Positions 1 to 64,000 of a DNA stretch of 64,000 bases are shown in pieces. Made by a program: the position numbers and the translations under genes. Origin of the DNA: Ignavibacteriota bacterium. GTDB lineage: Bacteria; Bacteroidota; Ignavibacteria; Ignavibacteriales; Melioribacteraceae. Position 1 is the first letter of the stretch. Each line of letters starts with the position of its first letter. Location of the stretch: positions 1 to 64,000 of the forward strand of contig PAAX01000027.1 of NCBI GenBank assembly GCA_002698995.1, given 5' to 3'. The notes below the pieces were generated by a model. That model was not told the DNA's origin. It searched no databases and saw only the letters and a program-made list of their open reading frames with translations.

Positions 1-118
1 ATAGAATTCAGGATTTTTTATGAAACTAAAACTTGACGGCAAATCATTAACATTAGAACAGATTGATTCTTTTCTTAAGAGCAATCTTAAAATAGATTTA
101 AAAGATTTTGTCCTCTAA
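1..118 (+). pseudogene. Truncated duplicate of the 5' end of hutH
   Basis: Bases 1-91 are identical to 2335-2425, the ribosome-binding region and first codons of the intact hutH downstream. The copy starts at ATG 20 and keeps 24 codons of hutH reading. It then diverges, runs a few foreign codons and stops with TAA at 116-118, giving a 32-residue peptide. Homology may extend left of the window, so the true left end is unknown. It is a non-functional fragment, probably the left boundary of an inserted or rearranged segment (92-2334). Identity is seen directly; the mechanism is inferred. Confidence 0.85.
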
Positions 119-340
119 AAAGTTATTTAATCAAATACAAATCAGAATGATATTCTCGAGATGTCAAGTTTATTGTATACGAGGTTAATAGAAGCTTAGA
201 ACTAAAGGATGAAGATGCTGATAATTATAAAGTTAAAAAATAAGTAAGTTAGAATTGTATATGATCTCAAACTTTTCCAAATCAAAAATAACACAGTAAA
301 TGAACTCAGATATGCATTATGATTTTATGAGGTAAAATAA
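119..340. other. Non-coding, decayed sequence upstream of the AlbA-type gene
   Basis: No intact gene is seen here. A short plus-strand open frame from about 151 to the TAA at 241 reads as a charged C-terminal tail (ending YKVKK). It has no start codon and could be the remnant of a lost gene. The last part, around 325-340, holds the GAGG ribosome-binding site and A-rich leader of the next gene. Confidence 0.4.
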
Positions 341-1957
341 ATGTTAAGTGATAATGAAATATTTGATTTGTTGAATATAAAAGAAAATTCCAATCTCGAA
401 TTCAAAAAAGCAGAAGATTCCTTTTCTTTTGACAAATTATGTGGATATTCTGTTGCTATAGCTAATGAACATGGTGGCTATTTGATTTTAGGCATTACTG
501 ACAAAATTCCACGTAAAATTATTGGGACAAAAGCTTTTCCTGATATTTCAAAAACCGAAAGAGCTCTTTATGATCGATTACATCTTCGTATAGATATTAC
601 AGAGTATTTTTTAGAAGATAAAAGAATAGTGGTAGCTAATATTCCATCCCGTCCAATCGGTAAACCATTAGAATTAAACGGCAAATATTTAATGAGAGTA
701 GGTGAGTCACTTCTGCCTATGTCCTCCGAACAAATAGAAAAAATTCATAAAGAAAAAATATTAGATTACTCTGCAGAAATATGTGAATCAGCAACGATGG
801 ATGATCTCTCTGAGGAAGCAATTGAGGCATTTAGAAATCTGTGGTTCAAAAAGTCACAAAATAAGAAATTATTATCATTGCCGGTTCAACAATTACTTAA
901 GGATGCTGAGCTTATTTATGATGATAAGGTTACTTATGCAGCACTAATACTTCTTGGTAAAAAATATTCGATTGGTAGATTTATTTCAAATAATGAAATT
1001 ATATTTGAGTACCGTAACAAAGAAGAACAAATTACACATAGTCAGCGAATAGATTTTCGGGATGCTTTCTTTAATATTTATGATAAAGTTTGGGATACTA
1101 TCAATCTACGTAATGAAGTTGAGCATATTCAAGAAGGATTGTTCATTAGAGACATTCCCAATTTCAATGAAGAGGTTGTAAGGGAGTCTATTCTAAATGC
1201 AATTTGCCATCGTGATTATACTTTGACAGGCTCTACTTTTATTAAACAATTTCCCCATAGATTAATTATTGAAAGCCCTGGTGGATTTTTACCCGGCATT
1301 AACCCTGGAAACATTATCTATCAGCATTCACCACGCAATAGAAGAATTGCAGAAGCTTTTCAAAAATGTGGTTTAGTGGAAAGGTCTGGTCAAGGAGCTG
1401 ATAAAATATTTGAAAAATCTATTTCCGAAGGAAAGGCTAAACCGAATTATTCAGGTTCAGATTCATATAAAGTGAAACTTGTACTTAATGGTCAAGTCAA
1501 AGATAAACAATTTATTAGGTTTCTTGAGAAAATCTCTGAAGATAAAAACAAATTCTTGAGCATTGATGAACTTCTGATTTTAGATGATATTAGAGAAGGA
1601 ATTCCAATTTCTGATAGTTCTAAAGACCTTCTTGAAAACCTTAAATCTATAGGAGTTATTGAAGTTCACGGTAGAGGTAAGGGTTCAAAATATATTCTTT
1701 CTCAAAAATATTATGAGTATATAAATAAAAAAGGCATCTATACAAGAAAGCGTGGTCTTGACAATATTGAAAAAAGGGAATTAATACTTAAGCACCTACG
1801 CCAGAATAAAAAGGCCTCAAGAGATGAAGTAAACCAGATTTTCCCTAATCTAACACGTGATCAAGTCTATAATCTTTTGCGCAGGTTGAAAAAAGAAAAC
1901 TTAATAGAATTTATTTCAGAAAGGGGAAATTTTGGATATTGGATTCTCAAAGATTAA
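341..1957 (+). CDS. AlbA_2/Schlafen-domain ATP-binding regulator
   Basis: A 538-residue predicted cytoplasmic DNA-binding ATPase-like protein. The N-terminus (about residues 13-130, with NLEFKKA and NEHGGYLILGI) is an AlbA_2/Schlafen putative DNA-binding domain. A middle region around 280-360 (ESILNAICHRDY, then GGFLPGINPGNI and a SGQGADKI stretch) matches the GHKL-type HATPase_c_4 domain found in this family. The last 60 residues look like a winged helix. GAGG lies just ahead of ATG 341. It stands alone in the small island between the two copies of the hutH start and is followed by an array of 11-bp repeats that it might bind. Proteins of this architecture are common in accessory regions, but their function is largely undetermined. 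Family call confident; role unknown. Confidence 0.85.
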   Translation: MLSDNEIFDLLNIKENSNLEFKKAEDSFSFDKLCGYSVAIANEHGGYLILGITDKIPRKIIGTKAFPDISKTERALYDRLHLRIDITEYFLEDKRIVVANIPSRPIGKPLELNGKYLMRVGESLLPMSSEQIEKIHKEKILDYSAEICESATMDDLSEEAIEAFRNLWFKKSQNKKLLSLPVQQLLKDAELIYDDKVTYAALILLGKKYSIGRFISNNEIIFEYRNKEEQITHSQRIDFRDAFFNIYDKVWDTINLRNEVEHIQEGLFIRDIPNFNEEVVRESILNAICHRDYTLTGSTFIKQFPHRLIIESPGGFLPGINPGNIIYQHSPRNRRIAEAFQKCGLVERSGQGADKIFEKSISEGKAKPNYSGSDSYKVKLVLNGQVKDKQFIRFLEKISEDKNKFLSIDELLILDDIREGIPISDSSKDLLENLKSIGVIEVHGRGKGSKYILSQKYYEYINKKGIYTRKRGLDNIEKRELILKHLRQNKKASRDEVNQIFPNLTRDQVYNLLRRLKKENLIEFISERGNFGYWILKD

Positions 1958-2353
1958 CATACAATTGCGTCAACTTTATATCTAAATCAACTATTAACGC
2001 AAGTTTGACGCAACTTGTTACCCAGACATCTTGATAATTCTTTATATTACAACAACTTAACTCAAGTGTGCTTATAAAATTATTGACGCAAGTTTGACAC
2101 AGTATTATGATACAGTACTTTTTTAACTAATTGCAAATATATTATTTACAAGAATAAGCACTGTGTTTTTATTATTACTTTTGACGCAAGTTTTACCTAA
2201 TTGGTATTTTTATGCCAAAATGGTTTTAAAATTAGACAAACCTTTCTCACCAAACTTTAAGTACCCAAGTATTTAAAGATTTGTTGATTAATGAGGTTTA
2301 AAGAGAGATTTGTGTAAATTTCAGTAATGCAAAAATAGAATTCAGGATTTTTT
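1958..2353. other. Intergenic region between island ATPase and hutH
   Basis: About 396 bases without a gene. It contains the 11-bp repeat array, and from 2335 the right-hand copy of the 91-bp duplicated segment with the AGGA ribosome-binding site of hutH. No convincing TAnnTTTG promoter for hutH was found; the last TTGACG (2181) could act as a -35-like element but this is weak. Confidence 0.5.
1965..2196. repeat. Array of 11-bp TTGACGCAAGT repeats (possible operator)
   Basis: Four sites carry the unit TTGACGCAAGT or a close variant. One at 1965-1976 is on the minus strand. A tandem pair lies at about 1994-2015, with two units in register 11 bp apart inside an imperfect palindrome (TAAC...GTTA). 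Another pair lies at 2083-2104, the second unit degenerate, and a last one at 2181-2196. Spacing of one helical turn suggests a protein-binding array rather than chance. It lies between the ATPase gene and hutH, so it could be an operator for either or an element end. Binding is inference. Confidence 0.7.
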
Positions 2354-3910
2354 ATGAAACTAAAACTTGACGGCAAATCATTAACATTAGAACAGATTGA
2401 TTCTTTTCTTAAGAGCAATCTTAAAGTAGAACTTACCAAAGAAGCAAAATCAAAAGTAAAAAAAGCAAGAGATTTAGTTGAGAAATGGATTAAAGATGAT
2501 AAGGTGATCTACGGTGTTACTACCGGATTCGGTGAGTTTGCAAATGTGAAAATATCTAAAAGTGATATTGAACAGCTTCAGGAAAACTTAATTGTAAGTC
2601 ACTCAACCGGAGTTGGCGATAATCTTCCCCCGTTTATAGTTAAGATTATGATGCTTCTTAGAGTGAATGCTCTTGCAAGAGGCAACAGCGGAATAAGATT
2701 GGAAACGCTTGAGCTTCTAATCGAAATGATAAACAATAATATCATCCCGGTAATTCCTTCGCAAGGTTCAGTTGGCTCCAGCGGCGATCTCGCTCCTCTT
2801 TCGCATTTGGTATTGGCTTTAATAGGAAAAGGGAAAGTACAGGTTATCAATGATGTTCATTCTCCAAAAGCTTATTTATCAAAAGAATTATCCTCAAAAA
2901 ATGTATTAAAGAAATTTGGGTTGACTCCTATTAGATTAAAAGCGAAGGAAGGATTGGCTTTAATTAACGGCACCCAAATGATGACTGCATTTGCTTCTTA
3001 CATTTGTATAAAGGCGAAAAGTTTAATTAAGCAGGTTGATATTTCTGCCGCATTAAGTCATGAAGCTTTAAGAGCAACAGATAAAGCATACGATGTAAGA
3101 CTTCATGAACTGAGACCATATAAAGGACAAATTGAAACCGCAGAGAATATGCTGGTATTATTAAACCAGAGCGAGATAAGAAATTCACATTTGGAAAATG
3201 ATCCAAGAGTACAAGATTCATATTCATTAAGGTGCATTCCTCAGATTCATGGCGCCTCAAGAGATACAATAGATTATGTCTGTTCAAAAGTTGAGATTGA
3301 AATAAACTCTGTTAATGATAATCCTTTAATATTCCCAAATGAAGGAGATCATTTAGAAGGAGGTAATTTCCACGGACAACCAATTGCGCTGGTTATGGAT
3401 TTTATGGGAATAGCTTTATCGGAATTAGCAAATGTATCTGAGAGAAGAATTGAAAGATTAGTAAACGGATCGTTAAGCAGTCTGCCAAGATTTTTAACAG
3501 AGCACGGCGGTTTAAATTCTGGATTAATGATTGCACAATACACAGCGGCAGCATTGGTTTCCGAAAATAAAGTATTGGCTCATCCGGCAAGTGTAGATTC
3601 AATTCCAACATCAGCAAATCAAGAAGATCATAATTCTATGGGTTCAATAGCGGCGAGAAAATGTTTTAATATTCTTAAGAATGTTCAGAAAGTAATTGCA
3701 ATTGAAATGCTTACCGCTTCACAGGGAATTGAATTTCTTAAACCGTTAAAATGCGGATTGGGTACAAATGCTGCATATAAAGAAATTCGGAAATATATAA
3801 AACCATTAAAGAAAGATAGACTGCTGCATGATGATATAGCAAAAGCCATTGAGCTTTTAGAAAAAGATATTGTTCTTAATGCAGTTGAAAAGGAAGTAAA
3901 GTTATATTAG
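2354..3910 (+). CDS. hutH: Histidine ammonia-lyase (SSG variant of the MIO triad)
   Basis: 518 residues, the usual length. It deaminates L-histidine to urocanate, the first step of histidine degradation, in the cytoplasm. Visible family marks are the active-site Tyr53 in YGVTTGFG, His83, the MIO-forming loop GSVGSSGDLAPLSH at about 138-151, and QEDHNSMG near 423. The residue before the catalytic Ser143-Gly144 is serine (Ser142) rather than the usual alanine. AGGA precedes the ATG. No hutU, hutI or hutG gene lies nearby, so it is isolated from its pathway here, and a related aromatic amino acid lyase specificity cannot be excluded. Its first codons are duplicated at 1-91. Confidence 0.93.
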   Translation: MKLKLDGKSLTLEQIDSFLKSNLKVELTKEAKSKVKKARDLVEKWIKDDKVIYGVTTGFGEFANVKISKSDIEQLQENLIVSHSTGVGDNLPPFIVKIMMLLRVNALARGNSGIRLETLELLIEMINNNIIPVIPSQGSVGSSGDLAPLSHLVLALIGKGKVQVINDVHSPKAYLSKELSSKNVLKKFGLTPIRLKAKEGLALINGTQMMTAFASYICIKAKSLIKQVDISAALSHEALRATDKAYDVRLHELRPYKGQIETAENMLVLLNQSEIRNSHLENDPRVQDSYSLRCIPQIHGASRDTIDYVCSKVEIEINSVNDNPLIFPNEGDHLEGGNFHGQPIALVMDFMGIALSELANVSERRIERLVNGSLSSLPRFLTEHGGLNSGLMIAQYTAAALVSENKVLAHPASVDSIPTSANQEDHNSMGSIAARKCFNILKNVQKVIAIEMLTASQGIEFLKPLKCGLGTNAAYKEIRKYIKPLKKDRLLHDDIAKAIELLEKDIVLNAVEKEVKLY

Positions 3911-3920
3911 GGTGTAGTTA

Positions 3921-3951
3921 AATTCCCGCAATTTTAGAAATTGCGGGAATT
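3921..3951 (+). terminator. Hairpin after hutH (REP-like, possible terminator)
   Basis: Perfect 14-base arms AATTCCCGCAATTT and AAATTGCGGGAATT around a 3-base loop, followed by a T-rich stretch. It lies 11 bases after the hutH stop and can end that transcript. The CCCGCAAT core recurs twice within 350 bases, so it is also a member of a local REP-like family. Confidence 0.6.
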
Positions 3952-4290
3952 TTAGTTTTAAATCTCATACTCCCGTAATCTCAAAGATTGCGGGAATTTT
4001 GGCGGTAATATTTTAAGTGCTGTTTATAAAGTTTTGAGAGAACTAAAAACTAATATTGACTCATCCCCCTAACCCCCTTCTCTATTCTAAAGAAGGGGGA
4101 ATAAAAATCTAATTTCCAATAAACAAAAAATTAAATTTACTAGTCAATCCAACATTAATACTCCCCTTCTCTTTTTAAAAGAAGGGGCTGGGGGAAGAGT
4201 TTAAAAAGCTTCTTTTAGCTGCACTTTCTTTCAAAACAAAAACTCCCGTAATCTCTAAATTCCCGCAATCTTAAAGATTGCGGGAATTTA
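3921..4290. repeat. Cluster of REP-like palindromes, two families
   Basis: Family A is a palindrome built on ATTCCCGCAATCT/AGATTGCGGGAAT, seen at 3921-3951, 3969-3998 and 4258-4290, with an extra half-copy at 4243-4256. Family B is a CCCCCTTCT...AGAAGGGGG hairpin with a CCCCCTAA or CTGGGGG flank, at 4059-4101 and again in inverted orientation at 4160-4201. The whole stretch between hutH and the macroglobulin gene is therefore intergenic palindromes and holds no gene. Such units resemble non-coding REP/BIME or small MITE-like elements. Confidence 0.75.
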
Positions 4291-4305
4291 ATGTTTAGAA
4301 GAACT

Positions 4306-7300
4306 TTATTTTACTGTAATCTCACCAAGTCCATTTACAGAATGATATTCAGGATCATACATCGATTCTGCTGAAATTGGTGGAAGTGCAAACTCCCCTT
4401 TATTAACTACTCTTAACAAGAAATAAAACTCGGTTGATTTATTTCTTTGCGCAGAAGTAAAAATAAATTGTCTGTCATCTCTAATATCCAGATAGTCAAT
4501 CGGCATTAAGTTAGCTGAGTTATTGTTTAATTGATTTTCTCTCTGCAGTCTTGGATTCTCAATTTCAAATCCGGCTGGAATAGTATTAGTAATTACAATG
4601 TTTTCAATAGAGTTGCTCATTCCGGTTAATTCAATCTTACCAAGAATCATATCCCCTTGATTGAATTGATTATTAGCAACCTCAGCACCGGTTCTGTAGT
4701 TATAGAATTTTCTTCTCACTTTAATACCGGAATCTTCTTCTTTTATTTTTCCTTCTTTGCTAATACCTTCAACACTCCAGAAATAATAGGCTGATCCTTT
4801 TCCTTCAGCTTTAATGCTAACTGAATTACTTTTTATTTCTTCATCTGTTAAAGATATATTTTTAGCATTAAGCAACGAATAATTTTTTCCGTCAAAGCTG
4901 ATGCTGTATTTTAAGTCGGATGAACTCTGTAGTTTAGCAGCTTTACCAAGAGCAATCAAAGCAAATGCTGTTTCTTGAGTGTTGTAAATCTTATTAGTTA
5001 ATTTTGCCAAATGCTTAACCATCAAAGGTATTTGATTATTTGTCGGTTCGACTTCAAGGAGTACATTCAGCATAACGGAATTAGCTCTCACTTCGCTGTC
5101 AAAACTTCCGCCGCTTAATCTTTCTGTATTTTCGGGAATAAAGCCATCTTTTATAATTTGATTATATGACGACCAGTTATTCAATAATGCATAAGCTCCC
5201 GCCAATAAATATCTTGAATCATTAGTTAATAAGTTTGGTCTGGCTTTATAATAATTCATTGTTGGTAAATCAGCTTTATTTGCCATAGCTAAAACATAAA
5301 GAGCATAGATTGTTTCTTTAGGAGCAATTTTAGTAATTAATCTGCTGTTGTTTTTATAAACGACATAATCAACAACTTCTTTCTTTTTAGAAATCTGCTG
5401 CAAATAATTTAATGCGTTATTTAAAATATTTTCTCTTACAGAATAGTTTGCCTTTTTTGCTTCCAAAAGAAAATGAGAAGCATAAACCGAAACCCAATCA
5501 TTAATATTAGCACTTCCGGACCAGTAAGAAAATCCGCCGTTATACTGCTGCATTGATTCAACTTTTCTAATTCCCTCTTTAACAAAGTACTGCGGATTAT
5601 TTCTTCGATATAATTCAGGTACTGCTACTTTAATTAACTCATCTAGATAAATCTGCGGAAACGCTTTAGATACAGTCTGCTCAAGGCATCCATAAGGATA
5701 TGTAACAAGCTCCTTTATCTTATCTGCAAATTGAATTGCCGGATAAGTTGATATTGATATTTTACTTTTCTTTGTAGAAGCAATCATATTACTTGGCAGT
5801 TCCAGCTTTGTAGTTTGATTAGCTGAAATAATTCCAGTTCCGGTTTGTGTTGTAAAAGGAAGAACCGGGTTTACTCCAATTTCAATTTCTTCTTTTATGT
5901 CTGCTAATCCTTTTGCTTCAATAGTAATTTTAGAATTACCGATTTCATTTCCGGCTTTTATTGGAAGTACTATTTGAGAACTTCCTTTAGGCTGCAATGA
6001 TAAACTAAATTTATTTTTCAATGCTTTAACTGAGCCTGAAGTTTTTATTGATAATTCTACATTCCCTTTTTTATCTGTGGTGTTAATTACTGTAATTGCA
6101 GATGACAAAGAGTCATTCATCGCTAAGAATCTCGGCATTTCAATTTCAATTATTACATCATCTTTAACTTTCATTTTCTTTTCGGCGAAACCAAATTTAT
6201 TTCCGTCATATGCAACAGTCATTAATCTTACTTCACCATTGAACTGAGGTATATCAAGTTCAAATTCAATTTCCCCGCTGCTGTTCGTTTTTTTAATTCC
6301 GCTCCAGTATGAAAATAATTTGAATCTTTTTGAAGTTACAGGATTAGTTCTTTTCTTTAATTGACTTGCCAAAGCATCACCACCGGTTGAAGATTTTAAT
6401 GATGCGATTTCGGGAAGGAGCAATTTATAAAGATCAAAACTCTCAACACTTAATGGTCGTTTGGCATACATAAACTCATAAGGATTAGGAGATTTATAAT
6501 CTATTAATTGTAAAATACCTTCATCAACTGCTGCAAAAGTTACAAATGAGTTAGGAGTACCTTTTATTTTTATCTTCTGTTTAGTTCTCGGTTTAACTTC
6601 GGCATTAGCAGTAATTGAAGTATTAATTTTTCTTTTTTGATCTTCAACTTTTAGAGAAGCAAATCCGTGTCCAACTAAAAACGGAGTTTCTGCATTAAGT
6701 GAATGCGGTTTATAAAGAGTTGCAGTTATGTAAACATTAGGTATATAATCTGGATTCAAATCAAGATTCATTTCCGCAGTTTTATTTTTCACCTCAATAT
6801 GATGATACTCAAGAACTTGATTCCTTTCCACTGTTACAAGCATTTTCCCGTCAAACGGAGCTTTAAAAAGTACTTTAGCATTTTCATTTGGATTGTATGA
6901 ATCTTTATCAAAAACAATTTCAACTCTTCCTTCTTTATTTACTTCAAAAGAAGAAGCTGTTGAACTTTCCCAGCCGTAAGCATAAAACTTTTTACTCTGG
7001 TAAAAATCATCCCCTTTTTTTGATAATCTTAATTCATATTCACCAGAACGAGTAACTATAAAAGAAAAATCTTGAGGGGAATTATTCAAATTAATTTCTC
7101 TATTCCATTCTATAATTTCTTTCTTTTCAGATGCATAGTAAAACTGGTCTGAATAATCTTTCTTAAGTACTGTCTGCCATTCATATCTGACTAACTGAAC
7201 ATTAGCTAGAAGATTTTTAATTGCTTTGTCATTCTTATCAACTGCGGCAAAGGAAAAATTGATGTTCTGATTGGTTCCGAAATAATAATCATCCTGCCTA

Positions 7301-9681
7301 ATTCCCAAGTAATAATCATTTGGATAAATATTCCAATCGGCAATTCTGTTTACTGTTCTTCCGGTTAAATCAAAAACACTTACAAAAGCAAAACCGGAAA
7401 TTATGCCGCTTCCTTTCAAATCATAAGGAAGATTATACTTTATAGATGCACTTCCCTGCTGATCCAAGTTTCCTTCAAGAAATGAGTTTGGAACATTAAT
7501 ATTCTGTTGAGAAGAAGAATTAAAATCATACTTTGGAAAACTTTTACTAATGAATGGTCTGTGCTTAAGTTGAATATCCGCCTGATACTTCATACCGGCA
7601 GCTTTTGCACCGAACAGATATTCTGCATCAATATCAATATTTACCAAATCGCCAGGATTATATCTTTCTTTAGTATTAGATAATTTTACTCTTATTTTAT
7701 CCGGCACAAATTCTTCAACTGCAAATGAATAAGATCCAATAAGAGTATTTGAACCATTATAAACTTCGGCGAAATATGTTCCGGTCTGGGCATAATTAGG
7801 AATTTCAATCTTATGTTCAAATGATCTTTGCTCGTTTAGTTTCTTTCTAAATTCCGTAAATACTTTTCCGGTAGGATTTATAACCTTTACACTAATCGGT
7901 TCATCATTAATCAAACCTATTTTATCATTTCTAATTATAGCAGATAAATTTACGTTTTCGCCGGGTCTGTAAATTTTTCTTTCTGAATAAATAAAAGTTT
8001 TATAGTCTGGAGAAATACTTTGTTCGCCGCCGACTTCAAATCGAGAAGTTTCAATTTGGGTTTCACGCAAATCTATGTAATTAAAGTCTTCAAACTTTTC
8101 TGCAGTGATTAACTGAGGTTTAAAATCCTTAAGTAAGTTTTCCTCATTTTCAAATTTAACTACACCTTGCGGATCAGTTCTGCCGGAAAAGATAATTTGA
8201 TTGTTGCTTGATATTATTGAAACATCAACACCTTCAACCGGCTCGGCACTTTTAATTGAATTAACAAAAATCATTATTTCATTGATTCCTTTTTTAGCAA
8301 TAATTGCTAAGTCGGAAACTGCAATCATTTTGGAATCATTAATCCACCTGTCATTTTCAGAACGCACGGAAACAACATAAATTCCTTTAAAATCTTTTTG
8401 AACAGCTTTACCAAGACTAACGCTGAAATTATGTTTCCAATTTCTATGGTCGGGAAGATCAATTTTTTCTGTATAAAGTGTTCTGCCGTAATTTCCTGTG
8501 TAATAATAGTTGTTGTAGTTATAATCATAATTATACTGATATGAATAGTTATCAAGAAAATGAAGTAGATTATTTTTAAATACTTGCGTTACTTCCACTT
8601 CTATCTTATCTATGTTAACTGAAGATAACTCAACATTATTCTCACCTTGAAGCATTAAATATTTTGCTCTTTTATCCGTAAAAGAAATCTGAGGCTGGAG
8701 ATCAATAAGCGAAATTAACTGCTCAAAATTATCTTGTAATTCCCCTCCATAAACGCCGGGCATTCCCTTTTTAATTTTAAGATTGACAGATGTCAGATTA
8801 GCGAAATCTCCTTCCATTCTTACTTGATTATCAGTTACAAAAAACTGAAACGGAACTGAGGGTTCAATTGAAATGAAATCTTTTATTTTTTTGTCATCAA
8901 CCATCTGTGTAGTACCGATTGAAATCCAAGCAGAAGCATTATCAACACCGCTTGTAACATTAGTAATTGCAAGCTGAGTAATTGGAGGGAGTTCATTCTC
9001 AAATAATCTTGAATCCTGTAAAGGTTTTTTTCCTAAAACCGATTCCAATCCGGAATTAATCTTCACAGAAATATTCTGCTCTTTATCTGTCTGTTTTATT
9101 TCACCAAGATTAACAGCAATAATTTCCGAACTTTCTTTAGTTACAATCAGCAGATCATCAATCTGTTTCCCATCAATTTCAATTGATAAGTATTTCTTAA
9201 CTTGATCGGGAACAACCGGATAATTAAAATAGATATTTGCCTGCACACTTAACTTAAAAGCTTCATTCGGGATTGGAGTCCAAAACAATTCGGTCTTTGT
9301 AACTTCAAATTCGGGAGTAGAAAACTCAAAATCCTCTTTCTCAAGAGAATAAGAAGTATTAAATAAAACTTTATTAGTTGCCGCTGCTTTATATGATTGT
9401 ATCGGCTCTAAGGGAGAATCGGGTGAAAAGATTAAGGTTCTGGAATCGATCCATTTGAATTTACCGTTGATCTTAGGTTCGAACTGAATAAACTCATCAT
9501 CAACCCATTTATCAATTATTTCAGATGAAGCTAAATCTTTGTTGAACTCAATTTCAAATGTTACTAAACGCTCAATTTTTCCGGTAGGAGAAAAACTAGA
9601 TATTTCAACAACATCACTTCTGCTGCATGAAAACAATACAAATGATAAAAAAAGGATTGAAATTACTATTAGCTTCTTCAC
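4306..9681 (-). CDS. Bacterial alpha-2-macroglobulin family lipoprotein
   Basis: 1791 residues. The GTG start at 9681 is preceded by AGAGG. A lipoprotein signal ends in LFSC (Cys19); Ser follows, so an outer-membrane location is likely. The chain is a long series of beta-sandwich MG domains, then the conserved thioester motif PYGCLEQ with Cys1332 and Gln1335, then an alpha-toroid region with NGGFSYW, and a C-terminal receptor-like domain. Family members trap proteases by covalent thioester linkage in the envelope. The penicillin-binding protein 1C gene that often accompanies it is not adjacent. A Tyr/Asn-rich run at about residues 377-398 is unusual. Single, intact reading frame. Confidence 0.93.
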   Translation of the reverse strand: MKKLIVISILFLSFVLFSCSRSDVVEISSFSPTGKIERLVTFEIEFNKDLASSEIIDKWVDDEFIQFEPKINGKFKWIDSRTLIFSPDSPLEPIQSYKAAATNKVLFNTSYSLEKEDFEFSTPEFEVTKTELFWTPIPNEAFKLSVQANIYFNYPVVPDQVKKYLSIEIDGKQIDDLLIVTKESSEIIAVNLGEIKQTDKEQNISVKINSGLESVLGKKPLQDSRLFENELPPITQLAITNVTSGVDNASAWISIGTTQMVDDKKIKDFISIEPSVPFQFFVTDNQVRMEGDFANLTSVNLKIKKGMPGVYGGELQDNFEQLISLIDLQPQISFTDKRAKYLMLQGENNVELSSVNIDKIEVEVTQVFKNNLLHFLDNYSYQYNYDYNYNNYYYTGNYGRTLYTEKIDLPDHRNWKHNFSVSLGKAVQKDFKGIYVVSVRSENDRWINDSKMIAVSDLAIIAKKGINEIMIFVNSIKSAEPVEGVDVSIISSNNQIIFSGRTDPQGVVKFENEENLLKDFKPQLITAEKFEDFNYIDLRETQIETSRFEVGGEQSISPDYKTFIYSERKIYRPGENVNLSAIIRNDKIGLINDEPISVKVINPTGKVFTEFRKKLNEQRSFEHKIEIPNYAQTGTYFAEVYNGSNTLIGSYSFAVEEFVPDKIRVKLSNTKERYNPGDLVNIDIDAEYLFGAKAAGMKYQADIQLKHRPFISKSFPKYDFNSSSQQNINVPNSFLEGNLDQQGSASIKYNLPYDLKGSGIISGFAFVSVFDLTGRTVNRIADWNIYPNDYYLGIRQDDYYFGTNQNINFSFAAVDKNDKAIKNLLANVQLVRYEWQTVLKKDYSDQFYYASEKKEIIEWNREINLNNSPQDFSFIVTRSGEYELRLSKKGDDFYQSKKFYAYGWESSTASSFEVNKEGRVEIVFDKDSYNPNENAKVLFKAPFDGKMLVTVERNQVLEYHHIEVKNKTAEMNLDLNPDYIPNVYITATLYKPHSLNAETPFLVGHGFASLKVEDQKRKINTSITANAEVKPRTKQKIKIKGTPNSFVTFAAVDEGILQLIDYKSPNPYEFMYAKRPLSVESFDLYKLLLPEIASLKSSTGGDALASQLKKRTNPVTSKRFKLFSYWSGIKKTNSSGEIEFELDIPQFNGEVRLMTVAYDGNKFGFAEKKMKVKDDVIIEIEMPRFLAMNDSLSSAITVINTTDKKGNVELSIKTSGSVKALKNKFSLSLQPKGSSQIVLPIKAGNEIGNSKITIEAKGLADIKEEIEIGVNPVLPFTTQTGTGIISANQTTKLELPSNMIASTKKSKISISTYPAIQFADKIKELVTYPYGCLEQTVSKAFPQIYLDELIKVAVPELYRRNNPQYFVKEGIRKVESMQQYNGGFSYWSGSANINDWVSVYASHFLLEAKKANYSVRENILNNALNYLQQISKKKEVVDYVVYKNNSRLITKIAPKETIYALYVLAMANKADLPTMNYYKARPNLLTNDSRYLLAGAYALLNNWSSYNQIIKDGFIPENTERLSGGSFDSEVRANSVMLNVLLEVEPTNNQIPLMVKHLAKLTNKIYNTQETAFALIALGKAAKLQSSSDLKYSISFDGKNYSLLNAKNISLTDEEIKSNSVSIKAEGKGSAYYFWSVEGISKEGKIKEEDSGIKVRRKFYNYRTGAEVANNQFNQGDMILGKIELTGMSNSIENIVITNTIPAGFEIENPRLQRENQLNNNSANLMPIDYLDIRDDRQFIFTSAQRNKSTEFYFLLRVVNKGEFALPPISAESMYDPEYHSVNGLGEITVK

Positions 9682-9793
9682 GGTTGGTTCCCTCTTAAAA
9701 TTACTTTCAGAAAGTAAGAAATATTTTTAATAATAATCCAATTTCATTTTCAATTTTGTCTTAAATTTGGTTTTTTATAATGAAATTAAAAGT

Positions 9794-10561
9794 ATGGTAT
9801 ATATAAAAAATAGTGATGAAATTTTAGGGAAAGTAGATTATCACTACGAATTCTACAGTCGTTATTTAAAGAATGAACGAGATATAATAGTTTGGCTTCC
9901 TCCTTCTTATGGAAGCGGTGAGAAGTCATATCCTGTTCTTTATCTGCATGATGGACAGAATATGTTTAATCCTCGCACTTCATTTATTGGTTATGATTGG
10001 AAAGTTGACGAGACTGCCGATTCATTAATCAACTCTAATGAAATTAACGAGTTTATTGCAGTCGGTATTTACAACACAAAAGATAGATTGGAAGAATACA
10101 ACTGGTTTACCGAAAAAGGGAAAAACTACTGTAGTTTTATTGTTAATGAATTGAAACCTTTTATTGATGATACTTACAGAACAAAGAAAGGGAGAAAATA
10201 CAATGCTGTTATAGGATCTTCTATGGGAGGATTAATTTCATTTCAACTTTTGTGGAATTACAATAAACATATTGCCAAAGGTGCTTGTCTCTCAAATTCA
10301 TTCTGGGTTAATGATAAAGAAATTTTTAATATGGTTGAAAATGACTCCAATAAACTAAAAGATATTGAAATTTATTTAGATTGTGGAACCGGTGAGAAAG
10401 AATTAATTGATGATAATCAGAAAATGGTTGAAATGCTGCAATCATACGGTTATAATAAAGATAACAGATTTATGTTTTATTTCCCCGATGGAGCAAAGCA
10501 TTCGGAACATGACTGGGCGGAGAGACTTCATTTACCTTTGAAATTTTTATTTGGAAAGTAA
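9794..10561 (+). CDS. Putative esterase (alpha/beta hydrolase, Fes/esterase D-like)
   Basis: About 255 residues from ATG 9794; an in-frame TTG at 9767 would add nine residues but overlaps a promoter-like TAAATTTG (9762-9769). The family fold is shown by YPVLYLHDGQNMF near the N-terminus (oxyanion region), GSSMGG with the nucleophile at about Ser143, and a late His in GAKHSEHDW. No signal peptide is seen, so it is probably cytoplasmic. Members hydrolyse esters of many kinds, including ferric enterobactin and feruloyl or acyl esters; the substrate here is unknown. It is divergent from the macroglobulin gene and first of a three-gene run. Confidence 0.85.
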   Translation: MVYIKNSDEILGKVDYHYEFYSRYLKNERDIIVWLPPSYGSGEKSYPVLYLHDGQNMFNPRTSFIGYDWKVDETADSLINSNEINEFIAVGIYNTKDRLEEYNWFTEKGKNYCSFIVNELKPFIDDTYRTKKGRKYNAVIGSSMGGLISFQLLWNYNKHIAKGACLSNSFWVNDKEIFNMVENDSNKLKDIEIYLDCGTGEKELIDDNQKMVEMLQSYGYNKDNRFMFYFPDGAKHSEHDWAERLHLPLKFLFGK

Positions 10562-10572
10562 AATAGGTTATT

Positions 10573-11073
10573 ATGAAAGCTGAAGATTGGAAAAAGAAAT
10601 TGGATTTAACTCCTCATCCCGAAGGAGGTTACTTTAAGGAAGTTTATCGATCCAATGATTTTATAAAGCGAGAAGGATTACCGGAAAGATATAAATCATC
10701 AAGAGTATTTGGGACTTCTATTTATTTTCTGCTTGAAGGGAATCAATTCTCAACTTTTCACAAATTGGAAAGTGATGAAACATGGCATTTTTATGACGGC
10801 TGTTCAATCACTATACATATGATAAATCAAAATGGGGATTATAGTTTTGTTAGATTAGGAAAATCAGATGATGAAAATGAAGTACTTCAATTTACAATTC
10901 CAAGAAATACATGGTTTGCAGCAGCACCGGATAACTCAGAATCATTTTCTTTAGTTGGTTGTTCGGTCTATCCCGGATTTGATTTTGAAGATTTTAAAAT
11001 GGGAAATCAAAAAGAATTAACAGAATTTTTTCCTCAGCATCAATCATTAATCAAAAAATTTACAAAAGGTTAG
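10573..11073 (+). CDS. Cupin family protein (DUF985)
   Basis: 166 residues forming a single cupin barrel. The start LDLTPHPEGGYFKEVYRS and the later HKLESDETWHFYDG and SLVGCSVYPGFDFEDF stretches are typical of DUF985 (YML079w-like) proteins. Metal or ligand binding is likely through the His/Glu set in the barrel, but the biochemical role of the family is not established. It follows the esterase by 11 bases and precedes the serine hydrolase by 2 bases, so the three are probably co-transcribed. Confidence 0.85.
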   Translation: MKAEDWKKKLDLTPHPEGGYFKEVYRSNDFIKREGLPERYKSSRVFGTSIYFLLEGNQFSTFHKLESDETWHFYDGCSITIHMINQNGDYSFVRLGKSDDENEVLQFTIPRNTWFAAAPDNSESFSLVGCSVYPGFDFEDFKMGNQKELTEFFPQHQSLIKKFTKG

Positions 11074-11075
11074 TT

Positions 11076-12305
11076 ATGAAAAAACTAATGGTGATTTTTA
11101 TGTTACTATCAAACTTGGTTTTATCAGCCCAAGAGAATATTCTTGAAGAAATCTTAAAAAATGGAAATGAAAAAATTACAAATGTTTATAAGAATTACGA
11201 TAAGTATGAAATCCAGATAATCTATACAAAGATTGATCGAGATCAGAATAACAATCCAACTTTTACCAAGTACAAGTTTAATGTTGATCCGAAATTTTAT
11301 TATTACCCCGCAAGCACGGTTAAATTTCCGGCTGCAGTATTAGCTTTAGAAAAAATAAACGAACTGGATATTGAAGGTCTAACAAAAGATACTCCATTCA
11401 AAACGGACAGTTTATTTGAAGGACAAGTTGGAATAACTACAAATGAAAAAGCAGAAAACGGGCTGCCAAGCATAGCACAATGCATAAAAGAAATTTTATT
11501 AGTAAGCGACAACGAGGCTTATAACAGACTATATGAATTTTTAGGTCAGAAAACTTTGAATGAAAAACTTCATAAAAAGGGCTATAAAGATGTTAGATTA
11601 AATCATCGTTTATCGGTTGCATTAAGTGAAGAGCAGAATAGAAATACAAATCCTTTTGTTTTTTATAACGGTGATCAGATTATTTATGAACAGCCTGCAC
11701 AAAGAAATTCTGAAGATTATAACTTTGATCTTGAAAATCAGATTAAGGGAAAGGGATACTTGGATTGGAATGACAATCTGGTAAACGAACCATTTGATTT
11801 TTCGAAGAAGAATTATATCTCATTGGAAAATCTGCATGATATTTTAACCGCTGTGATGTTCCCTTATGCAGTTGAAGAAAAGAGCAGATTTAATCTAACA
11901 AAATCAGATTATGATTTTCTTTACAAGTATATGTCGATGAAACCAAAAGAAAGTAAATATCCAAGTTATCATTACTACGACAGTTATGTGAAGTTTTTTA
12001 TGTTTGGTGATTCAAAAGAAGAAATGCCGGACTATATCAGAATATATAACAAAGTTGGAACTGCATACGGATTTTTAATTGATAATGCATATATAGCAGA
12101 CTTTGAGAATAATATTGAATTCATTCTTTCTGCTGTTATTCATGTAAATGAAAATCAAATTTATAATGACGGCATTTATGAATATGATAAAGTAGGTTAT
12201 CCTTTCCTTTCAGAATTAGGAAAAGCAGTTTATGACTATGAATTGAAACGAGAAAGAAAAGTAAATCCGGATTTGTCAAGATTTAAGATTGATTACACTA
12301 ATTAA
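11076..12305 (+). CDS. Secreted serine hydrolase, class A beta-lactamase-like fold
   Basis: 409 residues with a signal peptide ending near LSAQ, so periplasmic or exported. The penicilloyl-serine-hydrolase motifs SxxK (STVK, about residues 87-90) and SDN (SDNEAYNRLY, about 144) are present. The third box, normally KTG or KSG, reads KVGTAYG, so the usual threonine is replaced by valine. The protein is longer than true class A beta-lactamases (about 290 residues). It is probably a peptidase or amidase of the beta-lactamase-2 family rather than a resistance enzyme; this is inferred. Confidence 0.8.
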   Translation: MKKLMVIFMLLSNLVLSAQENILEEILKNGNEKITNVYKNYDKYEIQIIYTKIDRDQNNNPTFTKYKFNVDPKFYYYPASTVKFPAAVLALEKINELDIEGLTKDTPFKTDSLFEGQVGITTNEKAENGLPSIAQCIKEILLVSDNEAYNRLYEFLGQKTLNEKLHKKGYKDVRLNHRLSVALSEEQNRNTNPFVFYNGDQIIYEQPAQRNSEDYNFDLENQIKGKGYLDWNDNLVNEPFDFSKKNYISLENLHDILTAVMFPYAVEEKSRFNLTKSDYDFLYKYMSMKPKESKYPSYHYYDSYVKFFMFGDSKEEMPDYIRIYNKVGTAYGFLIDNAYIADFENNIEFILSAVIHVNENQIYNDGIYEYDKVGYPFLSELGKAVYDYELKRERKVNPDLSRFKIDYTN

Positions 12306-12311
12306 TTCTTG

Positions 12312-12378
12312 AGCTGTCTTAAAATTTTAGTAGAACTATTTTTTCTGATCTAATTAGCATAGTAATTTTAAGACAGCT
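12312..12378. terminator. Long inverted repeat between convergent genes
   Basis: Arms AGCTGTCTTAAAATT (12312-12326) and AATTTTAAGACAGCT (12364-12378) are exact complements with a 37-base loop, followed by TTTTTC on the plus strand. It lies between the convergent serine hydrolase and DUF1761 genes and probably ends transcription in at least the plus direction. Confidence 0.7.
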
Positions 12379-12386
12379 TTTTCAAT

Positions 12387-12791
12387 TTATTTCCATACTG
12401 CTAAAATGCCCCCCATAATTGTATAAGTTACAATATGATAACCGGCATTTATAAGAAACAGTTTGAATGATTTTCTTTCAAACAAATAAGTAATACCAAG
12501 AGACATTGCAACCCAGCCAAAGCCGGCTGCAAATCCCGCAAATAAACCGAATGATAAATCTGAGTTAGAACCAATAAAAGCAGCAAGATTGAAAGCAATA
12601 ATTAATGCAAGTACAAAAGAAGTACCGAAGATTTTGGCAATGTTGGCATCTTTCAAATCTTCTTCTTTGAAACCATTCTCTTTCATCCAAGCATTTGAAA
12701 ACATTACCGGTGAGTACCACAATCCACCAATAAGAAAACTAGTTAAAGCAGATACAAATACAGCTAAATAGTTGAGTTGAGATAAATCCAT
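12387..12791 (-). CDS. DUF1761 family membrane protein
   Basis: 134 residues with four predicted membrane helices. The beginning NYLAVFVSALTSFLIGGLWYSP and the pattern WMKENGF are typical of DUF1761. The function of the family is unknown. A strong ribosome-binding site (AAAGGGGGC) precedes the ATG. It stands alone, between a bidirectional hairpin and the gene for the Ntn hydrolase on the same strand. Confidence 0.85.
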   Translation of the reverse strand: MDLSQLNYLAVFVSALTSFLIGGLWYSPVMFSNAWMKENGFKEEDLKDANIAKIFGTSFVLALIIAFNLAAFIGSNSDLSFGLFAGFAAGFGWVAMSLGITYLFERKSFKLFLINAGYHIVTYTIMGGILAVWK

Positions 12792-12900
12792 TAAAGCCCC
12801 CTTTTTAATTAGGACTCAGAATCTAATTATAAATTTTCGAACAAGAAATATTTTTTTATTCATTTAAAGAAATAACATACCCTTCTGTTCAAGAAGATTT

Positions 12901-14130
12901 CTACCAAAATAAATTGAATCCAAACAATCGATTGTATTGTTCCGTAATGTAATTATCAACCCAGTTATTGAATTCTATGATTTTACTTTTATCATTTTTT
13001 CCATTGCGCAATTCATTTTGAACTGCATTACCTTTTTCAATTATAGATTTTTCTACGTTCTGTAATTTTTGGGTTATTCCGGTTTCTTCTTTGTTCATTA
13101 CTTTTGAGAGATTAATATATCTGTCTCCAGAACCTCTTATAATAGGAAACATTTCTTTTTTCAACTGCAGACTTGCTGAACAAATTGGTGCTAATCCATT
13201 TTCATTTGGAGTTAAAAGTTTAGGGAGATCATTTTCTTCAACTAACCAAACCGGAATTGCAACAGATGATAAAGGGAATCCAACTATTGACCACATTGTA
13301 GTTAGATTTGGTAATTCATTTGGTAAAACCCCTTGGACGATAACAGAAGCTGATGTGTAATATCTTGGGATATAATCTTGAAATGATTTAAATACTTGAA
13401 CATCATCATTTTCCGGAAGCTGATTTCTTAAATCTTCTTTAGTCAATCCATGTTTTAAACATCTCGGTACATTTTTAAGTAAATAATCAAATGAAATTCC
13501 ATTAGAAGATTCGGCTTGATTAAATATTTCTTGTGCCGACTCATATCTTATATAACCATAACCTTCATCATCGTATCCAGAGAAAGAATAATTGGTTCTT
13601 ATTAAATAACCATTCGGCGCGGTTGATTCATCATTCGCATCAAATTTTTTATAAGTGAAGTTATTTGTTTCAAAATAAGCTGCATTACCAAAAGCATCAA
13701 TAACACCAAAATTAGCTTCAACAGAAAGAGGTTTAGCAGCTGAACTAAGATACTCTTCAAACTCCTCAATTGAAGCGCAATTCATAAGAGCATGTTTCAT
13801 TAAAACCCCTTCCAAATCTGCAGAATAAGTTGTATCAGATTTATCCTTTAAGTTGTATGACGCCGAATTCATTATTGCAAACCCTTTTTCATTAAATCCT
13901 ATCCATACATTTTCATACAATGAATCGCTTGCATCAACTAACCCGACATAACTATACTTACCATCATTAAAATATTTTATAATATTGTTAAGATCATCCG
14001 TATCTCTGTGTTTCATCAGCAGTGGTCTTCCGTCATTAGTTGCTTTACCGGAAATAACTGCTGTTGTACAAGGCTTTACCAAAGTGATATTTAATAGAAC
14101 AGTAAGTAATACTATTAATAAGTTTTTCAT
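12901..14130 (-). CDS. Exported C45/choloylglycine-type Ntn hydrolase
   Basis: 409 residues. A hydrophobic signal segment (residues 1-18) is followed directly by KPCTTAV. Cys21 is the probable N-terminal nucleophile exposed after processing, as in linear amide C-N hydrolases (peptidase C45, acyl-CoA:6-APA acyltransferase, bile-salt hydrolase superfamily). Further family marks are LLMKHRDTDD, WIGFNEKGFAIMNSAS and EANFGVIDAFGNAAYFET. It probably cleaves or transfers an amide-linked acyl group outside the cytoplasm; substrate unknown. Single gene with no obvious operon partner. Confidence 0.82.
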   Translation of the reverse strand: MKNLLIVLLTVLLNITLVKPCTTAVISGKATNDGRPLLMKHRDTDDLNNIIKYFNDGKYSYVGLVDASDSLYENVWIGFNEKGFAIMNSASYNLKDKSDTTYSADLEGVLMKHALMNCASIEEFEEYLSSAAKPLSVEANFGVIDAFGNAAYFETNNFTYKKFDANDESTAPNGYLIRTNYSFSGYDDEGYGYIRYESAQEIFNQAESSNGISFDYLLKNVPRCLKHGLTKEDLRNQLPENDDVQVFKSFQDYIPRYYTSASVIVQGVLPNELPNLTTMWSIVGFPLSSVAIPVWLVEENDLPKLLTPNENGLAPICSASLQLKKEMFPIIRGSGDRYINLSKVMNKEETGITQKLQNVEKSIIEKGNAVQNELRNGKNDKSKIIEFNNWVDNYITEQYNRLFGFNLFW

Positions 14131-14160
14131 ATTGTATTCCAGATAATTTTTTCATTTAAA

Positions 14161-14191
14161 AATAAAAACGCTGATCAAAATAATCAGCGTT
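14161..14191 (-). terminator. Rho-independent terminator of the uptake operon
   Basis: On the minus strand, AACGCTGAT, a 7-base loop and ATCAGCGTT are followed by TTTATT. It sits 25 bases after the stop of the PorV-like gene and ends the operon that starts at the RpiR or T9SS gene. Confidence 0.85.
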
Positions 14192-14215
14192 AAACTTTAA
14201 TACTCACTTAAAGAA

Positions 14216-15217
14216 TTAAATCCCAACTTTAAGACTTATAAAATTGATTCCCCCTAAAATTCCGAAAGCAGAATAAGCATAATCAAATTGAGTTTTGATT
14301 CCGGCTAAATCATATTTTAAACCTACACCAAAGCTGAAATCTTGTTCATCATAACCGGATTTGTATCCTCCTCTCAAGAATACAAGATCATTAAAGGCAT
14401 ATTCAGTTCCGAAAATAATCTGCGTATCATTATCACTCGGATCAACAGCGGAAGCGAGTAGTGTTAATCTATGATTTTTTGTAGAGAGAGGATCAATTGC
14501 AATACCTACATTAAATGTTTGCGGTAAAGAATATTCCTTACTAACTCTTTCCAGTCTTGGATCGTTAACATAAGTTGCACCGGAATTTTGAATTTCAGCT
14601 GCTTTGTTGTCAATAGGATCACCTGCAAAAGTAACTGAGCCGCCGAAGTTTGCTAATCTCATTCCAATTCTAAGATTATGAAAATCAGTTATATATACAG
14701 AACCAAAATCGAATGCAATAGCAGAACCGTTTGTTTCCCATATGTATTCATAAACATACTTAATTGTAGCGCCGAAACTGAATCTATCGATTACCCTTGT
14801 TGCGTATGATAATCCAACAGCATAACTGCCTGCACCAAAAAACTGTCCGGTTCCATTTGGATTCAGTTCTGTTGTAATTTCCATATCGTCCATTGTTAAA
14901 GCAGTAACACTTAATCCAATAGTTCCAAAGTCAAATGAATGTGTTACACCGGCAAAAGATATTCTTGTATCTATAATCCAATCAACCGTTGAGAGAATAA
15001 CTTCGGTTCCCTCGGAGAAAGCAATTGCACTTGGATTCCAGTACAAGCCTTCAACTCCTTTAACGTGAGCAACGTAAGAATTTCCCAAAGCTGCACCAAC
15101 AGGCTCAGCAGGTATCTGCAGAAAATTTGCGCCTGCACTGCCTATGTTAGTAAATCCTTGTCCCTTTAAGGAAATTATTAATAATGATATTAGAATAAAC
15201 TTAATTATAGATTTCAT
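14216..15217 (-). CDS. PorV/PorQ family outer-membrane protein
   Basis: 333 residues with a signal peptide ending near SLKGQ. The start FTNIGSAGANFLQIPAEPVGAALG and VEGLYWNPSAIA are hallmarks of PorV/PorQ (UPF0164, FadL-like beta barrels) of Bacteroidota. PorV members shuttle T9SS cargo at the outer membrane; paralogues like this one are often linked to particular secreted proteins. AGGTGA precedes the ATG. It is 16 bases after the T9SS-sorted gene and last in the operon, suggesting a dedicated partner for that protein; this is inferred. Confidence 0.85.
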   Translation of the reverse strand: MKSIIKFILISLLIISLKGQGFTNIGSAGANFLQIPAEPVGAALGNSYVAHVKGVEGLYWNPSAIAFSEGTEVILSTVDWIIDTRISFAGVTHSFDFGTIGLSVTALTMDDMEITTELNPNGTGQFFGAGSYAVGLSYATRVIDRFSFGATIKYVYEYIWETNGSAIAFDFGSVYITDFHNLRIGMRLANFGGSVTFAGDPIDNKAAEIQNSGATYVNDPRLERVSKEYSLPQTFNVGIAIDPLSTKNHRLTLLASAVDPSDNDTQIIFGTEYAFNDLVFLRGGYKSGYDEQDFSFGVGLKYDLAGIKTQFDYAYSAFGILGGINFISLKVGI

Positions 15218-15233
15218 TTTTAGTCACCTATTT

Positions 15234-17108
15234 TTATCGCACAATTGCGAACTTTCCAATTTTTTCACCATACTTAGAGCTTACATGATAGAAATAAACT
15301 CCGGTAGCAATTAATTGATTATACTCGGAACGTATATCCCAAAATGCTGTTCCGGTTCCGCTTGTATGTTCAATAGTTTTAACAAGATCACCATCTATTG
15401 TATAAATTTTTATTGTACATTCTGATGGTAAATTTGTGAATGACAAATCCCTAACTGGTTCACCAAGCAGCGGATCACCTAATCGTTTTCTTTCCCATGT
15501 TGCCGAAATTATGTATGGATTAGGAACAACTTTTATATCATCAACTGACTGTTCTGGTGCATCAACCGGTCTAATTTCTGCAGTATTCTCTAAAGCTGAT
15601 TGATCACTAGGTAGAAATGTTTTACCCGACTCTAATCCGTCAATATCTTCAACTGTAACAGAGTATGAATAATAAAAATAATTACTGGTAGTCTGCGGGT
15701 CAGTCCATGTATAAGTGTAAGGATTAGTATTTCCCGAAGCCGGAATTACAGCAACCGGATCTCCCCAATCATTTCTTTGTGGATCAGTGGTTTTGAATAC
15801 TTTGTAATTCTTAACTCTGGTTAAACCGGTTATAGGATCAATAAAATTAAGCTCTTTTTCATTACTCCATTTTAAAGTTATCTGATTATTAAAAGCCTCA
15901 TAACTCAAAGATGGTTTTGGAGGTGGAACAACTTTTAATCCATCATTATAAACTCTATAAATTCTGTCAACATTTTCACTTATTTCTGAATAATCTTGCC
16001 CTGCAACTAAAGCAAGGATGAAAGTTAGTTTTTGACCGGGTTGAATGGTGTACGGACCGCTTGCACCAATTGCATCAAGTCTTTGGCCGGCTTGATTAAT
16101 TTGTGTCACATCATCATAATTTATATCATCCCCATGAAATAAATTGGGCCATCTGTTGTTTGATTTTAACGCAGGATCACTACTCATCCATTGATAGACT
16201 ATTTTATCTTCAGCAACAATATCTCCCCAAGGAGAATCTCCGTCACTTGAATAGTGCCAATCGGTAATACCGGTTTTTCCATTTGTAGTTATTGGTGTTT
16301 CAAGAAATACCAGACCAAGCATAAAAGGCTGAACTCCGGGCCAATCACTGCTGATATTATCAGCATCATAGATATAATAAAAATTTCTATCCTTTTCGAA
16401 ACCCCATTTATCATCTTCATAATCATTTTCAACACCGCCGGCATCAAAATCAGTATACATTCCAAAGTACAAACCATCATGTGCAACGGTAGTATCATTC
16501 TCAATTTCAAATTTCATTATAATATAGTCTTCATCCTTTGATGTACTCCATGCATAAGTTGTTTGATAAACAACCAAATTAGTTTGATACTGCTGATTTG
16601 TTTCATCTCTATAAACAGCATAAGTATCTTCCTGTGAATTTATACTATCCTTATCATCGACTGTTCTAATGGGCCAATATGGAATACCGTTTGCAATAGG
16701 CCATGTTAAAGTATCACTACTTATTGCAACTTTACCTGAATCGGGATTATGAATTCCGGCAACTGCATCCCATTCCTTAGTATTTGCGGCTCTTGTTTGA
16801 ATTACATTAAATGGCTTATTATTATCTCCAGGCAGACCGATATACATATTCGTTTTATAAATAGCATCATGGTCTGTACTAATTGGCCATCTTCCGGCAG
16901 GAGATACCCCGCCAAAAGGATAAAACTGCCCCAAGTTCGTTACAGTCTGTCCAAGTTGATTAACAGTAATTACATTCTGAGCTCTGTCTTCAACAGCGGT
17001 AATATTATTTCGTTTATTTTCTCTTACTCTTTCGCTTCTATCCTGCGCTTGATAAGTCAAAGTAAATATCAATAATAGAAGCAGAGTATTTTTAATAAGA
17101 AATTTCAT
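15234..17108 (-). CDS. T9SS type A sorting domain surface protein
   Basis: 624 residues with a signal peptide (cleaved near TYQAQ), a mixed beta-rich body, an FnIII-like segment at about 400-490, and a C-terminal sorting domain (VVPNPYIISATWE..., FTNLPSECTIKIYTIDGDLVK, ATGVYFYHV, GKFAIVR). The sorting domain directs export by type IX secretion. A GGAG ribosome-binding site precedes the ATG. It is encoded between the TonB receptor and the PorV-like gene, an order recurrent in Ignavibacteria-type genomes. No enzymatic motif was recognised, so it may bind a ligand for the receptor or be a surface-layer component. Confidence 0.85.
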   Translation of the reverse strand: MKFLIKNTLLLLLIFTLTYQAQDRSERVRENKRNNITAVEDRAQNVITVNQLGQTVTNLGQFYPFGGVSPAGRWPISTDHDAIYKTNMYIGLPGDNNKPFNVIQTRAANTKEWDAVAGIHNPDSGKVAISSDTLTWPIANGIPYWPIRTVDDKDSINSQEDTYAVYRDETNQQYQTNLVVYQTTYAWSTSKDEDYIIMKFEIENDTTVAHDGLYFGMYTDFDAGGVENDYEDDKWGFEKDRNFYYIYDADNISSDWPGVQPFMLGLVFLETPITTNGKTGITDWHYSSDGDSPWGDIVAEDKIVYQWMSSDPALKSNNRWPNLFHGDDINYDDVTQINQAGQRLDAIGASGPYTIQPGQKLTFILALVAGQDYSEISENVDRIYRVYNDGLKVVPPPKPSLSYEAFNNQITLKWSNEKELNFIDPITGLTRVKNYKVFKTTDPQRNDWGDPVAVIPASGNTNPYTYTWTDPQTTSNYFYYSYSVTVEDIDGLESGKTFLPSDQSALENTAEIRPVDAPEQSVDDIKVVPNPYIISATWERKRLGDPLLGEPVRDLSFTNLPSECTIKIYTIDGDLVKTIEHTSGTGTAFWDIRSEYNQLIATGVYFYHVSSKYGEKIGKFAIVR

Positions 17109-17132
17109 TTCTATAAACTCCGTTTAATTTCT

Positions 17133-17318
17133 TTAGAATCCAAAATTAACACCCAAATAGATCGTTCTTGGTGAAAAGAAGTTTGTCGGATCTTGATCAT
17201 AATCAGGTGTAGCGCCGCTTAATAACGAACCGGAATCGGTAGGTGAACCGGTTGCACTGTAAACCGATCTTACATTTTTTCTATCGAGAAGATTTCTAAT
17301 ATCGGCAAAAATGGAAAC
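17133..17318 (-). pseudogene. C-terminal tail of the TonB receptor beyond an in-frame TAG
   Basis: Directly after the TAG at 17319-17321 the same frame continues for 61 codons to TAA at 17133-17135. The tail reads VSIFADIRNLLDRKNV at its start and ends SPRTIYLGVNFGF. That is the final strands of a TonB-dependent barrel with the expected terminal phenylalanine. The tail has no start of its own. It shows that the receptor lost its last barrel strands through one nonsense codon (a CAG to TAG change would suffice), unless the stop is read through or is a sequence error. Confidence 0.85.
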
Positions 17319-19673
17319 CTAATAGTTATCTATATAGAAATCTTTTCTAATAAGAAGATCGACGAAGATAGTTTCCGGAAGTTTGGAATTATTTCTTTCA
17401 GCAACATATCTTGCTCTTGCCGGATTGAATGTATAAGGAAGTCCGCTTCCATATCTGGTTATTATATTAAAGGTTGTGTTCTCAAAGATGAACGGAGCGA
17501 AATTGAAAGGTCCTTCATCTTCATAAAAACTAAAACTCAACTGGGCATTTGCTGTATGAGTTTGATCAAAATTTAATGGAAGGTATTTAAGCGACTGAGT
17601 TCCAACAACATCAAAAGCTCCGGAGTATCTTTCCTGCTGTGATGACGAACTTCCTTCAGCTATTGAATAAGTATAGTTTGCACTTGCATAAATATTTCGG
17701 TTGTTCCATTTAGCTGAAATTTCAAATCCTTTAACTATTGCAAAATCTTCATTTACATAAGATGCATAAGGAAGACGATCATAATTCCAAACAACTCCAA
17801 TTAAGTTTTCAATTTTCTTGCTGAAGAATGTTGTTTGTAAAGTTGTGTTTTCAAAATTAGTCAGCAAACCTAATTCATAGCTGGATGTTTTTTCCGGTTC
17901 AAGGTTAGGATTTCCAAATATCGGTTCTGTGTTCGAAAAAGTTCTGCTTAGATTTTCATACATAACTTGAAATTCCGGTCTCTGGAAAAATTGGCCGTAA
18001 GCAAAATGAAAAACGGTATTCTCCAGAACGGGGTATGCAATTCCCACTCTTGGAGAAAAAGAACTTTTCATTTTACTTTCTGTTGTTGAAGAAGGATCAA
18101 AAGGATTATTCACAAAATTTGCTTTCGGATTGTAAAAATCATATCTCAATCCTAGATTTAATATAATGGTTTCAAACTCAATTTTATCCTGCAGATACAC
18201 TGCACCTTCAAACGGTTTTTCAAGATAATCTATTGAGAACCGAGCACTTGGATTATTAGGATTGTTTATATAAAAATAATCAAGTTCATGAAACTTAGCA
18301 TCAAACCCTGCTTTAACTAAATTATATCTATCTATTTGATAAGTCATATCTCCTTTAGCGGTAAAGGATTTTGTAACTTGATCTTCATAAGCTGAATTAG
18401 CAAGTGAACGATAAAATCTGGAATTGCTGAATCTTAAAAATGTTGGGACGGGATAATCTTGGTAATTCAACCCTTTTAGATTTCTTAAATAATCATAATT
18501 GTAATATGAGACTCTAATTTCATAGAAAAGTTTTTCAGAAACTGCATGAGTAAAATTTAATCCAAGCAGTGTGCTGGAACTATTTCTAATGTAAGTACTA
18601 TCGGGAATAAATCTCATTAAGTGATCATAATTCTGCCACTCTCTATCTGAATAATTATATAGAAAGGTAAGTTTACCGGCAGCAAAAGGTTTAAAGTAAA
18701 GTTTACCAAGAAGAGTAAGATAATTATCATAACCAAACGGTTTGTTCTGTGAAAATTCTACAGATTCAAATACAGTTCCCCCTTGATCTTGAATTTCTTG
18801 GATATTACCGGAATAATAATAATTATCTGCAGTTGTATATTTAGCAGAAAGTAATACTCCTAAGGGACTTCCTTTCCATAAAGGTCCGTTGAAGTAACCT
18901 TCAAAATAATTTTCATTAAGATCTTCTCCGGCACTTCCTAAACCGAGATTAGTTCTTTTATAAGTAAATTGCCCGGTAAGCTTTTCATAGTTCTCTTTTG
19001 TAACAATATTTACAACACCTGATAATGCATTCCCGTACTCGGCATTAAACGTACCAGTTAAAAACTCCATTTGTTGTATTGCTTGGTTATTTACCTCAAC
19101 AACTTGTTCGTTAAAGAGAGGATCTTCAATTCTGTATCCATCAACATAAAAAGCAACTTCACCCGATCTTCCACCCCTTACATGAAGTCCGCCTGAGTTT
19201 ACAACACCGGTTTGAAGCTGTAATACTCCGCTTACAGAATTGACCGGAAGAGTTTCAAGTTCTTTTTCATCAATATTCTGCATAGTTGATGTTTTATCTC
19301 TTTGAACATTTGGAACTCTAGATTCAACAACTAGAACTTCTTCTCCTTCTAAAGTTGCTGTGGCAAGTTCAAAATCAAGATCGGTTGTTTTATCAACCTT
19401 TACAGAAACATTAGCTTTTTTTAATGATTGATAGCCGATATAGCTGGCGGTTACTTCATATTCTCCCGGAGGAATATTAAGTATGAAATAATAACCATTG
19501 ATATCCGTACTTGCTCCGGTGCTAAGTGAGTTGATAAAAATATTTGCTCCAACTAATGGTTCACCGGTTTCTGAGTCAATAACTCTCCCGGCAATTTTCC
19601 CGGTTGTACCGGCAAAAGTTGTAGAGCAAATTAAAAGTGTTATTGATATAAAAACTAATAATCTTTGAAGCAT
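17319..19673 (-). CDS. TonB-dependent receptor, interrupted by a premature TAG
   Basis: 784 residues as written, about 846 if the stop is passed. Order: signal peptide (to about residue 21), carboxypeptidase-regulatory-like beta domain (GKIAGRVIDSETGEPLVGANIF to about 105), plug domain (about 125-230, LHVRGGRSGEVAFYVDGY and YGNALSGVVNIVT), then a long beta barrel. Outer-membrane importer driven by TonB-ExbB-ExbD. GGAGG precedes the ATG. The RpiR gene ends 17 bases upstream, so the two are co-transcribed. The stop removes about 61 residues including the C-terminal strand that normally guides barrel assembly, so the product is probably non-functional without readthrough. Confidence 0.9.
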   Translation of the reverse strand: MLQRLLVFISITLLICSTTFAGTTGKIAGRVIDSETGEPLVGANIFINSLSTGASTDINGYYFILNIPPGEYEVTASYIGYQSLKKANVSVKVDKTTDLDFELATATLEGEEVLVVESRVPNVQRDKTSTMQNIDEKELETLPVNSVSGVLQLQTGVVNSGGLHVRGGRSGEVAFYVDGYRIEDPLFNEQVVEVNNQAIQQMEFLTGTFNAEYGNALSGVVNIVTKENYEKLTGQFTYKRTNLGLGSAGEDLNENYFEGYFNGPLWKGSPLGVLLSAKYTTADNYYYSGNIQEIQDQGGTVFESVEFSQNKPFGYDNYLTLLGKLYFKPFAAGKLTFLYNYSDREWQNYDHLMRFIPDSTYIRNSSSTLLGLNFTHAVSEKLFYEIRVSYYNYDYLRNLKGLNYQDYPVPTFLRFSNSRFYRSLANSAYEDQVTKSFTAKGDMTYQIDRYNLVKAGFDAKFHELDYFYINNPNNPSARFSIDYLEKPFEGAVYLQDKIEFETIILNLGLRYDFYNPKANFVNNPFDPSSTTESKMKSSFSPRVGIAYPVLENTVFHFAYGQFFQRPEFQVMYENLSRTFSNTEPIFGNPNLEPEKTSSYELGLLTNFENTTLQTTFFSKKIENLIGVVWNYDRLPYASYVNEDFAIVKGFEISAKWNNRNIYASANYTYSIAEGSSSSQQERYSGAFDVVGTQSLKYLPLNFDQTHTANAQLSFSFYEDEGPFNFAPFIFENTTFNIITRYGSGLPYTFNPARARYVAERNNSKLPETIFVDLLIRKDFYIDNY

Positions 19674-19690
19674 AATTTATTCTGCCTCCG

Positions 19691-20539
19691 TTATAAATTA
19701 TTTTTAGCCATTATTCCGAAAATCTCATTCAATCTTTTAAGAGTTTTTTCAGCTCGTGATTTATTTCTAATAGCAACCTCTGTTGCAAGTGCATTTATAA
19801 GCATTGTTATAGATGAGACCGAATTTGTAAAAAGCATATTCTCAGTCTTAACCGGAATAACAACTTCGGAAAATTTTGTTATTGGTGATGCATAAGAATT
19901 TGTAAATGAAATTACCTTTATACTATTGCTGTTTGCATATTCTGCTAATTCAATAGTTTCATTATGATGAGGTAGAAATGAAAAAAGAATTAATGCACTC
20001 TCTTTTTTAATATTAATAGCCTGCTCTAAAAAAGTAAGCGGTCCTTTAATAAAAGATGAAGATTGAACTCCAATCAAACTTAACTGGTAGCTCATTAAAG
20101 TAGCAAGAATATTTGAAACTCCAAGTCCTGCACAAAACACCAATTTAGATTTATTAATAATATCCGCAGCTTTGTTAAACCCTTTCCTATCAACAAGATT
20201 AATTGTTTCGTTGATATTTTTTATTTCAATGTTTGCTACTGATGTAAGTGTATCTTCTTTGAGATTATCAATAAGAGGGAAAATTGATTTGCTTGCAATT
20301 TGATTTTGAAAATCATCTGTTAATTTTGTACGAAGTTCCGTAAACCCTTTGAATCCTACTCTTTGTGAAAAACGAACTACCGAAGCCACGCTTACATTAG
20401 TTTTTTTTGCCAGTTCTTGAACATTCATAAACATAACTTTTTCAGTGTTATGCATTATGTAATCTGCCACTTGCTTTTGATTTTCCGGAAGCTTGTTATA
20501 TACTTCCTGAACCAGTTTATATATTTGAAGATTTCCCAT
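19691..20539 (-). CDS. RpiR/MurR-family transcriptional regulator with SIS domain
   Basis: 282 residues. An N-terminal helix-turn-helix domain (about 1-77, with LPENQKQVADYIMHN and TNVSVASVVRFSQRVGFKGF) is followed by a sugar-isomerase (SIS) domain (about 110-260, FCAGLGVSNILA). Such regulators sense phosphosugars and control carbohydrate or cell-wall sugar uptake. GAGGT precedes the ATG. A TTTG element and TATAATCT 20 bases downstream could form its promoter in the 71-base gap. It leads the operon of TonB receptor, T9SS protein and PorV-like gene, which suggests that operon handles a sugar or amino sugar. Confidence 0.9.
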   Translation of the reverse strand: MGNLQIYKLVQEVYNKLPENQKQVADYIMHNTEKVMFMNVQELAKKTNVSVASVVRFSQRVGFKGFTELRTKLTDDFQNQIASKSIFPLIDNLKEDTLTSVANIEIKNINETINLVDRKGFNKAADIINKSKLVFCAGLGVSNILATLMSYQLSLIGVQSSSFIKGPLTFLEQAINIKKESALILFSFLPHHNETIELAEYANSNSIKVISFTNSYASPITKFSEVVIPVKTENMLFTNSVSSITMLINALATEVAIRNKSRAEKTLKRLNEIFGIMAKNNL

Positions 20540-20610
20540 CTTACCTCATATTATTAAGCTGCGTAGATTATAATTTCTCCACAGCATAAAAACAAATCCT
20601 TTTTATTCTA

Positions 20611-21726
20611 TTATTTTACAAGCATCATCTTTTTTGTTTGAACAAAACTGCCGGCTTTAATAGTATAGAAATAAATTCCTGAAGTAAGATTAGATGCATC
20701 AAACTTTATTTGATAATTACCTGCCGGTTGATTTTGGTTAACCAATTCGGCTACTTCATTTCCAAGAATATCATAAACTTTCAGATTTACATTTTCATTG
20801 CTTGGAACTGAATATTGAATACTTGTTGAAGGATTGAAAGGATTAGGATAATTCTGCTCTAAAGCAAATTTAACAGGTAATTGATTTAATTGATCGTCAA
20901 CAGAAGTTGCGATATTCTCATATTGTGCAACTGCTAAATCCATATTTGATTCTGCATCATCTTTTGTATTACCTGAAGCAAAAGCAATATACATTTCAAA
21001 TGATTCGTCAGCTGCTAATTCTTGAGCCGCCTGCGAAATAAAACTAACAACACCGTCTGCACCCGATTCGTAATTGTTATCAAAATCATTATAAGTCAGC
21101 CAGCTCCATAAATCATTATCAGATCCGTTATAACCATCAAACCATTCGATTGTTTTTAATGAGTTTAAAGGATTATTAAGAACTTTTACTCCGACATAAT
21201 CAGCGTCATCTTTATATATAATGAAATCACTTGTACCGTCACTCATATCTACTTTTTCAAAACCATATTCATTAGAAATTTGAGGTAAGATTTCCATACC
21301 TCCAATCAATGATGCATTTCCGCTTTCTTTGTTTGTAACTGCAAATTTAAAAATCACGTACTTTGCATTATCCCATAAATAAGCATTAACTTTTACTTGG
21401 ACTGCAGGAGGTAAGCCGCTGTATGAATTATCAATAACCACACTGGCTTCATAATCTGCAACTTCAGATGAATTGGCCATAGAAGCAGGTTCAACATTTT
21501 CGGCATCATTATAATAATCAAAAACTTGATTCTCAGATCCCCCTACTAAAACCGATGCCCTGTCAATTTGAATAAGCGTATCAGAACCATTAATTGTAGA
21601 GTATCTTAAAGCACCATATTGTTCTACTCTAACTAAAACATTTCCATTATTAATAGAAACGTTTTGAGAATAATTGGATGAAGCGAATAAAATAATTAAT
21701 AGAAAAGATAGTAAATAATTTTTCAT
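20611..21726 (-). CDS. Secreted protein with T9SS type A sorting domain
   Basis: 371 residues: signal peptide (to about NYSQ), a beta-rich region of unrecognised family (about 20-280), then a linker and C-terminal sorting domain beginning FALEQNYPNPFNPST and ending KKMMLVK. It is exported by type IX secretion to the surface or medium. GGGAGG lies just ahead of the ATG. The gene is upstream of rpiR on the same strand and may belong to the same regulon. Its promoter region (21727-21976) is shared with a divergent lipoprotein gene and holds several palindromes. Function of the body is unknown. Confidence 0.85.
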   Translation of the reverse strand: MKNYLLSFLLIILFASSNYSQNVSINNGNVLVRVEQYGALRYSTINGSDTLIQIDRASVLVGGSENQVFDYYNDAENVEPASMANSSEVADYEASVVIDNSYSGLPPAVQVKVNAYLWDNAKYVIFKFAVTNKESGNASLIGGMEILPQISNEYGFEKVDMSDGTSDFIIYKDDADYVGVKVLNNPLNSLKTIEWFDGYNGSDNDLWSWLTYNDFDNNYESGADGVVSFISQAAQELAADESFEMYIAFASGNTKDDAESNMDLAVAQYENIATSVDDQLNQLPVKFALEQNYPNPFNPSTSIQYSVPSNENVNLKVYDILGNEVAELVNQNQPAGNYQIKFDASNLTSGIYFYTIKAGSFVQTKKMMLVK

Positions 21727-21780
21727 GGAAGCCTCCCTTAAATTTATAGAGTAACAAACTATTCAATTTTGCTAAAATAT

Positions 21781-21854
21781 TGTAACGTTTGTTACACTCA
21801 TAATAATTCAAATATGTTTTTTTGTCAAGTGAAAAATCATTTGACAAATGTCAC
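21781..21854. promoter_or_regulatory. Palindromes in the divergent promoter region
   Basis: TGTAAC-GTTT-GTTACA at 21781-21796 is a perfect 6-4-6 palindrome, with a related GTAACAAAC at 21751-21759. TTTGTCAA (21821-21828) and TTGACAAA (21841-21848) are inverted arms. TTGAC-AAAT-GTCAC at 21841-21854 fits the 5-4-5 half-site pattern of Crp/Fnr-family regulators. These lie between a T9SS gene and a lipoprotein gene transcribed divergently. The palindromes are seen; the binding factors are inferred. Confidence 0.5.
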
Positions 21855-21976
21855 ATACCAAAAAATCTTAATTGACAATTGAGTCCCTATTATCTAATTT
21901 TCAATTGCCCTCACTTAATACCTTTTTGGTAAAGTGTGAACTATATATAAAATAACACAAACAATCTGGAGGGCAT

Positions 21977-23305
21977 ATGAAAAGCATTAGATACTTTTTT
22001 ATAATCTTATTATCAGTTTCATTTCTATTAGTTTCTTGTAAGAAGGAAGACAATCCAACTGAACCGCAAGATGAAGATCCTACAACTGAAACAGAAGTAA
22101 TGACTGTTTCTTCAACCGGTTTTGGTGAAATCTCTGTTCCTTCAGGTGTAGCAGTGTCTGTTATACCCGGAGCAGTTCCGCAGAATAATCAAGGTTCATC
22201 AGGTAATATCTCTTTTTCAATTGAAACTCCTGTAACTCCTCCTGTTCCTCTTTCTTCAAATTATACTTTAGTCGGTAATTACGCTCAGTTGGGTCCGGTT
22301 GGATTCAATTTTAGGTGGCCAATTACTATAAAGCTTCCTTATCCAGCCGGAACAGATGTTTCTACAATTTTTGTAGTTCACTATGATTCCTTTGACGAAC
22401 AATGGTATGTTGTTCCTTCATCGGAAGTTGAATACAATAATAATTTAATTACAGCTACAGCAATTGAACTTGGTTATTACGCCGTTGCTACAGCAAACGG
22501 ATTCGGTAAAATTAACGGTGAAAAATCTGCAGGTGGATTTTCATACAGCGGCGAAGCAGGTTATTTCTATACTTTAACTGTTGCTTCAGTTTCAAACTTT
22601 AAATATCCCGATCAACAAAGCTGGTACGGCGGAGATATTATTGGAAGAACCGGTGGAAATGGTTCAAGTCCTACCGGCACTCCACTTCAACCGACAAGAA
22701 TAATGCTGCCTCAGGCTACTTATCAAATATGGATTACAAGAACTAGACCTGGTACTCTTTCTACTCTTACTGAAATTTATACTTATTCAGTTCCTGCAAG
22801 CGGTACTATTAATGGACCTGTAACCTATACTTCTGTTTTTTCTAATGGTGATGGATGGACTACATTAAGTCTTCCGGGCGGCGGCTCATGGGTTGAAGGA
22901 AGACCAACCGGATGGGCACTTCCTACTTCAACTTATGGTACCGGTGAAGTTCAAATTACTTTAACATGGGTAAATAACCAATCAAGACAAACAGATGTCG
23001 ATCTTCATTTATTCGGACCAAATGGTGTTCATGTTTATTATAGTAATGAACAAGATGGAGGATTCGAACTGGATAGAGACTGGCTTGAAGATTTAGGAAA
23101 CGCAACGGAAAATATTTACAGCATTAGTTCTGTTCCAGCAGGAGAATATACAGTTAGAGTTAATTTATATTCAGGAGATCAAACCAACTTCAACGTTAGA
23201 GTTATTCAGGGAAACAATGTTAGAAATTACAGTGGACAAGTAACCACTTCAAACAGCGGAAACGATCCGGCTCAAATGGTTACAATAGAAACTTTTTCTA
23301 AATAA
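21977..23305 (+). CDS. Lipoprotein with ZU5-like and DUF2135-like beta domains
   Basis: 442 residues. A lipoprotein signal ends in LLVSC (about Cys21) and is followed by a Glu/Pro/Thr-rich linker. Residues about 45-170 resemble a ZU5-type beta domain (ISVPSGVAVSVIPGAVP, YTLVGNYAQLGPVGFNFRWPITIKLPYP). The C-terminal third (about 320-420, VQITLTWVNNQSRQTDVDLHLFGPNG, YTVRVNLYSGDQTNF) resembles the YfaP/DUF2135 fold. Probably anchored at the outer membrane; function unknown. GGAGG precedes the ATG, and a strong terminator follows. Confidence 0.75.
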   Translation: MKSIRYFFIILLSVSFLLVSCKKEDNPTEPQDEDPTTETEVMTVSSTGFGEISVPSGVAVSVIPGAVPQNNQGSSGNISFSIETPVTPPVPLSSNYTLVGNYAQLGPVGFNFRWPITIKLPYPAGTDVSTIFVVHYDSFDEQWYVVPSSEVEYNNNLITATAIELGYYAVATANGFGKINGEKSAGGFSYSGEAGYFYTLTVASVSNFKYPDQQSWYGGDIIGRTGGNGSSPTGTPLQPTRIMLPQATYQIWITRTRPGTLSTLTEIYTYSVPASGTINGPVTYTSVFSNGDGWTTLSLPGGGSWVEGRPTGWALPTSTYGTGEVQITLTWVNNQSRQTDVDLHLFGPNGVHVYYSNEQDGGFELDRDWLEDLGNATENIYSISSVPAGEYTVRVNLYSGDQTNFNVRVIQGNNVRNYSGQVTTSNSGNDPAQMVTIETFSK

Positions 23306-23352
23306 CCCAATGTAGTTTTTAAGTTATATTTAATCACTTCGATTATTCTATA

Positions 23353-23385
23353 GAAAGTCCGTTTTAATAGACGGACTTTCTTTTT
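23353..23385 (+). terminator. Rho-independent terminator
   Basis: GAAAGTCCGT (23353-23362), an 8-base loop, ACGGACTTTC (23371-23380), then TTTTT. It ends the lipoprotein transcript. Confidence 0.92.
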
Positions 23386-23508
23386 ATCTATATCAGAAAA
23401 TCCTCTTTAACAGTCAAAAATTTTCGGAATTTTGCAGACTTAAAGCAGTTAAAATCTTAAATTAACTACAAAGAAAATTTTCATTTAATAAAGCTTGAGG
23501 TGTTTATT

Positions 23509-24741
23509 ATGGCTGTTATTAGACCATTCAAAGCTGTAAGACCTGATTCACAAGTTGCTCATTTGGTAGCCAGCGTTCCTTATGATGTTGTTAACAGAAA
23601 AGAATCAGCTGAATTGGCAAAAGGAAATCCAATAAGTTTTTTAAGAATTACCCGTTCTGAGATTGAAATGGATGAACATATAGATGTATATTCATCCGAG
23701 GTTTATGTGAAAGCTAAAGAGAACTTCGAGAGATTAAGAAAAGAAGCTCCTATGGTGCAGGATGAAGAGTCCCACTTTTATGTTTATAAACTTGTTATGG
23801 GAGAGCAATCACAAGTAGGAATAGCAGCAACTTTTTCAGTTGATGATTACGATAACGATGTAATTATGAAGCATGAAAAAACTAGGAAAGTGAAAGAAGA
23901 TGATAGAACCAATCATATTATTACTACAGAAGCTCAAACAGGTGCAGTATTTTTAACTTACAAAGGAGTTGATGAAGTAAATAGAGTTGTTGAAGAAACA
24001 ATGGCAAACGAACCGTTATATGATTTTACTGCCCCGGATGGTGTAAAGCATACTGTATGGATGATGCCTGATGATTACAAGGATATAATTGTTTTTGAAA
24101 TCGGAAAAGTAGAGAAACTATATATTGCCGATGGTCATCACAGAGCTGCAAGTGCAAGCAGAGCTCAAAAAGTGAAAAAAGAAAATAGTGTAGGTGTCAC
24201 AGGTGAAGAGGAATTTAATTATTTCATGGCAGTTTTATTTCCTGCAGAGCAGTTAAGCATACTCCCTTATAATAGAGTAGTTTTTAATCTAAATGGATTA
24301 ATGGAAGGAGACTTCATAGAAAAAGTTAAAGAGAATTTCTCGGTAGAAGAAATAGATTCTCCAAATCCCCCAGAAAGAAGAAACATTTGTATGTATTTAA
24401 GCGGAAAATGGTATTTGCTTAAACCAAATGAAAATGTTAAGGAAGCAGAAACAGTCGGTGATAATTTAGATGTAAGTATTCTGCAAAATTATCTCCTTAC
24501 TCCAATTCTTGGAATTGAAGATCCAAGAACTGATACAAATATTGATTTTATTGGCGGAATAAGAGGAACACAAGAGCTTGAAAAGCTTGTAAATACTGGT
24601 CAGGCTGTAGTTGCATTTTCAATGTATCCGGTTTCTGTTGATGATTTAATAAATATTTCAAATGCAGGTGAAACAATGCCTCCAAAATCAACTTGGTTTG
24701 AGCCTAAGTTAAGAGACGGTTTACTAGTTCATGTTATATAA
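23509..24741 (+). CDS. DUF1015 family protein linked to serine synthesis
   Basis: About 410 residues from ATG 23509, which has GAGG nine bases ahead (an in-frame GTG at 23500 overlaps that site). It covers the whole DUF1015 family: MAVIRPFKAVRPD, VPYDVVNRKESAEL, MKHEKTRKVKEDDRTNHI and the signature ADGHHRAASA at about 203-212. The DGHHR box resembles that of ParB/SerK-type proteins; archaeal SerK is an ADP-dependent serine kinase. It is 21-30 bases ahead of serC and almost certainly co-transcribed. A role in serine or phosphoserine metabolism is inferred from that linkage, not proven. Confidence 0.88.
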   Translation: MAVIRPFKAVRPDSQVAHLVASVPYDVVNRKESAELAKGNPISFLRITRSEIEMDEHIDVYSSEVYVKAKENFERLRKEAPMVQDEESHFYVYKLVMGEQSQVGIAATFSVDDYDNDVIMKHEKTRKVKEDDRTNHIITTEAQTGAVFLTYKGVDEVNRVVEETMANEPLYDFTAPDGVKHTVWMMPDDYKDIIVFEIGKVEKLYIADGHHRAASASRAQKVKKENSVGVTGEEEFNYFMAVLFPAEQLSILPYNRVVFNLNGLMEGDFIEKVKENFSVEEIDSPNPPERRNICMYLSGKWYLLKPNENVKEAETVGDNLDVSILQNYLLTPILGIEDPRTDTNIDFIGGIRGTQELEKLVNTGQAVVAFSMYPVSVDDLINISNAGETMPPKSTWFEPKLRDGLLVHVI

Positions 24742-24771
24742 AATAAAGTAATCAATAAAAGGATGTTAGTT

Positions 24772-25860
24772 ATGAAAAAGCGAATATTTAATTTTAGTGC
24801 TGGTCCGGCAGTGCTTCCGGAAGAAGTTCTTTTAGAAGCGCAGAAAGAATTTTATTCTTACAAAGAAGCCGGCATGTCCGTGATGGAAATGAGTCACAGA
24901 GGAAAAGTATTTGACAGCATTATTAAAGAAGCAGAAAAAGATTTAAGAACATTATTAAACATTGGAGATGATTACGCAGTTTTATTTTTACAAGGAGGGG
25001 CTACTCTTCAATTTTCCATGGTTCCGTTAAATTTAATGCCGCCGGTAAATAAAGCAGATTATATTGTAACCGGATCATGGGCAAAGAAAGCTGCCAAAGA
25101 AGCTAAAAGAGTTGGTGCTGTAAATATTGCCGGAACTACTGAGTCCGAAAATTTTTCAAGATTACCAAAGCAGAACGAATTAAAACTCGATTCGGAAGCT
25201 TCTTATGTTCATTATACTTCAAACAATACAATTTTTGGAACTCAATATAAAACCGAACCTGAAGTTGGAAATGTTCCTTTAGTTTGTGATGCGTCATCAG
25301 ATATACTGCACAAGATGCTTGATATTAATAAATACGGATTAATATACGCAGGTGCTCAAAAGAATTTAGGCCCTTCAGGTTTAACTTTAGTAATTATGAA
25401 AAAAGAGCTGCTTGAAAGATCAGGTGATTCTCTTCATACTTATTTAAATTATAAGATACATGCAGAAAATGATTCAATGTATAATACTCCTCCCACATTT
25501 GCAGTTTATGTTGTTGGTTTAGTATTAAAATGGCTGCAAAATAACGGCGGATTAAATGGTATGTATGAAAAGAATTTAAAGAAAGCCGGAATTCTTTATG
25601 ATGCAATTGATAACAGCAATGATTTTTATAAAGGAACTGTGACTAATAAAGATGATAGATCAATAATGAATATCTGCTTTACATTACCTAATGAAGATTT
25701 AACCAAAAAATTCTTATCTGAATCAGCAGAATTTGGTTTAAGCGGATTGAAGGGTCACAGATCAGTTGGCGGTATTAGAGCTTCAATTTATAACGCATTC
25801 CCTATTGAAGGTGTTGAAGCTTTAATAAAATTCATGAAAGAATTTAAAGAAAAGAACTAA
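24772..25860 (+). CDS. serC: Phosphoserine aminotransferase
   Basis: 362 residues from ATG 24772 (AAAGG eight to nine bases ahead; an in-frame ATG at 24763 is less well placed). It transfers the amino group of glutamate to 3-phosphohydroxypyruvate to make phosphoserine and also serves pyridoxal phosphate synthesis; cytoplasmic, PLP-dependent. Family marks are FNFSAGPAVLPEEVL, MSVMEMSHRGK, FLQGGATLQF, and the PLP lysine in YAGAQKNLGPSG. The C-terminal GHRSVGGIRASIYNA is conserved. serA is not in this window. A strong terminator follows. Confidence 0.97.
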   Translation: MKKRIFNFSAGPAVLPEEVLLEAQKEFYSYKEAGMSVMEMSHRGKVFDSIIKEAEKDLRTLLNIGDDYAVLFLQGGATLQFSMVPLNLMPPVNKADYIVTGSWAKKAAKEAKRVGAVNIAGTTESENFSRLPKQNELKLDSEASYVHYTSNNTIFGTQYKTEPEVGNVPLVCDASSDILHKMLDINKYGLIYAGAQKNLGPSGLTLVIMKKELLERSGDSLHTYLNYKIHAENDSMYNTPPTFAVYVVGLVLKWLQNNGGLNGMYEKNLKKAGILYDAIDNSNDFYKGTVTNKDDRSIMNICFTLPNEDLTKKFLSESAEFGLSGLKGHRSVGGIRASIYNAFPIEGVEALIKFMKEFKEKN

Positions 25861-25871
25861 TTATTTTATTT

Positions 25872-25909
25872 GAATCCCGCTTTAATTTGAAAAGCGGGAT
25901 TCTTTTTTT
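25872..25909 (+). terminator. Rho-independent terminator after serC
   Basis: GAATCCCGCTTT (25872-25883) and AAAGCGGGATTC (25891-25902) form a 12-bp stem followed by seven T. It ends the DUF1015-serC transcript. Confidence 0.95.
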
Positions 25910-25911
25910 CC

Positions 25912-26808
25912 TCATCTATTTAAATAATCATAAGCTTGTTCAATATTGATTTTTAATGCTCCTTCCCAAGCTTCAATTCTCTTTGGTGTGTTTGGAATTT
26001 CAGAAACAGAAGTTATTTCCTTTTTGGTTTTTCCTTCTGATTTATTTTTTTTCACAAAATCTAATAATGAGGATAAATAATCACGCATTACAATAAGATT
26101 TTCTCTATCACCGGTTAATTTATTTGGATCAGTTGAATGTCCGAATATAAAGGTAGTTTCACTGTCAAATTTATTGTAACAAGTTTCTAAATATTTAATC
26201 CATCCCTCAAAATCAGCTTCATCTTCTAGATTCACAAATGGATACAATCCATTAAAAACTAAATCACCAAAATGAACTACATTGTGATTTACAAAATGAT
26301 ATACTGCGTCTCCGCCAGTATGAGCCTTTCCAAAATGGTAAGCTTTTATTTTTTCTTTCCCTAAATTGATTTCCATTTCATCGGAAAAAGTTTTTGACGC
26401 TGGAAAACTATCTTCTGAATTTATTCTAATCTTTTGTAATCTGACACAATTTTCATTTGCTACTATTTCATTAGCATAACTGCTTAAAAATTTATTTCCC
26501 GATGTATGATCACCGTGATGATGCGTATTAAACAAATAATCTATTTTTCTGTTTGTTTTACTCTTTAGATGCTCAACAAAATTTTTTGCTGTTTCCGGAA
26601 ACTGCGAATCGATTGTGATAACAGAATCATCATTTACAAACCATCCAATAGTTCCTCCTCTTTCTGTAAAAATTCCGATATTCCCTTTTATAACTTTAAA
26701 GTTTCCGTTTTCCAATGTTAATGCTTTCAACAAACTAGATTTACTTGTTAATAATAATCCGGTTAATAAACCTGAGCTTTTTAAAAATGTTCTTCTATTA
26801 ATTTTCAT
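25912..26808 (-). CDS. Exported metallo-beta-lactamase-fold hydrolase (Tat signal)
   Basis: 298 residues. The N-terminus INRRTFLKSSGLLTG is a twin-arginine (Tat) signal, so the folded metalloenzyme is exported. The zinc motif THHHGDHTSGN (about residue 95) and later GKAHTGGDAVYHF, HFGDLVFNG and FGHST give the full set of MBL ligands. GGGAGAA precedes the ATG. Similar Tat-exported MBL proteins are annotated as quinoprotein relay system or beta-lactamase-like hydrolases; the substrate is not deducible here. It is divergent from the NAD operon. Confidence 0.88.
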   Translation of the reverse strand: MKINRRTFLKSSGLLTGLLLTSKSSLLKALTLENGNFKVIKGNIGIFTERGGTIGWFVNDDSVITIDSQFPETAKNFVEHLKSKTNRKIDYLFNTHHHGDHTSGNKFLSSYANEIVANENCVRLQKIRINSEDSFPASKTFSDEMEINLGKEKIKAYHFGKAHTGGDAVYHFVNHNVVHFGDLVFNGLYPFVNLEDEADFEGWIKYLETCYNKFDSETTFIFGHSTDPNKLTGDRENLIVMRDYLSSLLDFVKKNKSEGKTKKEITSVSEIPNTPKRIEAWEGALKINIEQAYDYLNR

Positions 26809-26881
26809 TTAATTCTCCCATTAAATGTTTAGATTTACTTTCTTATAAAAAGATTTTTCTACCATTAAGTTCAATTTAATT

Positions 26882-27298
26882 ATGAGTGAAAAGAGTTTTT
26901 TTGTCACAACAGACAAATCCAAATTTAATTTGGAAATAATACATACGTTCTTAAAAAATTCATATTGGGCAAAAGATATTTCTTTCGACATAGTAAAAAG
27001 TTCAATTCAAAATTCATACTGTTTCGGCGCTTTCTTAAACGACAACCAAATTGGGTTTGCAAGAGTTATTACTGATTACAATTCTCTTGCTTATCTTTTA
27101 GATGTCTTTATTATTAATGAATTTCAAAATAAAGGTTTTGGAAGACAATTACTTGATTCGGTTTTTAACGATCAGAAATTAAGCAAAATTAAAAAATGGA
27201 TGCTTGCAACAAATGATGCCCATGCACTTTATAAACAATATGGATTTTACATTTTAGATAACTCCTCAAATAAATATATGATTAGAGAAAGAAGTTAG
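26882..27298 (+). CDS. GNAT family N-acetyltransferase
   Basis: 138 residues, complete GNAT fold. The acetyl-CoA binding region is YLLDVFIINEFQNKGFGRQLLDSV (a variant of the Q/RxxGxG/A motif, here QNKGFG), followed by KIKKWMLATNDAHALYKQYGF. It transfers an acetyl group to an unknown small molecule or protein. Its stop is only five bases from the nadB start, so it is the first gene of the NAD operon; whether it has any role in NAD metabolism is unknown. Confidence 0.9.
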   Translation: MSEKSFFVTTDKSKFNLEIIHTFLKNSYWAKDISFDIVKSSIQNSYCFGAFLNDNQIGFARVITDYNSLAYLLDVFIINEFQNKGFGRQLLDSVFNDQKLSKIKKWMLATNDAHALYKQYGFYILDNSSNKYMIRERS

Positions 27299-27303
27299 AT
27301 TTG

Positions 27304-28872
27304 ATGAATATTATTAAAACTGATTTTTTAGTAATTGGTACTGGTTTAGCCGGACTTTATTCGGCATTTTATGCTTCAAAATTTGGAACCGTTACACTTC
27401 TTACAAAACATACACTTGAGACAAGCAGTTCATATTGGGCACAAGGAGGAATTGCTGCGGCTATTGATCCTAATGATTCAACAGAATTTCATTTCAATGA
27501 TACTTTAACAGCGGGAAGAGGATTATGTGATAACGAAGCCGTTAAAATACTTGTAAATGAAGGGAAAGAGAGAATCCTAGAATTAATTGAAGAAGGGATG
27601 AAGTTTGATTCACTTGACGGTGAAATTACGTTAGGACTTGAAGGAGGTCACAGTAAACGCCGTATTCTTCATGCCGGTGGTGATGCTACAGGAAAACAGA
27701 TTGTCGATTTTCTAATTGATAAAGTTAAATCTACAAAAAATATTTCTGTTTTTGATAATACACTTGTCTATCAATTGATTACCGAAAACAATAAATGTAT
27801 CGGTGCTAAAGCTCATCGCTGGCATCAAAAAGAGAATATAATTTTTAATTCGAAATCGGTCATTCTAGCAAGCGGTGGAGCTTCGGGCATTTATTTACGA
27901 ACTACGAATCCTCATTCATCAACCGGAGACGGAATTGGTTTAGCATTTCAAGCCGGGACAGAAATTCGTGATCTTGAATTTATTCAGTTTCATCCGACAG
28001 CATTTTATTCTTCTACCGGAAAAACTTTTTTAATCAGCGAGGCTGTTAGAGGAGAAGGAGCTTATTTGGTTAATCATGATGGAAATAGGTTTATGATTGA
28101 CCAGCATGAATTAGCAGAACTTGCTCCTCGCGATGTAGTTTCAAAAGCAATTTTTGAAGAGATGAAAAAGAATAACTTAGAAAATGTTTTTCTTAAACTT
28201 GATCATCTCGATCCGGAAAAAATTAGGAACCGATTCTCAAACATTTATAAAGAAGCAATTAAGTTTGGTATTGATATAACTAAGGATTTAATCCCAATCG
28301 CTCCGGCAGCACATTATATGGTAGGTGGAATTAAAACTGATTTAAATGGTGAGACAAATGTAAAAAATCTTTTTGCATGTGGAGAGGTTGCATCAACTGG
28401 AGTTCATGGTGCAAACCGGCTTGCAAGCAATTCTCTTTTAGAATGCATGGTTTTCGGTAAAAGATCTGTTGACAAATCATTAGACTCTCTCAATTCTAAT
28501 TTCGAAAATATTTCCGTAAGAGAAAATGACTTTTTTGTTGATAAGAATCTTGATGAAAAGTATCTGAAACTAAAAAATGAAATAGCAGATGTAATGACAA
28601 AATACGTCGGTATTGTTAGAGATAAATCAATGCTCATAAAGGCAATCGAACTAATAAACAATATTGATGCAGATTGGAATTATGAAATGAATGAGTATTT
28701 TTCGAACAGATTGGCAAGCCTTAAACAAGTTTCCCTTTTGATTGCAAATGCTGCCTTAAACAGAGAAGAAAGCAGAGGTGGACATATTCGACTGGATTTT
28801 CCGTCTGAATCTGAAAATAGGTTTCACACAATTCAACAAATAAATAAAAATTTGAGTTTTGAAAATGCTTGA
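27304..28872 (+). CDS. nadB: L-aspartate oxidase
   Basis: 522 residues from ATG 27304 (an in-frame TTG just before it is unlikely). It oxidises L-aspartate to iminoaspartate, the first step of de novo NAD synthesis; FAD-dependent. Visible marks are the dinucleotide-binding VIGTGLAGLYSAF, the SSYWAQGGIAAAI substrate loop, the HxxGD-type LHAGGDATG, and the C-terminal helical domain with GIVRDKSML. The order GNAT-nadB-nadC-nadA is a tight operon; nadC overlaps the end of nadB by eight bases. Confidence 0.96.
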   Translation: MNIIKTDFLVIGTGLAGLYSAFYASKFGTVTLLTKHTLETSSSYWAQGGIAAAIDPNDSTEFHFNDTLTAGRGLCDNEAVKILVNEGKERILELIEEGMKFDSLDGEITLGLEGGHSKRRILHAGGDATGKQIVDFLIDKVKSTKNISVFDNTLVYQLITENNKCIGAKAHRWHQKENIIFNSKSVILASGGASGIYLRTTNPHSSTGDGIGLAFQAGTEIRDLEFIQFHPTAFYSSTGKTFLISEAVRGEGAYLVNHDGNRFMIDQHELAELAPRDVVSKAIFEEMKKNNLENVFLKLDHLDPEKIRNRFSNIYKEAIKFGIDITKDLIPIAPAAHYMVGGIKTDLNGETNVKNLFACGEVASTGVHGANRLASNSLLECMVFGKRSVDKSLDSLNSNFENISVRENDFFVDKNLDEKYLKLKNEIADVMTKYVGIVRDKSMLIKAIELINNIDADWNYEMNEYFSNRLASLKQVSLLIANAALNREESRGGHIRLDFPSESENRFHTIQQINKNLSFENA

Positions 28873-29698
28873 TGATATACAAATTGATAGAATTATCGAT
28901 CTAGCTCTTGATGAAGATATTCAGTCAGGTGACATTACAACTGAAGCAATAATTAATAAATCACAAAATGCTGATGCATTTATAAAAGCCAAGGAAAATG
29001 GAGTAATTGCCGGACTTCCAATTGCCGAAAAAGTATTTAGAAAACTTGATCCCGATTTGATATGGAATCCTTTGGTAAATGATGGAGATAAAATTAAATC
29101 TTCTGAAATTCTGGTTAAGTTTTCGGGATACTATAGTGCATTATTAACTGCAGAAAGAACAGCATTAAATTTTCTACAAAGAATGAGTGGAATTGCAACG
29201 CAGACAAATTTATTTGTCTCAGTGATTAAAGATTCCAAGACCAAAATTCTTGATACAAGAAAAACAATTCCTGGTCACCGTTTACTTGATAAATACTCTG
29301 TAAAAATGGGGGGAGGAACTAATCATAGAATCGGACTTTATGATTTAGTTATGATTAAGGATAATCACATTAAAGTTGCCGGAAATATTACTAATGCTGT
29401 AGAGCAGATTAGAAGAAAATATGGAAACAAATTTAGAGTAGAAATTGAAACTACAAACTTAGATGAAGTGAGTGAAGCATTGAAGTGTAATGCCGATATC
29501 ATTATGCTGGATAATATGACAAATGAAGCAATGGATGATGCAGTTAAATTAATTAATGGAAGAGCACAAACAGAAGCATCCGGAAATATGACTATTGAAA
29601 GAATAAAAAGTACTGCTGAAATTGGAGTTGATTTTATTTCGATTGGAATGCTTACTCATTCCGTTAAAGCACTAGATATTTCCATGTACATTGAATAA
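28865..29698 (+). CDS. nadC: Quinolinate phosphoribosyltransferase (decarboxylating)
   Basis: 277 residues from ATG 28865; the ATG overlaps the nadB stop (TGA 28870-28872), which suggests translational coupling. It converts quinolinate and PRPP to nicotinate mononucleotide, CO2 and pyrophosphate. Marks are ALDEDIQSGDITTEAI, TAERTALNFLQRMSGIAT, ILDTRKTIPGHRLLDKYSVKMGGGTNHR, VEIETTN and DIIMLDNM. Length and motifs are those of a complete NadC. Confidence 0.97.
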   Translation: MLDDIQIDRIIDLALDEDIQSGDITTEAIINKSQNADAFIKAKENGVIAGLPIAEKVFRKLDPDLIWNPLVNDGDKIKSSEILVKFSGYYSALLTAERTALNFLQRMSGIATQTNLFVSVIKDSKTKILDTRKTIPGHRLLDKYSVKMGGGTNHRIGLYDLVMIKDNHIKVAGNITNAVEQIRRKYGNKFRVEIETTNLDEVSEALKCNADIIMLDNMTNEAMDDAVKLINGRAQTEASGNMTIERIKSTAEIGVDFISIGMLTHSVKALDISMYIE

Positions 29699-29751
29699 CC
29701 AAATTATAGATAATATTTTAAAAGTATATAAAAGAGAAAGGATAGATAGCA

Positions 29752-30693
29752 ATGTTGAATAATCAAAAGATGATCGATGAAATTAACAAAATGAAGAAAG
29801 AAAAGAATGCAGTTATTTTAGCTCACAATTATCAAATTCCTGAAATACAGGATATTGCTGATTTTGTTGGTGATTCTTTAGGTCTCTCACAAATTGCCGG
29901 TAAAACAGAAGCAGATATTATAGTTTTCTGTGGAGTTCATTTTATGGCTGAAACTGCTTCAATAATTTCACCAAATAAAAAAGTATTAATCCCCGATTTG
30001 GATGCTGGATGTTCTTTAGCTTCAAGTATTACAGCAGAACAGCTAAGAGAATGGAAATCTGAAAATCCGGATGCTGTTGTAGTTTCTTATGTTAATACTA
30101 CAGCAGAAATTAAAGCCGAAAGTGATTACTGCATCACATCATCCAATGCAGTTAAGGTTGTGGAATCAATTCCAGCTGATAAAAAAATACTTTTTTTACC
30201 GGATAGATTTTTGGGACAATATGTAAAAACAGTTACCGGAAGAAATATGGAAATCTGGAGCGGTGCTTGTCATGTCCATGAGAAAATTGGGAATGTAGAA
30301 TTTGATAAGATTGCTGAAAATCATCCAAAGGCTGATTTCTTAATACATCCGGAATGTGGATGCTCATCATCCTGCATGTTGAAATCTACTACTATGGAAA
30401 GCGATAATATTCATATCGTATCAACAGAAGGAATGATAAAGCATGTTCAAAAATCACAAGCTAATGAATTTGTAGTTGCAACCGAAACAGGTATTCTGCA
30501 CAGAATGAAGCAGTTTGCCCCCGAAAAAGATTTTTATCCGGTAAGCGAAGAATCTGTCTGCGAATACATGAAAATGATAACATTAGATAAACTATACTTT
30601 GCTTTACTGAATGAACAATACGAAGTGAAAGTACCGGAAGAATTAGCAGCAAAAGCAAGATTACCGATTGAAAGAATGCTTGAGATTGTGTAA
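29752..30693 (+). CDS. nadA: Quinolinate synthase
   Basis: 313 residues. It condenses iminoaspartate with dihydroxyacetone phosphate to quinolinate and carries a [4Fe-4S] cluster. Family motifs are ILAHNYQIPEIQDIADFVGDSLGLS, FCGVHFMAETA, PDLDAGCSLA (first cluster cysteine), IWSGACHVHE and HPECGCSSSCM (further cysteines). AAAGGAT precedes the ATG. Last gene of the NAD operon; the 53-base gap to nadC holds no clear terminator. Confidence 0.97.
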   Translation: MLNNQKMIDEINKMKKEKNAVILAHNYQIPEIQDIADFVGDSLGLSQIAGKTEADIIVFCGVHFMAETASIISPNKKVLIPDLDAGCSLASSITAEQLREWKSENPDAVVVSYVNTTAEIKAESDYCITSSNAVKVVESIPADKKILFLPDRFLGQYVKTVTGRNMEIWSGACHVHEKIGNVEFDKIAENHPKADFLIHPECGCSSSCMLKSTTMESDNIHIVSTEGMIKHVQKSQANEFVVATETGILHRMKQFAPEKDFYPVSEESVCEYMKMITLDKLYFALLNEQYEVKVPEELAAKARLPIERMLEIV

Positions 30694-30755
30694 CCATCAT
30701 TTACACTAAGATGTTACTTGTTTTAAGTTATTTTAAAAAAGAGTTTTATATTTTA

Positions 30756-30787
30756 TTTGCTTTCTTTAAAAGATAATATTATGTTTG
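30756..30787 (+). promoter_or_regulatory. Bacteroidota-type promoter for the small ORF
   Basis: A TTTG (-33 element, 30756-30759) and TATGTTTG (-7 element of TAnnTTTG form, 30780-30787) are separated by 20 bases. The predicted start of transcription near 30793 leaves a leader of about 67 bases before the ATG at 30860. Sequence match is seen; activity is inferred. Confidence 0.6.
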
Positions 30788-30800
30788 AGTCCTGTTTGAA

Positions 30801-30851
30801 GGCCCACGATAAAGATTAGCAATAATGGTTAATCTTTTCTCACTTATTGGG
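30801..30851 (+). promoter_or_regulatory. Structured leader before the 82-residue ORF
   Basis: AAAGATTA (30811-30818) pairs with TAATCTTT (30830-30837). An outer, partly competing stem pairs CCCA..ATAA (30803-30812) with TTATTGGG (30844-30851). The structure ends nine bases before the start codon and might affect translation of the small ORF. No known riboswitch class was recognised. Confidence 0.4.
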
Positions 30852-30859
30852 TTTATAGT

Positions 30860-31108
30860 ATGAGGGTATCTACAATCTTCCATTTAAAGAAAATCGAAAA
30901 ATCTTTTGATGTTGTTTATGGATTTAAATCAAAAAACTTCTCTGTAAAAATTTGCAAAGACAGATCAAGCTCTCCAGAAACTTATGTTTTGATAAGAAAA
31001 AAGTACTTTCTCTCATTTTTGGTTATTTATGATCTAAAAACATTTGACAAGTATTCAGAAGCAATGGATGAAATTAAGTTTCATGAATTTGAACTGAAAT
31101 ATGAGTGA
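30860..31108 (+). CDS. Small basic hypothetical protein, 82 residues
   Basis: Starts MRVSTIFHLKKIEKSFDVVY and ends with an acidic tail; no signal peptide or membrane segment is evident and no family was recognised. Support for a real gene comes from its position between a good TAnnTTTG promoter (30756-30787) and a terminator (31128-31165), filling most of an otherwise empty 460-base gap. There is no Shine-Dalgarno sequence, which is not unusual in this group. It may be a lineage-specific orphan. Confidence 0.5.
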   Translation: MRVSTIFHLKKIEKSFDVVYGFKSKNFSVKICKDRSSSPETYVLIRKKYFLSFLVIYDLKTFDKYSEAMDEIKFHEFELKYE

Positions 31109-31127
31109 TTTGCCCCACTCTATTATA

Positions 31128-31165
31128 CCTGCTAGTATAAATTTTCCAATGTGCTAGCGGGTTTT
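31128..31165 (+). terminator. Terminator hairpin between convergent genes
   Basis: CCTGCTAG (31128-31135) and CTAGCGGG (31154-31161) pair (one G-U), followed by TTTT. The stop codon of the minus-strand GSCFA gene lies within the right arm. It terminates the small ORF and perhaps the opposite transcript. Confidence 0.75.
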
Positions 31166-32125
31166 ATTTAATTCATCATCAAAGTTTGCTTTCGGGAATT
31201 TTTTAGAGATTTCTTCAATTCGGATTTTTAGTGATTCAGTAAATTTCTTGTATGCGGTAGATTCTCTATTTCTTACTTTATGATTTAGCGATGTCCAAAT
31301 CTGAAATGCTTCTTTCATAAAGACTTTCGCCTCATCATTAAATATTGAATCAATAAATTTATTTGAAATATATTCTACTGCGAAATCTGTTGGATGAAGC
31401 AGATCATCTTTGTAAAATCTGTAATCCCGCAAATCATCAATCATCATTTCATAAGATGGGTAATAAAAACAATTCTTTTTATTCTTTATAATCTCATCAA
31501 TCGATAGAATTAAAATTGATTTACTTCTTTGGTTTTCTTCAGCACCATCTTTCCAATGTCTAACCGGACTAACAGTAAATATAATTTTTGTATTTGGATT
31601 AATTTCATTTAACAATTCAACAATATTTTTCAAACTTGCGACTGTTTCACTTATAGTTAATCTTTTTTTCTCAAACTCTTTTTGTGGTATCTTATGACAA
31701 TTTGAAACAATCTTGCCTGTCCTTAAATATTTATAAATAAACGAAGTACCCAAAGTTATAACAACTAACTCAGAGTTTGATAAGTGAGAAATTGCTTCAT
31801 TTTTATTTTTATTAATTCCTTCGATTAATAAATCTTTTTCATGGGATGAAAAATCAGAATGATGATAAAAGCTATGCCACTCATATTGATTATAAATCAA
31901 ATCATCCTCTGATATTTGAATTTTTCCGGCTAAAAGTTTAATCCCATTTTCTATTGAAATTGGATTGTACAGCACTCCCAATGGATTTGCAAGAATATTA
32001 ATTTTTCGCTTAAGCAGATAATCTGCTGCATTTTCCGCAAAACATGATCCGATTGTGAAAATTTTATCATAATAATTCAGCTTAAAATCATATTTCGGAT
32101 TTTCAACTTCTGTTCTGAATCTCAT
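31154..32125 (-). CDS. GSCFA domain protein
   Basis: 323 residues with the naming motif IFTIGSCFAENAADYL at the N-terminus. LGVLYNPISI, VITLGTSF, TVSPVRHWKDG and late DDLLHPTDFAVEYI follow. The family is an SGNH-hydrolase relative (Gly-Ser nucleophile block and D-x-x-H near the end), found in Bacteroidota and Alphaproteobacteria, with no defined substrate. It lies 11 bases after the M23 peptidase gene and 15 bases separate that from DUF819, so the three are probably one operon. Confidence 0.9.
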   Translation of the reverse strand: MRFRTEVENPKYDFKLNYYDKIFTIGSCFAENAADYLLKRKINILANPLGVLYNPISIENGIKLLAGKIQISEDDLIYNQYEWHSFYHHSDFSSHEKDLLIEGINKNKNEAISHLSNSELVVITLGTSFIYKYLRTGKIVSNCHKIPQKEFEKKRLTISETVASLKNIVELLNEINPNTKIIFTVSPVRHWKDGAEENQRSKSILILSIDEIIKNKKNCFYYPSYEMMIDDLRDYRFYKDDLLHPTDFAVEYISNKFIDSIFNDEAKVFMKEAFQIWTSLNHKVRNRESTAYKKFTESLKIRIEEISKKFPKANFDDELNKTR

Positions 32126-32136
32126 TTTTATCTGCC

Positions 32137-32955
32137 TTAATTTGGTAGATCAAGATTAAGAAGAAGAGCAGGATCGGTTCTTTCTCCAAACCATTGAACA
32201 CTCCAATGAAGATGTGGTCCGGTTGATCTGCCGGTCGTTCCTATTTCTCCAATCTTATCCCCTTTCTTTACAAAATCCCCTTCTTTAACATCTTTTTTAC
32301 TTAGATGAAGATAAGAACTGTTTAATCCTTGTCCATGATCGAGAATTATAAAATTACCCGAATAATAAAAATCATCTGCCGCTAAAATTACTCTGCCATC
32401 TGCCATTGCATAAACAGGAGTGCCGGTTGGAGCAGCAAAGTCCAAACCATTGTGTGCATTTCTTGGAACTCCATTTAATATTCTCTGACTACCAAAAACA
32501 CTTGTTAAAACTCCCCCGGAAACCGGGCGCATAAATCCATCTTTATATAGAGCTGCTTTCTCTTCACCAATTTTTTTCTTTGCTTCTCTAATTATTTCTC
32601 TCTCCTTTATGATTCTTTCTTCTTCAGTATTAGGAGCAGTCACATATTTCTGTTTCATATTATTGATTCTTTGAATTTTATATTCTCTTTCAGGAAGATT
32701 AATTTTTTTTACAAATGATTTTCCGGATTCATATTTTATTTTCAAATACTTAGGACCCTTTGCATCTCTATCAAATCCCAAAACAAAATATCCATTCTCA
32801 TCAACATCTACAATTTTTGAATCTAACATTACTTGCCGGATTTTTTCACCTTTACCGAACACTAAAAAACCGGGCTCAAATTTGCCGGCAAATTCTACAG
32901 TATTTGCATTTAAAAAAGTAAATGAAAATAACATCAAAAAAATTCTTTTAAGCAT
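32137..32955 (-). CDS. M23 (LytM) family peptidoglycan metallopeptidase
   Basis: About 272 residues from ATG 32955, with GGAG ten bases ahead; the frame can extend to a TTG at 32970. Signal peptide MLKRIFLMLFSFTFLNA, so envelope-located. The C-terminal half is a LytM domain: AHNGLDFAAPTGTPVYA (zinc His and Asp), SSYLHLSKKDVKEGDFVKKGDKIGEIGTTG and GPHLHWSVQWF (HxH). The set of zinc ligands is complete, suggesting an active endopeptidase that cuts peptide cross-links. Second gene of the DUF819-M23-GSCFA run. Confidence 0.92.
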   Translation of the reverse strand: MLKRIFLMLFSFTFLNANTVEFAGKFEPGFLVFGKGEKIRQVMLDSKIVDVDENGYFVLGFDRDAKGPKYLKIKYESGKSFVKKINLPEREYKIQRINNMKQKYVTAPNTEEERIIKEREIIREAKKKIGEEKAALYKDGFMRPVSGGVLTSVFGSQRILNGVPRNAHNGLDFAAPTGTPVYAMADGRVILAADDFYYSGNFIILDHGQGLNSSYLHLSKKDVKEGDFVKKGDKIGEIGTTGRSTGPHLHWSVQWFGERTDPALLLNLDLPN

Positions 32956-32970
32956 TCCTAAAATCTCCAA

Positions 32971-34212
32971 TTAAGGGGAAACATAAGACATTAAAATAGC
33001 TGAAATCCAAGCTCCATAAGTTCCAACAGCATAACCAAGCACAGCTAAAATAACTCCAACTGTAGCTAAAGAAGGATGAAACGCTGAAGCAACAATAGGC
33101 GCCGATGCGGCTCCTCCAATATTAGCTTGACTTCCGACAGCAATAAAAAATAATGGTGCTTTAATTAATTTACCGACAGCAATCATTACTATTGCATGAA
33201 ATAAAATCCAAATTACAGCAATCAAAAGTAATCCAGGATTATCAAAAAAAGCAAATATATCCATACTCATTCCAATTGATGCAATGAGAATATAAAGAAA
33301 GAGACTTCCAATTTTAGATGCTCCCGCTCCCTCAAGTTCTTTTGCTTTAGTAAAGGAGAGAAGAAATCCACCGGTTGTTGCAAGAAGAACAATCCAAAAG
33401 AATGAAGATGTTAAACTAAATTTTGCCGTCTCCGGAAAATTTGATTGGAAGAATGGAGCAATAATATCACCTAAGAGATGAGACATTCCAGTTATCCCAA
33501 AAGCAACAGCCATTATTTTCATTAAATCGGCTAATGTGGGAATTCTCATAATACTTTTATGGTATTGTTCAATTTTACTTTTAACATCATCAATCGAAGA
33601 AGTATCTGCTTTTAAATATTTATCTATTTTTTCTGTAACACCGGCGCCGTATAAAAGAATTGCCATCCATATAGAATAAGCAATAACATCAACCGCAATA
33701 ATTGCAGAAAATAAATTATCACTAGCACCGAATATTTCTTTCATCGCAGTTTGATTTGCACCTCCACCTATCCAGCTCCCGGCAATTGTTGCTAATCCTC
33801 GCCAAACTTCATCGGCTCCGCTCCCGCCAACAATTTCTGGTGCAAATGATTTAACAACAAGTATTGCAAAAGGTCCTCCTATAATTATGCTTACAGTTGC
33901 GGTGAAAGTCATTATTAACGCTTTTGGTCCTAATTTAAGAATTGCTTTCATATCAATACTTAGTGTTAATAAAACCAAACTTGCCGGCAAAAAATATCTT
34001 GATGCCACAAAATAAAGCTGCGAAGAATCTGCAGATATAATTCCTATTGAATTTAAGATTCCCGGTAAGAAATAACATAATAACAAGGGGGGAACAAATT
34101 TATAAAATTTCTGCCAATATCTATTTTTACTATTAGAAGTAGAAAAAACAAAAGCAAGAATCAAAAATAATAAACCGAGAACTACTGCATCATTGGTAAA
34201 CCAAGAGTTCAT
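32971..34212 (-). CDS. DUF819 family membrane protein
   Basis: 413 residues, about ten to twelve predicted membrane helices. Family stretches are AVVLGLLFLILAFVF, LATIAGSWIGGGANQTAMKEIF, and GSQANIGGAASAPIVASAFHPSLA near the C-terminus. DUF819 proteins (YjcL type) resemble gluconate/sodium-type transporters in topology, but their substrate is unknown. First gene of the run that continues with the M23 peptidase and GSCFA genes. Confidence 0.88.
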   Translation of the reverse strand: MNSWFTNDAVVLGLLFLILAFVFSTSNSKNRYWQKFYKFVPPLLLCYFLPGILNSIGIISADSSQLYFVASRYFLPASLVLLTLSIDMKAILKLGPKALIMTFTATVSIIIGGPFAILVVKSFAPEIVGGSGADEVWRGLATIAGSWIGGGANQTAMKEIFGASDNLFSAIIAVDVIAYSIWMAILLYGAGVTEKIDKYLKADTSSIDDVKSKIEQYHKSIMRIPTLADLMKIMAVAFGITGMSHLLGDIIAPFFQSNFPETAKFSLTSSFFWIVLLATTGGFLLSFTKAKELEGAGASKIGSLFLYILIASIGMSMDIFAFFDNPGLLLIAVIWILFHAIVMIAVGKLIKAPLFFIAVGSQANIGGAASAPIVASAFHPSLATVGVILAVLGYAVGTYGAWISAILMSYVSP

Positions 34213-34310
34213 TAACTGTTCCTTTCAAGTAAGAATTAGAAAGTGTAAATAATAAAATTAGTTATGAATGCCAAATTCTCACCTAAAATTATATCACCGA
34301 TTTTCAGATG

Positions 34311-36701
34311 TTATTTATGGTTATGTTTTTCCAATAGTTCTTTTGCTCTTGGTTTATAAACTGTATGATAGAAAAGATCCAAATATGCTTCCATCCCTTT
34401 GTTTTCCATATCCGTAGAATATTTCCAGAATCCATAAATCTTAGCTTGAGATAAAAGTTTCTTTGTATATAAAGGCCAGTTATATTTTTCTTCAACTCTT
34501 TTGATTGAATTAACAGAGATTCTCTCCCAAAAACCGGGATCCTCGATTATCTTTTGAACATTAATCTCAAGAATATTTATTGTTTCCAAATCATTTACTG
34601 GATCAATATGAAAGCCGTTAATATTGCTTTGTATTATTTCTAAAGGACCGCCGTATTTTGTTGCAAATACCGGAATGCCTGTTGTCATTGCTTCAATAAC
34701 CGTTAGACCAAATCCCTCAAATAGTGCCGGCTGAACAAATATTCCTTTTTTATCGGCAATTAATCTATATGCTTCACCGGATTCAACCTTACTGAATGGT
34801 CTTCCAATCCATCTTACTTTATCATTGAGATTATATTTATGCAATAATTCATGTGTTAAATTAATCTCTTCCTTTTCTTCATTGTCAGTAGATTCTTCAG
34901 AATTAATTCTTCCAGCGGCGACAATTAAATTTGAGTTTTTTTGAAGTTCTTCTGATTCACCAAACCATTTTACCAATCCTGTTATATTTTTGATTTTATC
35001 TAATCTGGACATAGCAAAAATTGGGAGTTTATCCGGATTTGCTAATTTCCCCCAAATAAAATCTTCTTGAATATCCTCAAACATCAATTCGCTTACATTT
35101 TTCATTATTTCATCATTTCGATTCTCTTTGTTTTTATTTGGGAAGAATATATTCTGATTCACGCCGGGAGAAACAATATTGAATTTAGTATGTTTCGGTT
35201 CAACTCCATTTTCAACTCTATATAATCCGGGCATAGTAAAATGTTTATATGATTCATACTGTCCCATTGATTCTTCAGTACCGGCAATCTCTTGGTAGGA
35301 TGATGTTATTAAAAAATCAGCAGAATTAATAGCTATTAAATCGGCAGAAAATTGAAGTGAAAAATTATAATGATTTTCCAAATCTTTCCAATAAAGAGCG
35401 CTGTATAAGTATTTACTTTTTTCAAGAGCATGAGCAATGCAGCATTGAGTTACATTAAATTTTTTTGATAACAGATAGGAAACCAAATTTCCATCTGAAT
35501 AATTACCGATTATTAAATCCGGACGAGAACCAAATTCAGCAAGCAATTCAATATATGAATCTTCAGCATACTCTTCTAAGTACGGCCAAATCTCAAAACG
35601 AGATATCCAGCTATCTGTCACTTTTTTATTGTGTTCACGAAAAGGAACTCTTAAAATCCATGAGTTTTCAGTTCCATTAATTTTTTCTAATCTTTTGTTG
35701 CAGTCTGTTCCCATCGAATTGGGAATTAATCTGGTTAACACAATTATTTTAGGATTAATATCTAATCCCGATTGTTTAAGTGAATCATTTAAAGCTTGTT
35801 CCAAAGCTTTCACTTGATCCAAAATATAAACTACTTGTCCTCCGGTATCGGGCAATCCCATAGCACTTGTCTGAGAAAAGAATCCATGTGGAGAAAGAAT
35901 GGCTATTTTAAACAGCATTGGAATTCTGGAAATAAACTCTGCAAGTACATCATGATCCGGAGAATTTAATACCTTATCCAGCAGATTCAAACTCTGTTTA
36001 ATTTCGATAACATTTTTTCCTAAACCCGGTTCAAAGCCTATCTCCTGAAGTTTATGTTTTATACTCTTAAATTCTGTCTCATCATCATAATCATCTAATA
36101 GTTTTAAGGCTTTGTTCAATTGTTCTATTAATTGATTCGAGTCTTCAATCCTGTCATTCAAAATCAGTTGAGTTCCATTTACTTTATGAAGATGGAGAAA
36201 GTTAAAAAATATCTGCTGCCATTTTTCAGTATTGTTAAACATTTGACTTGAAAGAAAACGATTGAGATATTCAACTCCGCTTCCAATGCTTTTTGTATCT
36301 CTTACAATCGGACTCTGATCATAGAATGGGGAGAAATCTAAATTTATTATATTGTTTGAGTTTTCATGATCAACAAAACTTTCCTTTACCATTAAGTAAT
36401 CTTTTACCGTAATTTCTTCTGTAAACAATTCATCAGTATTAACATGATAAAACTTTGTAAAACTGATTTTCTCTCTCACTTCAAGATATACTGAGTTTGA
36501 GACCGATACAGACTCCTGACAATACTTTAATAAATGATTTATATCACTGTAGTTATCTTTATGTTTATCATAAAAATGATTTAAGTACTCAATTATATTT
36601 CCGCTTACACAAAGCTTTTTGCTTTGCTTAGATAAAAAACTCATAAAGCTGTAAAATGAATTCGAATTCTCTTCAATACTTTTAAGAAAATTATTTTTCA
36701 T
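34311..36701 (-). CDS. Sucrose synthase
   Basis: About 796 residues from ATG 36701 (a TTG immediately before is in frame); length is typical. It reversibly converts sucrose and a nucleoside diphosphate to fructose and NDP-glucose in the cytoplasm. The N-terminal regulatory region (about 1-260) precedes a GT-B core with MGLPDTGGQVVYILDQ, FAMSRLDKIKNITGLV, IGRPFSKVESGEAYR and the E-x7-E element in LFEGFGLTVIEAM. The C-terminus DLFYHTVYKPRAKELL is typical. Its ribosome-binding site lies in the 3' end of the sucrose-phosphate synthase gene. Confidence 0.95.
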   Translation of the reverse strand: MKNNFLKSIEENSNSFYSFMSFLSKQSKKLCVSGNIIEYLNHFYDKHKDNYSDINHLLKYCQESVSVSNSVYLEVREKISFTKFYHVNTDELFTEEITVKDYLMVKESFVDHENSNNIINLDFSPFYDQSPIVRDTKSIGSGVEYLNRFLSSQMFNNTEKWQQIFFNFLHLHKVNGTQLILNDRIEDSNQLIEQLNKALKLLDDYDDETEFKSIKHKLQEIGFEPGLGKNVIEIKQSLNLLDKVLNSPDHDVLAEFISRIPMLFKIAILSPHGFFSQTSAMGLPDTGGQVVYILDQVKALEQALNDSLKQSGLDINPKIIVLTRLIPNSMGTDCNKRLEKINGTENSWILRVPFREHNKKVTDSWISRFEIWPYLEEYAEDSYIELLAEFGSRPDLIIGNYSDGNLVSYLLSKKFNVTQCCIAHALEKSKYLYSALYWKDLENHYNFSLQFSADLIAINSADFLITSSYQEIAGTEESMGQYESYKHFTMPGLYRVENGVEPKHTKFNIVSPGVNQNIFFPNKNKENRNDEIMKNVSELMFEDIQEDFIWGKLANPDKLPIFAMSRLDKIKNITGLVKWFGESEELQKNSNLIVAAGRINSEESTDNEEKEEINLTHELLHKYNLNDKVRWIGRPFSKVESGEAYRLIADKKGIFVQPALFEGFGLTVIEAMTTGIPVFATKYGGPLEIIQSNINGFHIDPVNDLETINILEINVQKIIEDPGFWERISVNSIKRVEEKYNWPLYTKKLLSQAKIYGFWKYSTDMENKGMEAYLDLFYHTVYKPRAKELLEKHNHK

Positions 36702-36704
36702 CAA

Positions 36705-38864
36705 TTAAATCCTTTCAATAAAATTGTAATAATTAATTCCTTCAATAATACCATCGGCTCTTTCTGCTTCAGCAAAATAAATTCGGCGTCTTCCTTTTAA
36801 TTTATTAAGTTCATCTCCATAATTACCAACAACCACTCCAAGTAATTCGCCGGTAAGCATATCCTCATCATTACCGGAATCTCCGGCGACTAAAATATTA
36901 TTATGATTCAGATTCCACCGATAAGCAATGTATCTTACTGCTCTTCCTTTGCTTGCTCTTGCCGGGAGTATATCTAAATAATTTTTGTGGCTTAAAATAC
37001 AGTTAGCCTTTACCCTATTTTTAACAAGCCAATCAACAACCTTTTTGTAATTATCTTCTGCTTTATCAATGTAATAAGAAACTTTAAAATCTCTTTGAGT
37101 ATCTTCTTCTTGGTATTCAAGAAAATCAAACTGACTTAAAGCATTAAAAATCTGTTCTCTTTTCCAGCCTTGTGAAATATGAGCTTTCCATCCGGTAGAA
37201 AGAATATAATCTTCATGATCTCTATAATATATTTCCGAACCGACAGAAGAAATTATTAAGTCAGGTAAAACAAAATTGTTTTCTTTCAGAACATTTTTCG
37301 CTGAATCAATTGTCCTTCCGGTTGCAACTCCAAATCCAATTTTATTATTATTCTCTGCAATAACTGTTTTGATTCTTTCAGCAGCTTCTTTATTTCCAAG
37401 CAAAGTATCGTCAATGTCGAAGATCATGAATTTTTCAAATGTCAGAAATTTTTCACCGGTACTTATGAAAGTTTTTGTTTTTCTATCAACCTTACTCAGC
37501 ACTTCATTAATTACTTCTACATAAAGGTCAGTATGAGCCTCCCAAGAATAATATTTCTTTACTCTTTCAATTCCATTTCCTGAATACTTAATCCATTTAT
37601 CTTCATCATCAAGAATTTTATGAATTCCATTAGCAATGTTTTTTGAATCGGAAACATCAACCAACTCACCATTATTAAGATTATTCAAAATATCTTTTGG
37701 CCCTCCGTCATTAGTTGCAACAACCGGAAGTCCGCTCGATGCTGCTTCAATCAGAGTTAAGCCAAATGGTTCATTGTAAGCTGAATTTACAAACACTCCT
37801 CTTGTTTCTGCTGTAATTCTGTATAGTTCGGGTACTTCATCTTCAACATCATGAGTTTTTGGAACTGCCATTTTGCCGTATAAATTATATTTATCCATCA
37901 TAAGAAGAATTTCTGTAAGGACTTCTCTCTCAATATCTTCCATCTTAGTTATGTCTTTTCTAATTCCGGCAAATATTGCAAGATTTGCTTTTTTTTGAAG
38001 TTCTTTATCTTCACCATAAGCTTCAATTAATCCGGTAATATTTTTTCTCTTTTCAGGTCGGCATAAAGAAAGAATTAAAGGTTTGTTAAGATTTGTAAAA
38101 AACCGCCACAGCTCTTCTCTAATTTTTTCTCTTATTTCCTTTTCTTCCGAGTTCCATTCTCTTTTTTCGTTGTATGGATAAAATCTTTTCAGTTCTACAC
38201 TTGGCGGAATGACAACAAACTTATCTTTATTAGTATTTTCATATAAACCATACTGTTTATCAATTTCTTGATTTGTACTGGTAATAATTCTGTCTGCAAA
38301 AAATATTGTACTTTCTTCTGCTTCGATTCTTTTAAATATTTTATAACGTTTATTTATTTCTTCTTTTGTTAATCCCTGCTTAAGTAAATTATTTAGTTTA
38401 TCTCGTCCTAAGGAATGTCCTGTATGAATTAATGGAATTCCAAAAAACTTTGTCAATTCAGTGCATACATACCCGGCATCAGCATAATGACTATGAATAA
38501 TGTCCGGTAATTCATTATTCCCTTTTATATACTTAATTGATTTATCAACAAATTCTTCTAAGTGCGGCCAGAGCAATTCTTTACGAATATATTTTAATCC
38601 TCCGCATCTTATTCTTATAATAGAAAGTTTCTCACTTACATTTTCAATCCTATCCGAATAATCTTTAGATACTGCTTTATCTTCAATTCTTCTTGTTACA
38701 ATTTCTACTTTTCTAACATCCTCTCTTTCAGTAAGTGATTTTGCAAGTTCCAGGACATACTTAGTTTGTCCTCCTGTATCAGCATCTCTTCCTAATTCAA
38801 GATTTTTTCCTCTAATCAAACCATGTATGTTGTAAAGCTGTATGTACAAACCACTTTTATTCAT
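36705..38864 (-). CDS. Bidomain sucrose-phosphate synthase / sucrose-phosphatase
   Basis: 719 residues. Residues about 1-460 are a GT4 glycosyltransferase (YIQLYNIHGLIRG, GRDADTGGQTKYVLELA, HSHYADAGYV, SLCRPEKRKNI, AYNEPFGLTLIEAA) that makes sucrose 6-phosphate from NDP-glucose and fructose 6-phosphate. Residues about 480-719 are a HAD phosphatase (FDIDDTLLGN, ATGRT, GDSGNDEDML) of the sucrose-phosphatase type. All HAD catalytic motifs are intact, so the protein may do both steps. GGAGAA precedes the ATG, which overlaps the fructokinase gene by eight bases. Confidence 0.93.
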   Translation of the reverse strand: MNKSGLYIQLYNIHGLIRGKNLELGRDADTGGQTKYVLELAKSLTEREDVRKVEIVTRRIEDKAVSKDYSDRIENVSEKLSIIRIRCGGLKYIRKELLWPHLEEFVDKSIKYIKGNNELPDIIHSHYADAGYVCTELTKFFGIPLIHTGHSLGRDKLNNLLKQGLTKEEINKRYKIFKRIEAEESTIFFADRIITSTNQEIDKQYGLYENTNKDKFVVIPPSVELKRFYPYNEKREWNSEEKEIREKIREELWRFFTNLNKPLILSLCRPEKRKNITGLIEAYGEDKELQKKANLAIFAGIRKDITKMEDIEREVLTEILLMMDKYNLYGKMAVPKTHDVEDEVPELYRITAETRGVFVNSAYNEPFGLTLIEAASSGLPVVATNDGGPKDILNNLNNGELVDVSDSKNIANGIHKILDDEDKWIKYSGNGIERVKKYYSWEAHTDLYVEVINEVLSKVDRKTKTFISTGEKFLTFEKFMIFDIDDTLLGNKEAAERIKTVIAENNNKIGFGVATGRTIDSAKNVLKENNFVLPDLIISSVGSEIYYRDHEDYILSTGWKAHISQGWKREQIFNALSQFDFLEYQEEDTQRDFKVSYYIDKAEDNYKKVVDWLVKNRVKANCILSHKNYLDILPARASKGRAVRYIAYRWNLNHNNILVAGDSGNDEDMLTGELLGVVVGNYGDELNKLKGRRRIYFAEAERADGIIEGINYYNFIERI

Positions 38865-39735
38865 TTAATTTCTCCAAGTAGGTTGTGTAAATTTTATCAT
38901 CAGATGGAACTGCTCCTTCTACTTGACATATATCAGCAGCAAATTCAACTCCAAACTTATTGCACAAATCTAAATTTTTATTTTTCAGCATTGCGGCTAC
39001 AAACATTGCCGAATAAGCATCACCGGCACCAACGGTATCAGTCACACTATTTACTTTTTTATTTTGATAGGATATTTTATCACCAAATAAAATACTTCCA
39101 TCTTTCCCTAAGGTGATGATTAGTATATCAATTCCAAAATGATTCTTTACTTTCAAAGCTTTCTGTTCAAATAAATTTGACTTTTCGATTTGAAAAAGAT
39201 TAAGAATTATTTCTAATTCCTCATTATTCATTTTAACAATGCCGGCATTATTTAATGAATAAAGAAGAATTTCCTTATTAAAATAATTCTGTCTTAGATT
39301 AACATCATAAAACACTTTGCTTTGATTTTGCAATAGTCTTTGAATTGTTTCTCGTGAAGTTCTGTTCCGCTGTGCCAAAGTTCCAAAATAAAATAATTCG
39401 TTATCATTCGAATTTTTTATCGCATCAAATTCAATAAAGTCATATGCACTATTTTCTAAAATTTCAAATGAAGGAATTTTTTCATCGTTAAGATTTACGT
39501 TAACCAATCCGGTACTATAATTATTTATCTGAATGTTATTTGTATCCATACCGGACTGCTTCATAAAATTTATTATTTCTATTCCTTCGTCATCATTTCC
39601 GACCGCTGAAATTAAGTTTACTTTTCCCACCAGTTTATTAATGTGATAAGCAAAATTGAATGGAGCTCCTCCTAGTTTTTTGTAAGAAGGATAACAATCA
39701 AATAACACTTCCCCTGCTACTGTTATATTCTTCAT
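38857..39735 (-). CDS. PfkB-family sugar kinase, probable fructokinase
   Basis: 292 residues, PfkB/ribokinase family. N-terminal GEVLFDCYPSYKKLGGAPFNFAYH and the C-terminal anion-hole DTVGAGDAYSAMF (catalytic Asp in GAGD) are complete. In the operon with sucrose-phosphate synthase and sucrose synthase it most likely phosphorylates the fructose released by sucrose cleavage to fructose 6-phosphate. It is the first gene; its stop overlaps the next start by eight bases. Substrate is inferred from context. Confidence 0.92.
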   Translation of the reverse strand: MKNITVAGEVLFDCYPSYKKLGGAPFNFAYHINKLVGKVNLISAVGNDDEGIEIINFMKQSGMDTNNIQINNYSTGLVNVNLNDEKIPSFEILENSAYDFIEFDAIKNSNDNELFYFGTLAQRNRTSRETIQRLLQNQSKVFYDVNLRQNYFNKEILLYSLNNAGIVKMNNEELEIILNLFQIEKSNLFEQKALKVKNHFGIDILIITLGKDGSILFGDKISYQNKKVNSVTDTVGAGDAYSAMFVAAMLKNKNLDLCNKFGVEFAADICQVEGAVPSDDKIYTTYLEKLNE

Positions 39736-39880
39736 AGTTTTTTATTATATAAATTTTTGATCAAATAACAAAATTTTGGGTGTGAAATATTGAAATAAAA
39801 CAATGATTGAATTAATTATAATTGATTCTACTAGAAGGATTTTAATAAATTTTCCTTTTGTATGATAAAGAGTGTAACCC

Positions 39881-40792
39881 TTAACTAAATATTTCGAAAG
39901 CAGCTTTATATGTGTTGCAGTGTGCTTCAACAATATCTTCAATGTTAGGCGAGTAACCTCCTCCCATTGAAACCATAATCGGTATATTATTTTTATAAGC
40001 TTCTTCAAAGACGAATTGATCTCTTCTCAAAGATCCTTCTATCGTCATTCCAAGCTTACCCCATTTGTCGGTATGTAGTATGTCAACTCCCGAAATGTAA
40101 AAGATAAAATCGGGTTTTACCTTTTCAATTAAATCAGGGAGAGTTTTGTACAGCATTGATAAATATGTTTCATCATCAGTACCAGATTTAAGAGGAATAT
40201 CATAATCGGATTTTTCTTTGTAGAGAGGATAATTCGATTCACCGTGCATACTAAATGTAAAGACCGAATTATTATCCTCAAAAATTTTTGCAGTTCCGTT
40301 TCCTTGATGAACATCCAAATCCACAACTAAAATTTGATTAACATAATTGCGGCTTAAGAGATAATTAGCTGCGACTGCTGCATCATTAAATATACAGAAT
40401 CCCTCTCCTCTATCTTTGTAGGCATGATGAGTTCCGCCGGCAATATTTAAGGAAATTCCATTTTCTAAAGCAAGTAGTGATCCTTTAACCGTACCGTTTG
40501 AAATTATAAATTCTCTTTCAACTAATTCTTTGCTTTGCGGAAAGCCGATTTTTCTTATTTCTCTTTCTGATAATTGATTTGATAAAAGTCTTTTTACATA
40601 ATCAGCATCATGAGTTATTTCAATAATTGATCTATCTGCAAATCCTGGTGAAAAAAGGTTACATTTGCTGATTATTTTTTCACTTAAAAGTCTCTCGGGA
40701 ATCATCTTGTATTTTTGAATAGGAAATTTATGATCGGCAGGAAGCGGCAGAATATATTCATCTGAAAAGGCGATTTTTATTTTTGACGACAT
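39881..40792 (-). CDS. Histone deacetylase-family protein
   Basis: 303 residues, arginase/deacetylase fold. Motifs: HDADYVKRLL, GGTHHAYKDRGEGFCIFND (catalytic His pair), VVDLDVHQGNGTA (zinc Asp and His), SGVDIL (zinc Asp) and GGGYS (catalytic Tyr). In bacteria such enzymes remove acetyl groups from lysines or small amines (AcuC or acetylpolyamine type). Single gene; no acetoin genes nearby. All catalytic residues are present. Confidence 0.92.
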   Translation of the reverse strand: MSSKIKIAFSDEYILPLPADHKFPIQKYKMIPERLLSEKIISKCNLFSPGFADRSIIEITHDADYVKRLLSNQLSEREIRKIGFPQSKELVEREFIISNGTVKGSLLALENGISLNIAGGTHHAYKDRGEGFCIFNDAAVAANYLLSRNYVNQILVVDLDVHQGNGTAKIFEDNNSVFTFSMHGESNYPLYKEKSDYDIPLKSGTDDETYLSMLYKTLPDLIEKVKPDFIFYISGVDILHTDKWGKLGMTIEGSLRRDQFVFEEAYKNNIPIMVSMGGGYSPNIEDIVEAHCNTYKAAFEIFS

Positions 40793-40837
40793 TAAGAAAT
40801 GTTGGATTTTATTTTTGAATACGAAAGTTAAAAATAA

Positions 40838-41848
40838 TCAGATTCCTTTAATTCTATCCCAAAAAATTGATAAAATTTCTCCGTCAATTTCAAAGTTTGG
40901 AAATTCTCTGTTTATCTTAATTTCACCGTTATCATTAATTATTCTAAAAGAGAAAACATAGTCTTCACTTGATTCAACCCAGCCGTTTAATGAACCAAAT
41001 CGCAAATCATTAAAGAAATATGAATTTTCTCTTTCAGTTATTGTAAAGTATTTTCCCGAAAACCATAAAAGCTTCTGTATTGCATAAGTATGTTCTATTT
41101 CTTTTATGGGTTCGTCATTAATCTGAATAAAATTAAACTTTATTTCATCAGTTTGATCAAAGAGAGAATAGAAACCTTCGTAGTAACCATCTTTGGTTTT
41201 GAATAATCCACGCCACAGAATATTGTTGAATGGAGTTGGAGCTGTCATATACTTTTCAAATTTTATTCCCTGCAGTTCAGCTTGATTTTCAAAAACCGAA
41301 TTAATATAAAGTTTATTAATAACTGTAAATGCCAAATATAGAGAGCTGATTCCCAGACCTAAATACCTGAAAATTTTTCTGTTTTTCGAATTCCGTTTTT
41401 GAAATAGAGTAATGATTAACAAAACTAAAAAGGGTAGAGTATATAAAGGATCAATCACAAAAATTGTATTAAACGCTACTTGATAATCTGAAAAAGGATT
41501 GAAAAGCTGAGTGCCGTAATTAGTAAATGAGTCCAATATAGGATGAGTAAAAAGTGATAAGAAAGCCAGCAACGACCAGCTTTTCCAACTTACATTATCT
41601 TTTCTGTGAAGTTTTGAAAACAATAAACCTAAAACCGGTGCGGCTATTATTGAAAATAAAATTGAATGAGAAAAACCTCTGTGAATTGCTAATTGAGTAG
41701 CTTCTGAAAAAAGTGGATTTAGCATAACATCTAAATCGGGAATTGTACCGCACACTGCTCCCCAGAAAGCGGCTTTATTTCCTACTCTTTTGCCTAAAAC
41801 AGCTTCGCCGACTGCGGCTCCTAATGTTATTTGTGTTAGTGAATCCAT
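40838..41848 (-). CDS. YdjM/DUF457-type membrane metal-dependent hydrolase
   Basis: 336 residues. The N-terminus MDSLTQITLGAAVGEAVLGKRVG, then GTIPDLDVM and IHRGFSHSILF, is the YdjM (LexA-regulated inner-membrane hydrolase-like) family. Several membrane helices lie in the first 200 residues. The conserved His and Asp residues suggest metal binding. The C-terminal 130 residues are soluble and beta-rich. Function unknown. Starts divergent from nothing obvious; follows the CPBP gene on the same strand. Confidence 0.85.
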   Translation of the reverse strand: MDSLTQITLGAAVGEAVLGKRVGNKAAFWGAVCGTIPDLDVMLNPLFSEATQLAIHRGFSHSILFSIIAAPVLGLLFSKLHRKDNVSWKSWSLLAFLSLFTHPILDSFTNYGTQLFNPFSDYQVAFNTIFVIDPLYTLPFLVLLIITLFQKRNSKNRKIFRYLGLGISSLYLAFTVINKLYINSVFENQAELQGIKFEKYMTAPTPFNNILWRGLFKTKDGYYEGFYSLFDQTDEIKFNFIQINDEPIKEIEHTYAIQKLLWFSGKYFTITERENSYFFNDLRFGSLNGWVESSEDYVFSFRIINDNGEIKINREFPNFEIDGEILSIFWDRIKGI

Positions 41849-41883
41849 GACAAACTATAAACTAAGAAGCAGCAAAATTAGTT

Positions 41884-42807
41884 CTATTTCTTGTAAACAG
41901 ATAAAAGGGGATTTATTGAAGTATTATTAAATCTGAATTTCAAGAAATAATAGCTCAAAATGAATCCTATTAAAATTGTGGGAAGCATAATCAAACCGGA
42001 TTCCGGACCAAAGTTTCCGCCGCTTATCAAATCATTATCAATATTTTTAGTTAAAATAAAAGTTACTTCCGGTTTAAAACCACTAACATTAAATCCGAAA
42101 ACATTTCCTTGGAAAAAATTCCATGCAGTATGAAGCCCAATCGGAAATGCGAGCGATCCCGAAACTATATATGCATAACCGTATAAAAATCCGATTAAGA
42201 ATAGATTTACAATTCCCAATAATGATGCATCCGGATTTGCACCATGAAGTATTCCAAATACAAAGGAGGAAATTATCCAGGCTAAAATCACAGAATTTTT
42301 ATTTCCGCTATTATCACTATTCAATCCTTCGGAAATATTTTTAATGTGATAACCACGAGAGAAAGCTTCTTCTATCAATCCAATTGATAAATAGCCAAAA
42401 AATCTACCTGCAATCTCAATTGGAAAATAATAGTTGTAATCTGAATGAAGGATTGAAGTTATCTCTATTTTATTAAATGTTATTAGAAAGAGAAACACGA
42501 AAAGCATTAGTATTCCACCAATGCTGATGCCGTATAGAAAATCAAAAAACCATTTTTTTGAAAATTGAAATCCGAGATGTTCAAATTTCCTTTTATCAAA
42601 AAAATATATCGGCAGATAAATTGAAATTATTCCAAATGGAATAAGCAATAATTCTTGTGTTAGATTGCTTATATAATAATTATCAATTCCACTTGTAACT
42701 ACAATTGTAAGAATATAAGCACTTAAAAAAAGTGCAAACTGAATAACAATTCTTACTCCGGCAGTTAATCTATGTTCGTTAGTGTTATAAAAATATTTGT
42801 AAATCAA
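41884..42807 (-). CDS. CPBP (CAAX) family intramembrane metalloprotease
   Basis: 307 residues, about eight membrane helices. The three glutamic-protease motifs are intact: EEAFSRGYH (EExxxR), FVFGILHG (FxxxH) and GLHTAWNF (HxxxN-type). Bacterial members act as membrane proteases in bacteriocin immunity or envelope processing; the target here is unknown. Monocistronic by spacing. Confidence 0.9.
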   Translation of the reverse strand: MIYKYFYNTNEHRLTAGVRIVIQFALFLSAYILTIVVTSGIDNYYISNLTQELLLIPFGIISIYLPIYFFDKRKFEHLGFQFSKKWFFDFLYGISIGGILMLFVFLFLITFNKIEITSILHSDYNYYFPIEIAGRFFGYLSIGLIEEAFSRGYHIKNISEGLNSDNSGNKNSVILAWIISSFVFGILHGANPDASLLGIVNLFLIGFLYGYAYIVSGSLAFPIGLHTAWNFFQGNVFGFNVSGFKPEVTFILTKNIDNDLISGGNFGPESGLIMLPTILIGFILSYYFLKFRFNNTSINPLLSVYKK

Positions 42808-42911
42808 TTTTCTCTATTGCTTAAGTCAATAAACAACAGAAATTAACACTTTAATCAATAAGATTTTGCGAAAAACTTAATTTTCAGCTATACAATGATT
42901 TACATCACAAA

Positions 42912-44276
42912 TTACCTAATCCAAACAGTTTTGATGTTTACAAATTCTTTAATTCCGTAATGGGAAAGTTCTCTTCCGTAACCGCTGATGTTGATTCCAC
43001 CAAAAGGTAGTCTGGGATCCGACTTCACCATTCCATTAATAAAAACCGAACCAGATTCAATTTGATGCGCAAACTTTTTTGCTTTATTTAAGTCACTGGT
43101 CCAAAGCGAAGCTCCTAATCCAAAATCAGTATCATTTGCAATTCTTATTGCATCCTCTTCATCTTCAGCTTTAATTACTGATGCAGCCGGACCAAATAAT
43201 TCTTCACTATATGCAGGCATTTCCTTTGTAAGATTAGCAATAACTGTCGGTTCGTAATAAAATCCTTTTCTGTTTATTCTTTTACCGCCGGTTAAAACTT
43301 CAGCTCCCATTTTTAATGATTTTTGAATTTGAGTATCCAATTCAATTAATAAATCTTCTCTTGCCAACGGTCCTAGGTCTGTATCAGCTTCCATCGGATC
43401 TCCGATTTTTACTGACTTCATTTTTTCGACAAATTTATTTGCAAATTCATCATAGACTTCTTTTTGTATTATAAATCTTTTTGCAGCAATGCAGCTTTGG
43501 CCATTATTAATTAATCTTGCAGTTACAGCAGTTGAAACCGCTTCATCAATATTTGCATCGCTCAATACAATAAATGGATCACTTCCCCCAAGTTCCATAA
43601 CAGTTTTTTTTAACTTACTGCCGCAAGCTTCCGCAACTTTTTTACCGGCATATTCACTACCGGTTAAAGTAGCGGCTTTCACGTAAGGATTATCAATAAC
43701 CTCTTTCACCTGCTTTGATTCAATCAACAGATTTGTGAAGCATCCTTTTGGAAAACCTGCAAGAGTAAAAACTTCATCAATTGCAATGGCACTTTGTGGC
43801 ACGTTTGAGGCATGTTTAAGAAGACCTACATTACCAGCCATTAATGCAGGAGCGGCAAATCTAAATACCTGCCAAAATGGAAAATTCCATGGCATAACTG
43901 CTAAAACAACTCCAATCGGATCAAACTGAACGTAGCTTAGTGATGCATCTGTTTCAATAATTTCTTTGCTTAATATATCTTCTGCATTTTCAGCGTAATA
44001 TTTACAAACCCAAGCACATTTCTCAACTTCTGAAACTGACTGCTTAATTGGTTTTCCCATTTCTAGTGTTAATATTTCAGCATACTCATTTTTCTTTTTT
44101 AAAAGAACATCTGAGGCTTTAAGCATTAAACTTTTTCTTTCCTCAAAAGAAATATTTTTCCAATTTTCGAATCTCTTCTGTGCAATATTTACTTTCTGAA
44201 TAATTTCTTCGGAAGTTAACGGTGAAAAGGTTTTAATAATATTTTCATCAGCCGGATTTACAGTTTGAATTGCCAT
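42912..44276 (-). CDS. NAD(P)-dependent succinate-semialdehyde dehydrogenase
   Basis: About 454 residues from ATG 44276; an in-frame ATG at 44288 adds four residues and lacks a ribosome-binding site. It oxidises succinate semialdehyde, or a related aldehyde, to the acid. Aldehyde dehydrogenase motifs are [44 protein letters not shown] (catalytic Glu) and [11 protein letters not shown] (catalytic Cys). Length and [19 protein letters not shown] match the YneI/Sad type. No gab genes are near. Specificity inferred from family. Confidence 0.9.
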
Positions 44277-44377
44277 TTTTGATCTCATTTGTTTTTATTT
44301 GTAGTTAGTAAAAAATGTAAATCTTTATATAAAAAGCAAATTTATCTATCATACAAAAAATATAGAAGTAGGGAAAT

Positions 44378-44737
44378 ATGAATCAAACAAACACAAAGTT
44401 AATAGTAGCAGGAATCTTTGGATTTCTAGCGGTTGCAATTGGAGCATTCGGTGCGCATGGATTGAAAAGTATTCTTTCCGAAAAAATGATTCAGACTTAC
44501 AATACCGGAGTTTTATATCATTTAGTTCATTCGGCAGTTCTTCTTGCATTAGCTTTGACTGACAAAGTGAAATTTAACAAATCATTTTATATGATAATGA
44601 CAGGTATAATTCTGTTCTCATTTTCATTATACATATACGCTGTAACAGGAATAACTTTTCTAGCAATGATAACACCATTTGGCGGAGTAAGTTTTTTAAT
44701 TGGATGGGGAATGATTATAAAAGAAGGAATAAAATAG
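44378..44737 (+). CDS. DUF423 family membrane protein
   Basis: 119 residues, four membrane helices. The start FGFLAVAIGAFGAHGLKSILSE and TGVLYHLVHSAVLL plus ITPFGGVSFLIGWG are the DUF423 (YgdD) signature. Inner-membrane protein of unknown function. It is divergent from the aldehyde dehydrogenase gene and ends in a terminator hairpin. Confidence 0.93.
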   Translation: MNQTNTKLIVAGIFGFLAVAIGAFGAHGLKSILSEKMIQTYNTGVLYHLVHSAVLLALALTDKVKFNKSFYMIMTGIILFSFSLYIYAVTGITFLAMITPFGGVSFLIGWGMIIKEGIK

Positions 44738-44764
44738 AGGAACGCTTGATTAAACGTTCCTCTA
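44735..44764. terminator. Bidirectional terminator between DUF423 and aconitase genes
   Basis: TAGAGGAACG (44735-44744) and CGTTCCTCTA (44755-44764) pair exactly across a 10-base loop. The left arm includes the DUF423 stop codon, and the aconitase stop is ten bases further, so both transcripts end here. Confidence 0.8.
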
Positions 44765-44773
44765 TAATTTTAT

Positions 44774-47041
44774 TTATGCATTTTGCTTTGCAATTAAATT
44801 CAAAGCACTTCCGGCTTTAAACCATTCAATTTGATTTTCATTAAATGTATGATTCAAAACTGCTTCATCAGTTGATCCATCTGAATGTTTAATAACGAGT
44901 TTCAATTGAGAATCCGGAGCTAATTCTTTTAATCCTATTATACTTAGCTTATCATCTTCATTAATTTTATCATAATCTTTAGGATCAGCAAAAGTTAATG
45001 GAAGCATTCCTTGTTTCTTAAGATTAGTTTCATGTATTCTTGCAAAACTTTTTACAATAATTGCTTTACCGCCAAGATGTCTTGGCTCCATTGCTGCATG
45101 TTCTCTTGACGAACCTTCACCATAGTTTTCATCTCCAACAACAATCCATCCCAATCCTTTTGATTTATAATCTCTAGCAACTTCATGAACTACTTTATAC
45201 TCACCGGTAAATTGATTTTTAACCTCACCGGCTTTATCGGTAAATGCATTTATTGCTCCTAAAAACATATTGTTAGAAATATTATCAAGATGTCCGCGGA
45301 ATCTTAACCAAGGTCCTGCCATTGAAATATGATCTGTTGTACATTTTCCTTTTGCTTTTAATAATAAAGGAAGGTCTTCATAATCGTTTCCATCCCAAGA
45401 CTGGAATTTATCTAAAAGCTGAAGTCTATCACTTTCTTTATCAACAATAACATCAACATTTTGTTTTGCTTCTTTTGATAAAGGAGCAATATAACCTTCT
45501 TCTCCTTTTGAGAAACCGGTTGATGGTAATTCTAATCCGGTTGGAGGATCAAGTTTAATTTTTTCTCCATTTTCATTTACAAGTTCATCGGTAACTGGAT
45601 TAAATGTCAAGTCTCCCGCAATTGCTAAAGCTGTAGTAATTTCGGGACTTGCAACGAATGCCAATGTATTTGGATTCCCGTCATTTCTTTTTGCAAAGTT
45701 TCTGTTAAATGAAGTTACAATTGTATTTCTTTCTCCATTTTCATTATCCATTCTTTTCCACATACCAATACAAGGACCGCAGGCATTAGCTAATACAACT
45801 CCACCAACATCAGTAAGAGTTTTAAGCTGTCCGTCTCTTTCAATTGTGGCTCTTACCTGTTCTGAGCCGGGAGTAATAGTGAACTGAGATTTAGCTTTTA
45901 ATCCCTTTGACATTGCTTGTCTTGCAATACTTGCTGCACGATCAATGTCTTCGTAAGAAGAATTTGTACAGCTTCCAATTAAAGCAACAGAAATTTTTGA
46001 AGGATAATCTTTTTCTTTAACAGCTTCTTTCATTTTAGAAATTGGCCAAGCTAAATCTGGAGTAAAAGGACCATTCAAATGAGGTTCTAATTCATTTAGA
46101 TTAATTTCAATAACTTGATCAAAATATTTATCTGGATTTGCGTAAACATCTTCATCACTTCTTAACAAACCCATATTTTGTTCTGCCATTTCAGCAACGT
46201 CGGCTCTTTCAGTACTTCTTAAATAATCAGCCATTTTTTTATCGAAACCAAAAATTGAAGTTGTTGCACCAATTTCAGCTCCCATATTGCAGATAGTTCC
46301 TTTACCAGTAGCTGAAATTGAATCCGCTCCTTCACCAAAATATTCAACTATTGCACCTGTTCCCCCTTTAACAGTAAGGATTCCGGCAACTTTTAGAATT
46401 ACATCTTTCGGTGAAGTCCAGCCATTCATTTTACCAGTTAACTTAACACCGATAAGTTTCGGCCATTTTAATTCCCAAGGCATTCCGGCCATAACATCAA
46501 CTGCATCAGCACCGCCAACGCCAATTGCAATCATTCCAAGTCCGCCGGCATTTGGAGTATGAGAATCAGTTCCAATCATCATTCCGCCTGGGAAAGCATA
46601 ATTTTCCAAAACTACTTGGTGAATAATTCCTGCTCCCGGTTTCCAGAAACCAACACCAAATTTCTTTGAGATTGATTCAAGAAAATCATAAACTTCTTTA
46701 TTTTCATCCTTAGCTCTGTTCAAATCATCTTCCGCACCTACTTGAGCTTGAATCAAGTGATCGCAGTGAACCGTAGAAGGAACAGCAGCGGAATCTCTTC
46801 CGGCATGCATAAATTGAAGAAGTGCCATTTGGGCTGTAGCATCCTGCATTGCAACTCTATCTGGAGCTAAATCAACATAATCTTTCCCTCTTACATATTC
46901 TCTTGTTGGAGTTTCCCATAAATGGGAGTATAGTATTTTTTCCGCAAGAGTTAATGATCTACCAAGAATTTTCTTAGCTGCATTTTGTTTATCAGCCATT
47001 TCTGTATAAACTTTTTTGATCATATCTAAATTTTCAGTCAT
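44774..47041 (-). CDS. Aconitate hydratase
   Basis: 755 residues, mitochondrial-type aconitase length. It interconverts citrate and isocitrate in the TCA cycle and holds a [4Fe-4S] cluster. Cluster cysteines appear in [15 protein letters not shown] and [11 protein letters not shown]. Further motifs are [40 protein letters not shown] and the C-terminal swivel domain with [31 protein letters not shown] precedes the ATG. Monocistronic. Confidence 0.97.
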
Positions 47042-47188
47042 AATATCACCTTTAGTTTTTAATATGTTGCGAATATATGGAATTTAGTTTTTATTTTCTT
47101 TTTATAAGATGCAGTTAATTTTTATTGGAACGTAATTTTATAAACTTTTTTATAAACGATTCCGTTTACCATCTAAATTGAGGAAAGA

Positions 47189-48118
47189 ATGAGTTTACAA
47201 GAAAATGAAGCAATTTTAACTATTTGTCTAATGGCAGCATTTGCTGATGGATCAAAAAGTGAAGAGGAAAGAAATAACTTCAAAAGTATAATGGATAGCC
47301 TTGGTGGAGAAGTCTCTCCAAACTTATTTCAGAATGTACTATTAAAGAAAATTACTTTAGAAGAGGCAGCGGGTAAACTAGAAACAAATGAATCAAAAAC
47401 TCTTGCTTATGAAATGGCTGTTTATTTATGTGATTCAGATAATTTGATTAATAATAAGGAAAAGGAATTTTTAGATAGATTAAAAAACCTGCTGAATATA
47501 GAATCAAATACTGCTGAAACGATTGAGAAGCAAGGAGAAGAAATTGCGGTTATTCCGGTTAAAGAAACTTTTGAAATTCCTTCAGCTCCAAATTTTGATG
47601 CTGAAATCAACAAAATGATTTTAAATTACTCGATTCTAAATGGTGCTTTAGAACTGCTTCCTCAATCTTTGGCAACTATGGCTATAATTCCTTTACAGAC
47701 TAAAATGGTTTACAGAATCGGCAAGTATTATAACTATGATTTGGATTCGGGACACATAAAAGAATTTATTACAACCATAGGACTAGGATTTACATCTCAG
47801 GTTTTAGAAGGATATGCAAGAAAGTTAATTGGAGGTTTTGCGAAAAAATTTATTGGTAAAATGGGGAAAGGAATTGCTTCCGCAGCCACAGGTGCTGCGT
47901 TTTCATTCGGTTCCACTTATGCAATTGGAAAGGTTGCACACAGTTATTATTCAAGCGGAAGAAAATTAAACACAGATCAATTAAGAAATTTATTTTCAAA
48001 ATTTTCTGACGAATCAAAATCACTTTACACAAAATACCAGGGTGAGATTCAGAATAAGGCAAGAAATATAAATGTTAATGAGATTCTTCCAATGATTAAA
48101 GGTAATAGATTATTTTAA
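47189..48118 (+). CDS. TerB-like and DUF697-like domain protein
   Basis: 309 residues. The N-terminal 110 residues are all-helical with acidic repeats (LMAAFADGSKSEEERNNF and VYLCDSDNLINNKEKEFL), as in TerB/DjlA-type domains. The C-terminal part (about 150-300) has NYSILNGALELLPQSLATMAIIPLQTKMVYRIGKYY and a Gly/Ala-rich membrane-associating stretch, resembling DUF697 (YcjF). Likely membrane-bound; function unknown. GAGGAAAG precedes the ATG, and a hairpin follows the stop. Confidence 0.8.
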   Translation: MSLQENEAILTICLMAAFADGSKSEEERNNFKSIMDSLGGEVSPNLFQNVLLKKITLEEAAGKLETNESKTLAYEMAVYLCDSDNLINNKEKEFLDRLKNLLNIESNTAETIEKQGEEIAVIPVKETFEIPSAPNFDAEINKMILNYSILNGALELLPQSLATMAIIPLQTKMVYRIGKYYNYDLDSGHIKEFITTIGLGFTSQVLEGYARKLIGGFAKKFIGKMGKGIASAATGAAFSFGSTYAIGKVAHSYYSSGRKLNTDQLRNLFSKFSDESKSLYTKYQGEIQNKARNINVNEILPMIKGNRLF

Positions 48119-48133
48119 TTTTATCTTTGAATT

Positions 48134-48159
48134 ATCGGGTATAATTATTTATACCCGAT
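48134..48159. terminator. Terminator hairpin between convergent genes
   Basis: ATCGGGTATAA (48134-48144) and TTATACCCGAT (48149-48159) form an 11-bp stem with a 4-base loop, 16 bases after the TerB/DUF697 stop and 30 bases from the uvrB stop. Either strand could use it. Confidence 0.8.
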
Positions 48160-48189
48160 TTGCTGAATTGTATAAAAAGAAAATATTAA

Positions 48190-50211
48190 TTAGGACTGTT
48201 TCTTCATAATTTTCTGCAGTTTTTCAATTTCATCTCTTAAAAGAGCCGCTTTCTCAAACTCTAAATTTTTTGCGGCTTCAAGCATTTCTTCTGTCATTTG
48301 TTCAATTAAATCATTCTGCTGTTCGGCAGTCATATATTTTATTACCGGCTCAGCAACCTTAGCAAATGCTGCTTCTTTTTCAGGTTCTTTTTTTCTTAGC
48401 TCTGCAATTGATGTTGAAGAAAGAATTTCTTCTCTCGATTTGAAAACAGTCTTTGGAGTAATTCCATGTTCTTCATTATACTTCTGTTGAATTTCTCTTC
48501 TTCTGTTAGTTTCTTCAATTGTTTTTCGCATCGATTCAGTAATAATATCAGCATACATAATAACTTTTCCGTCAACATTACGTGCTGTTCTTCCGGCTGT
48601 CTGCATTAAGGATCGTTCGCTTCTTAAAAATCCTTCCTTATCTGCATCAATAATAGCAACAAGAGAAACTTCGGGAAGATCTAATCCTTCTCTTAAAAGG
48701 TTTACACCGACCAATACATCAAAATCGCCAATTCTTAAATCTCTTATTATTTCTACTCTTTCGAGCGAATCAATATCGCTATGAATGTAACGGACTAAAA
48801 TTCCAAGTTTATCTAAATAATCGGTTAAATCCTCAGCCATTTTTTTAGTTAATGTTGTAACTAAAGTTCTCTCTTTTCGTTTAACTCTGGCTTTTATTTC
48901 ACCAATTAAATCATCAATCTGACCTTTAATTGGTCTTACTATAATTTCGGGATCAAGCAAGCCGGTAGGGCGAATTATTTGTTCAACAAACGAACCGCCG
49001 CTTTGCTGAAGTTCATAATCGCCCGGAGTTGCACTAACATAAATTATATTATTGGTAAGCTTTTGATATTCCTCAAACTTTAAAGGACGGTTATCCATTG
49101 CAGATGGAAGTCTAAATCCATGTTCTACCAAAACTTCTTTTCTTGCTCTATCACCGTTATACATTCCTCTAATTTGAGGAATAGTAACGTGCGATTCATC
49201 AATAATTAAAAGATAATCTTTGGGGAAATAATCAAACAAGCATGAAGGTCTTGATCCCGGCGGTCTTCCATCCATGTGTCTGGAATAATTTTCAATTCCC
49301 GAGCAGTAACCAATTTCCTTAATCATTTCAATATCAAACCGGGTTCTCTGTTCAAGTCTTTGGGCTTCAACATACTTTTCCTGATCCCAAAAATATTTCA
49401 ATCTTTCTTTTAATTCTTCTTCAATAGAACGAATTGCCCATTCTGTTTTTGATTTATCAGTAACAAAATATTTAGCCGGATATATTGGAACAGAATCGGT
49501 TTCACTTAATACTTCTCCTGTGAGCGAATCAATAATTGATATTTTTTCAATTTCATCTCCCCAGAATTCAACTCTAACCGCTTCTTCATATTGATAGGCC
49601 GGAATAATTTCAACTACATCTCCTCTTGCTCTAAATGTTCCTCTTGTAAATTCTGCATCATTTCTGTTATAATAAATATCAATTAACTTTCTTAAAAGTT
49701 CTTTGCGGTCAATTTCTAATCCTTTTTTTAAGAATAGAATTTGATTTGCATATTCATCGGGTGCACCTATACCATAAATACAACTTACGGAAGCAACAAT
49801 AATTACATCGTTTCTTCCTTCAATTAATGAAGTTGTAGCTTTAAGTCTTAGCCTGTCAATTTCTTCATTAATGGAGAAATCTTTCTCGATGTACAAATCA
49901 CGTTTTACTACATAAGCTTCCGGCTGATAATAATCATAGTAGCTTATAAAAAACTCAACTGCATTATTTGGAAAGAATGATTTGAACTCACTATAAAGCT
50001 GTGCAGCAAGAGTTTTATTATGAGAAATAATTAGAGTAGGTTTGTTTACTTGAGCAATTACATTGGACATAGTAAAAGTTTTACCACTTCCCGTAACCCC
50101 AAGCAGTACTTGGTGTTTATGATTTTTTTCCAATCCTTCAAGCAATTCCTTTATTGCATTCGGCTGATCACCGGAAGGTTTATAATTAGATGAAAGTTGA
50201 AACTTATTCAT
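48190..50211 (-). CDS. uvrB: UvrABC system protein B
   Basis: 673 residues. DNA-damage-recognition helicase subunit of nucleotide excision repair, working with UvrA and UvrC. Walker [11 protein letters not shown] (about 40-49), the beta-hairpin [10 protein letters not shown], helicase motifs [10 protein letters not shown] and QTAGRTARN, and the C-terminal UVR domain ([20 protein letters not shown]-like) are all present. It follows a small OB-fold gene by only four bases and may be co-transcribed with it. Confidence 0.98.
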
Positions 50212-50215
50212 AAGA

Positions 50216-50563
50216 TTAATTTAAAGAAACTCCATGTGCATGAAAACCGCTTCCGGAAAGATGTCCCGTTAATTTAAGTCTATCGGCAACTTCCATTCCA
50301 TCAGGAAGCATTAGTGGACCAACAACTTGAGTTTCTCTTCCACTAATATCTTTAACATAAAAAACTGATCCACCTTGTCTTTGATCTCTGACAATTCCTT
50401 TCTCTTTCACAAATTCAACAATTATATCAACAGAAGCATGACTGTTTGGATCAAAATCAGCAAATGAACCTAATTCATCAGTCGGTGCAAAATAAAAAGT
50501 ATATAAAAGAATTGCGGCCGCAACTACCAATCCGGGTAAAATAAATTTCTCATATTTTTTCAT
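50216..50563 (-). CDS. Small membrane-anchored OB-fold-like protein (CcmE-like)
   Basis: 115 residues. One N-terminal membrane helix ([20 protein letters not shown]) and a small beta domain outside the membrane, with strands [36 protein letters not shown] and [22 protein letters not shown]. The topology and the placing of strands resemble the haem chaperone CcmE, but the C-terminal HxxxY haem-binding motif is not present, and no other ccm gene is near. A general OB-fold envelope protein is the safer call. Four bases from uvrB. Confidence 0.6.
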
Positions 50564-50789
50564 TATCTATTTCCTTTATTTTTTGTTTTCATTTTAGATT
50601 TTAGTCGGTAAAAATAACAAGAAGAAAAATAATATAGGGATTAATCGTAATTCAAAAATTCGGTTCAATTTAAGTTTAATTGCTTTGAAACAAAATTGCC
50701 TTATAATCGTTTAATAAAATAATTTTGAACTTGAATCCCGAATTCTTGTTATAATAATTTAATTTCTCTTTTCATTTATAGGATATTTA

Positions 50790-52019
50790 ATGCCGTTTGT
50801 AATTCGTTTAGCGCTGACTTTTTTACTTTTATCTTTTTTTCAATATTACTTTATCAAAAAAAGTAAATCTTCTTTGAAAGGTTTTTTCGGAGAAAGAAAA
50901 TTTACTTATGTAACATGGATAATTTTAATTCTGTTAAATACTTATCCCCTTGGTATTTTGCTTTACTATTTAACTGTCACATTTATATTTCAAGAGAGTT
51001 TTATTCCTCCGCAGAGTTATCTGGTTGATTATCTTCTTATCTATCCTTTTTGGATCTCTTTCTTGATAGTTTTTCAATCAATTTTATTTTTACTTACTCT
51101 TGATATAATTAGAATTCCTATTACCTATTTCAAAAAATCAAATAAGGATTCTATCAACAAAATTTTCAGAAGAATTTCCTTTGTAGTGATTGCATTTTTT
51201 GTCATTTATGTTCCGGTTAGAGTTATTTATGATTTAAACTCCGTTGATATAAGAGAAGTAAATTATTTTGTTGAAACAGATTCCAAAACTCAATTTAATT
51301 ATAGAATAGCTTTTATTTCTGATGTTCAGGCTGATAGATATACTTCCGACACCAGACTTGATAAATTTATGAACACAGTAAATTCTGCTGATCCCGATCT
51401 AGTGCTGATTGCAGGTGACATAATTACCAACACACCATTTTATATTGATTATGCTGCGGAAAAATTATCAACTATTAAATCCAAAGATGGAGTTTTCAGC
51501 TGTGTTGGTGATCATGATAATTGGGCTTACAGAGGAGAAACCGAAAGAAGCCGTAAAGAAATATCAGATGCACTAAATAAGTATAAAATTCAATTTGTTG
51601 ATAATGATATTAGAAAATTTTCTGTGAATGGGAAATCATTAGGTGTCGCATTTCTAACCGATACTTACACAGAAAGAATTAATGAAAGTACTGTTGAAAG
51701 ACTTTTGGATTCGCTGAAAAATGATGACATAAAAATTGTATTAACTCATCAGCCAGGCAGATATATAATTGAATCTGCCGTAAAAAAAGATTTTCATTTG
51801 GTTTTAGCCGGACATACACACGGAGGACAGATTACGTTTTTATATCCGTTCTTTAATCCAAGTGTTACGCATTTTGAAACAAATTTGGTTAGAGGAGATT
51901 TTTGGTTTGATGATTTACTGCTTATTGTAACTCCCGGATTAGGAATGTCTTTAGCTCCGGTGCGATATAATGCAACTCCGGAAGTTACAGTAATAAATAT
52001 TAGGAATAAGGCATTATAA
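50790..52019 (+). CDS. Membrane-anchored metallophosphoesterase, variant metal site
   Basis: 409 residues: four or so N-terminal membrane helices (1-160) and a calcineurin-type phosphoesterase domain (about 170-405). Motifs read FISDVQADR, LIAGDIITNT, CVGDHDNW, LTHQPGRY and LAGHTHGGQ. Compared with the family's D-x-H and GNH(D/E) boxes, the first His is Gln and the GNH Asn is Asp, while GDx and GHTH are kept. Activity may be altered or use a different metal pair. Substrate unknown. Its end overlaps the convergent gene by six bases. Confidence 0.85.
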   Translation: MPFVIRLALTFLLLSFFQYYFIKKSKSSLKGFFGERKFTYVTWIILILLNTYPLGILLYYLTVTFIFQESFIPPQSYLVDYLLIYPFWISFLIVFQSILFLLTLDIIRIPITYFKKSNKDSINKIFRRISFVVIAFFVIYVPVRVIYDLNSVDIREVNYFVETDSKTQFNYRIAFISDVQADRYTSDTRLDKFMNTVNSADPDLVLIAGDIITNTPFYIDYAAEKLSTIKSKDGVFSCVGDHDNWAYRGETERSRKEISDALNKYKIQFVDNDIRKFSVNGKSLGVAFLTDTYTERINESTVERLLDSLKNDDIKIVLTHQPGRYIIESAVKKDFHLVLAGHTHGGQITFLYPFFNPSVTHFETNLVRGDFWFDDLLLIVTPGLGMSLAPVRYNATPEVTVINIRNKAL

Positions 52020-52409
52020 CCTGAACGAAAGCCCCATTACAAATTGTTTTTGATTGTACATGTACTGATTATTATTAATTCCAAGATGAAGCTGAACCGG
52101 TACTTCATTTTGGAATTCCTGCAACTCTTGAGTTAATGATTTCTTTTCTTCTTTTTTACCTTCTTCCTTTGATTTTGCATCAGCTTTTGGTTTTACAAAT
52201 AACGCATGATAAATTACAAAACCAACAACTAATCCGGCAGCGACATACAAAAGAGTGTTATCGCTTTTGGGATCAACATTTTGAGCTGTTCCCCCGCCGC
52301 CAATATCTTCCATTATTCTGGATTGCGCATTTATATTAGAAAAGGAAACTGCTATAATAAAAATAGCCGATAGAGTAAACATTGAAAGTGTATCAAAAAA
52401 TTTTTTCAT
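52014..52409 (-). CDS. Exported protein with one membrane helix, hypothetical
   Basis: 131 residues. Signal peptide to about NINAQ, Gly-rich spacer, membrane helix TLLYVAAGLVVGFVIYHALF (about 53-72), a Lys/Glu-rich stretch, and a C-terminal tail QLHLGINNNQYMYNQKQFVMGLSFRL ending in an aromatic/hydrophobic strand-like pattern. No family recognised. Convergent with the metallophosphoesterase, overlapping by six bases. Confidence 0.7.
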   Translation of the reverse strand: MKKFFDTLSMFTLSAIFIIAVSFSNINAQSRIMEDIGGGGTAQNVDPKSDNTLLYVAAGLVVGFVIYHALFVKPKADAKSKEEGKKEEKKSLTQELQEFQNEVPVQLHLGINNNQYMYNQKQFVMGLSFRL

Positions 52410-52499
52410 AAAACTTCTCCAATAGAGTTTTGATTAAATAACCGAAAGTAAAATTAAATATCAAGATAAATAATAATGTGCATTTTTTATTCCAGGCAG

Positions 52500-52543
52500 G
52501 AAACCAATATGCCTTCGCAGAAAGGTCTGTGTATATGATTTCC
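52500..52543. other. Nested inverted repeats in intergenic space, unassigned
   Basis: AGGAAA (about 52499-52504) and TTTCCT (about 52538-52543) enclose an inner CCTT/AAGG pair (CCTTcgcagaAAGG). The intergenic stretch 52410-52673 holds no gene; this small structure is its only notable feature. No class was recognised. Confidence 0.25.
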
Positions 52544-52673
52544 TAAATTAATTTTTAATTATTCTAGATATTATCATACATGACGTAAAGGAAGTTAGAA
52601 CTAAAAATTCAGGACAAACAAAGATAATTTATCGCATTCAATTATAAATTATAAATTGTCATTCTAAATTATC

Positions 52674-52749
52674 TGGTACCCCCGGCAGGACTCGAACCTG
52701 CGCACATGGCTCCGGAGGCCAATGCTCTGATCCACTGAGCTACGGGGGC
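52674..52749 (-). tRNA. tRNA-Arg (anticodon CCG)
   Basis: On the minus strand the acceptor GCCCCCG pairs with CGGGGGT, the D-stem is GCTC/GAGC, the anticodon loop is CTCCGGA giving CCG, and the T-arm GCAGG-TTCGAGT-CCTGC is complete. The 3' CCA is encoded. CCG reads arginine CGG codons, rare in AT-rich genomes such as this. A single U-U at the top of the anticodon stem is the only mismatch seen. Confidence 0.95.
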
Positions 52750-52824
52750 ATTAATCACAAAAATATGTAATAGTTGCTGCAATAAAAAGAGTGTTAAAAG
52801 TTGTAGTAATAAAATATGGTATGA

Positions 52825-52858
52825 ATCTGAAGCATTCACTTTATTGAATGCTTCAGAT
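52825..52858. terminator. Terminator-like hairpin after the YitT gene
   Basis: ATCTGAAGCATTCA (52825-52838) and TGAATGCTTCAGAT (52845-52858) are perfect 14-bp arms with a 6-base loop, 12 bases beyond the YitT stop on the minus strand. There is no pure T-run, so termination is inferred from position. Confidence 0.6.
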
Positions 52859-52869
52859 AAAATTGGAAT

Positions 52870-53805
52870 TTAAATTCGCCGTCTGAAACCTTCACCTAAA
52901 ACTTCATGTACGTTATTTATAATTACAAACGCACTCGGATCAATTTCCTTAACTAATTCTGTTAACGTTCCAACTTCTTTTAGAGGAATTACTGTAAAAA
53001 TAACTTCGCGCTCTACGTTTTTGTATATCCCTCTTGATTTAAGTGCAGTAGCACCTCTACTTAAATTATTCATAATCGCATTTGTAATTTCTTCATACTT
53101 ATCCGAAATAATATAAGCTGCTCTAGCATAATCAAATCCGTCAATAATTACATCAACAAGTTTAGCAGAAACAAAAAGTAAAAAGAATGCATAAAGAGTT
53201 AAAGAGAAAGCAGGTCTATCCGGTGAAAGATCTTTTACGTCAATTATTAATCCAGCTAAAGCAATCACAAAAAAATCAACAAACATAATTGCCATACCGG
53301 GTTTAATTCCAAATTTCTTTTGAAGAATTGCAGCAACAATATCGGAACCGGCAGTTGTACCTTTGAACTTAAATATCAAGCCAAGACCAATCCCCAATAA
53401 AACTGCACCGATTAAAATCAAGAATAGAAAATCATTTTTAAACAAATCTTGAATTGTAGCTGTATCTTGAAGTCTTACGTAACTAAATCCGGGAATATCT
53501 CCTCTAAAGAAATCTATAAAGAATGAATTGATTGTAAATCCGTAAAAAGTTCTAACACCAAAACTTTTACCCAATTCTTTCAATCCCCAGATGTAAAGAG
53601 GAACATTGAACAGCCAGATCATCAAACCAACCGGAATTGAATTATTTGAAAGATAATGAACCGCCATAGAAAGTCCGCTTACGCCGCCGGGAACAACTTT
53701 AGCATCAACTAAGAAAACACCAATTGCAATTGCCATAATTGCGGCACCAATTGTTATCGCTATATAATCAATAATGGGATACTTATTAAATAACTTTTTT
53801 GCCAT
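52870..53805 (-). CDS. YitT family membrane protein (DUF161/DUF2179)
   Basis: 311 residues. Six or so membrane helices (about 1-215; AIAIGVFLVDAKVVPGGVSGLSMAVHYL, GTTAGSDIVAAILQKKFGIKPG) followed by the C-terminal cytoplasmic DUF2179 domain (about 225-305; ALKSRGIYKNVEREVIFTVI, DPSAFVIINNVHEVLGEGF). Function unknown; some members are proposed anion or metabolite channels. GAGGAG precedes the ATG. Confidence 0.93.
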   Translation of the reverse strand: MAKKLFNKYPIIDYIAITIGAAIMAIAIGVFLVDAKVVPGGVSGLSMAVHYLSNNSIPVGLMIWLFNVPLYIWGLKELGKSFGVRTFYGFTINSFFIDFFRGDIPGFSYVRLQDTATIQDLFKNDFLFLILIGAVLLGIGLGLIFKFKGTTAGSDIVAAILQKKFGIKPGMAIMFVDFFVIALAGLIIDVKDLSPDRPAFSLTLYAFFLLFVSAKLVDVIIDGFDYARAAYIISDKYEEITNAIMNNLSRGATALKSRGIYKNVEREVIFTVIPLKEVGTLTELVKEIDPSAFVIINNVHEVLGEGFRRRI

Positions 53806-54008
53806 GATCTCCTCATCAAATCACATTTATATTGTAATCTTTAATTTACATCAGGATAAGTTTATCCTGCTTTTTGAAAAAAATTCAACTCTAAAATTAA
53901 CGAGAATTTTTTCTCTATAAAAGAGAAATTAAAATTAATTTCTTATTATCGAAGAACTTTTAGCAAATTTACATGTAAAAGTTGAAAACTTATTAATTGA
54001 GGAATCAA

Positions 54009-55352
54009 ATGAAAAAAAGAAATGTCGTAATATTTTTCTTAGCACTTTCACTAATTCTTTCGGCTCAAGATTATAATAGAAAGGAAATTAACTTAACAAT
54101 ATATAATTCTAATCTTGGTGTTGTTAAAGACCTAAGAGAAATTAACATCGATAAAGGTACAACCGAAATTAAACTTTCAGATGTTGCCAAATTAATAGAT
54201 CCGACAAGTGTGCATATAAAATTAGATGGAAATATTCTTGAACAAAATTACCAGTATGATTTAGTTAGTACAGATAAAATACTTCAAAAATATATTGACC
54301 GAGATATTAATCTGATTGATGAAGACGGAAACTTAATTTCCGGAAAATTATTATCTGTTTATGGCGGACAGTATGTAATTCAAAATCCAAACGGTGGTTT
54401 AACTCTTATACCAAATATTGATAAATATAAAATTAAAGTCGAATCACTTCCCGAGGGCTTAATAACAAAACCAACATTGGTATGGCTCGTTCAGTCAAAT
54501 AATTCAGGGAAAAAAGATGTTGAAGTTACTTACCAAACAGGTGGATTAAGCTGGTCAGCAGAATATGTAGTTTTGCTTAATGAAAATGATACTAAGCTTG
54601 ATTTAAACTCATGGGTCAGCATTAATAATAGATCGGGGGCTTCTTATAAAGATGCAAATCTTAAGTTAATTGCAGGGGATTTAAATTTAGTTAGATCAAG
54701 AGATTATCCTAATATGGTAAAAGCACAGTACGATGCCGGAGTTATGATGGAAGCTGCCCCTCAATTTGAAGAAAAATCCTTTTTTGAATATCACATTTAT
54801 GATCTCCAAAGAAAAACCAATGTTTTAGATAATGAAACAAAACAGATTGCATTGTTTGAATCAGAAAATGTATCGATTAATAAAAAATATCTCTATCAAA
54901 GCGGCTCTAATAAAGTTGGTGTTTATGTAGAATTTAAGAACAGCAGCGAAAACAATTTGGGAATTCCAATGCCCAAAGGAAAGGTTAGAGTTTATAAAAG
55001 TGACGGTGAAAGTCCCCAATTTATTGGAGAAGATATGATTGATCACACTCCAAAGAATGAAAAACTTTCATTAAAAATAGGTGAAGCATTTGATATTACT
55101 GCAGAAGAAAAAATGACCGACAGCCGTAAGATAACAAATAAAATTAATGAACAGGATTACGAGATAACTATCAAAAATAGAAAAGAAGAATCAATATCCG
55201 TAAACATTGAAAAATATTTTGGATTGAATTGGAAAATAACTTCAAGCAATTTTGATTTTAAGAAAGTTGATGCATCAAAAGTTGAATGGATTTTACCTGT
55301 TGATTCTGATAATGAAACTATTCTCAAATTTACAGTAAGGTATGAATATTGA
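54009..55352 (+). CDS. DUF4139 domain exported protein
   Basis: About 447 residues from ATG 54009, with GAGG ahead; an in-frame TTG at 53997 overlaps that site. Signal peptide to about ILSAQ. An N-terminal DUF4140-like region (about 15-110, starting EINLTIYNSNLGVVKDLREI) precedes a DUF4139 domain (about 160-445) with GLSWSAEYVVLLNENDTKLDLNSWVSINNRSGASYKDANLKLIAGD. Found widely in bacteria and eukaryotes; function undefined. Monocistronic, ends in a strong hairpin. Confidence 0.88.
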   Translation: MKKRNVVIFFLALSLILSAQDYNRKEINLTIYNSNLGVVKDLREINIDKGTTEIKLSDVAKLIDPTSVHIKLDGNILEQNYQYDLVSTDKILQKYIDRDINLIDEDGNLISGKLLSVYGGQYVIQNPNGGLTLIPNIDKYKIKVESLPEGLITKPTLVWLVQSNNSGKKDVEVTYQTGGLSWSAEYVVLLNENDTKLDLNSWVSINNRSGASYKDANLKLIAGDLNLVRSRDYPNMVKAQYDAGVMMEAAPQFEEKSFFEYHIYDLQRKTNVLDNETKQIALFESENVSINKKYLYQSGSNKVGVYVEFKNSSENNLGIPMPKGKVRVYKSDGESPQFIGEDMIDHTPKNEKLSLKIGEAFDITAEEKMTDSRKITNKINEQDYEITIKNRKEESISVNIEKYFGLNWKITSSNFDFKKVDASKVEWILPVDSDNETILKFTVRYEY

Positions 55353-55360
55353 TTTTAGTG

Positions 55361-55392
55361 AAAGCAGATTCCAATTTAATGGAATCTGCTTT
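55361..55392. terminator. Terminator hairpin after the DUF4139 gene
   Basis: AAAGCAGATTCC (55361-55372) and GGAATCTGCTTT (55381-55392) form a 12-bp stem with an 8-base loop, then TTAATTTT. The stop of the minus-strand DUF5916 gene is five bases away, so both genes may use it. Confidence 0.88.
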
Positions 55393-55397
55393 TAATT

Positions 55398-58034
55398 TTA
55401 CATATCTAACCAGTAAGAAAATTTTACCAGGAAAATGTTATCTGCTTCAGCATTCCATAAGTTCTTAAAATCCCGCTTAAAATCAAACTCACCGGGGTTT
55501 TCAAAATTTACTCTATCATGTGACCAAGCAAAATAAAATACCGAACCGGGATTTACTTCCCATCTTAATATTAGGTTTGCTCGTAAAGACTTAAAATTGA
55601 AATCGGGATTTGAAATCGAATAAACGGAATTGTTATTATCTGTATTAGGATTGATGGTATATTCTTCATCACTTTCATTATAAGTTATAGATGTTTTTCC
55701 ATTTCCATATTCCAAATAATCATAAGAAGATGGTCTAGCTAATTCTTTAAAACTGCTGTAATTACCTATTGCAAACAATGGTTGAACAAATAACTGCAGA
55801 GTAAGTTGAGGAGTAAAAGTCCAATTCAATCTTATATTTGCGCTTATCATATTTTGATGTAGATCAGCGAAAACCGATCTGATTCCAAATGTATTGATTG
55901 CCGATTCATCCTCAATATTATCAACCCATTGAACTTTATTCAACATTCTGGAATATTCGGGACCAATTCTGAAATTAAGTTGAGGTAAAGGTTTGAACTC
56001 AACTTCAGTCCATATATTATAATACCAACCGTTAAGCTTATCTGCATTATAACCACCCCCCAAGTAAGCTATAATGCTTTCTCTATTGTCAGTACTCAAA
56101 TTCATAAAGATATCGTATTCCTGCGGATTTTTAACTAAGGCTCCTCCTCTTGTAACTGTTGGAGAAAATGTTCCGTATGAATATGATGCATTTATGTTAA
56201 GCTGATAGTAATTTTTGAATTGAAACCAGTATCTCGACCATAATCCATTACTAATTATATTTCCATCGTAGTTATAAGATCTAAATCCGGCAACGTAAAT
56301 TTCTTTTCTTCTAAATATTTCATCTTCTTCAAACCATCTATATCCCAAAGCTAAGTGGGCATTAATTCTATCCGCAAACCACTGAAAACCAATATCATTA
56401 AATTCTAATCCCGGTGAAGCTATACCAAGAGCAGAATTTATATAAAAATTACCACGCTGTTTATTCAGCATAATTCTGGAATAGTATCCTGAAAGAGAAG
56501 TTCTGCTGCTGTCTAATCTGGCAAATTGTGCGTCGGGTCTTTGATAATATCTATATGGTTGTTTTTGAAGTTTTACTAAATAATCTTGTGTCCCGGAAGT
56601 ATATGTTCCGATAAAGGAAGCATTAATAACATATAACTTTTCTTCATCTAAAAATGTCCATCCATCCAAACCAAAACTATAAGCTTGATTTGATAGTTGA
56701 TCCGAAAGAGAAGTGTTATTTAAATTTCTATTTACAGATGTGAAGAGTAAACCGAGACTTTGCCTTCCTTCATTAAATTCTTTTTGTGCTCGAAATACGC
56801 CATAATGAGTAAAGGGTTCAATTACTTCTTTTGTTTGAGTTCCATTATTATAAAGCGTAGCATAAGTTTTTTCAGTAACTGCACTTATCGCCCCCAATGA
56901 AGTAGTTTCATCAAGTTTGCCGGTAATTTTAGCTGCACCTAATATCCTTGTTTCTCTCGGATAATCAACAAATTCATTATCAGAAACATTTCCCTGAGGC
57001 GATCTTCCTATACGTCTGGAATAGAAAAAATCGGGAGTACCAAAATTAAATCCCCAATTACTATTACTTCCTCCAACTCCAAAATTAAAAATTGTAGAGC
57101 CTTCAATAAAAAATGGTCTTTTTTCGGGAAAGTAAGTTTCAAATGCAGAGAGATTCAATACTGCCGGATCAACTTCAACCTGTCCAAAATCTGGATTGAT
57201 TGTTGCATCCAAATTTAAATTTGAGCCAATTCCAACTTTGATATCAGCTCCTAATGCAGTAGGATATTGATTTGATTTGTAGAATGGATCGTTTGCTTCA
57301 TGCTTCAGGTATTGGGCTTTCTGCACTAAATAGGGAAATATTTCCAATCTGGATGCCGGTTTAATTCCGGATAAGCCTTCAAGAACCGCAAATTTAGATA
57401 CAAAACCATTTTCGTTCTTAGGAACCATTACAAAATAGGACTGCTCATTTTTTCTTTTTATTTCTCTTTTGAAATTTACTCCCCAAGTCATTTCCTCGGT
57501 TTCATTAAACCTTAATTGAGAAAAAGGAATTCTCATTTCAACAGTCCAGCCGTCATCCAAAACTTGAGTTTTCACTTCCCATAATCCGTCCCATGAATCT
57601 GTGTTCCAACTGTCGTTATAAAAAACTCCGTCGGAAATTGAACCTGCGGGATTTACACCGAAGTAATATCCTGTTCTTTTATCATGATAAGGATCGACAT
57701 AAAAATAAAACCAATCGGAGTCAATCCAACTATCTCTTCTTGCCAAACTTTGATCAATTTGATCAGCTTCATTATCATAAAGTTTAGCAGAAACATAAAT
57801 ATACTTTTCATCATACAAAACCCAAACTTCAGTCTTTTCTGATGCGGGAGTTCCTTCATTTGGATCTCTTTGAATGAATTTGTTTAAGCACGGTTTTGAG
57901 TAAAAATTCTCACTCAAGCTTCCGTCAAAATTTAACTTATCTTTTAACTTTATTGCTTGGAGTGTTTTTACATTATCTTTAGAGTAGAATGCAACTGCAG
58001 AAAAAAATAAAACAAAGAAAATTAACTTCTTCAA
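55398..58034 (-). CDS. DUF5916 outer-membrane protein with CBM9-like domain
   Basis: About 878 residues. The TTG at 58034 gives a clean signal peptide (MKKLIFFVLFFSAVAF) with a strong GGGGAAGGGG upstream; an ATG at 58049 lies beyond that site and would add five odd residues. Residues about 30-210 are a carbohydrate-binding-module-9-like domain (RDSWIDSDWFYFYVDPYHDKRTGYYFGVNPAGSISDG). The rest is a beta barrel (AFETYFPEKRPFFIEGSTIFNFG, many alternating strands), ending VKFSYWLDM. Likely an outer-membrane pore or carbohydrate-handling protein; substrate unknown. Confidence 0.88.
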   Translation of the reverse strand: MKKLIFFVLFFSAVAFYSKDNVKTLQAIKLKDKLNFDGSLSENFYSKPCLNKFIQRDPNEGTPASEKTEVWVLYDEKYIYVSAKLYDNEADQIDQSLARRDSWIDSDWFYFYVDPYHDKRTGYYFGVNPAGSISDGVFYNDSWNTDSWDGLWEVKTQVLDDGWTVEMRIPFSQLRFNETEEMTWGVNFKREIKRKNEQSYFVMVPKNENGFVSKFAVLEGLSGIKPASRLEIFPYLVQKAQYLKHEANDPFYKSNQYPTALGADIKVGIGSNLNLDATINPDFGQVEVDPAVLNLSAFETYFPEKRPFFIEGSTIFNFGVGGSNSNWGFNFGTPDFFYSRRIGRSPQGNVSDNEFVDYPRETRILGAAKITGKLDETTSLGAISAVTEKTYATLYNNGTQTKEVIEPFTHYGVFRAQKEFNEGRQSLGLLFTSVNRNLNNTSLSDQLSNQAYSFGLDGWTFLDEEKLYVINASFIGTYTSGTQDYLVKLQKQPYRYYQRPDAQFARLDSSRTSLSGYYSRIMLNKQRGNFYINSALGIASPGLEFNDIGFQWFADRINAHLALGYRWFEEDEIFRRKEIYVAGFRSYNYDGNIISNGLWSRYWFQFKNYYQLNINASYSYGTFSPTVTRGGALVKNPQEYDIFMNLSTDNRESIIAYLGGGYNADKLNGWYYNIWTEVEFKPLPQLNFRIGPEYSRMLNKVQWVDNIEDESAINTFGIRSVFADLHQNMISANIRLNWTFTPQLTLQLFVQPLFAIGNYSSFKELARPSSYDYLEYGNGKTSITYNESDEEYTINPNTDNNNSVYSISNPDFNFKSLRANLILRWEVNPGSVFYFAWSHDRVNFENPGEFDFKRDFKNLWNAEADNIFLVKFSYWLDM

Positions 58035-58136
58035 ATCCCCTTCCCCCATTTAATAATTTCACAAACTGTAAACGAATTAAAAAACTTTTTATTTTATTTA
58101 TAGTTTAGACTTACTAAAAGGGGGAAAGTTGTATAA

Positions 58137-58682
58137 CTATTCCGAAGCCGCTATTTTAAATCCATTATTTGCTAAAGCAACGGCTATTAATTCATCTAAA
58201 TCACCTGATAATTCAATAATAATAATTTGTTCCGACTCTACATTTACAACCAGCATTTGTCTTAATTTTTCATCATTATCTTCTTTTACAAATATTTCAC
58301 TTATACTATTTGGTTCTTTATTTATAATTATTCTTGTCCAATTTTCATCCGATAAGTGATCTTTTAACTTATCTTTTTTATAAGATTCAAAATTGTAGGA
58401 CTTTTTCCTCTCGTAAATACCTATTTGAATCTTGTTTACTTGTCTTAGCATTAGGCCCACATCCATATCAGTTTCATTTTCTTCAATATTAACAAAGGAA
58501 GATGCTAAATGCATAGCTGCAGGTCCAATTGCAAATTCATTTGATTTTTTGAATGATTCATCGAAATTAGATAGAACGTTGTTTCTAATTTCTTTGAAAT
58601 TTTTATTCACATTAATACAACCGGTAAAAAATAGAAGGAGAGTTCCGGTTATAGTAATTATTTTGATTTTTGATAAATTCAT
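58137..58682 (-). CDS. DUF4252 lipoprotein, second copy
   Basis: 181 residues. Lipoprotein signal ending LLFFTGC (about Cys22), then a region with AIGPAAMHLASSFVNIEE and VESEQIIIIELSGDLDELIAVA that matches DUF4252. It is a paralogue of the preceding gene, from which it differs strongly. Fourth gene of the sigma-factor operon, 18 bases after its neighbour. Function unknown; envelope-located. Confidence 0.82.
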   Translation of the reverse strand: MNLSKIKIITITGTLLLFFTGCINVNKNFKEIRNNVLSNFDESFKKSNEFAIGPAAMHLASSFVNIEENETDMDVGLMLRQVNKIQIGIYERKKSYNFESYKKDKLKDHLSDENWTRIIINKEPNSISEIFVKEDNDEKLRQMLVVNVESEQIIIIELSGDLDELIAVALANNGFKIAASE

Positions 58683-58700
58683 TATTCCCCCCGAATAATT

Positions 58701-59240
58701 TTATTTAACATTTTCCAAACCGGGAACATCAAATTTTCCGGATAATGAACCGATTGTTTCAAGATCAATTTTTCCAACAATATTTACGAAAGCAGCTTCG
58801 CCTCCTTTATCTACAGTCATAACTACAAGTCCAACTATATTATCTTCGCCTTGTGTTTTAATAAGAACGCTGGCATTTTCTTTTTCGCCTCTAGTTTTAA
58901 CTAATCTATCCCAGCCACTTGATGAAAGGTCTTTGGTAAGTTTTTCAATTTTATCTTTTGCCTTACCAAATGCGGTCGAGTCAATTTCGAATACATTTAC
59001 TTTGATTAATTTTAATCCTGATAGAAGATTGAATAAATCCGGTTCTTCGCTTTTTGACATTTTTGCAACCATTTTCAGTAAATTTTTCTCAATTAAAACT
59101 TCGGTTGCAGATTTTCCGGCATCCAATGATGCAAGATTTCCGAAATCAACATATCCAGGTTCGCTTGAGTAATCATACTTCTGCGCAAATAAAACTGAAG
59201 CAAAAGCCATCAACAATACTGCAATTAATTTAGTTTTCAT
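58701..59240 (-). CDS. DUF4252 exported protein, first copy
   Basis: 179 residues with a signal peptide to about LFAQ. Family marks: GYVDFGNLASLDAGKSATEVLIEKNLLKMVA, LKLIKVNVFEID, GWDRLVKTRGEKENASVLIKTQGEDNIVGLVVMTVD and VNIVGKIDLETIGSLSGKFDVPGL. GGAG precedes the ATG, which overlaps the anti-sigma gene end by eleven bases. DUF4252 genes typically follow ECF sigma factors in Bacteroidota and are presumed regulon members. Confidence 0.88.
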   Translation of the reverse strand: MKTKLIAVLLMAFASVLFAQKYDYSSEPGYVDFGNLASLDAGKSATEVLIEKNLLKMVAKMSKSEEPDLFNLLSGLKLIKVNVFEIDSTAFGKAKDKIEKLTKDLSSSGWDRLVKTRGEKENASVLIKTQGEDNIVGLVVMTVDKGGEAAFVNIVGKIDLETIGSLSGKFDVPGLENVK

Positions 59241-59799
59241 TTTTTTCTCCTTCTATAAATAATTGATTTACTATGTTTATTCCTTTGTTAATTTCTGAAC
59301 TTACGGTATTCTTTAATATATCTTTTCTAACCTTGTTTGATGTATTAGTTAAAATTGAGCTTACCATTTCTAGGGCTTGTTTTGTATGGAGTTCCGCCAT
59401 TTCTATTTCTGCTTGAGAATAATTATTATTTTCAACAGTTCTATTATTATTCAGCAAAACGGAAGTTGAAATTGTAATAACAAGCAGTACTGCTGTTAAA
59501 CTTGCAGCAACAGGTTTCATTATTATCAAAGAATATAAATCTGTAACAAATGATCTTCTTTCTTCCGTCTTCAATCCAATTATATTTTTGATTTTATGTT
59601 CTAATTCTTCAGACATTTCATACTGGGTAATTTCTTTAACCGATTCAGCGGTTTCTTTGTATTCATCATAAATTCTTTTCGCTTCTTCATTTTTGTTAAT
59701 TAATAAATAGGCTCTTAATTTATTTATAAGTGACAAATCATTATAAGCTGCATTAATAATTAAATCTATCTCTTCGCTATTTAATTTATGCTGCTTCAT
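59230..59799 (-). CDS. Probable anti-sigma factor (single membrane helix)
   Basis: 189 residues. A hydrophilic helical N-terminus (about 1-80), one membrane helix PVAASLTAVLLVITISTSVLL (about 94-114) and a helical extracytoplasmic tail. It has no HxxxCxxC zinc motif, so it is not a ZAS-type factor. Its start overlaps the sigma gene by fourteen bases, and its membrane topology and position suggest it binds and holds the sigma factor. Role inferred from context only. Confidence 0.75.
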   Translation of the reverse strand: MKQHKLNSEEIDLIINAAYNDLSLINKLRAYLLINKNEEAKRIYDEYKETAESVKEITQYEMSEELEHKIKNIIGLKTEERRSFVTDLYSLIIMKPVAASLTAVLLVITISTSVLLNNNRTVENNNYSQAEIEMAELHTKQALEMVSSILTNTSNKVRKDILKNTVSSEINKGINIVNQLFIEGEKNEN

Positions 59800-60313
59800 A
59801 TTCTCTTAATCCTTCTTGTAATTTTTTTCTGGCTCTTAATAAATATACTTTAACTGAATTTATAGGGATATCCAATATTTTACTTATTTCTTTGTACTTA
59901 AATCCTTGCACTTCATAAAGCACAAACACACTTTTCAAATTTTCCGGAAGTTCTTCAATATGTTCATTTATTTTCTTATTCATCATTCTTAAATATGTAT
60001 TTGTAAAAGGATTGTTGGTTGAACTTTCATCCCCAATCGTTTCTTCAATATTTTCATTAATGGATATGGTATTATCAAATTCGCGTTTTCTTCTTCTAAG
60101 CTTATCAATACAAATATTATGAGTTGTTCTTAGAATCCAAGTTTTTGCAGCCATTAAATTAAACTTATCAAGATTCTCCCAAATTCTGATTAATGCTTCC
60201 TGTGCTGCATCTTCTGCATCATCTTTATCTTTAAGCATATAAATCGAATAACCAAATATTCTATTTTTATACTGCTTAAAAAGAATGTTGTATTTGACAT
60301 CTCTAGTAATCAT
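59786..60313 (-). CDS. ECF-type RNA polymerase sigma factor
   Basis: About 175 residues from ATG 60313. Region 2 (YNILFKQYKNRIFGYSIYMLKDKDDAEDAAQEALIRIW; TWILRTTHNICIDKLRR) and region 4 (ELPENLKSVFVLYEVQGFKYKEISKILDIPINSVKVYLLRARKKL) are clear. A GTG at 60325 is in frame but lies upstream of the predicted transcription start, so 60313 is preferred. The operon goes on with an anti-sigma gene and two DUF4252 genes. Confidence 0.95.
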   Translation of the reverse strand: MITRDVKYNILFKQYKNRIFGYSIYMLKDKDDAEDAAQEALIRIWENLDKFNLMAAKTWILRTTHNICIDKLRRRKREFDNTISINENIEETIGDESSTNNPFTNTYLRMMNKKINEHIEELPENLKSVFVLYEVQGFKYKEISKILDIPINSVKVYLLRARKKLQEGLREYEAA

Positions 60314-60327
60314 AATTTCTTTCACTA

Positions 60328-60356
60328 AAGACGAATCGGAAAGTGCTTTTGTTACA
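60328..60356 (-). promoter_or_regulatory. ECF-type autoregulatory promoter of the sigma operon
   Basis: On the minus strand TGTAAC (60351-60356, -35) and CGTCTT (60328-60333, -10) are 17 bases apart. This matches the GTAAC...CGTCT form known for ECF sigma self-promoters. The start site would fall near 60321, giving a leader of only about eight bases before the ATG at 60313. Sequence match is seen; autoregulation is inferred. Confidence 0.65.
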
Positions 60357-60375
60357 AGTCGGTTAAAATATTTTT

Positions 60376-60807
60376 TTAGATATTAATTATTTTATGAAGT
60401 GTTTTTTCTTTTAATTGCTCTAAAGTTTCTTCGCTTAACATTTTATATGCGTCGTCTCTAAGTTTTCCCCATTTGTCATGTACCGGACAGGGAGCCTCTT
60501 TTGAACAACCAGGAAAACCCAAAACACAATTATTAAATAGCTCTAGTCCGTCAATTGCTTCAACAATATCAATCAATTTAATTTGTGAAGGACTTTTAGC
60601 AAGGTAAAACCCGCCGCTTTTTCCTTTTTTAGATCCAACTATACCGCTCTCTGTTAAAATCTGAAGGACTTTTGAAACATATTCTTTAGGCACTTTTAAT
60701 TCTTGCGAAATCTCTAAAGCATTGAAAATACGCTGTTGTTTCTTGATTGATAAAAACAACACAGCCTGCAATCCAAGCTCACACGTTTTAGAAAATATAA
60801 CTGTCAT
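60376..60807 (-). CDS. Rrf2-family regulator with cysteine triad
   Basis: 143 residues: N-terminal winged helix (FSKTCELGLQAVLFLS, ISQELKVPKEYVSKVLQILTESGIVGSKKGKSGGFYLAK) and a C-terminal loop with Cys94, Cys101 and Cys107 (C-x6-C-x5-C). Such loops bind an Fe-S cluster in IscR and NsrR; IscR itself has C-x5-C-x5-C. It probably senses iron-sulfur status, nitric oxide or oxidants. Stands alone; no isc or suf genes in the window. The ECF operon begins about 50 bases downstream. Confidence 0.93.
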   Translation of the reverse strand: MTVIFSKTCELGLQAVLFLSIKKQQRIFNALEISQELKVPKEYVSKVLQILTESGIVGSKKGKSGGFYLAKSPSQIKLIDIVEAIDGLELFNNCVLGFPGCSKEAPCPVHDKWGKLRDDAYKMLSEETLEQLKEKTLHKIINI

Positions 60808-60879
60808 ATTCGGATTATTTTTTCTGATTAATAAGATAAAATAAATATTTTCTCAAATTTATGGAAATGTTTTTTATAA

Positions 60880-62013
60880 TTAATTTAATTTTTGAATTAA
60901 AGCCAGAATTGTTTTAACTGCTGCCGGAACTATATCGTCCGGAAAATCATAATCCGGATTATGAAGCTGAGGTGAGTTTTCACCTGAACCAATTCCGAAC
61001 ATTGCTCCTTTTATCTGTTGAGTAAAGACTCCAAAATCTTCAGACCATCGAAATGGAACTAAAAGTCTTTGATATTCAAGTGCATTTTCATTGCAGACTT
61101 CTTCTAGTTTATCAATCAATAAAGGATCGTTTATAGTTGATTGAAATTCATCATCCCATTCAATCGAATAATTCAATTTTTCGCTGACTGCATTTTCTTC
61201 AACTATTTTTAGTGATTTCTTTTTAAGCTTTTCCATATCACTATCTTTAAAAGCACGCAGTGTAATTAGTATTTCTGCTTTATGAGGAGCTGTTCCAAAT
61301 GCTCTTTCACCAATATTTGTATGTATTGGAGTTGCTAATGCAAAATCTTCAAACTCATTTGAATCGTTCAACTTTAAAATCTGCTGCAATATTTTAGTTA
61401 CCGCAATAACCGGACTAATTCCATTTTCCGGATGAGCTGCATGAGTTGATACACCTTGTAATTTTATAATCATTCCCACAGAGGCTGCAGCAAAAGTATT
61501 CTCTTTCAATAGAATCAAATTCTTTTGATATCCTGGCAGATTATGGAACGACAAAATAAAATCTGGTTTTATCTCTTCAAATTTTGGATCAGCGGAAGCT
61601 CTTTTTGCCCCTTTACCATTTTCTTCACTTGGCTGAAATAAAAGTATAATTTGTTTGTCAACTTTTTGCGAAGAAAAATAATCGGCACAGGCAAGAAGAA
61701 TTGACATGTGTCCGTCATGTCCGCATTTATGAGATACATTCGGGTGTATTGACTTGTAGTTAAATTCATTCACTTCTTGAATTGGAAGAGCGTCCAGCTC
61801 TGCTCTTAACATAATTTTAGTTTTGTTAGAGCTTCCAAAAACTGCTGCAATTCCATATCCCCCAATATTTTCTATAATTTTATCGGGATTAAATTCCTCT
61901 AAATAATGTTTTATTTTTTGAGATGTTTTTATTTCATCACCGGAGAGTTCTGCAATTTTATGTAATTCTTTTCTAATAGATTTTATTTTTTCGAAATTAG
62001 TTTTACTTATCAT
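60880..62013 (-). CDS. M20 family amidohydrolase/peptidase
   Basis: About 377 residues from ATG 62013, which overlaps the MscS gene end by eleven bases; longer in-frame starts at 62055 and 62085 run further into MscS. Zinc-enzyme motifs: RKELHKIAELSGDE, LRAELDALPIQE (metal and catalytic Asp), HKCGHDGHMSILL, QPSEENGKGAKR, HAAHPENGISP and SEDFGVF. Family members hydrolyse N-acyl amino acids or indole-acetyl conjugates. Second gene of a probable RMD1-MscS-M20 run. Confidence 0.9.
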   Translation of the reverse strand: MISKTNFEKIKSIRKELHKIAELSGDEIKTSQKIKHYLEEFNPDKIIENIGGYGIAAVFGSSNKTKIMLRAELDALPIQEVNEFNYKSIHPNVSHKCGHDGHMSILLACADYFSSQKVDKQIILLFQPSEENGKGAKRASADPKFEEIKPDFILSFHNLPGYQKNLILLKENTFAAASVGMIIKLQGVSTHAAHPENGISPVIAVTKILQQILKLNDSNEFEDFALATPIHTNIGERAFGTAPHKAEILITLRAFKDSDMEKLKKKSLKIVEENAVSEKLNYSIEWDDEFQSTINDPLLIDKLEEVCNENALEYQRLLVPFRWSEDFGVFTQQIKGAMFGIGSGENSPQLHNPDYDFPDDIVPAAVKTILALIQKLN

Positions 62014-62920
62014 TACCGGCTCTTGCTTCACTTTTTCCTTCTTTAATATTGTCATAAAATCTGGTTGTGGGATATGCAAAATCAATATCTTTTCTCAAAT
62101 TGAATTGTTCAAGAATTTCTTCCCAAATTTTTTCTTTGGTTCCTCTTCTTGATCTTGCATGAACAAGATATCTCAAAGTAAGAACAACTCCGCTATCTTT
62201 AACAGAAGTATAAACAATAGGAGTTAAATATTGATATGATATTAGAAATTTTTTGGCAGCTTCTTTAATTTGTCTTTCAGCTTCCTTTCCTAGGTGAATT
62301 GCATGTTTTTCAACTGCATTTTTTAAGATTACTTTTGCTTCTTTCCAGTTGCTTTCAAAGGTTATCATAACTGGAATTTCATCCCAGATGTATTCAAATC
62401 CCGCAGTATAGTTTGCCTGAAACTTAGAAAAAACTATTCCATTAGGAATATGAATAATTCTCCCGGTACTTTGGTCGGCATCAACCCAGTTACCAATTTC
62501 AATAACAGAAAACTGAAATAATCTAATATCGATAACATCGCCGTCTATTCCGTCAATTTCAATTCTGTCTCCAACCTTAAAGGGTTCTCTTATTATAATA
62601 AAAATCCAGCCGACAATATTCACAAGCAGGTCTTTAAGGGCAATCGCAAGTCCCGCAGAAACTAGTCCAAAGTATGTTCCTAAATTTGTGAAAGCACCAA
62701 ACCAGACTCTTATAAGAATAAGAAGAACAAAAAATGCAATAAAGTACTTTATCCATTTTCCCCACAAATAGTGATGCTTAGGATCTTTCAGATTATCAAT
62801 AATAAATTTTGTGAGGAGTCTTTGAATAATCCATGCGACGGATATAGTAACAAAAGTATTAAAAATTTTGAGTTGAAGATCGGGGTGAATACCCAGCCAT
62901 TCATGAATAAATTCAATCAT
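62003..62920 (-). CDS. Mechanosensitive ion channel (MscS family)
   Basis: 305 residues, three to four N-terminal membrane helices and a beta/alpha C-terminal domain. The pore-lining helix GLVSAGLAIALKDLLVNIVGWIFIIIREPFKVGDRIEI and IPNGIVFSKFQANYT are typical of small-conductance MscS channels. It releases solutes on hypo-osmotic shock, a fitting function for a cell that makes sucrose as a compatible solute, though no direct link is shown. Its end overlaps the M20 gene, and the RMD1 gene ends nine bases upstream. Confidence 0.93.
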   Translation of the reverse strand: MIEFIHEWLGIHPDLQLKIFNTFVTISVAWIIQRLLTKFIIDNLKDPKHHYLWGKWIKYFIAFFVLLILIRVWFGAFTNLGTYFGLVSAGLAIALKDLLVNIVGWIFIIIREPFKVGDRIEIDGIDGDVIDIRLFQFSVIEIGNWVDADQSTGRIIHIPNGIVFSKFQANYTAGFEYIWDEIPVMITFESNWKEAKVILKNAVEKHAIHLGKEAERQIKEAAKKFLISYQYLTPIVYTSVKDSGVVLTLRYLVHARSRRGTKEKIWEEILEQFNLRKDIDFAYPTTRFYDNIKEGKSEARAGNDK

Positions 62921-62929
62921 TAATGTTCC

Positions 62930-63748
62930 TTAATGAATGTTTCGAATAAACATATCGTAAATAGTAAACATAATTTCTACAACAATAAGAATAACAATAT
63001 ACCATTCAACACGAAGTCCGCGTTGAGTTTGAAGCAGATCCAAAACAGTTTCGGCAGTTCTTGAAATCAATTCAATTTTTCTTTCAACTGCTTTATGCCT
63101 TTCTTGTAACTCAAATTCATCTTCCAGTCGGGCATAAAATCTTTCAAGTTCAGGATAATCCCACAATAATTCAGGTTTCTCGGTAACTTCAACTCTAGCA
63201 ACCATTTTATGAAGATGTAAAAGTGAAATGCCGATATGCTTAACAAGTTCTTTAGCTCCGGAAGTTAATTTGCTTTTTTCTTTCAGCATTTCAGCAATCG
63301 GTTCAATTGAATCAAAATTTGCTGAAACTTCCATTTCATAATGGGAAAGGACAACATTCTTAGCAAGAATTTCAGCAATTACCTGAAATCTTTTCACTTC
63401 ACTTTGCGAAATGAAAATGTTGTTTGTTATTATTCCTTCTTCTTTGATATTACCGTCGATTCTTATTTCAACTTCTTCAATTTCCGGTTTATCAAAGGGT
63501 TTTGAAATTAGTTCCTTTACTTTACCCAAGAAATCAATTTCTTCAATAGAGTCAACTTCAAAAAGAACTATAACACCATATTTGAATACCACTGCTAAGC
63601 CGAAATCTCTAACATTAAAAGTTAAGGGCATAGCTGCTAAAAGGCTTGTTGTTTCTAGAGTTTTAGTATCAATTCGTTCACCTAGATATAAAGCTCTGGC
63701 TTTTACAATATTCTTTTCCCTTAGAGGGAACAGCTCTTTAGTTTCCAT
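62930..63748 (-). CDS. RMD1/DUF155 family membrane protein
   Basis: 272 residues. Central DUF155 core (LTFNVRDFGLAVVFKYGVIVLFEVDS; about 40-210), a coiled stretch (LEDEFELQERHKAVERKIELIS), and a C-terminal membrane helix WYIVILIVVEIMFTIYDMF. The family includes yeast and human mitochondrial RMD1-like proteins; bacterial functions are unknown. Its ATG overlaps the stop of the upstream partial gene by one base (TGATG), so they are co-transcribed. Confidence 0.88.
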   Translation of the reverse strand: METKELFPLREKNIVKARALYLGERIDTKTLETTSLLAAMPLTFNVRDFGLAVVFKYGVIVLFEVDSIEEIDFLGKVKELISKPFDKPEIEEVEIRIDGNIKEEGIITNNIFISQSEVKRFQVIAEILAKNVVLSHYEMEVSANFDSIEPIAEMLKEKSKLTSGAKELVKHIGISLLHLHKMVARVEVTEKPELLWDYPELERFYARLEDEFELQERHKAVERKIELISRTAETVLDLLQTQRGLRVEWYIVILIVVEIMFTIYDMFIRNIH

Positions 63749-64000
63749 CAGTCATTATTTTTTTTTGTAAGTGCAGAGATAATTTTAAATATACCATAAG
63801 CAGCAACTGAAGCACCAATAATTTTACCGGTATTTTTCACTAAATTAGAATTAGCTAAATCTTCTAGGTTTAATCCCGATCCGATCTGTTTCATTTCATT
63901 ATCACTGTAAACAGAAGAAATAAACTCTACACGGTCTTTAAGAGAGTGAAAAGCTAAACTGAAATTAGAAAAATCACTACGCGGATAAAATTTAATAGCA
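63748..64000 (-). CDS. C-terminal part of an unrecognised gene (window edge)
   Basis: The minus-strand frame is open from the window end to TGA at 63748-63750, giving the last 83 residues. They hold a helical region and a weakly hydrophobic stretch (GKIIGASVAAYGIFKIISAL), then TKKNND. The start lies beyond 64000. It overlaps the RMD1 start by one base, so it belongs to the same operon. No family recognised. Confidence 0.75.
   Translation of the reverse strand, partial: AIKFYPRSDFSNFSLAFHSLKDRVEFISSVYSDNEMKQIGSGLNLEDLANSNLVKNTGKIIGASVAAYGIFKIISALTKKNND

Follow-up and report, generated by a model that had tools for sequence, protein, structure and literature searches.

Near the beginning of the 64,000-nucleotide window analysed here (contig PAAX01000027.1 of an Ignavibacteriota bacterium), a cluster of short repeats lies between a gene encoding a winged-helix ATPase and hutH, which raises the question of what these repeats do and which protein, if any, reads them. 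The first-pass annotation of this DNA had described at least four sites, including one on the opposite strand and two tandem pairs in exact 11-bp register. We identified five sites with at most one mismatch to TTGACGCAAGT within the 239 bp (1958–2196) that follow the stop codon of the ATPase gene, as well as one site with two mismatches; the units and the weaker matches among them are as follows.

1963–1973, minus strand: unit 1, TTGACGCAATT, 10/11 matches
1994–2004, plus strand: unit 2, TTAACGCAAGT, 10/11 matches
2005–2015, plus strand: unit 3, TTGACGCAACT, 10/11 matches, in exact 11-bp register with unit 2
2057–2067, plus strand: weak unit, TTAACTCAAGT, 9/11 matches (two mismatches)
2083–2093, plus strand: unit 4, TTGACGCAAGT, 11/11 matches
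2094–2104, plus strand: degenerate half-match, TTGACACAGTA, 7/11 matches, in 11-bp register with unit 4
2181–2191, plus strand: unit 5, TTGACGCAAGT, 11/11 matches

Dinucleotide shuffles of 1958–2196 yielded a mean of 0.006 sites with at most one mismatch (maximum 1), and no such site occurred elsewhere in the 64-kb window, as had been noted before. The opposite-strand site was recovered as unit 1. Of the two tandem pairs, the one at 1994/2005 is exact and is the only good tandem pair of the array, while the other had to be relaxed, as both 2094–2104 (after unit 4) and 2192–2202 (adjoining unit 5) match TTGACGCAAGT at only 7 of 11 positions. In the genome as a whole, the 9-mer core TTGACGCAA occurs 25 times, compared to 31 occurrences of a reversed control pattern; four of the 25 copies are located in the window array, and the remaining copies are far apart except for one pair separated by 591 bp. 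The core is therefore not enriched genome-wide and its copies are scattered, indicating neither a second array nor a regulon. Two of the units also resemble promoter elements: TTGACG of unit 4 doubles as the −35-like half of a TTGACG-N17-TATGAT match, and TTGACG at 2181 (unit 5) can likewise serve as a −35-like box, the unit being followed by a promoter-like TTGACG-N18-TATTTT. Promoter-like matches in this AT-rich stretch were not above chance, however (3 in the window versus 2.8 in shuffles).

The gene that ends immediately before the array, and whose product had been named as the candidate binder, has the following features.

341–1957, plus strand: intact gene encoding a 538-aa protein with AlbA_2 (Schlafen), HATPase_c_4, and C-terminal winged-helix domains (Pfam, AlphaFold, Foldseek)
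1751–1954, plus strand: coding region of the last winged helix (residues ~471–538), the proposed reader of the array (model, Foldseek, unit/domain covariation)

In Pfam, the N-terminal AlbA_2/Schlafen domain (PF04326; E = 2.6e-13, 51 bits, cut-off 25.3) and the HATPase_c_4 domain (PF13749; E = 3.9e-13, 49.6 bits, cut-off 26) were both identified, and no Pfam match was found in the C-terminal winged-helix part. An AlphaFold model based on six sequences was poor for the whole chain (mean pLDDT 55.5, pTM 0.27); the only usable part, residues 475–538 (pLDDT about 66–88), presents a winged-helix fold. With AlbA_2, HATPase_c_4, and a C-terminal winged helix, the protein has the domains that characterise the Schlafen RNase-HATPase-wHTH family. 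Three acidic residues (E15, E20, and D54), which we take from what is known of SLFN13 to be putative catalytic residues, and K22 are invariant among six homologues. Among sequence relatives, a solved structure was found for DIP2311 of Corynebacterium diphtheriae alone (PDB 3lmm; E = 8.9e-19, residues 18–369), which is listed as an uncharacterised protein and is also the top Foldseek match for the whole chain; further Foldseek matches include small winged-helix regulators (SqrR, CadC, and Fur). No second ATPase of this kind was found in the genome at E 1e-5, and PADLOC returned only weak Argonaute-type matches for this protein, which are uninformative.

The downstream side of the array raises two alternatives that do not involve this protein as regulator; the features that bear on them are as follows.

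1–96, plus strand: truncated duplicate of the hutH 5′ end at the contig start (91 identical bases, 1 mismatch, 4 matches)
2335–2430, plus strand: second copy of the 96-bp duplication, forming the start of the intact hutH (comparison with 1–96)
2354–3910, plus strand: hutH, encoding histidine ammonia-lyase, the next gene and not a usual partner of this ATPase family (TIGR01225, 674.9 bits, cut-off 539.15)

The array is located 163–391 bp upstream of the hutH start and contains promoter-like matches, as might be expected of a hutH operator bound by an unrelated histidine-utilisation regulator. However, arrays of the same kind follow homologous ATPase genes that have no hutH beside them, and the genome shows no regulon of the unit; we regard this explanation as scarcely credible. 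The duplication of the 96-bp hutH 5′ end at the contig start places the ATPase gene and the array between two copies, and hutH relatives had no such ATPase within 1.5 kb. The window module thus looks like a solitary, lineage-specific insertion of an intact gene with its array at hutH; no long open frame was found in 97–340 by three-frame translation, the non-coding flank does not align in relatives, and the contig begins at the duplication. Both the duplicated hutH ends and the lack of the ATPase beside hutH relatives would fit a recombination site or the end of a mobile element, as would a homologous locus (L084) with repeats on both sides of the gene, but no integrase or transposase adjoins the module in the window, most homologues are found in restriction-type operons or have the array on the 3′ side only, and the unit follows the DNA-reading domain, which together make this origin of the repeats highly improbable.

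If the repeats belong to the ATPase gene, they should recur beside its homologues. Six relatives were obtained from a scan of sequenced genomes, and 61 of the 395 genomes of the phylum had matches; one scan of a viral collection provided two relatives and added little. To assess repeats, similar 10-mers in direct or inverted orientation were counted pairwise over the 300 bp at the stop codon, and each region was compared with 200 dinucleotide-shuffled versions of itself. The set comprised 47 homologues with <70% mutual identity (the window protein and its nearest relative L063, at 72%, were both kept). Significant repeats (p ≤ 0.01) were found at the stop codon of 34 of these 47 non-redundant homologues (72%), whose loci had been viewed by eye before the test, as compared to 6% of 126 stop regions of neighbouring genes and 2% of the ATPase genes' own upstream regions (45 in total); the remaining homologues, about 28%, lacked a significant array. 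Ten plasmid and phage loci of more distant members, added later and previously unseen, included three at p ≤ 0.01 and five at p ≤ 0.05, and none of the distant members located outside restriction loci (L115–L118) reached p ≤ 0.01; the array is therefore common but not universal in this family. Nearest-neighbour spacing in the arrays shows a peak at 10–12 bp (mode 11) and a smaller second peak at 20–22 bp, whereas the controls are flat. The median distance from the stop codon to the start of the first unit is 4.5 bp, and in 13 loci this unit begins before that codon has ended. Units with at most one mismatch are approximately 150-fold denser in arrays than elsewhere in the loci, a figure that reflects seeds chosen in the arrays.

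An unrelated repeat would be expected to be absent beside homologous ATPase genes and dispersed in many copies elsewhere. The exact unit is indeed local, with no more than variants of it in the closest relatives, and the exact 11-mer was therefore rejected as a family-wide or genome-wide site; however, most homologous genes are followed by arrays of their own with 10–12-bp spacing, and no other array was found in the genome. The nearest relative, L063, has a unit (TTTTGACGTAAGTT) close to that of the window, and units differ by locus, as illustrated by L108 (GGAAGCGATTC), L070 (TTAGTCGTGAA), L096 (TATAGAAACTT), L035 (TTAAGAGAAGAG), and L083 (GATTACGATTG). As judged from sequence comparison, the window repeats are very probably DNA sites bound by the defence-type protein of the gene before them, and the recurrence of different but equally spaced repeats in the family points to a family-wide link between a DNA-reading domain and its target.

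Which part of the protein the units follow was assessed by comparing unit similarity with the identity of the AlbA_2/ATPase part and with that of the last winged helix. The best unit motif of each locus was taken from a background-corrected motif finder, as an earlier finder had chosen low-complexity words in AT-rich loci (L063). Over all 1770 pairs, the partial correlation between unit and winged helix given the N-terminal part was 0.05 and not significant (p = 0.11), plausibly because unit differences between distant relatives have reached saturation. For pairs whose N-terminal identity is 50% or more, a threshold set after this apparent saturation had been seen and applied to pairs that are not fully independent, the corresponding partial rho was 0.50 (permutation p = 0.0005). 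When controlled for the winged helix, the N-terminal part showed no correlation with the unit (−0.15, N-terminal identity 0.5–0.9). Among related pairs, unit similarity thus tracks the last winged helix and not the AlbA_2/ATPase part; because of the post hoc threshold and the non-independent pairs, we treat this covariation as strong but not final. Together with the arrays found after most homologous genes, it supports the adjacent winged-helix ATPase as the binder.

Individual loci present the same pattern. L084 and L086 share 78% identity in the N-terminal part and 22% in the winged helix, and their units differ; L086 and L071 share 73% identity in the winged helix, and their units are similar. 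At the DNA level, L086 is 93–99% identical to L084 over the gene start and the AlbA_2 region, and is unrelated to it in the winged-helix region, where it resembles L071. The 3′ repeats of L086 are of the L071 type (ATGCTC/GAGCAT; L086-type unit GTAATGCTCG), while those of L084 are AATTGGCCCAT. L086 is a natural chimera, with a 3′ array that goes with its winged helix; an L084-like AlbA_2 half joined to an L071-type winged helix and array suggests that reader domain and array were apparently exchanged together. The converse is observed for L037 compared to L089 and L092, with N-terminal identities of 40–41%, winged-helix identities of 55–58%, and units that are alike. Similar units with similar C-termini are also found across phyla: TTTAACGCAAA-like units are present in L111 (Cyanobacteriota), L112 (Pseudomonadota), and L027, and TTGCAGAAAGA-like units in L125 (Pseudomonadota) and L072–L090 members.

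In L084, AATTGGCCCAT repeats flank the ATPase gene on both sides in near-identical blocks (around 2590 and 790, read on the reverse strand), and L086, despite having 3′ repeats of another type, shares the 5′ repeat block and the 5′ flank with L084. Unit copies at the gene's own promoter were considered as a general rule and rejected, with three hits in 7500 bp, two of which are in L084.

Some arrays are wholly direct, including those of L114 and L108, with 20 and 12 counted units, respectively. Such arrays would suit an alternative in which the AlbA_2/Schlafen part binds the transcript of the array, with the repeats acting as RNA in the same way as those of type III toxin–antitoxin systems. 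Both strands carry units in the window array and in 18 of 34 loci, however, and recognition is therefore probably of duplex DNA; the spacing matches the helical turn of DNA, and unit identity tracks the winged helix, not the AlbA_2 part. RNA-level repeats are, accordingly, a very unlikely explanation. In L114 (5340–5580), a Streptococcus plasmid, the 20 counted copies of the 10-bp GTAGGATACA are arranged head-to-tail in the interval that separates the ATPase gene from a helicase gene.

We return to the reading in which the repeats are binding sites on DNA. From the sequence data, the array is probably an operator array for the protein encoded just upstream, read by the winged helix of that protein, and an operator is favoured among the functions listed earlier by the first-pass annotation (operator, replication site, segregation site, or element end). 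In the mechanism that we propose, the C-terminal winged helix would read about 10–11 bp of duplex DNA per unit, with one molecule per helical turn; this spacing would place successive molecules on the same face of the DNA, so that they could bind cooperatively, perhaps in a way that depends on whether the HATPase domain carries ATP. We infer that the window protein binds its array in this manner and may control transcription, of its own gene or of hutH. An operator located downstream of the gene of its own regulator is unusual, which counts against this reading. Plasmid replication iterons are also short direct repeats about one helical turn apart beside the gene of a winged-helix protein; in contrast, the protein adjacent to the window array is not a replication initiator (AlbA_2 and HATPase_c_4 are its only Pfam domains), and many of its homologues are encoded in restriction operons.

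Genomic context suggests what such binding may control. Many homologues belong to restriction-modification operons of type I or type III or to BREX operons, in which the array precedes the restriction gene. The order HsdM-HsdS-ATPase-array-HsdR is found on annotated plasmids of Picosynechococcus and Acidovorax, ATPase-array-HsdM-HsdS-HsdR on an annotated Aeromonas plasmid, and a type III-like arrangement on an annotated Phaeobacter plasmid; L063 is a BREX locus with the order PglX-ATPase-array-PglZ. Domains of helicases and restriction subunits (ResIII, SWI2_SNF2, and HSDR_N) and DNA methylases are the commonest among 40 downstream genes, and type I specificity subunits are the most frequent match among upstream genes. 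Many ATPase genes overlap the upstream gene or start within a few bases of it, which leaves the array in the space ahead of the following gene; in the usual restriction-modification arrangement, the upstream neighbour is the modification or specificity gene and the following one is the restriction gene. In this setting, the bound protein may control transcription of the restriction gene, of its own gene, or of both, and in restriction operons binding could set the timing of restriction-gene expression or curb it. Arrays are also present where no co-oriented gene follows closely (L015 and L084), and must therefore do more than control the next gene; a protein-centred role, either autoregulation or tethering of the Schlafen RNase at the locus, may be among their functions.

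Tethering is central to another alternative, for which PrrC, a guard nuclease in restriction operons, provides a model. Here, the winged helix would bind the array and keep the Schlafen-type RNase inactive at the restriction locus, to be released when phage attack disturbs the DNA or a partner enzyme. The invariance of E15, E20, D54, and K22 and the retention of the array by solitary genes (L084 and the window copy) are consistent with such a sentinel, but the DNA-held inactive state is conjectural and the catalytic role of the acidic residues is presumed from SLFN13; overall, we consider it unlikely. Further evidence in its favour comes from a 2026 NAR survey, which predicts that Schlafen RNase-minimal histidine kinase-wHTH proteins are backup RNase effectors in BREX and BREX-related systems (PMC12839542). 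These proteins have the same domain order as the window protein, and the available part of the survey mentions no DNA repeats beside their genes (PMC12839542). They are described as closely linked to BREX or BREX-related core genes (PMC12839542), whereas the window copy is not linked to BREX or BREX-related core genes, being located beside hutH at the contig end, and the wider family is often found in restriction-modification loci; L063, between PglX and PglZ, is linked to BREX.

Returning to the operator reading, the proposed regulator would differ from those described for restriction systems. RptR, a repressor of type I restriction systems, likewise binds DNA at direct repeats and is associated with the loci of these systems (PMC12255303). 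However, RptR is a 9-kDa, single-domain protein with a TAGCTA site shared across species, and its repeats are part of the promoter that precedes its gene (PMC12255303), whereas the protein described here is a 538-aa ATPase, the 10–12-bp units of its family vary with the protein, and the array is downstream of the gene; TAGCTA is absent from 1958–2353. Controller (C) proteins of type II restriction systems, as discussed in PMC12255303, resemble this family in that the regulator gene adjoins the restriction gene, but they are small proteins with a lambda-repressor-like HTH, as opposed to the Schlafen/GHKL/winged-helix architecture found here.

No description of arrays beside these genes was found in the literature searched, which excluded most subscription papers and preprints; within that literature, the protein architecture was already known, and the arrays and the link between reader and target are apparently the undescribed part. 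To our knowledge, only a few transcriptional regulators are known for type I restriction systems. Schlafen/ATPase/winged-helix proteins occur often in restriction and BREX loci, and the arrays provide each of them with a testable DNA target, a sequence tag for the family, and many natural reader/target pairs from which to learn how one winged-helix fold reads different sequences. Because the array immediately follows the segment that encodes the winged helix, on its 3′ side, recombination could exchange reader and target together. It is possible, if rather doubtful, that these proteins form a class of defence proteins with their own DNA address beside the gene, in which reader and array form a single cassette for inheritance and exchange, and an array-bound Schlafen-type RNase acts as both sentinel and regulator of the restriction or BREX locus.

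Two scaffolds of a phage collection from human faeces, deposited as bacteriophage (L109 and L129), encode homologues approximately 41% identical to the window protein, each with downstream repeats of its own. In the window itself, two similar C/T-rich and G-rich stretches (CCCCTTCT...AAGAAGGGG) are present after hutH (4060–4200) and resemble an intergenic repeat.
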